Position numbers and translations under genes: made by a program
The notes under the pieces: generated by a model
What the model was told of the DNA's origin: nothing
Databases searched by the model: none
Seen by the model: only the letters and a program-made list of their open reading frames with translations
Origin: Deltaproteobacteria bacterium
GTDB lineage: Bacteria; Desulfobacterota; Desulfobaccia; Desulfobaccales; 0-14-0-80-60-11
Direction of reading: 5' to 3'
Assembly: GCA_003599195.1 (NCBI GenBank)
Contig: QZIZ01000108.1
Location: 1-33,343, forward strand
DNA length: 33,343 bases
In this document: positions 1 to 33,343 of the stretch, one piece after another
Layout: each line of letters opens with the position of its first letter
Numbering within the stretch: the first letter of the stretch is position 1

Positions 1-2
1 TG

Positions 3-1115
3 TTGGCGGAACTCCTGACCCAACGCTCCCGGGCCGGAATTATCCGGCCCACCAATCCCATCGACCTGGGGGATATCTTTGATTTTGCGGTCTACGAAGA
101 GATCGTAGCCGCGCTCTGCCGGGACCCGGAGGTGGATGCCATTTTGTTGAACTACGGCCCCATGGCGGAGTTTGAAATAGAGCGGGGCCGGCAGATGGCC
201 CGGTATTGTGTGGAGCAGGCCCGGGCCGTGGCCAAACCCCTGGCGGTCACCGTCCTGGTCACCCTGGAGGAAGAGGAGTTTTTCCGGCAAACCCTGGGGG
301 CGCCCGTGTTTCACTTTCCGGAAGAGGCCGTGGAGGCCCTGGCCGCCCACCGTTATCTCGCCGGGGGGAGAGAAACTGCGGCCGGAGAAACCCCTCCCCT
401 CTTTGACCCTGAGAAGGCGGCTGCCCTTTTGCCTGACAAACCGGGCTTTTTGACCCTCCCCCAGGCCCTGTCGCTCATCGCGGCCTTGGGAATACCCGTG
501 GCTCCCTGGCGTTCGGCCGCGACCCAGGAAGAGGCCGTGGCGGCAGCCGCTGCCATCGGCTATCCCGTTTGCCTGAAACTGGCCGCGGCCTCCCTGGTGC
601 ACAAAACCGAGGCCGGCGCCGTGCTTCTGGACCTGGGCGACGCGGCCGCTGCGGCCGCGGGGTTCGCCAGGCTGGCGGAGATCGCCCGGGAATCTCTGCC
701 CTCGGGCGAGGACTGGGAGGCGGTGGTCATGTCCCAGGTCTCGGGCGGCCGGGAACTGCTGGCGGGAGCCCGGCGGGACCCGGTATTCGGACCGGTCCTG
801 GCTTTCGGCGCCGGCGGGGTGGGTACCGAGGTGCTGGAGGACGTCTCGCTCAGCATTGCGCCGGTGGACCTCACCCAGGCCCGGGCCCAGATCGGGGCCA
901 CCCGGATCGGCAAGATGCTGGCGGGCATCCGGGGACAGGCCCCCGCCGACCTGGAGGCGCTGGGCCGGGCGCTGGCGGCGCTGTCCCAACTGATGCTGAG
1001 GTTTCCCCGAATTCAGGAGGTGGATCTCAACCCGGTGTTGGTCTTCCCGGGGGAACCGGGCCTTTTGGCCCTGGACGCCCGGATCAGGATGGGTTCAGTA
1101 GCCAGTGACCAGTAG
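3..1115 (+). CDS. Acyl-CoA/acetyl-CoA synthetase (ADP-forming) family, C-terminal part, 5' truncated by window edge
   Basis: ATP-grasp-like segment (LTLPQALSLIAALGIPVAPWRSA...GYPVCLKLAAASLVHKTEAGAVLLDL) and ...VDLNPVLVFPGEPGLLALDARI end typical of ADP-forming acyl-CoA synthetases; the frame is open at the window start. Confidence 0.8.
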   Translation: MAELLTQRSRAGIIRPTNPIDLGDIFDFAVYEEIVAALCRDPEVDAILLNYGPMAEFEIERGRQMARYCVEQARAVAKPLAVTVLVTLEEEEFFRQTLGAPVFHFPEEAVEALAAHRYLAGGRETAAGETPPLFDPEKAAALLPDKPGFLTLPQALSLIAALGIPVAPWRSAATQEEAVAAAAAIGYPVCLKLAAASLVHKTEAGAVLLDLGDAAAAAAGFARLAEIARESLPSGEDWEAVVMSQVSGGRELLAGARRDPVFGPVLAFGAGGVGTEVLEDVSLSIAPVDLTQARAQIGATRIGKMLAGIRGQAPADLEALGRALAALSQLMLRFPRIQEVDLNPVLVFPGEPGLLALDARIRMGSVASDQ

Positions 1116-1280
1116 CCAGTGGGCAGTCTCAAAGTTTCATTAAAATTGAGAGTAATACCAGGATCTTAAAAGAACTGATTACCTACGGATTACTGGCTGC
1201 TATCCCCAAAAGTTGACGCCTTTCGGGAAACCGCATATATTTATTTTTCAAAGATTATCTGCAAATACGGAGGAAAACCC

Positions 1281-2030
1281 TTGAGTTTCATAATCGCCCT
1301 GGCCGGAAAAGGCGGCACCGGCAAGACCACGGTGGCCGGCATGCTGCTCCGCTACCTGGTGGAGCATGGGAAGACCCCGGTGCTGGCGGTGGACGCCGAC
1401 GCCAACAGCAATTTTAACGAGGTTCTGGGAGTGGAGGTGGAAGGCACCGTCGGCGCAGCCCGGGAAGAGATGAAAAAGGGCGGCGGCCTGGTGGAGATCA
1501 CCAAAGACCAGCTCATCGAAATGCGCATCAACCAGTGCCTGGTGGAGGCCGACGGCTTCGATCTTATCGTCATGGGCCAGCCGGAGGGTCCGGGCTGCTA
1601 TTGCGCGGCCAATAACCTGGTGGCCCACTTCATGGGGGTTCTCAGTAAGAATTACCCATATATATTGATGGATAACGAGGCGGGCATGGAGCATATCAGC
1701 CGTCTCACCACCAGCAATGTGGACCTCCTGGTGCTGGTCTCGGACCCCTCCTGGCGGGGGATTCAGGCGGCCAGCCGCCTCCAGGAACTGGCCCGGCAAT
1801 TGAAGATCGTTATCGGCCGCCCGGTCCTCATCGTCAATCGGGCCACTAACGGCCTTTCCCCTAAAGCCCAGGCCGAAATCGGGAGCCGGGGTCTGGAACT
1901 GGCCGGTACGATCCCGGAAGATCAGGGCCTCGCGGAATTTGACGCCATGGGCCGTCCCACTTATACCTTGCCTGCGGATTCTCCAGCATTACAAGCAGCT
2001 TACGAAATCTTCGCCCGGTTATTGCCTTAA
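1281..2030 (+). CDS. cooC: CooC-type CODH maturation ATPase (nickel insertion, P-loop)
   Basis: Deviant P-loop MSFIIALAGKGGTGKTTVAG, VLAVDADANSNFNEVLG, and GPGCYCAANN motif; sits directly upstream of CODH/ACS genes. Confidence 0.9.
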   Translation: MSFIIALAGKGGTGKTTVAGMLLRYLVEHGKTPVLAVDADANSNFNEVLGVEVEGTVGAAREEMKKGGGLVEITKDQLIEMRINQCLVEADGFDLIVMGQPEGPGCYCAANNLVAHFMGVLSKNYPYILMDNEAGMEHISRLTTSNVDLLVLVSDPSWRGIQAASRLQELARQLKIVIGRPVLIVNRATNGLSPKAQAEIGSRGLELAGTIPEDQGLAEFDAMGRPTYTLPADSPALQAAYEIFARLLP

Positions 2031-2163
2031 GTGCAAAATTCCCTGGCGCTCAAGATGAATTTTTTGCTTGACTTATTTGACAATTAAAGATTATTTTCAC
2101 AATGTTTGGACTTCCCTTGGAGTATGGGGCCGGAAATACCGGAAATATAAGGAGGGAACGACC

Positions 2164-3111
2164 TTGGCTTTTGAAATCCCCAAGCAAGTTTATTCTGGCG
2201 CGATCAAAACTGTTACCATCGGCAAAGGCGACAAGGCCATCACCTTAGGGGGGGAGACATCCTACCCCTTTTATGTTTTTGAAGGGGTTATGCCGAACAA
2301 ACCCCGGGTGGCCATGGAAGTATGGGACAAGAACCCCGGTGAGGACTGGGCTGAACCGGCCCTGGCGCCATTCAAGGACGTGGCTGGCGACCCGGTGGCC
2401 TGGGCCCAGAAGTGTGTCAAGGAATTCGGAGCGGAGGCCATTGCCCTGGTCCTAGTGAGCACCGACCCCAACGGGGACAATGCCTCTCCGGAATCTGCGG
2501 CCGAGACGGCCAAAAAGGTGGCTGCGGCCATCGACGTGCCCCTGATCGTCTACGGCACCAGCAACGTGGACAAGGACGCGGAAGTGCTGCCGGCCGTGGC
2601 CGAGGCCTGCGCCGACTTCAAACTGACCCTCGGTCCGGTGCAGGACAAGAACTACAAGAAGATCGGCGCCGCGGCCCTGGGGTACAACCACACGGTCATC
2701 GCCAACAGCCCCATCGACGTTAACCTGGCCAAGCAGTTGAACATCCTCTTGGGTCAATTGGGCGTCAAAGACTCCCAGATCCTGGTTGACCCCACCACCG
2801 GCGGTTTGGGTTACGGCCTGGAGTATTCCTACTCCGTGATGGAACGGGACCGCATGGCCGCTCTCACCCAGGAAGACGAAAAGCTGCAGCTTCCCATCGT
2901 CAATTACCTGGGGCAGGAAGTTTGGAAAGTTAAAGAGTGCAAACAGACCAACGCGGAAGCCCCCCAGTTGGGCGACCAGACTAAACGCGGCATCCTCATG
3001 GAGGCCATCACCGCGGTGGATCTGCTGCTGGCCGGCGCCGACCTGCTCGTCATGCGGCATCCGGAAGCAGTGAAAATGACCAAATCCATTATCCAGGAAC
3101 TGGCCGGCTGA
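2164..3111 (+). CDS. acsD: CODH/ACS complex delta subunit (corrinoid iron-sulfur protein small subunit)
   Basis: AFEIPKQVYSGAIKTVTIGKGDKAITLGGETSYPFYVFEG...; TTG start at 2164 preceded by aaggaggga RBS; the ORF-track start at 2068 lies upstream of this RBS. Confidence 0.88.
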   Translation: MAFEIPKQVYSGAIKTVTIGKGDKAITLGGETSYPFYVFEGVMPNKPRVAMEVWDKNPGEDWAEPALAPFKDVAGDPVAWAQKCVKEFGAEAIALVLVSTDPNGDNASPESAAETAKKVAAAIDVPLIVYGTSNVDKDAEVLPAVAEACADFKLTLGPVQDKNYKKIGAAALGYNHTVIANSPIDVNLAKQLNILLGQLGVKDSQILVDPTTGGLGYGLEYSYSVMERDRMAALTQEDEKLQLPIVNYLGQEVWKVKECKQTNAEAPQLGDQTKRGILMEAITAVDLLLAGADLLVMRHPEAVKMTKSIIQELAG

Positions 3112-3267
3112 GGCGCCCGCGATCACCTGGACAAACCATCCATTGCACTCAGAGCCCGGCCCATTTAATTTGCGCCTATCTGGTTTTAAACCGGGGTATG
3201 GGGCTCTGCCTCTCAAGAGGGGCCATGAAGGTCGCCTCTTTAAAGTATGAAACCGGAGGAACTATTA

Positions 3268-5283
3268 ATGGCTGAGTTAGAACTCGACAAACTATCCATG
3301 GACCCCGCGGCCCAGGCATTGTTGAAGAAGGCCTCGGCGGAGGGGGTTGAGACCATTTTCGACCGGGCCAAGGCCATGAAGCCCTGCCCCATCGGGGTGG
3401 AAGGCGCGTGCTGCCGCATCTGCGCCCAGGGCCCCTGCCGGGTGCCCGCACCCAAGAAGAAGGAAGGGGAAACCGCGGCCGAGAAGAAAGCCCGCATGGG
3501 CCTGTGCGGCGCCACCGCCGAAACCATCGTCGCCCGGAACTTTGCGCGCATGGTGGCCGCCGGCACCGCCTCCCACAGCGACCATGCCCGGGGCGTGGCC
3601 AAGCTCTTCATCGAAGTGGCCCACGGCCGCACCCAGGGCTACCAGTTGAAAGACGTCACCAAGCTGCGCCGGGTGGCCAAGGACTGGGACGTGCCCGTGA
3701 CCGAGGGTGAAGGCGAAGACGCCAAACCCCGCTCTCCCGAGGCCATCGCCCAGGAGTTGGGCCCCAAGGTGCTGGCGGAGTTCGGCCAGCAGCAAGGCGA
3801 AATCAACTACGTGCGCCGGGCCCCCAAGAAACGCCAGGAACTTTGGCGCAAGCACGGGGTGGTGCCCCGGGGCGTGGACATCGAAGTGGTGGAGCTGATG
3901 CACCGCACCCATATGGGCGTGGACCAGGACTACCACAACCTGATCAAGCAGTCCACCCGCTGTGCCCTGGCGGACGGCTGGTCCGGAAGCATGATCTCCA
4001 CCGACCTTCAGGACATCATGTTCGGCTGCCCGGTGCCGGTGGCCGGTGAGATCAACCTGGGCGTCTTGAAGGAAGACCACGTCAACGTGGTGATGCACGG
4101 CCATGAACCCCTCTTGCCGGAAATGCTCTATGTCGCCTCCCAGGAGAAAGAGCTGCTGGATTACGCCAAATCCAAAGGCGCCAAGGGCATTCAGCTCGCG
4201 GGCATGTGTTGTTCCGCCAACGAAGTGCTGATGCGCCACGGCGTGCCCGTCGCCGGCAACTACCTGCACCAGGAGCTGGCGGTGGTCACCGGTGCGGTGG
4301 ACGCGTTGGTGGTGGATGTGCAGTGCGAAATGCAGGCCCTGGAAAACGTGGCCAAGTGCTACCACACCAAGATCATCACCACCGATGACCGGGCCAAGAT
4401 GCCCCTGGCCGAGCACATCGCCTTCGACGAGCATCATGCCTTGGACGTAGCCCGGCAGGTGATCCGGGTAGCCATCGACAACTATCCCAACCGCCGCGCG
4501 CCGGTGATGATTCCCCAGGAGTCCTCCCCCACCGTCGTGGGTTTTTCCTACGAGACCATCCAGTACCTGCTGGGCGGCTCCATCCGCGGTTCGTATTACA
4601 CCTTGAACGACAACGTCATCGGCGGCCGGGTCCGGGGCGTGGCCGGCGTGGTGGGCTGCAACAACTGCCGCACCACCCAGGATTCCAGCCACATGACCCT
4701 GATCAAAGAGCTGATCAAAAATGACGTCATTGTGCTTTCCACGGGCTGCGCGGCCATGGCCGCGGGCAAATACGGGCTTTTGACCCCGGAATCGGCCTCC
4801 AAGTACTGCGGTGAGGGGCTGGCCGAGGTCTGCGAGACCGTGGGCATCCCGCCGGTCCTGCACATGGGGGCCTGCGTGGACAACTCCCGGATCCTGATGG
4901 CGGCCACCGCTTGTGTGAAAGCCGGCGGCCTGGGTACGGACATCAGCGATCTGCCCGCCGCGGGCGCGGCGCCGGAGTGGATGTCGGAAAAGGCCATCGC
5001 CATCGGCCAATACTTCGTGGCCTCGGGCGTCTACACGCTCTTCGGCGTCACCTTCCCCTCCACCGGCTCGGAGATCCTCACCGACTACCTCTTCAAGGGC
5101 ATCGAGGAAGAGTACGGCGGCAAGTGGGACTTCGTCATGGATCCCATGGAGATGGCCAAACGCATGATCGCCCACATCGACCTGAAGCGGAAAGCCTTGG
5201 GGATTGATAAGGCCCGGGAACGCGTGCTCATGGATATGGAAATGCGCCGCCAACTGGAAGCCGCCGCGGGCGAAGAACATTAA
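3268..5283 (+). CDS. acsA: Anaerobic carbon monoxide dehydrogenase catalytic subunit
   Basis: CooS-type Cys motifs (CPIGVEGACCRICAQGPCRVP), GVAGVVGCNNCRTTQD, LSTGCAAMAAGKYG, HMGACVDNSRI; ATG at 3268 preceded by ggagga (the ORF-track start at 3247 is upstream of the RBS). Confidence 0.95.
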   Translation: MAELELDKLSMDPAAQALLKKASAEGVETIFDRAKAMKPCPIGVEGACCRICAQGPCRVPAPKKKEGETAAEKKARMGLCGATAETIVARNFARMVAAGTASHSDHARGVAKLFIEVAHGRTQGYQLKDVTKLRRVAKDWDVPVTEGEGEDAKPRSPEAIAQELGPKVLAEFGQQQGEINYVRRAPKKRQELWRKHGVVPRGVDIEVVELMHRTHMGVDQDYHNLIKQSTRCALADGWSGSMISTDLQDIMFGCPVPVAGEINLGVLKEDHVNVVMHGHEPLLPEMLYVASQEKELLDYAKSKGAKGIQLAGMCCSANEVLMRHGVPVAGNYLHQELAVVTGAVDALVVDVQCEMQALENVAKCYHTKIITTDDRAKMPLAEHIAFDEHHALDVARQVIRVAIDNYPNRRAPVMIPQESSPTVVGFSYETIQYLLGGSIRGSYYTLNDNVIGGRVRGVAGVVGCNNCRTTQDSSHMTLIKELIKNDVIVLSTGCAAMAAGKYGLLTPESASKYCGEGLAEVCETVGIPPVLHMGACVDNSRILMAATACVKAGGLGTDISDLPAAGAAPEWMSEKAIAIGQYFVASGVYTLFGVTFPSTGSEILTDYLFKGIEEEYGGKWDFVMDPMEMAKRMIAHIDLKRKALGIDKARERVLMDMEMRRQLEAAAGEEH

Positions 5284-5288
5284 AAAAC

Positions 5289-5317
5289 GGGAGGCTGCCT
5301 GAACCGGGCAGCCTCCC
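5289..5317 (+). other. Intercistronic hairpin between acsA and acsB
   Basis: gggaggctgcc-tgaaccg-ggcagcctccc, perfect 11-bp stem, no T tract. Confidence 0.75.
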
Positions 5318-5359
5318 TGCAGATAATTTCCTTTACGAAAAAGGAAGGAGGACGCCAAC

Positions 5360-7591
5360 GTGTCAAAAATTATCATTTCCGCTGCCATACGCGGCGCTCA
5401 TAAGATCGTCAATCAATGTGCCGACGCCCTCTACGCAGCCCGGGATAAGTACGGGGAAAACCAGGAGATCGGCTTCCCCAATACCGCATATTACCTGCCC
5501 ATCATCTACTCTTTAATGGGCAACAAGATTGAAAAAATTAAAGACGCGATCCCGGTAATGGAGCGCTGCAAGTCCCTGCTGCCGCCCATCCCCGCGGAAA
5601 AGCACCACCTCCCCTACCTGGGACCGGGCCTGGACGCCGGTCTGGCCACCCTGATGGCGGAAGAAATCTTCGAGGCCGTCCGTTACGTGACCGACCCGGA
5701 TTATTACGTGGGCGGTGAAGAAGTCTACAGCAAAGGCGACACCAAGATCTGGCTGGGAGCCGCGGAAGACACCATCTTCCGGAAAAGGGGCATCGAGTTC
5801 GTAGACGGCTCCGCCCCCGGGTTTGCCGCCATCGTCGGCGCCGCGCCTTCGGTCCAGGAAGCCGTGGACCTGGTGACGGAATACCAGAAAAAGAACCTCT
5901 ATATCTTCCTGGCCGCCAAAAACATTGAAGGCACCACTTCGGTGGCCGAACAGCTTCTGGAAGGCGGCGTGCAGATCGGCTGGCCGACCCGTATTGTACC
6001 CTTTGGGCCGGACATCTCTGCGGCGGTCTTCGCCCTGGGCTTCGCCAACCGGGCCGCCATGGCTTTCGGCGGCGTTAAACCCGGCGCCGCCCTGAAGATG
6101 CTGGTTTACAATAAGGACCGCATCTTCGCCTTCGTCAATGCGCTGTCCACCATTCCCGACGAATGGTACGCCAACGCCGCAGGAGCCATCAACTGGGGCT
6201 TCCCCACCATCACCAACCAGGACATTCCCCAGGTGCTGCCCACCGGTATCTGCACCTACGAGCACGTGGTTTCCAACGTGCCCATGGCGGAATTGGGCCA
6301 AAAATCCATCGAAGTCCGGGGCCTCAAGGTCGCGGTCACCGAGATCGACATCCCGGTGAACTTCGGCGCCGCGTTCGAAGGTGAGCGGGTCCGCAAAGAC
6401 GATCTCTACGCCGAGTGCGGCGGCGGCAAGACCCAGGCCGTGGAATTGGTCACCAGCAAACGCATGGACGAAGTGGAAGACGGCAAGGTCGAGGTCTTCG
6501 GTCCCGACCTCCCCGACCTCCCCCAGGACAAAATCCCCATGCGGCTGCCTTTGGCCGTAGTGGTGGAAGTGGCCGGCCGCAACTTCCAGGCCGACTTCGA
6601 GCCCATCCTGGAGCGGCAGATTCACCACCTGGTGAACTACGCCCAGGGCATCATGCACATCGGGCAGCGGGACATCGCCTGGTACCGGATCGGCAAATCC
6701 GCGGTGGAAAAAGGCTTCAGCCTGAAACACATCGGCACCATCCTTCATGCCAAGTTCCACCAGGATTTCGGCGCCATCTTCGATAAATGCCAGATAAAAC
6801 TCTACACCGAAAAAGACAAGGTGGACGAGATCACCACCATAGCCCGGAAGGTCTACAAGGAGCGGGACGCCCGGGTTGAAGGCATGACCGACGAAACCAC
6901 CGAGACCTACTACTCCTGCACCCTGTGCCAGTCCTTTGCGCCCAACCACGTCTGCGTGGTCAGCCCGGAACGTACCGGCCTCTGTGGCGCTTACAACTGG
7001 ATGGACTGTAAGGCTTCCTTCGAAATCAACCCCACCGGTCCCAACCAGCCAATTCAGAAGGGCGAGACCCTGGATGAGAAATACGGGATGTGGCAGGGAG
7101 TCAACGACTTCGTCTTTAAGGCCTCCCGCCAGAAGGTGGAAAAATACAACTTCTACAGCCTGGTCTATGATCCCATGACCACCTGCGGCTGTTGTGAAGC
7201 CATCAGCGCGGTCCTGCCCATGTGCAACGGCATCATGACCGTCAACCGGGACTACACCGGAGAGACCCCCTGCGGTATGAAGTTTACCACCCTGGCGGGC
7301 GTCATCGGCGGCGGCCAGGTAACCCCGGGCTTCGTGGGCCACAGCAAGTACAACGTCACCCAGCGGAAATTCGTGGTGGGCGACGGCGGACTGAAGCGGG
7401 TGGTATGGATGCCCAAGATCCTGAAAGAAGAGCTTCGGGAACGGCTGCTAAAACGGGGCGAGGAACTGGGAATCCCCGACCTCATCGACCGCATCGCCGA
7501 TGAGAGCGTGGGCGTCACCGAAGACGAGATCCTGGGCTTCCTGACCGAGAAGCAGCATCCGGCGCTGGAAATGGAGCCCATTATCGGCTAA
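5360..7591 (+). CDS. acsB: CO-methylating acetyl-CoA synthase / ACS alpha (beta in archaeal nomenclature) subunit
   Basis: Full-length ACS with A-cluster region ETYYSCTLCQSFAPNHVCVVSPERTGLCGAYNWMDCKASFEINPTGPNQP and TTCGCCEAISAVLPMCNG; GTG start with aaggaggac RBS. Confidence 0.95.
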   Translation: MSKIIISAAIRGAHKIVNQCADALYAARDKYGENQEIGFPNTAYYLPIIYSLMGNKIEKIKDAIPVMERCKSLLPPIPAEKHHLPYLGPGLDAGLATLMAEEIFEAVRYVTDPDYYVGGEEVYSKGDTKIWLGAAEDTIFRKRGIEFVDGSAPGFAAIVGAAPSVQEAVDLVTEYQKKNLYIFLAAKNIEGTTSVAEQLLEGGVQIGWPTRIVPFGPDISAAVFALGFANRAAMAFGGVKPGAALKMLVYNKDRIFAFVNALSTIPDEWYANAAGAINWGFPTITNQDIPQVLPTGICTYEHVVSNVPMAELGQKSIEVRGLKVAVTEIDIPVNFGAAFEGERVRKDDLYAECGGGKTQAVELVTSKRMDEVEDGKVEVFGPDLPDLPQDKIPMRLPLAVVVEVAGRNFQADFEPILERQIHHLVNYAQGIMHIGQRDIAWYRIGKSAVEKGFSLKHIGTILHAKFHQDFGAIFDKCQIKLYTEKDKVDEITTIARKVYKERDARVEGMTDETTETYYSCTLCQSFAPNHVCVVSPERTGLCGAYNWMDCKASFEINPTGPNQPIQKGETLDEKYGMWQGVNDFVFKASRQKVEKYNFYSLVYDPMTTCGCCEAISAVLPMCNGIMTVNRDYTGETPCGMKFTTLAGVIGGGQVTPGFVGHSKYNVTQRKFVVGDGGLKRVVWMPKILKEELRERLLKRGEELGIPDLIDRIADESVGVTEDEILGFLTEKQHPALEMEPIIG

Positions 7592-7599
7592 CCTCTACG

Positions 7600-7625
7600 G
7601 GGCCGGGAGGATCGCCTCCCGGCCC
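7600..7625 (+). other. Intercistronic hairpin between acsB and acsC
   Basis: gggccgggagg-atcg-cctcccggccc, perfect 11-bp stem, no strong T tract. Confidence 0.75.
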
Positions 7626-7706
7626 TTCTGATACGGGCGCCGGCGGGCAGGGGTGGCGCCCCTTTAGCACCGCTTGGGCTCCCAGCCATGGATAAGGAGA
7701 AAGACG

Positions 7707-9047
7707 ATGGCTTTAACGGGAATTGAAATTTTCAAACTCCTCGCCAAAACCAACTGTAAAGAATGCGGCTTCCCCACCTGTTTGGCCTTTGCCATGGCCC
7801 TGGCCAGCGGGAAGGCGGAATTGGACGCTTGCCCGTATGTCTCCGATGAGGTAAGAGAAAAACTGGCCGAGGCCTCGGCCCCGCCCATCCGCCCGATAAA
7901 GATCGGCATGAAAGAAGGGACCAAGACCGTGGGCGGCGAAACCGTCATGTTCCGCCACGAGAAGACCTTCTTCAATCCCACCCTCATCGCCGGCCTGGTG
8001 ACCACCGCCCAGGCGGATGCGGACGTGGACAAGCAGCTCGACACTTTCATGAAGTTGCAGTATGACCGGGTGGGTCTCCTGCTGCGCCCGGAATTGATTG
8101 CGGTCCAGGATGCCAGCGGCGATGCCGGCAAATTCGCGGCCCTGGCAAAAAAGGTGATGGACAAAACCGACGCCGGCCTGATTCTTTGCAGCGACAAGGC
8201 TGACGTGGTCAAGGCCGGAGCCGAAGCGGTCAAGGAGCGCAAACCTTTGATCGGCGTGGCCACCCCGGATAACGCCGACGCCTTCGGCGCTTTGGCCAAA
8301 GAGTTGGGCCTGCCCCTCATCGCCAAGGCGGAAGGTTATGACGCCCTGGCCGACCTGGCCACCAAGCTCACCGGCATGGGCCTTAAAGACCTGGTCCTCG
8401 ATTCCGGCAGCCGCAGCCTGAAGGCGGCTCTCCAGGATCAGATCGTCCTCCGCCGGGCGGCCCTGGTGCCCAAGTTCCGGCCTTTCGGTTTCCCCACCAT
8501 CACCTGCCCCTGCCAGATGACCGACGATCCCATGATGGAGGCCTTGTACGCCTCGGTCTTCATCGCCAAATACGGCGGCATTGTGGTGCTGTCGAATCTC
8601 GACGCCACCACCGTCTTCCCGCTGCTGCTGGAGCGGTTGAACATCTACACCGACCCGCAGAAGCCCATGATCATCAGCCCGGGCATCTACGAAATCGGCA
8701 ACCCCGGCCCCGACTCTCCGGTGGCCGTGACCACCAACTTTGCTCTCACCTACTTCATCGTCTCCGGCGAAATCGAGGGGAGCAAGGTGCCCACCTGGCT
8801 GCTCATCCAGGACACCGAAGGTCTGTCGGTCATGACCGCCTGGGCCGCGGGGAAATTCTCCGGGGATTCGGTGGCCCACTTCGTCAAGAAATGCGGCATC
8901 AATGATAAAGCCAAGACGCGCACCATCATCATCCCCGGTTATGCCGCGGGTATCAGCGGTGACCTGGAAGAGGAACTGCCCGACTGGAAGGTCCTCATCG
9001 GGCCCCGGGAAGCGTCCCATGTCCCGGCATTCTTGAAAAACCTGTAA
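7707..9047 (+). CDS. acsC: Corrinoid iron-sulfur protein large (gamma) subunit
   Basis: MALTGIEIFKLLAKTNCKECGFPTCLAFAMALASGKAELDACPYVS 4Fe-4S domain plus TIM-barrel/corrinoid region; ATG at 7707 preceded by aaggagaaag. Confidence 0.93.
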   Translation: MALTGIEIFKLLAKTNCKECGFPTCLAFAMALASGKAELDACPYVSDEVREKLAEASAPPIRPIKIGMKEGTKTVGGETVMFRHEKTFFNPTLIAGLVTTAQADADVDKQLDTFMKLQYDRVGLLLRPELIAVQDASGDAGKFAALAKKVMDKTDAGLILCSDKADVVKAGAEAVKERKPLIGVATPDNADAFGALAKELGLPLIAKAEGYDALADLATKLTGMGLKDLVLDSGSRSLKAALQDQIVLRRAALVPKFRPFGFPTITCPCQMTDDPMMEALYASVFIAKYGGIVVLSNLDATTVFPLLLERLNIYTDPQKPMIISPGIYEIGNPGPDSPVAVTTNFALTYFIVSGEIEGSKVPTWLLIQDTEGLSVMTAWAAGKFSGDSVAHFVKKCGINDKAKTRTIIIPGYAAGISGDLEEELPDWKVLIGPREASHVPAFLKNL

Positions 9048-9075
9048 TCCTGATTGGGAAGTTCCTTATTTATCC

Positions 9076-9105
9076 GGGGAGAAAGCCTTGGCAGGCTTTC
9101 TCCCC
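9076..9105 (+). other. Intercistronic hairpin between acsC and acsE
   Basis: ggggagaaagcc-ttggca-ggctttctcccc, 12-bp stem. Confidence 0.75.
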
Positions 9106-9139
9106 CTCTATACAGAACACGAGAGAAAGGGGTCACCTG

Positions 9140-10030
9140 ATGGAAAAATTTTACCGTATTGGCGAAAACCTGAACGTGGTGACCAAGGTTTACGGTCAGG
9201 CGATGAAGGAGCGCAACCCCAAGCCTCTCCAGGAATTGGCCCTGAAAGAGGCTGAAAAAAAAGTGGACTTTATCGATGTCAATATCGGCCCGGCCCGCAA
9301 GGGCGGTGAAGAGTTGATGGAATGGATCGTCAAGGCCATCCAGGAAGTGGTGCCCGACATTCCCCTGGCTCTGGACACCTCCAACATCGCCGCCATGGAA
9401 GCCGGCCTCAAGGTCCACAAAGGAAAGGCCCTCATCAACTCCATCATGGCCCGTCCGGAACGCATGGACGGCATGATGCCCTTGGTCCGGAAATATGACG
9501 CTTACATGATCGGCCTGCTCTGGGGGCCGGAAGGCATGCCCCGGGATGAACACGAACGCGGCATGCTCACCGCCGAAATCCTGGCCAAGGCCGCGGAATA
9601 TAACATCGCAAATGAAGATATCTGGTTCGATCCCATCATCGCACCCTTGAACATCCAGCAGAACCAGCTTATCGCCTCCCTGGAATATATGAAGTTCCTC
9701 CAGGACATGGCTCCCGGGTCCCTGTCCACCTGCGGGTTGTCCAACTCCAGCAACGGCGTGCCCGATGAACTCCGGCCCATCATCAACCGCGCCTACGTCA
9801 TCATGCTGCAGCGCTACGGCATGCGCTCCGCTATCGTCGACGCCTTCGACGACGACCTCTGGGCCGTGGTGGACGGCAAGAAACCGGAGGCCGTGCAAGT
9901 AGTCTACGACATCATGGACGGCAAATCCGTGGACATCCCCTCGCTGTCCAAAGAGCTGCAAAACTACGCCAAGACCGCCCGGGTCATCATGGGCCAGGTG
10001 CTGTTCTCGGATTCGTGGCTGGAAGTTTAA
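9140..10030 (+). CDS. acsE: Methyltetrahydrofolate:corrinoid iron-sulfur protein methyltransferase
   Basis: Pterin-binding TIM-barrel protein (KKVDFIDVNIGPARKGGEELMEWIV..., PLALDTSNIAAMEAGLK, STCGLSNSSNGVP) directly downstream of acsC. Confidence 0.9.
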   Translation: MEKFYRIGENLNVVTKVYGQAMKERNPKPLQELALKEAEKKVDFIDVNIGPARKGGEELMEWIVKAIQEVVPDIPLALDTSNIAAMEAGLKVHKGKALINSIMARPERMDGMMPLVRKYDAYMIGLLWGPEGMPRDEHERGMLTAEILAKAAEYNIANEDIWFDPIIAPLNIQQNQLIASLEYMKFLQDMAPGSLSTCGLSNSSNGVPDELRPIINRAYVIMLQRYGMRSAIVDAFDDDLWAVVDGKKPEAVQVVYDIMDGKSVDIPSLSKELQNYAKTARVIMGQVLFSDSWLEV

Positions 10031-10060
10031 CGAAGCATTATCTTTATAGCTAGAAAATCG

Positions 10061-10094
10061 AAGGGGCGGGTTTTTAACCCGCCCCTTTTGTTTT
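10061..10094 (+). terminator. Rho-independent terminator at end of acs operon
   Basis: aaggggcggg-tttttaa-cccgcccctt followed by ttgttttg. Confidence 0.75.
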
Positions 10095-10146
10095 GGGAGT
10101 GGCACATGCGGCACAGGCGTCTCGCCCTTGGTATTTCAATTTCAAT

Positions 10147-10212
10147 TTGGTGGCACAGCCTTTCCAGGCTGTGCAAAAAAATCTGCACAGGCTGGAAAGC
10201 CTGTGCCACCAA
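10147..10212. repeat. Composite inverted repeat (REP/cruciform-like)
   Basis: Arms ttggtggcacagcctttccaggctgtgca / tgcacaggctggaaagcctgtgccaccaa; each arm is also a perfect 9-bp-stem hairpin. Confidence 0.85.
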
Positions 10213-10215
10213 GTT

Positions 10216-10677
10216 CTATCTCCCCAGCATTTTCATCGCCGCGGCCACCGCTTCTCCAGCCGTGGCCGCGCGCCTCAGCCCCGCCATCTCCCAGCTAACG
10301 TGCAGCCCTACCACCGGTTTCCCCAATTTCAGCCCAACAGCAGCCTCGGAGATAGTGCCATGGCTGCCGTCCACGGCGATGAGCGCGTCCGCGGCATGGG
10401 CGATGAGGACGTTCCGGGCGTAGCCCAAATTGGTGGGAATTGAGTAGGTGAGGAAAGGATTGGCCCGGCTGCGGCCGGCATCCGGCAGGATGCCGATGCT
10501 CACCCCGCCCGCTTCCTGCGCGCCTTGGGCTGCGGCGGCCATCACCCCGCCCAAGCCCCCGCAGAGCAGCACCGCGCCCCGCCTAGCCACCTCCCGGCCC
10601 ACTTCCCGCGCTAACTCCAGGATATCAGGAGCGGCGTCGCCCCCGCCAATGACCGCCAGATAGAAGGGACTCCTCAA
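10216..10677 (-). CDS. TIGR00725-like Rossmann-fold (LOG/MoCo-carrier-like) protein
   Basis: LAVIGGGDAAPDILELAREVGREVARRGAVLLCGGLGGVMAAAAQGAQEAGG...GSHGTISEAAVGLKLGKPVVGL. Confidence 0.8.
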   Translation of the reverse strand: MRSPFYLAVIGGGDAAPDILELAREVGREVARRGAVLLCGGLGGVMAAAAQGAQEAGGVSIGILPDAGRSRANPFLTYSIPTNLGYARNVLIAHAADALIAVDGSHGTISEAAVGLKLGKPVVGLHVSWEMAGLRRAATAGEAVAAAMKMLGR

Positions 10678-10780
10678 CCGATGAACTCCTTGCGGGAATA
10701 GGAATTTACTTAATATTGCGTCTTCCTTTGCGTCTTGGCGTCTTGGCGTCTTGGCGTGAAACCTATCTTATCAATGCATA

Positions 10781-11689
10781 TCAACCATTAAATCTGCTCA
10801 CAATCTCCGCCGCCTCCCCGGGATTACGCAAGGCCAGGGTGCAGAAGCTCACCGTGTCCGCGCCCACGTCCAGGTATCTTTGCACGTCCTCCCGATTCTT
10901 GACGCCGCAGCCCATGATTAAAGGCAGACGCACTTTTTTTCGCAATTTGGTGTTATAACTCAGGGCCGCGGCCAGAGCCGGACCCCCGGACACCCCCCCG
11001 CCCCCGGCCCGCCACAGGGGGGAGCGCTCCAGGGGATAGATGATCTCATAGGGGATGGTGTTAATGGCATGGATGGCGTTGATGCCCAGCCTTTCCAGGT
11101 CTTGGGAAAATTCGCAGGGGTGGCAGATACTGATCTTGGCGATTAAAAAGAGGCCGGGGAATTTAGCCCTGACGGCCTGGCTGCACTTCAGCCCCTGGGC
11201 CACGTTCTCCCGGATGGCCTCCTGGGAATTGGGGCAGGAATAGTTGAGTTCCAGGGCCCAAAAGTCGGGATCCAGGATTTGCTGATAAATCTCGACCGCT
11301 TCCAGGATGTCCAGGATCGCCAGTTCCGTGCCTTTGACAAACTCCGGATAGAGATTGGGGATGACCTTAAAGCCCTGATCTAGGGCTATCTTGATATCCC
11401 GGGCGCAGGCCTCGGCCCCGGGATTGGTGAGGCCGTAGGCGTTGAGCATGCCGCCGCCGGGAAGCCGGCGGATATACTTCCAGGTCAGGGGGTTCCAGGC
11501 GATAAAATTGCCGATTCTCTTGGACCTGGTGGCGGATTTGGCGAAGACCGCGGCGCCCGTCTCCCGGACGGCCCGGAGCAGCCGCCGGTAGCCGGGCAGC
11601 AGGGTATAGGGAAAGATGCCCCGGCCGGAGGTCCCCAGGGCCGTGGAGACGGCGACGGTGGAGATGCGGCCTTCCTTGGCTTGGATCAT
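10781..11689 (-). CDS. Dihydroorotate dehydrogenase-like FMN enzyme
   Basis: ELNYSCPNSQ, NTIPYEI, GGGGVSGGPALAAALSYNTKLRKKVRLPLIMGCGVKNREDVQRYLDVGADTVSFCTLALRNP; likely start MIQAKEGRIS at 11689 (upstream extension is repeat-derived). Confidence 0.75.
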   Translation of the reverse strand: MIQAKEGRISTVAVSTALGTSGRGIFPYTLLPGYRRLLRAVRETGAAVFAKSATRSKRIGNFIAWNPLTWKYIRRLPGGGMLNAYGLTNPGAEACARDIKIALDQGFKVIPNLYPEFVKGTELAILDILEAVEIYQQILDPDFWALELNYSCPNSQEAIRENVAQGLKCSQAVRAKFPGLFLIAKISICHPCEFSQDLERLGINAIHAINTIPYEIIYPLERSPLWRAGGGGVSGGPALAAALSYNTKLRKKVRLPLIMGCGVKNREDVQRYLDVGADTVSFCTLALRNPGEAAEIVSRFNG

Positions 11690-11717
11690 GCGTTGCGCCT
11701 TTATCAGGGGCCAGGGG

Positions 11718-13109
<1,392 letters not shown>

Positions 13110-13110
13110 G

Positions 13111-13143
13111 ACCCCTGGCCCCTGACCCCTGATCCCTGGCCCT
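13111..13143. repeat. CCCCTGGCCCCTGACCCCTGA repeat between lepA and hemW
   Basis: acccctggcccctgacccctgatccctggccct. Confidence 0.8.
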
Positions 13144-13145
13144 TG

Positions 13146-14942
13146 CTACTCATTCTCCGTCTTCAGCACCGCCACGAACGCGCTTTGGGGGATTTCCACG
13201 GAGCCCACCATCTTCATCTTCTTTTTCCCGGCCTTCTGCTTTTCTAAAAGCTTTCGTTTCCTGGTAATGTCGCCGCCGTAACATTTGGCGGTGACGTCTT
13301 TTCTAAAGGCGTTGATGGTGGACCTGGAGATAACCTGGCCGCCGATGGCCCCCTGGATGGCGATCTTGAACATCTGCCGGGGGATCTCGTCTTTGAGGCG
13401 CTCGCAGACCCTGACTCCCCAATCCCGGGCTCGGGTCCGGTAGACGATCATGCTTAGTGCGTCCAGTTTCTCGCCGTTCACCAGGATATCCAGCTTCACC
13501 AGGTCGCTGTCCCGGTAATCCAGGAGTTCGTAGTCAAAGGAGCCGTAGCCCTGGGTGATGGTCTTCAAGCGGTCGTAGAAGTCGATGATCACCTCCGCCA
13601 GGGGGATTTCAAAAGTCACCTCCACCCGCCCCGGCGTGGGATAGCTGAAGTGGGAATTGACCCCCCGGCGCTCCATACACATCTTCAGGACCGCGCCCAG
13701 GTAGCGCTCCGGCACCAGGATGGCGGCCCGGATGTAAGGCTCCTGCGACCCCTTGATGCGGGTGGGGTCCGGGTAGTGCATGGGGTTGTCCACGGTGATG
13801 GTCTGGCCGTCCGCCAGGGTGAAGCGGTACTGCACCCCGGGCACGGTGGTGATGATGCTTTGCCCGAACTCCCGCTCTAATCTCTCCGTGACGATCTCCA
13901 GGTGCAGCAGTCCCAGGAAGCCGCAGCGGAAGCCCTGGCCCAGGGCCGCGGAGGAGTCTTTCTGGTAGATCAGGGCCGCGTCGTTCAGTTTGTATTTCTC
14001 CAGGGCCTCGGCCAGGGCTTGGTAGTCGTCCGCGGACACCGGGTAGATGGACGCGAAGACCACGGGCAAGACTTCCTTAAAACCCGGCAGCGGTTTGAGA
14101 GCGGGACGCTCCTCCAGGGTGATGGTGTCACCGATGCTGGTGTCGCTCACGGTCTTGATGCCCGCGATGATGTAACCCACCATGCCCGCGGTCAGTTTCT
14201 TCCGGGGCTCCCGCTGCAAGCCGAAGATGCCCACCTCTTCCACCTTATGGGTGGAGTTGTTGTGCATAAAGCGGATCAGGTCCCCGGGCTTCACTTCCCC
14301 GTCAAAGACCCGGCAGGAGATGATGGCGCCTCGAAAGGAGTCGTATTGGGCGTCGAAAATAAGGGCGGACAGCGGCTGCTCCTGGCTGCCTTTGGGCGGC
14401 GGGATGTGCTGGACAATGGCCTCCAGGACCTCGTCCACGCCGATCCCTTCCTTGGCGGAGCACAAAATGGCCTGGTCCGGGTCCAGCCCCAGCTCCTTCT
14501 CGATCTGGTCCTTGACCCCGTCTACGTCCGCCTGGGGGAGATCGATCTTGTTGATCACCGGGATGATGGTGAGATCATGCTCCATGGCGAGATACAGGTT
14601 GGCCACGGTCTGGGCCTCCACCCCCTGGCTCGCGTCCACCAGGAGCAGCACGCCTTCACAGGAGGCCAAGGCCCGGGAGACCTCGTAGGAGAAATCCACG
14701 TGCCCCGGGGTATCAATCAGGTTGAGCTCGTATTCTGCGCCGTCGTCGGCGGTATAAGGCAGGGTGATGGTGTTGCTCTTGATGGTGATGCCCCGCTCCC
14801 GCTCGATGTCCATGGTGTCGAGCAACTGGTCCCGGAACTGGCGCTCCCCCACCATGCCGGTCCACTGGATGAGGCGGTCCGCCAGGGTGGACTTCCCATG
14901 GTCGATATGGGCGATGATGCTGAAGTTGCGTATGTGTGGCAT
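13146..14942 (-). CDS. lepA: Elongation factor 4 (LepA)
   Basis: MPHIRNFSIIAHIDHGKSTLADRLIQWTG... full-length translational GTPase with LepA C-terminus (GDITRKRKLLEKQKAGKKKMKMVGSVEIPQSAFVAVLK). Confidence 0.97.
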   Translation of the reverse strand: MPHIRNFSIIAHIDHGKSTLADRLIQWTGMVGERQFRDQLLDTMDIERERGITIKSNTITLPYTADDGAEYELNLIDTPGHVDFSYEVSRALASCEGVLLLVDASQGVEAQTVANLYLAMEHDLTIIPVINKIDLPQADVDGVKDQIEKELGLDPDQAILCSAKEGIGVDEVLEAIVQHIPPPKGSQEQPLSALIFDAQYDSFRGAIISCRVFDGEVKPGDLIRFMHNNSTHKVEEVGIFGLQREPRKKLTAGMVGYIIAGIKTVSDTSIGDTITLEERPALKPLPGFKEVLPVVFASIYPVSADDYQALAEALEKYKLNDAALIYQKDSSAALGQGFRCGFLGLLHLEIVTERLEREFGQSIITTVPGVQYRFTLADGQTITVDNPMHYPDPTRIKGSQEPYIRAAILVPERYLGAVLKMCMERRGVNSHFSYPTPGRVEVTFEIPLAEVIIDFYDRLKTITQGYGSFDYELLDYRDSDLVKLDILVNGEKLDALSMIVYRTRARDWGVRVCERLKDEIPRQMFKIAIQGAIGGQVISRSTINAFRKDVTAKCYGGDITRKRKLLEKQKAGKKKMKMVGSVEIPQSAFVAVLKTENE

Positions 14943-15199
14943 ATGGTTTAGGTATGTTATTGGGGAAGGGGGCCAGGGGTCTGTGGCCCAGACGGCTCGC
15001 CTGTTCAGACCTCTCCAAATCCGTCCCCAACCCCTTACATTGTTAGCTTAAGTTGGTCAGTTATTTCCTTGAAATATTTTATCTTTTTTGCGGGCCGGTG
15101 TCCACCCCTAGCTGGCACGAGTTTTTCATGTAGTTTAATAAATTAACGGCCTGAAAGGACCATGCCGATAATCATACTAAACCAGTAGGATTCTATCCG

Positions 15200-15295
15200 G
15201 GCAGCGAACGGGCAAACTACTCCGAAAGGGTGGGACGCAAAGTCTCCGGCCTACAGCCTCCGGGCCAAGGTAGCGGGATTGCCGAAATGCCGAGG
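15200..15295 (+). ncRNA. GEMM-I riboswitch (cyclic di-GMP-I class)
   Basis: gggcaaac-tactccGAAAgggtGGGACGCAAAGtctccggcctacagcctccgggccaaGGTAGCGGGattgcc matches the GEMM-I core, including GNRA loop, P2 and closing P1. Confidence 0.9.
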
Positions 15296-15310
15296 CAATC
15301 TGTTCTCTGG

Positions 15311-15339
15311 GGCCCGAGTCTGCTCGGGCCTTTCGTTTT
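15311..15339 (+). terminator. Rho-independent terminator downstream of the riboswitch aptamer
   Basis: ggcccgag-tctg-ctcgggcc followed by tttcgtttt. Confidence 0.75.
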
Positions 15340-15678
15340 CCACTTCCGGTGCGCACGGGGATGGGCGCCAGGAGTCTCCTATTTGCCCGCAAAGGCCCGA
15401 AACCAGTGATTGTGGGCGATAAACAGTATTTTCTTAAAGCGTTGTTATTTTGACAGTTATGATGTCTATTTGACACTTGATTAAATATTTGACAAAGGAA
15501 CGCTTTATGGGTATGATTGATAAACTCTTTCTAAATTTATAAACTATAAAATAATAATCTCCGAAACGGGAAGGTGGGGGTACGGCTTCCTGCCGCCTGT
15601 CCGCAAGGTCCGGCCCAGCGCTCCTCCCGGAGCCCTGGTTTTATCATAACCATCAATCAACAAAAGAGAGGTTGCAGT

Positions 15679-16407
15679 ATGAGAAAGATGAGAATTGGGG
15701 CGCTGTTGTTGGGTTTCTTGTTTCTCTTCGGCGTGGGCGGGGTCTTCGCCGCCCGGGTGGCGCACATCAAAGCCAAACCCTTTATCGTCGATCCCACCGA
15801 ATCGGGGATCGTTTCCGCGGCCTGGGTGGCCCAGCAGGGATTGCCCGATAGAGGTAAATCCAATCACGCCCTGTACCTGGCTAAAGACGGCGAAACGGTG
15901 GTGGATGCCAAGGCCGGGGCCAGGATTGTGGGCGCCGCCGGGCTGGTCTTTGACCCCGTCACCTTTGTCATCGGTTTCGATTTCCGCAACGACGGCTGGT
16001 CCAGCGCCAAGTCCCCCCGGGTCGAGGTGACCCTGACAGAGGACCCGGCCACCACCTACTTTTTCGGCGCTGCTGCCGGCACCCAAACCCCGGTGAACGC
16101 GGACTGGACCCGGGTGAGTTTCACGGCCGCCCAGGCCACTGACGCCGACGGCAATGTGGTGGCCATGCCCGCCACCGGCACTATCAACTCCATCCTCGTC
16201 GTCTTTGACGAAGGCACCGATGCCACCGGCGGCACGGGCACCCCGGGGTTCGCGTATCTGGACAACCTCCAGATCCTGGACTTCCCGGCCATCGGCAAAC
16301 CGGGCAATGTCTTGAAAAAGAGCCCCAGGACCCCGAAGAAACCCAAGGGACCCATGTCGCCCCAAGGACCTATGGAACCCCAGGGGCCGATGGGACCTGG
16401 AATGTAG
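15679..16407 (+). CDS. Exported protein with collagen-like Pro/Gly-rich C-terminus
   Basis: Signal peptide MRKMRIGALLLGFLFLFGVGGVFA; C-terminal GPMSPQGPMEPQGPMGPGM; ATG at 15679 with agagag RBS. Confidence 0.75.
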   Translation: MRKMRIGALLLGFLFLFGVGGVFAARVAHIKAKPFIVDPTESGIVSAAWVAQQGLPDRGKSNHALYLAKDGETVVDAKAGARIVGAAGLVFDPVTFVIGFDFRNDGWSSAKSPRVEVTLTEDPATTYFFGAAAGTQTPVNADWTRVSFTAAQATDADGNVVAMPATGTINSILVVFDEGTDATGGTGTPGFAYLDNLQILDFPAIGKPGNVLKKSPRTPKKPKGPMSPQGPMEPQGPMGPGM

Positions 16408-16443
16408 TCCGGCCCGGAAAAACTGAATAAAGGCAACGAACAA

Positions 16444-16480
16444 AGCCCGGGGGCGGCGATCCGCATCCCGGGCTTTTTAC
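16444..16480 (+). terminator. Terminator after exported protein gene
   Basis: agcccggg...cccgggct followed by tttttac. Confidence 0.75.
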
Positions 16481-16563
16481 TGCTGTTGGTTAAGGATGGA
16501 ATATGGGCGTGGTTTTGCAAACATGGGCCCAGGCGATTCGCCCGGGCCACAAGCTTTGAAGGT

Positions 16564-16584
16564 GGGCGAACCCAAGGTTCGCCC
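16564..16584. repeat. Short palindromic repeat GGGCGAACC-CAA-GGTTCGCCC
   Basis: Perfect 9-bp inverted repeat. Confidence 0.7.
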
Positions 16585-16613
16585 TACAAAAAAGTGTCAT
16601 TTGATTGCGAACT

Positions 16614-16754
16614 GAGACCTCTGCGAAAGTCTCCCCACTTGTCATTCCGAGGGAGCGGAGCGACCGAGGAATCTCGTAGGTGGCTGAAAATACGAGATTC
16701 GTAACGAAGCTTCGCTCCGTTCAGAATGACAAGAGTGACTTTCGCAAAGGTCTC
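16614..16754. mobile_element. MITE-like foldback element with 5-bp direct flanking repeats
   Basis: Termini gagacctctgcgaaagtc / gactttcgcaaaggtctc; near-complete inverted symmetry; flanked by gaact (16609-16613) and gaact (16755-16759). Confidence 0.8.
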
Positions 16755-17024
16755 GAACTGGTATCACAAGTTTTTCCCGGAAAATCAGGGAAAGAGGTTA
16801 ACGATTGCACCTTCCCATGATTCTAATCGGCAATACAATTCCTTGATAATCCAGATCTTTTAACGAATGGCGGTTTAATGCCTTGCAAAGCATCTTTCAC
16901 TGCCTTATATTTATACATAAAATCTTTCAGAATAAATTAAGCTGTCTGCCCCTTCTGTCCGTAAAGACTAATACCAGCTTAGGCTTCACCGAGGTGCAAC
17001 CCCCGTGAAGAAATTGGTAAAGGA

Positions 17025-18119
17025 GTGGTTATGAAACCGCCTTCCCGGCGTTATTGCCCCCGGGCCTTTGGTCTCCTGGCCGCCATTTTGGCCGTCACCG
17101 TCATTTGCTGGCTGACCGGCGGTTGGATTGGACCCGTGGAAGCCAAACTGACCCCGGCCACCGAGCCCGTCCAGGAGCCCATCGGTTTCGATGCAAATCA
17201 TCCCAGGGTGCAGGCGGCCCTTTCAGCCCAACACCGCCATGGTCCGCGGCTGATGGCCGAACCCGAAGTGGTGGGCACCGCCACCGGCCTGGATAACGCC
17301 GATGAACCCACGGTGGTGGTCTATACCAGACAGGCGGTGGCTGTCGGGGCCATTCCCCCCAGCGTCGACGGCATTCCGGTGACCGTGAAGGTTACCGGGG
17401 AGATCAGGCCCATGCAGGCGGACTACTTCCCCAGGCCGGTGCCCATCGGGGTTTCCGTGGGCAACAAGCGGGAGTGCGCCGCCGGGACCATCGGCTGCCG
17501 GGTCAAAGACGCTGCGGGAAAAGTTTATATCTTGAGCAATAACCACGTCCTGGCCATGGAAAATGTCTCGCCCCTGGGCGTCGGCATTGCCCAGCCCGGT
17601 CTCTTTGATGCAGCTGTGCAATGCGTGTACTCCACCACCTATCTCTTGGGCAAATTGTACGATTTTGAGCCCATCTCCTTTACCCAAAACAATATTATGG
17701 ACGCGGCCATCGCCTCCACCAATAAGTCCAAGCTGGGTAACGCCACCCCTAATGACGGTTACGGCAAGCCCAAAACCACGACCGCGGCGGCAGCCATCGG
17801 CCAGCAGGTGCAAAAATACGGCCGCACCACCGGACACACGCTGGGAGCGATCTCGGCCATTAACGCCACCTTCGATATAAATTATGGCACGGACGTCAAT
17901 CCCCGTTTTGCCCGCTTCGTCAACCAGATCGTGGTCTCCTCTCCCACGGCCTTTATCCTCCCCGGCGATTCCGGTTCTTTGCTGGTGACCAACCTGAAGA
18001 AACCCGTGGGCCTGCTCTTTGCGGGCAACGGCAATGGCACCCTGGCCATCGCCAACCCCATCAATCCGGTGCTCCAGAGATTCGGGGTGACGATCGACGG
18101 CCGCGTTCCGCCGCAATAA
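17025..18119 (+). CDS. Secreted trypsin-like serine protease with N-terminal prodomain-like region
   Basis: Likely start ATG 17031 (MKPPSRR); signal/TM segment, then catalytic-type motifs YILSNNHVLA (His), NIMDAAIA (Asp), LPGDSGSLLV (Ser). Confidence 0.75.
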   Translation: MVMKPPSRRYCPRAFGLLAAILAVTVICWLTGGWIGPVEAKLTPATEPVQEPIGFDANHPRVQAALSAQHRHGPRLMAEPEVVGTATGLDNADEPTVVVYTRQAVAVGAIPPSVDGIPVTVKVTGEIRPMQADYFPRPVPIGVSVGNKRECAAGTIGCRVKDAAGKVYILSNNHVLAMENVSPLGVGIAQPGLFDAAVQCVYSTTYLLGKLYDFEPISFTQNNIMDAAIASTNKSKLGNATPNDGYGKPKTTTAAAAIGQQVQKYGRTTGHTLGAISAINATFDINYGTDVNPRFARFVNQIVVSSPTAFILPGDSGSLLVTNLKKPVGLLFAGNGNGTLAIANPINPVLQRFGVTIDGRVPPQ

Positions 18120-18161
18120 CTGAAGCCGGCTGCGAAAACCCGGGAACCGGGGGATAGAACC

Positions 18162-18494
18162 TTGGCTCTGCGAACTTTCTCCTTTATCCTGGCCGCAAGT
18201 GTGATCATATTCCTGGCCGGGGCCGCAAGCATAACGGCCAGCTCCAGTTCCAGCGGCAGTTCGGGAGAAAAACTGGTGGCAGCCAAGACCATCGAAGAGG
18301 CCGTCAGCCGGCATGCCCCGGACTTAATGGCCCTCCCCGGCGTCGTCGGCGTGGCCCAGGGGCAGTGCGGCGGCCGCCCCTGTATCCGGGTCTATGTCAT
18401 CGAAAAAATACCCGAATTGGAGCAAAAAATCCCCGCCCGTCTGGACGGCTTCCCCGTGGTCATCGATGTGACCGGGGAGATCCGGGCCAAATAA
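18162..18494 (+). CDS. Exported stand-alone protein homologous to the N-terminal domain of the upstream protease
   Basis: Signal peptide, then APDLMALPGVVGVAQGQCGGRPCIRVYV...IPARLDGFPVVIDVTGEIRAK matches protease residues GPRLMAEPEVVGTATG...PTVVVYT...IPPSVDGIPVTVKVTGEIRP. Confidence 0.7.
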   Translation: MALRTFSFILAASVIIFLAGAASITASSSSSGSSGEKLVAAKTIEEAVSRHAPDLMALPGVVGVAQGQCGGRPCIRVYVIEKIPELEQKIPARLDGFPVVIDVTGEIRAK

Positions 18495-18715
18495 TGAGTG
18501 ATTATCACATCAACATCTTTTATAGCGAAGAAGACGGCGGTTATATCGCCGATATTCCCGACCTGGAGTCCTGTTCTGCCTTTGGGGAATCCCCGGAAGC
18601 CGCTCTCCTGGAGGTGGAAAAGGCCAAAGGAGCCTGGATTGAAGCTGCACGCCAGGGAGGCAAGCCCATCCCCCCACCCCGCTATCGCCCCGTGATTTAT
18701 CAGGTCTCCCGATAA
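18494..18715 (+). CDS. HicB-like (solitary) antitoxin-family protein
   Basis: MSDYHINIFYSEEDGGYIADIPDLESCSAFGESPEAALLEVEKAKGAWIEAARQGGKPIPPPRY; ATG overlaps the preceding stop (TAATG). Confidence 0.8.
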   Translation: MSDYHINIFYSEEDGGYIADIPDLESCSAFGESPEAALLEVEKAKGAWIEAARQGGKPIPPPRYRPVIYQVSR

Positions 18716-18972
18716 AGCCGGCTGACGCCTCCCCTTCGCACTGCCTTTCCCCCTTTTCCCGCTATCGATTCGGAGTTCATCAGCGTTTATCGGTGGTAAT
18801 ATTTTAACTGCCGATTCACGCCTATAAACGCCGATTACTTATTAAAAGAATATTCAAAAACAAAGATGATTGAGGGCGGGCGAGGACGCCTGCTGTACAG
18901 TTTTTCGTATAGTTGCTTTTTATTTTGAAAGCACCCATATTATCATGAAATAAAAACGAAAAACGGTATCCC

Positions 18973-21261
18973 TTGACCCCAGGCGGCTCCCCCATAAAGG
19001 CCTCCCTCCCGGCGGACCCCGGCACCCCGGACCTCCGGGCTCTGATTCTCCTTTACGGGGCCGGGTCCATGGTCTCCCAGGTCTTGATTCTCCGGGAGTT
19101 CCTGGTTCTGGCCCAGGGCCAGGAATTGAAGCTGGCCTTGGGCCTCTGGTGCTGGCTCCTTTGGACCGGCCTGGGAAGCTTCCTGGGGGGCCGGCTGGCG
19201 GCCCGATATTCCCTGGGCCCGGCGCAACTGGGGGCACTCCTTTTCCTCCTGGGCTGGCTCCTGCCCGGCACCGTCCTCCTGGCCAAAGCCCTGCCTGCGA
19301 TGGCGCCCCTGCCCTGGGGCCAAACCCTGCCGGCAGGAACCATTCTCCTCCTCTTTTTACTGGTGCTGGCCCCGTTCGGGCTGACCTCCGGCCTCTTTTT
19401 CCCCTGGGCCTGCCGGGTCCTGGCAGCAGTCTCCCCCGAAGAGGCCGTGGGCCGGGTTTATTACCGGGAAGCCCTGGGCGCGGCCCTGGGAGTATGCGTG
19501 GTGCAGCTTTTCCTCTTGGGGCGTTATTCCACCCTGGCCTTAAGCCTGGCTTGCGGCCTGGCCCTGGCCCTGGCCGCCCGTCTCCTGGCCCCTCCCCTCT
19601 CCCTGGGCCTGCGCCTGGCCGCCGCCCTGGGACTGCTGCCCCTGGCCGCAGCCTTGTTCCTTAATCCCCAGTTGGAAAAATTAAGCTATGCGTGGCAGTT
19701 CCCCGGCCGGGAAGTCCTGGCCAGCGTGGATACGCCTTACGCCCGCCTCACCGTCACCAGGGAGGGGGAGCAGGTCAGTTTCTTCGCCAATAATCTCTGG
19801 CAGGTTACCCATCCCGATCCCCTGACTGCGGAACACCAGACGCAGTTGGGCCTCCTCCAGCACCCCCGGCCCGTGAAGGTTCTCCTCCTGGGGGGCGGGT
19901 CCCCGGGGCTGGCGCCGGAGATCCTGAAGACCTCCAGCGTCGCCACCTTGGACTACGTGGAACTGGACCCCCAGTTGGTGGCCCTGGGCCAACAGGTACT
20001 GGCCGCGGCGTTATCCCCCAAGGTCCGCTTCATTTATCAAGACGCCCGCCGTTTCCTGACGGCCACGGAGAAGCGTTATGACGTCATTCTCATGGCCCTG
20101 CCGGGTCCCCACAACGCCCAAGTGAACCGTTACTATACCCGGGAGTTTTTCGCACTCGTGGCTAAACATCTGGAGCCCGGCGGGGTCTTCAGCTTTTCCC
20201 TGGCCGGCTCCGCGGCGTCCCTCCAACCTCTCAGGGCCGCGTATCTGGGGCTTACTTACCACACCCTGCGTGAGGTCTTCCCCGAGGTGGTGGTGTTCCC
20301 GGGGGAACAGACGCGTTTTTTTGCCAGCCCCACGCCCAAGACCCTGGTGGCGGACCCGGAGATTTTGGCCTCCAGGATTGCCGCGCGGCAGCTGAAATTG
20401 GACTATGTCCGGGACTACTATCTGCTCCAGGATCTTTCCCGGCCGCGCCAGGAGTACCTGCGCCGTATCCTGGAGAGCCAGTCCCCGGAAGTGAACACCG
20501 ACCTCAATCCCCGCTGTTATTTCTATGACCTGGCCTTGAGCGGCGTCCAGGAAGGGCTGCCCCTGAAGGAGATACTGCTTTTCCTCAAGGACCGCTCCCT
20601 TCTGGGTTTGGGGAGCCTTCTGATGCTCGCGGCCCTGTTCCCGGCCCTCCTGCTCCGCCGCCGGCCCGGGCCTCTCTATCTCTGCCAGGTAATGACCGTG
20701 GGCCTGGGAACCATGGCCTTGGAAATCGTTATTTTGATACTTTTTCAGATTCAACTGGGGTTTCTGTATCGGCAATTGGGGCTGTTGATCGCGGCGTTCA
20801 TGGGGGGGATGGCCCTGGGCGCGGCCTGGGGCGCCCGGGTGATGAAGACCCGGGCGGCCCCCGAGGGCATCGGGGGCAAGGGGTTGCGGCTCCTGGCGGT
20901 CCTGCAGGGGGCCATGGCCTCTCTGGCCTTGGGGCTGGCCCTGTCTCTGCCTCTATTCTCCCGTTTTTCCTGGCCGGGCGGGGAGTGGGCGATTCAAGCG
21001 GTCTACTCCGTTCTTCTGGCCCTGGTGGGAGGCTTGGGAGGCGCGGTCTTTGCCGGCAGCGCCGCGCTCTGGGTCCATACCCGGCCCGAGGCCGGAGCTA
21101 AAGGGGGGATTCTCTATGCCGTGGACCTCCTGGGAGCCACCCTGGGCTCCCTGGGGATCAGCCTGGTGGTACTGCCGGTCTGGGGCGTGGCCCCGACCTT
21201 ATACCTGGCGGCCGCGCTCCATGCCGGGGCCGGCCTGATGCTGCTCGGCGCAAAATTATAA
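18973..21261 (+). CDS. Multi-pass membrane protein with spermidine-synthase-like domain
   Basis: Hydrophobic N- and C-terminal TM blocks flanking VKVLLLGGGSPGLAPEIL...LDYVELDPQLVALGQQVL...RFIYQDARRFLTATEKRYDVILMALPGPHNAQVNRYYTREFFALVAKHLEPGGVFSFSL; TTG start. Confidence 0.8.
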   Translation: MTPGGSPIKASLPADPGTPDLRALILLYGAGSMVSQVLILREFLVLAQGQELKLALGLWCWLLWTGLGSFLGGRLAARYSLGPAQLGALLFLLGWLLPGTVLLAKALPAMAPLPWGQTLPAGTILLLFLLVLAPFGLTSGLFFPWACRVLAAVSPEEAVGRVYYREALGAALGVCVVQLFLLGRYSTLALSLACGLALALAARLLAPPLSLGLRLAAALGLLPLAAALFLNPQLEKLSYAWQFPGREVLASVDTPYARLTVTREGEQVSFFANNLWQVTHPDPLTAEHQTQLGLLQHPRPVKVLLLGGGSPGLAPEILKTSSVATLDYVELDPQLVALGQQVLAAALSPKVRFIYQDARRFLTATEKRYDVILMALPGPHNAQVNRYYTREFFALVAKHLEPGGVFSFSLAGSAASLQPLRAAYLGLTYHTLREVFPEVVVFPGEQTRFFASPTPKTLVADPEILASRIAARQLKLDYVRDYYLLQDLSRPRQEYLRRILESQSPEVNTDLNPRCYFYDLALSGVQEGLPLKEILLFLKDRSLLGLGSLLMLAALFPALLLRRRPGPLYLCQVMTVGLGTMALEIVILILFQIQLGFLYRQLGLLIAAFMGGMALGAAWGARVMKTRAAPEGIGGKGLRLLAVLQGAMASLALGLALSLPLFSRFSWPGGEWAIQAVYSVLLALVGGLGGAVFAGSAALWVHTRPEAGAKGGILYAVDLLGATLGSLGISLVVLPVWGVAPTLYLAAALHAGAGLMLLGAKL

Positions 21262-21350
21262 ACCTGTTATGTTCCGAAAAGAAGCCTCACGCAAAGACGC
21301 AAAGGCGCAAAGCAAGACGCAAGAACATACTATAAAACAGTGAATCGGTG

Positions 21351-21372
21351 GGGCGGCCGTCCCTGGCCGCCC
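21351..21372. repeat. Short palindromic repeat GGGCGGCC-N6-GGCCGCCC
   Basis: Perfect 8-bp inverted repeat in intergenic DNA. Confidence 0.6.
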
Positions 21373-21551
21373 GATCAAATTATCACCCCGACGCCAATTC
21401 GCAGCCACAGGGCAATAAATCGGGGCAAACCTGGTGCTCGCCCTGAATATAATTGGACGAACACCGGGTTCGCTCCTAACGGAAAATTTGGAGTCCCGGC
21501 CCGGATGCGTAAGGGCATCAGGCCGGGAGCCAGTTAATTATCGGGCATCGG

Positions 21552-21884
21552 TTACATGCTGCACCGGTCCTTCTGTTCCCGAATCGAGGCGCACTGCTGG
21601 CCTTTGGGGCCGCAAGGCATAGCAGCGTAGCACGAACCTGCATCCTTGGGGTTCATGTTGCAAAGGCGCTCTCCCGGAGCCGGGCCCAGCACTCCCACCT
21701 GGTCACCGCCATGGATGCCGGCTCTCAATGACTCGTTGATCGGCTTGCTAACCGTTTGCTGACTCCGGTAGCCGACGTTATCACCGCCATAGATAGCTTG
21801 GGCCATAACCGGGACGCTGGCCAAAAACGCTGCGCCCAGGCCCAGGATCAAAACCACTGCCACGAATTTGCCGTTGAATTTCAT
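21552..21884 (-). CDS. Small exported protein, unknown function
   Basis: Signal peptide MKFNGKFVAVVLILGLGAAFLASVPVMAQA; 110 aa with several Cys in the C-terminal half. Confidence 0.6.
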   Translation of the reverse strand: MKFNGKFVAVVLILGLGAAFLASVPVMAQAIYGGDNVGYRSQQTVSKPINESLRAGIHGGDQVGVLGPAPGERLCNMNPKDAGSCYAAMPCGPKGQQCASIREQKDRCSM

Positions 21885-22030
21885 CTCTTTGTCCTCACTG
21901 AAGGTTGGAACGTGACGATCGTCTCACCGATCATCGCCATTCTCATGTCCGCTCACCTGGACAGGAACAAGGAACACTTCTCCCTGCCGGTGAATGCGAA
22001 AATTATTTTGAGTCTGCAATTTTAAATGGA

Positions 22031-22399
22031 TTAGAGGGCGCGGTAACCCGCCTCGGGCGGGTGAAAGATGGCCGGAACGATTTTCAACGGCTCCGGCTGG
22101 GAAAAGAGGGGGTTAAACGATAAGGAAGGGAAATAGGGGACGCTTTCCCGCTGGCAAGGCAACCCTGGAAGCCCGGCGCAGCAGCAATTGAGCAGGCCAT
22201 TGGCGCAGCAATGGTTGAGACAATTGGCGGTGCAGCAGGAATGATCGGCATGAACCAGAACCGGCGGTCCATCCGGCTGCAAGGGGATGGACCCTTGGGA
22301 GGTAGAAGCCAGGGCCGCGTTCAGCCAAGACAGGATGAGGAATGCGCAGAGCACCGCACTCCATTTGAGCCCGCTCTGATGCTTATTCCTCATCATCAT
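22031..22399 (-). CDS. Small exported Cys-rich protein
   Basis: Signal-like MMMRNKHQSGLKWSAVLCAFLILSWLNAALAS then HADHSCCTANCLNHCCANGLLNCCCAGLPGLPC. Confidence 0.5.
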   Translation of the reverse strand: MMMRNKHQSGLKWSAVLCAFLILSWLNAALASTSQGSIPLQPDGPPVLVHADHSCCTANCLNHCCANGLLNCCCAGLPGLPCQRESVPYFPSLSFNPLFSQPEPLKIVPAIFHPPEAGYRAL

Positions 22400-22697
22400 A
22401 TACCCTACCTGGGCTATATATATAGCATTAATTGCTTCAAGGGTCAAGTATCTTTTCTACCCTTTTGACCAGAACCTCCATTGGAAGCAAAGGCGCAGGA
22501 TTTCCAGTTTGTGCCGATTACTGAAGCAGGAACATGAATTAATTCTTTGAAGTGTGAGGCAGGCCCAAGTTTCCTGCCCCCCTTGCATCGCCTGTGGAAG
22601 TTCTTAGTTTGTAATCAACCTTGGCCATTCATCTGCATGGCCGCCAAGGAACCCCAAACTTTGAACCTTGAACCTCTCGGCAGAAAGGAGGTCGACA

Positions 22698-22937
22698 ATG
22701 CAAAAACCCCTGAAAGCCAAACGGGCCTGGGCCGTGAGTTATACCCCCCAGTATTTTTTGGAGATGGGTGAAGAATATGACGACGACCGGCTGCAACAAT
22801 TAAACGAACACCTGGTCAAGGGGGATTACGCCCTGCTGAGCGATGACACCCAGGGATTCCCCGGCGACCTGGTGCTCGATTTTCCCGCCGGTTCGGAAAT
22901 GCCCTTTACGACTCTGGTGATGTTGGAGTCCGGTTAG
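22698..22937 (+). CDS. Small hypothetical protein (79 aa)
   Basis: ATG at 22698 with strong RBS aaaggaggt; MQKPLKAKRAWAVSYTPQYFLEMGEEYDDDRLQQLNEHLVKGDYALLSDDTQGFPGDLVLDFPAGSEMPFTTLVMLESG. Confidence 0.6.
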   Translation: MQKPLKAKRAWAVSYTPQYFLEMGEEYDDDRLQQLNEHLVKGDYALLSDDTQGFPGDLVLDFPAGSEMPFTTLVMLESG

Positions 22938-23081
22938 CCCTGGGTTTTCTCCCCGGCTATCAATAAGCATTGAGGCGGCAGACCCCTCTTGTCCGCATCA
23001 CTGCCGCCAACTCTCCGGCGCGCCCTGTTGTCGGTGGCTTCCAAGAATTTTATTAACTAAAAATCGAGACTCTGCGAAAAG

Positions 23082-23128
23082 CCTCTGCGTCTCTGCGGTG
23101 ATTCTTTTTTACCGCAGAGACGCAGAGG
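23082..23128. repeat. 18-bp inverted repeat of CCTCTGCGTCTCTGCGGT type
   Basis: cctctgcgtctctgcggt (23082-23099) and accgcagagacgcagagg (23111-23128). Confidence 0.85.
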
Positions 23129-23256
23129 ACGCAGAGATTCATCATCGGTCAAATTCCTCAAAATTTATTCAACCATTCAACCTTCTTTTGACCGGCTGCC
23201 CTCGGTTATCGGGGATTGCGGGTTACGGGCTTGAACCAAGCCCGGACTCATTTGCC

Positions 23257-23322
23257 TCAGCAGCCGCCGAATTTATAGATAACCACCAGTATTATGATGG
23301 CAATAACGATCAACCATTCCAT
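23257..23322 (-). CDS. 21-aa single-TM microprotein MEWLIVIAIIILVVIYKFGGC
   Basis: ATG preceded at 8 nt by ggagg on the minus strand (cctcc at 23331-23335); all hydrophobic except termini; terminates with TGA. Confidence 0.55.
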   Translation of the reverse strand: MEWLIVIAIIILVVIYKFGGC

Positions 23323-23372
23323 CCTTTAGACCTCCGCACCCTAGGGAAATAGGGAATATTTCCAAATTTTTC

Positions 23373-23937
23373 TTATTTTTCCGCTTCCAGGCGTTTCTTC
23401 AGTTCCTTGTGGATTTCCGCGTCCTTGAGCCGGGGCGGCAGGTATTCGGCCTTCAATTGGCGGCTGATCTGCAAAGGCCGGGCCTGGAGGAGGTAAAGCT
23501 TTCCCGTATCGGTTACGGCCCATTCAATGTCCTGAGGCAGACCGAAATACTTCTCCAGGTCATCCCCAAACTGTTAAGAGCCAGGACCTGCCGCTCATCC
23601 AGGCAGGCCCCCCTTTCTCTCCGGGGGCGTTTCCAGGTCGAGGAGGCCCTCCTCCGGAGCCGGCCGGTGCATGCGGGTCTGACATGGCGGTGGCCTCTAC
23701 CTTCTGGCCCAGCCGCTGGCAGGCGCCGCGCACGTAGTGCATGTCGAACAAAAACCCTTCGTTCATCTTCACCTGGAGGTCGGTGACCATGGTCAAGATG
23801 GCGCTGTTGGCTGCCAGCAGCCGTTTGTAATGGCGGCAGCGTTCCAGGAGGGCAGGCGGAGGCGCCAGGGACACCGGCTGCCCTGCCGGCCGGCGTCTGT
23901 CCGTGAGCCACTGTTTCAGATTGCTGATGGCCGCCAC
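23373..23937 (-). pseudogene. Decayed PEP/pyruvate-binding (PEP synthase/PPDK-like) protein gene, N- and C-terminal remnants
   Basis: N-terminal remnant MAAISNLKQWLTDRRRPAGQP...RHYKRLLAANSAILTMVTDLQVKM; C-terminal remnant in a different frame QFGDDLEKYFGLPQDIEWAVTDTGKLYLLQARPLQISRQLKAEYLPPRLKDAEIHKELKKRLEAEK*; centre missing and frames broken. Confidence 0.75.
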
Positions 23938-24186
23938 TACTGGATTATCCCCGAAGAAGAAAGATTACCCACTATTATAAAATAACATAGCCATCTTTCG
24001 CCACAAGCGTTATTCCAACTCTCCGGGTTGGGATGGAATCCGCTTTAAACCGGACCCCCCCGAAAGGTTACCATCCTTGGGTCGGGCAAAGCTTGGAAAT
24101 CATAAAAAAATATTGACTTCGTAAGGGTTTTGCGGTTTCATGAGCTTGCCTATGGCATTTCCTAATGCTGCCGTCTGGAGGTTTAT

Positions 24187-25008
24187 ATGCCCCAATGCCC
24201 CCATTGTCGGACCGAATACGATTCCGGTCAGCGGTATTGTCAGATGTGCGGAAGCTTTTTGCTGCATCCGGAGGTTGGGGACACTTTCTGCCCCGAATGC
24301 GGCATCAGGGTCTCCCCTCGCCAGGAATTTTGCCATGAATGCGACGCGCCTCTGAAAGGGCAGGCCGCCGCGGTCCCGGCTGTTGAGGAACAACCTGCTC
24401 CCGGCGGTCCGGCCGCAGCCGCGCCGGCTGCCCCCCCGGCCAAAAGCAACCAGGCGATGGTCGGCCTGCTGGTGGGCGCCGGGGTTATTATCCTCTTGCT
24501 CTTGATTCTGGTCTTCTCCCAATCCGACAAGCCGTCGGCCCCGCCCGCTCCTGCGCCCCCAAAAGCGGAGGCCCCGGCGCCTCCGGCCGCGCCCCCTGCC
24601 CCTCCTGCGGCGGCTCCGGCTCCGGCCCCTGCCGCTCCGGCCCCCGAAGCCCAGCCTGCGGGACTAAAAGAGCAGTTGCAGGGTATCCTGGCCAAAATGC
24701 GGGAGGCCAGGCTGAATAAAGACATTATCCTCTTGATGAATTGCTATTCCCTGACTTATCCGGACTTGGAAAGCAAGCGGCGGGAGGCCCTGAAGGCCTG
24801 GGATAATTACGATTACACCAATATGGTCTTCACCATTGACGAGGTCCAGCCCATAAACGCGGATAACGCCAACGCCGAGGTTACCTGGTACGTGGACCTC
24901 AGAAACCGGCGCACCGGAGAATTGATCAGTTCGACGCAAACCTTTCAGGTGCGGTTCGCCAAGGAGTTGGGCCAATGGCGCATCCGCTCCCTGGAAGAAG
25001 CTGAATAA
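24187..25008 (+). CDS. Zinc-ribbon, TM, Pro/Ala-rich linker protein with C-terminal NTF2-like/DUF domain
   Basis: Two CxxC zinc ribbons (MPQCPHCRTEYDSGQRYCQMCGSF, FCPECGIRVSPRQEFCHECDAPL), TM helix MVGLLVGAGVIILLLLILVF, Ala/Pro linker. Confidence 0.7.
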   Translation: MPQCPHCRTEYDSGQRYCQMCGSFLLHPEVGDTFCPECGIRVSPRQEFCHECDAPLKGQAAAVPAVEEQPAPGGPAAAAPAAPPAKSNQAMVGLLVGAGVIILLLLILVFSQSDKPSAPPAPAPPKAEAPAPPAAPPAPPAAAPAPAPAAPAPEAQPAGLKEQLQGILAKMREARLNKDIILLMNCYSLTYPDLESKRREALKAWDNYDYTNMVFTIDEVQPINADNANAEVTWYVDLRNRRTGELISSTQTFQVRFAKELGQWRIRSLEEAE

Positions 25009-25017
25009 GGAGAAATT

Positions 25018-25812
25018 ATGGGCCATCGCCATTTCATGAGAGGACTGCTGCTGCTCGGGTTGATCATCTCCTTGCTGGGCGGCTGTGATACCGCGCCGCG
25101 CACCTATCCCGTTCCTCCCTCGTACTATTATGTGGTGCCCACCACCACCTACCTGCGTTCCTGCGCCTCCTATGCGGAGGAATGCTATATCATCGCCCAG
25201 GTCTTCAGCGGCGACCGGGTGGTGGTCCTGGACCGCAACGATTACAACTGGGCCCGGGTATCCTTGGAGCGCAGCGGCGTCATCGGCTGGATTCCGGGCG
25301 ACCTGATCGCGCCCAGCCCCGGCCCCACCAACTTTTATGTGTCCTGGACCAATGTCTATCTGCGGGATTGCTCCGACTATAACTGCCGGGCCTTGGAGCT
25401 GCTCTACCGGGGGGACCGGGTGGAAAAGATCGACCAGGACTACCGGGGCTGGTGGCGGGTCAGGTCCATCAAATCCGGCATTATCGGCTGGATCCCGGCG
25501 TCGGCGACCTCCCCCAGCCCGGGACCGCCTTATTATTACGTGGCTATCCAGGGACTTAATCTCCGGGCCGGCCCCTCCACCGGCTCCAAGGTGCTCACCA
25601 CCCTGAGCCTCAACGACCAGGTGGAGGTGTTGGGCGCCAATGCCGCGGGCTGGTCCCAGGTGCGCCACCTGCGCACCAACATCATCGGCTGGGTAGCCTC
25701 CCGCTACCTGGAAACCTTCCCGGTGCGCCATTCCAAGGCCGCGCCCCGGAAGCCCAAGGCCCCCGCCAAGGAAAAAGTCCCTGAGGAGAAACCTGCCCCC
25801 AGGGCGATGTAA
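25018..25812 (+). CDS. SH3b-repeat lipoprotein
   Basis: Lipobox LISLLGGC; three repeats of YYVV..T.LR......A.V...LF.GDRV.VL....NW.RV....GIIGWIP. Confidence 0.75.
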   Translation: MGHRHFMRGLLLLGLIISLLGGCDTAPRTYPVPPSYYYVVPTTTYLRSCASYAEECYIIAQVFSGDRVVVLDRNDYNWARVSLERSGVIGWIPGDLIAPSPGPTNFYVSWTNVYLRDCSDYNCRALELLYRGDRVEKIDQDYRGWWRVRSIKSGIIGWIPASATSPSPGPPYYYVAIQGLNLRAGPSTGSKVLTTLSLNDQVEVLGANAAGWSQVRHLRTNIIGWVASRYLETFPVRHSKAAPRKPKAPAKEKVPEEKPAPRAM

Positions 25813-25839
25813 AAACAGTTTTTAGTTTTTAGTAAAATA

Positions 25840-25879
25840 AAAAGGGGACCCGAAGAGCACTCCGGGTCCCCCTTTTTAT
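25840..25879 (+). terminator. Terminator after SH3b lipoprotein
   Basis: aaaaggggacccg...cgggtccccctttttat. Confidence 0.75.
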
Positions 25880-26167
25880 CCATCGAATATTTCCTTAACT
25901 CTGAAATATCGGAACAATCTATATAGCCTTGGGGATTGCGGATAAATAGCAGTGAGCTTTAATCCACATTGGCTGGCTCGTTGATGAAAAAATCTTATTA
26001 AAACTAGATATGCTTCGTGAGGGAGCCATGCCTGAACAACTTGGAAAATTCCATCCAGGCAAATTAGATTGGCAAGTCGAAACCCTTTAGCAGGCTTAAG
26101 TTTTGGGCCTGGAGAACCGACATGGTCCTTGCATAAATTAATAAAAATACTTATAATAAATAAAAAA

Positions 26168-26515
26168 GGGGGCGTAACGGCTTCGACGTAGATAGAGAAC
26201 TGACGGTTGCATGCCGAGGTCCTGTCCGCTCGTAAAACGGGTAGGAAACACACAAGTGCCGACAACTACGGCTACGCTCTAGCCGCTTAAGGCTAGCGCC
26301 TGAGGATCTTTCGCCGGGAGAAGTCTTCAGGTGTCCGCATTCCGGCAAAGCTGCCGGGTTCGCCCGTGGCCCGGTGGACGAAAATTACAGCGGGATAGCT
26401 TCTAAGAATTCTGTCGGTGGAAGTCTTTTGAGGCGAAGATAAAACATCGACTAAGCATGTAGACGCTCTCAGGGACTGTTTGCGGACGCGGGTTCGACTC
26501 CCGCCGCCTCCACCA
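26168..26515 (+). ncRNA. ssrA: tmRNA
   Basis: 5' GGGGGCGtaacggcttcgac and 3' gcgggttcgactcccgccgcctccacca; acceptor pairing GGGGGCG/CGCCTCC; tag ORF gcc gac aac tac ggc tac gct cta gcc gct taa (ADNYGYALAA*) at 26258-26290. Confidence 0.96.
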
Positions 26516-26574
26516 ATTTATTATTAAGATATCAGGTAGTTGTAATTTAATTGGTGTGTAAAAAATAGGGGCAA

Positions 26575-26613
26575 GATAGGGTCAGGCTTCGAGTCTGACC
26601 CTATTTTTTTGAG
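26575..26613 (+). terminator. Terminator downstream of ssrA
   Basis: atagggtcaggcttcgagtctgaccctat followed by ttttttt. Confidence 0.85.
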
Positions 26614-26731
26614 GATTCCACTTTCATTTAAATTTGTAATCAAAGTTTGGGAAGGCATTCTCCACCTTCTTTGGAATCGTCGTAAAACCACTTACTCATA
26701 AGTTGGTTAGCCTCCCGGATTTCCGGAGATG

Positions 26732-26764
26732 GCTAGGCCCGGATTACAGAAATCCGGGCCTAGC
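26732..26764. terminator. Stem-loop downstream of the minus-strand DUF5320-like gene
   Basis: ctaggcccggatt...aatccgggcctag. Confidence 0.5.
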
Positions 26765-26777
26765 TGGAAGTTGAGAA

Positions 26778-27125
26778 TCAAGAATGTTCCATTTCGGCCA
26801 GACGCCGCTGGATAGCCTCCAGTTCGCTTTGCAAGTAGGCCGCTAACTCCCGCAGAGCCTCGGCTTCATCCTTTGGGGAGACGTAACCGGTTTTCTTGCT
26901 CGAGACAGAGATACCAAACCCCCATGGGCCATAGCCCCAGCGGGGAGGGCCTCCAAGACTCGTAATCACAGGCTGCCCCCGGCCACGGCCGTGAAAACGC
27001 TGGCCCCGGCTGCGGGCAGACCCCCGCCGCAAGCCGGCCCCGCACGGCCCCCGGCCCCAGCCCGTGCCCGAACTCTGGCCTCTTGGTCCTTTAGCGTCAA
27101 AATTTGGCATGATCATTATCCTCAT
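26778..27125 (-). CDS. DUF5320-like small Gly/Arg-rich protein
   Basis: MPNFDAKGPRGQSSGTGWGRGPCGAGLRRG... with C-terminal coiled coil ALRELAAYLQSELEAIQRRLAEME; next to NifX-like genes. Confidence 0.6.
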   Translation of the reverse strand: MRIMIMPNFDAKGPRGQSSGTGWGRGPCGAGLRRGSARSRGQRFHGRGRGQPVITSLGGPPRWGYGPWGFGISVSSKKTGYVSPKDEAEALRELAAYLQSELEAIQRRLAEMEHS

Positions 27126-27181
27126 TCGGATGCCTCGATCCTGGCATTAACTATCTTTCCCTGGTCATTATGGTCCCGCAT

Positions 27182-27547
27182 TCAGGACATCCAATGACTG
27201 GCAACATCCGGAACTCTCGCTGGCGCTAATTTCCCGGCCTGGTATTTTTGCACCGCCTCGCGTACCGGACCCTTCATTCCCAAAATTACGCCTATGCCGG
27301 CAGCCAACAGAGTGTTAAAAGCCTTAGGTCCGCAGTGCCCCGTGAGCACCGCGGCCGGCCGCTGACGGGTTATCATGGCGGCCGCCTGTATTCCTGCCCC
27401 TTGCGCTGCCTGCAGGTTCTGGCCGTTCGTCAGCGCTTCGCAGGCCATGGTTTCCGTGTCCACCATAAGAAAATAGGGCGCCCGCCCGAAACGCGGCTCC
27501 ACCTGTGCTTCCAGATCGGGTCCGCTGGCGCTTAAGACAATCTTCAT
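27182..27547 (-). CDS. NifX/NifB-type (dinitrogenase iron-molybdenum cofactor biosynthesis) family protein
   Basis: MKIVLSASGPDLEAQVEPRFGRAPYFLMVDTETM...AAAMITRQRPAAVLTGHCGPKAFNTLLAAGIGVI. Confidence 0.88.
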   Translation of the reverse strand: MKIVLSASGPDLEAQVEPRFGRAPYFLMVDTETMACEALTNGQNLQAAQGAGIQAAAMITRQRPAAVLTGHCGPKAFNTLLAAGIGVILGMKGPVREAVQKYQAGKLAPARVPDVASHWMS

Positions 27548-27708
27548 GGTTAGTTCCTTATTGCTGATGGTTGCCGCGATGGATTGCGTCTAACCCGGAA
27601 TTTCAACATTGAAAGGGAACGCCCTCCTGGAGAACCGGCCAGGTCGCACGGAGTCTTCACATCCTGCCTGGGGCAGGCAGACTGCCCCGCTGGCGCTCCC
27701 TATAGCAT

Positions 27709-28086
27709 TTACCGTTCGCGCCCCCCGAATAAGGGCACATTAGGTCCCGAAGCCTCCTGCAATTCACCCAGGCGCAGCTTGTTCAACACCTGGCGCAACG
27801 AGCCCCGGGCATTAAGGAAGACCTTGACTCCCGCTCCCTTTAACTCGTCAATACCCTTAGGCCCGCAATGTCCCGTCACCACGGTTTCCACCATCCGATT
27901 TTTGGTCAGGTTTTTGGCCGTAAGAATCCCCACATCCGTGAGGGAAGAAAGGGTGGCCAGGTTGTCGAACGATTCCCAATCTTCTGTGGCTGGGTCCACC
28001 AGGACAAAAAATCGAGCCCTGCCGAAACGCGGTTCGACACAAGCATCGAGACCCTTGCCGCTGGCGCTGATGGCTACGGTTTTCAT
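27709..28086 (-). CDS. NifX/NifB-type family protein
   Basis: MKTVAISASGKGLDACVEPRFGRARFFVLVDPAT...VTGHCGPKGIDELKGAGVKVFL. Confidence 0.88.
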   Translation of the reverse strand: MKTVAISASGKGLDACVEPRFGRARFFVLVDPATEDWESFDNLATLSSLTDVGILTAKNLTKNRMVETVVTGHCGPKGIDELKGAGVKVFLNARGSLRQVLNKLRLGELQEASGPNVPLFGGRER

Positions 28087-28536
28087 GGTTGGTCCTCCTT
28101 TTGGATAACTGCCAGTGAGAGGTTAATTGCCCTTCACCCCTGCCCAGGGATGTTGTTTGGGCGCCTGCTCAACCTGGCCTGCCTGCAATCGAGGAGAACC
28201 TTGCTCTGCCGGAGTCTTAATGGCTTGCGGCTATTACCATCACTAGCAGCGACTCCCGGCAAATAGAATCTAACCGAAAGCCAGGCCGGTCTGGTCAAGC
28301 AGGCCGCCGCTTTCCGTTTCTGGCACCATTCCTCCTTTCTGTTTGGTAAAACCATGTAAAAAATTCCCACCGTCTTAAGACCATGGCGCCGATAATCTCA
28401 AAGGTTTCAATCCTGCTTTCCCCTGGCGGAAGGGAGAGGGGAGGAGGTTTTGGCGGAAATAAGGATAAGCCCTGGCCCTCCCGCCGTTGGGGAAATCTTT
28501 TTAGGATGACTCAAGCCATTCCCTGGAGACAACGCA

Positions 28537-29016
28537 TTAATGGTCACACACATTCGGGCCATTGACCAAGGCCCCGGAAAGGTAGCCCTGGACCAGGGCC
28601 TCCGACTCCTGACTCGGACTGCCGGTGATCACCCTGATTCCTTGTTCCGCAAAGAGGTCAAGAGCCCGCTGGCCCATGCCACCGGCAAAGATAAGATTCA
28701 CTCCCAAATCCCCCAGCCAGCGAGGCAGGACCCCTGGTTCATGAGGCGGAGGAGTAAGGAGTTCTTTGTCGTCGATCAATCCTTCCTTGACCCGGATTAC
28801 GGCAAATTGTTGGCAATGGCCGAAGTGATTGCATAACCGTCCCTCAGCCAGTGGTATGGCTACCTTAAAGGTGTTGGAATCAGATACGATGTTCCCCGAT
28901 GATGGGACTTGTAAACATTTTCGGAGCTGTTCCTCAAGCCGAGATTCGTCTTCTCCTTTGGGGAGATGGCGCTCAGCGCCATCCTGGGCGCAGTGATGAC
29001 TCTTACAGTTGCTCAT
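28537..29016 (-). CDS. NifX/NifB-type family protein (ORP-like) with N-terminal extension
   Basis: FKVAIPLAEGRLCNHFGHCQQFAVIRV...LIFAGGMGQRALDLFAEQGIRVITG. Confidence 0.85.
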   Translation of the reverse strand: MSNCKSHHCAQDGAERHLPKGEDESRLEEQLRKCLQVPSSGNIVSDSNTFKVAIPLAEGRLCNHFGHCQQFAVIRVKEGLIDDKELLTPPPHEPGVLPRWLGDLGVNLIFAGGMGQRALDLFAEQGIRVITGSPSQESEALVQGYLSGALVNGPNVCDH

Positions 29017-29059
29017 CTCAAACCATTCCTCTGGAAAGAATCTTTTTACAGCTTATTGA

Positions 29060-29074
29060 TCAAGTACTATGCCA
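29060..29074 (-). promoter_or_regulatory. Candidate sigma-54 promoter upstream of 28537-29016
   Basis: Minus strand TGGCATAGTACTTGA (GG-N10-GA; weak -12). Confidence 0.45.
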
Positions 29075-29126
29075 ATGGTGTATTGTACCGGAATAGAGGG
29101 TTTTTAAAGGACGGCCAAGGGTGTTT

Positions 29127-29143
29127 GGGAGCATTTTGCTCCC
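29127..29143. promoter_or_regulatory. Candidate enhancer/UAS palindrome for the sigma-54 activator
   Basis: GGGAGCATTTTGCTCCC. Confidence 0.65.
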
Positions 29144-29159
29144 TCAACAAAGGATAATA

Positions 29160-29174
29160 GGAGCAAAATACTCC
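29160..29174. promoter_or_regulatory. Second candidate UAS palindrome
   Basis: GGAGCAAAATACTCC, one mismatch in dyad. Confidence 0.55.
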
Positions 29175-29195
29175 CCACAAATGAGGGCGGTATTT

Positions 29196-30470
29196 CTATC
29201 GGGGCGGGTTGATCCTGTAATGGTTGATTTTGCGGCGCAGGGTGCTTTTGTCGACGCCCAGTTCCCGGGCGGTGGCCAGGCGTCGCCATTGATTGCGTTC
29301 CAACGCTTCCCACAGGGCCTTTTTTTCGATTTCCTCCAAGGTTAGGCCGGTAAGGATAAGTCCTGACTGATTTTCAGGCTGCAAGTGCTCCGGCAGATGT
29401 TGCGGCTGGATCAGGCCGGAGGGACAGAGGATAAATGCATGTTCGATGGCGTTTTCCAGTTCCCGAATGTTGCCCGGCCACTCATGACGCATAAAAATGG
29501 CCAGCACCTCATGGCTCAACCCCAGGATTTTCTTCCCCTTCAGCTTATTGAAGCGCTCGATGAAATGCTCGGCCAGCAGGGGAATGTCTTCTTTGCGTGC
29601 GGCCAGCCGGGGCAATTTAATCTTCACCACATTGATGCGGTAATAAAGATCCGTGCGGAAGGTCCCGTCCTCCACGAATCTGGCCAGGTCCTTATGGGTC
29701 GCGGTGATGATGCGCACATCAGCCTTCATGCTCCGGGATGAGCCTAACGGCATATAGGTCCGCTCTTCCAGGACCCGGAGCAGCCGCACTTGCAGGGCCG
29801 GAGAAATGTCGCCGATTTCATCGAGAAACAGGGTCCCCTTTTCCGCCAAGGCAAAGCGGCCCAGTCTATCCTTGCGGGCATCCGTAAAGGCCCCGGCGGT
29901 GTGGCCGAAGAGTTCCGACTCCAGCAGGGTGTCCGGGAGTGCCCCGCAGTTAACGGCCACAAAGGGGGCTTTGGCGCGTTGGCTCAGGTTATGAAGAGCC
30001 CTGGCCACCAATTCCTTGCCGGTGCCGGACTCCCCCTGGATGAGTACAGTGCTATCGGAGTGGGCGATTTCCGGCAGCAGTGAGAAGATCTTTTGCATCA
30101 AGGGGGACTTGGAAAGGATGTCTTGCAGGCGGTATTGCCGGCGAATTTCCCGGCGCAGTTCCTCCACCAGGCTTAGATCACGGAAGGTCTCCACCCCGCC
30201 GATGATCTCTCCGAACTCGTTCTTAAGCAAGGCGGTGCTGACGCTGATGGGGATTTCCCTGCCGTCGGCCCGGAGGATGGCAATGGCCCGGTTCACCACC
30301 GGTTTCCCGATCTCCAAAGTGTGGCGGAGAACGCAGGCCGATTCGCACACACTGGCCCGGAAGACCTCGCAACAGGGCCGCCCCAGGGCCTCTGCGGCCG
30401 GCACGCCGATAATCTCCGCGGCTGCCTGGTTGAAGAAAGTAACCCTCCAGTCCAGGTCCACCGTGAACAC
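29196..30470 (-). CDS. PAS domain-containing sigma-54-dependent transcriptional activator
   Basis: PAS region, AAA+ motifs GESGTGKELVARALHNLS, ESELFGHTAGAFTDA, GTLFLDEIGDI, C-terminal HTH ARELGVDKSTLRRKI; PAS homology (QTEIILNSIAEGVFTVDLDW) extends upstream of the GTG start. Confidence 0.92.
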   Translation of the reverse strand: MFTVDLDWRVTFFNQAAAEIIGVPAAEALGRPCCEVFRASVCESACVLRHTLEIGKPVVNRAIAILRADGREIPISVSTALLKNEFGEIIGGVETFRDLSLVEELRREIRRQYRLQDILSKSPLMQKIFSLLPEIAHSDSTVLIQGESGTGKELVARALHNLSQRAKAPFVAVNCGALPDTLLESELFGHTAGAFTDARKDRLGRFALAEKGTLFLDEIGDISPALQVRLLRVLEERTYMPLGSSRSMKADVRIITATHKDLARFVEDGTFRTDLYYRINVVKIKLPRLAARKEDIPLLAEHFIERFNKLKGKKILGLSHEVLAIFMRHEWPGNIRELENAIEHAFILCPSGLIQPQHLPEHLQPENQSGLILTGLTLEEIEKKALWEALERNQWRRLATARELGVDKSTLRRKINHYRINPPR

Positions 30471-30544
30471 GCCTTCGGCGATGCTGTTCAGGATGATTTC
30501 GGTCTGGGAGGGGAGGCGGGACGTTGATCTAGCTCTGGTCCGCC

Positions 30545-31450
30545 CTAGGTCTGAGCCGGCCTTTGAACGTTTCCCTTCGGCTTCCGCCCGGCAATCTCGC
30601 TTGTTAATCGTTCCCAGACCACTTGGAGAAGTGTCTGTAATTTCTTGTTATTATATTCCATTATCGTCTTGCCTTCAACCTGGGCCCGAGTGAAATCTGG
30701 ATCGAATGGCAAATACCCCAAAAAAGCATAGCCCTTTTCCCGGCAGAATTCCGCGATCTTTTTTGCAGTCTCCCAATGTACATCCGCCTTATTCACCAGG
30801 ACCAGGACCGGCAAGCCGAAATGCCTGACAAGGGTCGCCACCCGCTCAAGGTCATGGCGCCCGGCGATACTGGGTTCGGTTACTATCAGGACCGCGCTGG
30901 CATCACCCAGAGAAGCTATTACCGGACAACCGATCCCAGGCGGGCCGTCGGTGATTATCCAACCCCGGCTTTGTTCTTCCGCCACTCGCCGTGCCTCCCG
31001 GCGGACCAGGGCCACCAGTTTGCCGGAATTTTCTTCGGCAATCCCCAAGCGGGCATGCACCAAAGGTCCGAAGCGGGTAGCGGAGATGAACCACTCGCCA
31101 CAGAGATTGTCAGGAAAGTCAATAGCTTTGGCAGGACACAAATACCAGCAGACGCCGCAGCCTTCACAGACCAAGTGATTAATTTCCAGAGACCCGCTGA
31201 TGGCTCCGAACCGGCACCATTCCAGACATTCGCCACATTGCACGCAGCGGTCGGGATCGATGACCGCCTTGTGTCCGGCATAAAAATTCTGCCTTCCCCG
31301 GACTTCGGGACGGAGCAAAAGGTGCAGGTCTGCGGCATCCACATCGGCATCACAGAGCAGTTTATCCTGGGCCAGGGCCGCAAGCGCGCCCACCAGGCTG
31401 GTCTTGCCGGTGCCGCCCTTGCCGCTCAACACCACTAATTCACGGATATT
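30545..31450 (-). CDS. MinD/Mrp-type P-loop ATPase with inserted 4Fe-4S ferredoxin domain
   Basis: LVVLSGKGGTGKTSLVGALAAL plus DRCVQCGECLEWCRFGAI...CEGCGVCWYLCPAKAI; start likely at MPNIRELVV (about 31453). Confidence 0.9.
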   Translation of the reverse strand, partial: NIRELVVLSGKGGTGKTSLVGALAALAQDKLLCDADVDAADLHLLLRPEVRGRQNFYAGHKAVIDPDRCVQCGECLEWCRFGAISGSLEINHLVCEGCGVCWYLCPAKAIDFPDNLCGEWFISATRFGPLVHARLGIAEENSGKLVALVRREARRVAEEQSRGWIITDGPPGIGCPVIASLGDASAVLIVTEPSIAGRHDLERVATLVRHFGLPVLVLVNKADVHWETAKKIAEFCREKGYAFLGYLPFDPDFTRAQVEGKTIMEYNNKKLQTLLQVVWERLTSEIAGRKPKGNVQRPAQT

Positions 31451-32309
31451 CGGCATCAATAATTTCTCTAAACGGCAAAATGTCTTGGTTAAGTTTGGCG
31501 AGCAGATCATCCATCAGACGTTGCCACTGCGGCAGCTCTTCCACCAGTAAGCCGCCCCGGGCATAGACCTCAGCCGCTTCTCGGTCGAAAGGGATTTCCT
31601 GTAAAATCGGCAGGTTTTCCCGGGCTGCATATTCGTGCACCTGCCGGTCTCCCAGATCGGCCCGATTAATTACCAGGCCGCAAGGGATGTTTAACTGCCG
31701 GGTCACCCCCACCGCCAGTTCCAAATCGTTGAGCCCAAAGGGGGTTGGTTCCGTAACCAGAATCACCGCATTGCTCCCCCAGAGCGAGGTCACCACCGGG
31801 CAGGAGGCGCCGGGGGGGGCATCAATGATGGTCAGTCCGCGGGACGGGATTTCCTGCTTAACTCGCCGGATGAGAGGCGGGGCCATGGCTTCTCCCACCC
31901 GCAGCCGGCCATGGGTGCAGGTGATTTTGCCTCGGCAGCCGGTTTCCACTTGCCCTATCAGGCGCTTCCGGGACATCACCGCATCTTCTGGGCAGACCAG
32001 GGAACACCCCCCGCAGCTATGACATAGTTCGGGAAAGGTGAGCGCGGTTTCGGGAAGGATGGCGATGGCGTTGAACTGACAGATTTCCTGGCATTTGCCG
32101 CATAAGGTGCATTTACCCACATCGATTTCCGGCACTTCCACTTCAAATGCCAGACTTTCGGTAATCTCCGGCCGTAGGAAGAGATGGGCGTTGGGTTCCT
32201 CCACATCGCAATCGAGCAGATGCACCGGTTCGTCCAGGGCAGCCGCCAGATTGGTGGCGATAGTGGTTTTCCCGGTGCCGCCTTTGCCGCTGGCTACAGA
32301 GATAATCAT
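31440..32309 (-). CDS. MinD/Mrp-type P-loop ATPase with inserted 4Fe-4S ferredoxin domain
   Basis: MIISVASGKGGTGKTTIATNLAAAL plus GKCTLCGKCQEICQFNAI...CHSCGGCSLVCPEDAV. Confidence 0.92.
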   Translation of the reverse strand: MIISVASGKGGTGKTTIATNLAAALDEPVHLLDCDVEEPNAHLFLRPEITESLAFEVEVPEIDVGKCTLCGKCQEICQFNAIAILPETALTFPELCHSCGGCSLVCPEDAVMSRKRLIGQVETGCRGKITCTHGRLRVGEAMAPPLIRRVKQEIPSRGLTIIDAPPGASCPVVTSLWGSNAVILVTEPTPFGLNDLELAVGVTRQLNIPCGLVINRADLGDRQVHEYAARENLPILQEIPFDREAAEVYARGGLLVEELPQWQRLMDDLLAKLNQDILPFREIIDAEYP

Positions 32310-32317
32310 TTATCCCT

Positions 32318-32881
32318 TCACTTCCGCTCCATAATCTGATGGCAGCGGGGACACTTTATCTGCGCGCAAGGGATGCCTTGTTCATGGGGGATACTGGAGC
32401 CGCAGGCCGGGCATTGACAGGCCCCACCCGGTCCCAACCCCTGCACCGGTTCGTTGAGACTGGTGTTCCCACCCCGACTTCCGATTCTCTCCTGACCCCG
32501 GCACGGAAGCCCCTTCCCCTCTATCCAGCCGCTGCGGTACCGGCGCAGACCCCGGCAGCCGGGCAGCAAAAACTTTGGATGGTCTAAGGCATTCTGCCAG
32601 TAAGATTGCACCACTTCCTGTACCTCGCCAGCCACTCCGCTCACTACAGTGAGGCCGAGCTCTCCTGCATACCGCAGGAGATCAGCGCTCAAGGCGCCGC
32701 AGATCAGGGTGTTGACCCCTTTATCACGTAATGCCTGCAACCGCTGGGCCGCAGCCAGGTGAGGCAAAGCCAGCTCCTGCCCACCCCCTTCCTGGTAGGG
32801 CTCTTCCGGGAAAATCTGCATCCGGGAACACCAGTTCAACACCGGCGCCACCCGGCCTCGCATCACCGGTATGGCAATCAT
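32318..32881 (-). CDS. NifX/NifB-type domain protein with C-terminal zinc-ribbon
   Basis: MIAIPVMRGRVAPVLNWCSRMQIF...NTLICGALSADLLRYAGELGLTVVSGVAGEVQEVVQSY; C-terminal CQCPACGSSIPHEQGIPCAQIKCPRCHQIM. Confidence 0.8.
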   Translation of the reverse strand: MIAIPVMRGRVAPVLNWCSRMQIFPEEPYQEGGGQELALPHLAAAQRLQALRDKGVNTLICGALSADLLRYAGELGLTVVSGVAGEVQEVVQSYWQNALDHPKFLLPGCRGLRRYRSGWIEGKGLPCRGQERIGSRGGNTSLNEPVQGLGPGGACQCPACGSSIPHEQGIPCAQIKCPRCHQIMERK

Positions 32882-32946
32882 CTCTTCTCTTTTAAGTTGT
32901 TGATGGATGATGTCTTAATTTTCGGGTTCTCCCTATATGGCTATAA

Positions 32947-32962
32947 AGCACGATGTATGCCA
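32947..32962 (-). promoter_or_regulatory. Candidate sigma-54 promoter upstream of the 32881 operon
   Basis: Minus strand TGGCATACATCGTGCT (GG-N10-GC), about 65 nt upstream of the start codon. Confidence 0.65.
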
Positions 32963-33004
32963 ATTATCGTGGGGCTTGTCGTCGTCTTCTGGCAGCAGCC
33001 TGAC

Positions 33005-33020
33005 GGGAGCAAAATGCTCC
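33005..33020. promoter_or_regulatory. Third candidate UAS palindrome
   Basis: GGGAGCAAAATGCTCC, same motif as 29127-29143 in inverse orientation. Confidence 0.65.
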
Positions 33021-33217
33021 TTCCGCCAGGGAATATTCTTATAATCGGTTATCCGATATTTTCAAATGGAAATTATTCTGTCTTAAAGGAAGTGATCAGT
33101 AGTCAGCTATCATTTATGAAAACGTCGGTTAGAAGGTTGATTAGGTGAAAATAACTGATTAATAATTAATTGATTACGATTACTGATTACTCGATTACCA
33201 GAGATATTAGGAATCCC

Positions 33218-33343
33218 ATGAAATCGTTTGAGGAATTACTCGCAGGTTCGGTGGCGGCCCATGGACATCTCTGTCCGGGCCAGGTGGTGGGGGTGCGCAT
33301 GGCCCTGCTGGGCCTGCGGCTCCTTACTTTCGAGGCGCCCCCG
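33218..33343 (+). CDS. FmdE family protein, 3' truncated by window edge
   Basis: MKSFEELLAGSVAAHGHLCPGQVVGVRMALLGLRLL, typical FmdE N-terminus. Confidence 0.8.
   Translation, partial: MKSFEELLAGSVAAHGHLCPGQVVGVRMALLGLRLLTFEAPP

Follow-up and report, generated by a model that had tools for sequence, protein, structure and literature searches.

The window analysed here is a complete contig of 33,343 bases and holds a set of minus-strand genes whose content matches that of orp clusters: two ferredoxin/MinD ATPases, NifX-type proteins and MrpORP, the latter present in the window as its ORP domain only. The genes fall behind two candidate promoters, which we call P2 (operon start 29016) and P1 (operon start 32881), as follows:

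26778-27125, minus strand: DUF5320 gene (PF17253), last of the presumed P2 operon
27182-27547 and 27709-28086, minus strand: two further NifX-type genes (PF02579), downstream of P2
28537-29016, minus strand: ORP (NifX-type) domain protein (PF02579), first gene of the P2 operon
29060-29074, minus strand: predicted P2 -24/-12 element, TGGCATAGTACTTGA(T), conserved as TGGCA-N6-TTG(A/T/G)
29127-29143, minus strand: putative promoter-proximal P2 operator, 17-mer GGGAGCAAAATGCTCCC, perfect 7-3-7 palindrome
29159-29175 (core 29160-29174), minus strand: putative distal P2 operator, GGGAGTATTTTGCTCCT, one palindrome mismatch
29196-30470, minus strand: OrpR-like sigma-54 activator with PAS, AAA (GAFTDA) and Fis-type HTH domains (Pfam)
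30545-31510, minus strand: MinD-like ATPase with two 4Fe-4S motifs (PF01656, PF00037), Orp3/Orp4-like
30650-30678, minus strand: predicted sigma-70 promoter of the activator gene, TTGAAG-N17-TATAAT, 10 of 12 positions matching
31440-32309, minus strand: second MinD-like ATPase with 4Fe-4S motifs (PF01656, PF00037)
32318-32881, minus strand: NifX-type protein ending in a Cys-rich tail, at the head of the P1 operon (weak PF02579 match, under the curated cut-off)
32948-32962, minus strand: predicted P1 -24/-12 element, TGGCATACATCGTGC(T), conserved as TGGCA-N6-NTGC at nine P1 loci
33005-33021 (core 33006-33020), minus strand: putative single P1 operator, core GGAGCATTTTGCTCC, perfect palindrome

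The likeness of the ATPase at 30545-31510 to Orp3 and Orp4 is based on the published description of these proteins (PMC6345978). Beyond P1 the contig end cuts a plus-strand frame at 33220-33343, which is divergent from P1 and FmdE-like on reading.

Control regions and activator gene

Much of this layout had been proposed in a first-pass annotation of the same DNA. The two palindromes that it placed at 29127-29143 and 29160-29174 are indeed there, the first (GGGAGCATTTTGCTCCC) perfect in its 7-3-7 frame and the second with one mismatch, and they lie behind the activator gene with 32 bp between the centres of the distal and the proximal site. The minus-strand TGGCATAGTACTTGA described upstream of the NifX-like gene was located at 29074-29060, and the palindrome said to recur in the other control region of the cluster does so as a perfect copy at 33006-33020 (GGAGCAAAATGCTCC), ahead of the other orp operon and with its centre 64 bp from the -12 of P1. 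Read on the minus strand, the -24/-12 candidates are TGGCATAGTACTTGAT from 29074 for P2 and TGGCATACATCGTGCT from 32962 for P1. Sigma-54 promoters normally carry GC at -12. Measured against TGGCA-N6-TTGC, P1 has both the GG and the GC dinucleotide, whereas P2 has GG but GA (TTGAT). The P2 element is conserved in relatives, and its description has to be amended at -12, which reads TTGA(T) and not TTGC.

The first gene behind P2 had been called NifX-like, with a start at 29016. The NifX-type domain is confirmed, and the assignment can be refined to a MrpORP remnant: the product matches MrpORP positions 241-365 with 134.6 bits, under the 450-bit cut-off, and is predicted to represent its C-terminal portion, the Mrp ATPase domain being absent. 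A full MrpORP is encoded elsewhere in this genome (C1:75594-76679). Among relatives, the P2 gene is a full-length MrpORP in L057, L058 and others and the short version in L056 and L059.

The neighbouring gene at 29196-30470 had been taken for a sigma-54 activator, an assignment with which its Pfam domains agree. The protein has no receiver domain and shows the domain set of the OrpR (DVU2106) group. Three cysteines of its PAS domain (Cys33, Cys42 and Cys46) are invariant in 20 homologs and would be compatible with an Fe-S or redox signal; in later work on OrpR, the PAS domain reportedly senses redox through an Fe-S cluster. Since the annotated GTG start at 30470 is unconserved (GTT, GTC or GTA elsewhere) and the residues upstream of it are conserved, the protein seems to begin earlier. 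The frame upstream of this GTG (30470-30647, minus strand) contains no ATG, GTG or TTG, and the true start is probably a CTG (CTG/TTG/GTG) near 30617, overlapping the ATPase gene.

The activator gene is predicted to be transcribed from its own sigma-70 promoter, which is nested in the last part of the ATPase gene ahead of it. TTGAAG-N17 with a -10-like hexamer is kept in all 12 family loci that have this arrangement. Three loci have lost the ATPase genes that precede the activator and keep a C-terminal remnant with the sigma-70 promoter (L052 8363-8497, L053 2080-2193, L071 9197-9478); at L062 the promoter is present and no ATPase gene match was detected. That the promoter is kept where the ATPase gene is lost suggests that selection holds on to the promoter, and not to the protein alone.

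Conservation of the paired sites and their promoters

In our reading, the palindromes very probably serve the OrpR-like sigma-54 activator, the product of 29196-30470, as its operators or enhancer sites. To follow them through evolution, we compared the surroundings of activator orthologs and close paralogs from the same family, which are 65-88% identical. The sites vary in their letters and keep the dyad frame (GGGGCATTTTGCCCC, GGTGCATTTTGCACC, GGTGCATTTTGTTCC, GGAACAATATGCACC), with GGAACA, GGTGCA, GGAGCA and GGGGCA as half-site variants. At P2, all 12 same-family loci compared carry the paired sites at a spacing of 32-33 bp, and the 17-mers of these sites share 71-75% identity between loci, as opposed to 25-30%, the random level, in the flanks. 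The proximal operator occupies the same place in all 12 loci (mean pairwise identity 75% versus about 30% for its flanks), its centre being 74-75 bp from the -12. The P2 promoter 16-mers are 77% identical between loci. TGGCA-N6-TTG(A/T/G) was present in 11 of the 11 loci in which a P2 promoter was found, and C at -12 in none. The two promoter types are set apart by their ends, TGC for P1 (9/9) and TTGA, TTGT or TTGG for P2 (11/11).

The P1 operator of the family loci lies mostly 64 or 74-76 bp from the -12. Taken together, the distances between operator centre and -12 cluster at 64, 72-76, 93-96, 104-106 and 114 bp, with increments close to a turn of the helix. With related genomes counted as independent, the Rayleigh test for helical phasing gives p ~3e-6 at 10.5 bp and 9e-4 on distinct values.

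Several further loci were inspected for the same arrangement. In Desulforhabdus (L112), TGGCATATTCTTTGAT stands behind paired sites and likewise has TTGAT at -12. At L062, with the activator on the plus strand, an inverted repeat (agaagccatttcaaaacctc ... gaggttttgaaatggcttct; about 10970-11110) appears to have been inserted after the paired operators, ahead of where the promoter would be expected, and the TGGCA..TTG element was not found within the range searched. As a separate observation, L063, L064, L065 and L066 carry activator paralogues (65-73% identical) with the same paired operators and a TGGCA..TTG promoter; those of L064, L065 and L066 precede Fe-S/flavoprotein genes of Hdr/Qmo-like look (Fer4, Pyr_redox_2 and CCG domains).

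The paired P2 sites also form a larger inverted repeat, with outer half-sites mostly GGAACA and inner ones mostly GGTGCA: the distal site is 75% identical to the reversed proximal site and 60% in direct orientation. This symmetry would suit an RNA hairpin that ends the activator mRNA and serves as a terminator or stability element, and in the minus-strand RNA the two palindromes can indeed pair (-40.3 kcal/mol, z = -3.6), one stem being flagged as terminator-like. We nevertheless consider a hairpin very unlikely, and rejected it, because the P1 copy, which shares word and phasing, precedes an operon and does not follow a gene, because the unlike half-sites of the orthologs (GGAACA with GGTGCA) break the stem pairs but keep the half-sites of a dimer, because a proper T tract is absent, because terminator-like sites are no commoner than in shuffles (4 versus 5.0) and because Rfam returned no family above cut-off. 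Helical phasing to the promoter is likewise unexpected for a terminator.

The operator word and the type of activator

We scanned one genome per species, 84,980 species in all, with the activator alignment and obtained 80 named loci (965,579 bases). The family consensus GGNRCA-WWW-TGYNCC has 12 exact matches in these 0.97 Mb, every one at most 270 bp from the activator gene, while the reversed control has one. Their hosts include Desulforhabdus, Syntrophobacteraceae, Desulfosarcina and Desulfobacula as well as the Firmicutes Desulfofundulus and Desulfovirgula. An exact site accompanies 8 of the 17 loci with a [DHN]K[NG]TLRRK recognition helix versus 2 of the 63 others (Fisher p = 3e-5, related genomes treated as independent); at the remaining 9 of the 17, no exact site lies within 500 bp.

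A more demanding composite (palindrome, gap of 46-76 bp and TGGCA..TGM) matched 11 times in 395 genomes of the phylum and never in its reversed control, and all matches from the same family are at these activators. Six or seven of the 11 fall outside this family, and four of these neighbour either an NtrC-type regulator or a DegP-like protease, so similar words outside the family serve other regulators or arise by chance. The loci L101, L102, L103 and L104, from two other families, have GGGGCAWWWTGCCCC and a second similar dyad about 18 bp off near the NtrC-type regulator and the DegP-like protease; these dyads probably belong to some other sigma-54 activator as its operator, and the composite matches at these four loci were discounted as coincidental or as part of another system.

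Such matches, together with the generic nature of the dyad, are what speaks for another regulator, a repressor or nucleoid protein, as the owner of the sites in place of the adjacent activator, given that other genomes have GGGGCAWWWTGCCCC ahead of an NtrC-type regulator and a DegP-like gene. We regard this as highly improbable, since the sites follow the activator and its recognition-helix type across phyla and the paralogues of the activator adjoin the same paired sites. The assignment of the palindromes to the product of 29196-30470 in a diverged ORP lineage, as put forward in the first-pass annotation, is supported by the comparison between genomes, through the helix association, the phasing and the orp gene set.

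Frequencies have to be read with care. In the window, 22 palindromes with at most three mismatches compare with 21.5 expected, and 133 occurrences of the -24/-12 pattern alone with 121 expected; both are at chance level, and these loose counts were excluded from the evidence. The question whether the word is restricted to the cluster, also raised by the annotation, was answered with the exact form: the 3.92-Mb genome has two copies of GGAGCA-N3-TGCTCC, and both are inside the orp cluster, one behind the activator gene and one ahead of the other orp operon. A third copy with one mismatch is located 32 bp from the first exact copy. Of 11 one-mismatch copies examined elsewhere, 10 are within open frames of 268-726 aa and one is on a contig stub. 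One near-match (L004), with a 7/7 match to -24/-12 at 140 bp, was rejected as chance because it sits inside a 523-aa frame. The family consensus, with 4 matches genome-wide versus 3 for the reversed control, is not enriched, and therefore the case for activator operators rests on position and conservation rather than on frequency. That the palindromes are accidents of an AT-rich gap, for which the three-mismatch count could be quoted, has a negligible probability, as the exact form is exclusive to the cluster and the conserved footprint between random flanks contradicts it.

A diverged orp system and its proposed control

Paired palindromic enhancers, about three helical turns apart and upstream of a -24/-12 promoter, are a feature shared with sigma-54 activators of the NtrC/ZraR type. 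The window differs from these in its operator word and in having a one-component PAS activator instead of a response regulator. The closest known system is the orp cluster of Desulfovibrio vulgaris Hildenborough (DvH), where the GAFTDA activator DVU2106 (OrpR) binds palindromes located at -131 and -88 of sigma-54 promoters and its own gene is transcribed by sigma-70 (PMC3897727, PMC4641369, PMC6345978). Common to both clusters are the GAFTDA sigma-54 activator, palindromic sites upstream of the -24/-12 promoters of both operons (predicted here), a sigma-70 promoter for the activator gene (here by sequence) and genes for two ferredoxin-ATPases, NifX/ORP proteins and MrpORP. They differ in that the window genes all run in one direction whereas DvH has two divergent operons, in that only the ORP domain of MrpORP is left here, and in that the activator gene here also closes the P1 operon. 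The half-site differs as well, GGGNRCA here and GGRCGAA in DvH-like Desulfovibrionaceae, whose genomes stood in for DvH in this comparison. In DvH, IHF sites are needed between operator and promoter.

A further comparison is offered by the Desulfovibrionaceae-like genus g160 (L227-L229), which has the same genes and an activator 51-53% identical. In L228, 7-3-7 palindromes (GGACGAATAATTCGTCC and CGACGAAAAATTCGTCC) 31 bp apart stand ahead of a sigma-54 promoter, CGGCACGACAAATGCT. In contrast to the window, g160 has the half-site GGACGAA, the HTH motif TKDTLRRI, a canonical TGC at -12 and divergent operons. L227-L229 thus share the architecture and its geometry but use another operator word. The cluster described here is a diverged form of the orp system known from Desulfovibrio; the regulatory system itself is known, and what is new is the operator word and a few unexpected features.

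What was computed here, namely the sites, their pairing, phasing and conservation, the cluster exclusivity, the link to HTH type and the sigma-70-type promoter sequence, can be assembled into a mechanism, for which we infer activator binding, sigma-54 use and PAS redox control by analogy with DvH and the activator family. The activator would be made from its own sigma-70 promoter (30678-30650), and dimers of its Fis-type HTH would bind the 7-3-7 palindromes through the half-site GGGNRCA, two upstream of P2 and one upstream of P1. Bound to the face of the DNA on which the promoter lies, it would loop to contact sigma-54 RNA polymerase at -24/-12, whereupon P1 and P2 would open. P2 would drive the ORP/NifX genes, and P1 would drive NifX-Zn, both ferredoxin-ATPases and, in addition to its own promoter, the activator gene. 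With its gene standing last in the P1 operon, the activator should raise its own level, a predicted positive loop. Redox control would be exerted through the cysteine-bearing PAS domain.

The two promoters need not respond alike. One reading is that P2 may be weak by design and reliant on two activator dimers, whereas P1 would manage with one operator and a better -12. A bolder and rather doubtful extension is that P2 might be a cassette with a deliberately non-canonical -12 (TTGAT), weak and off until two dimers bind the inverted repeat, and that this cassette was copied together with the activator to Hdr-like Fe-S/flavoprotein clusters of electron transfer and formed a redox regulon. Such a regulon, if real, would link Fe-S/ORP biogenesis to electron transfer.

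To our knowledge, little is established outside Desulfovibrio about what the orange-protein complex does or what its activator senses. With a defined operator word that is confined to the cluster, the regulon can be followed through uncultured anaerobes from sequence. The half-site that changes with the recognition helix (GGGNRCA with KNTLRRK, GGACGAA with TKDTLRR) offers a readable case of co-change between operator and activator, and the conserved TTGAT at -12 directly probes the stringency of sigma-54 at the position where it is most conserved.
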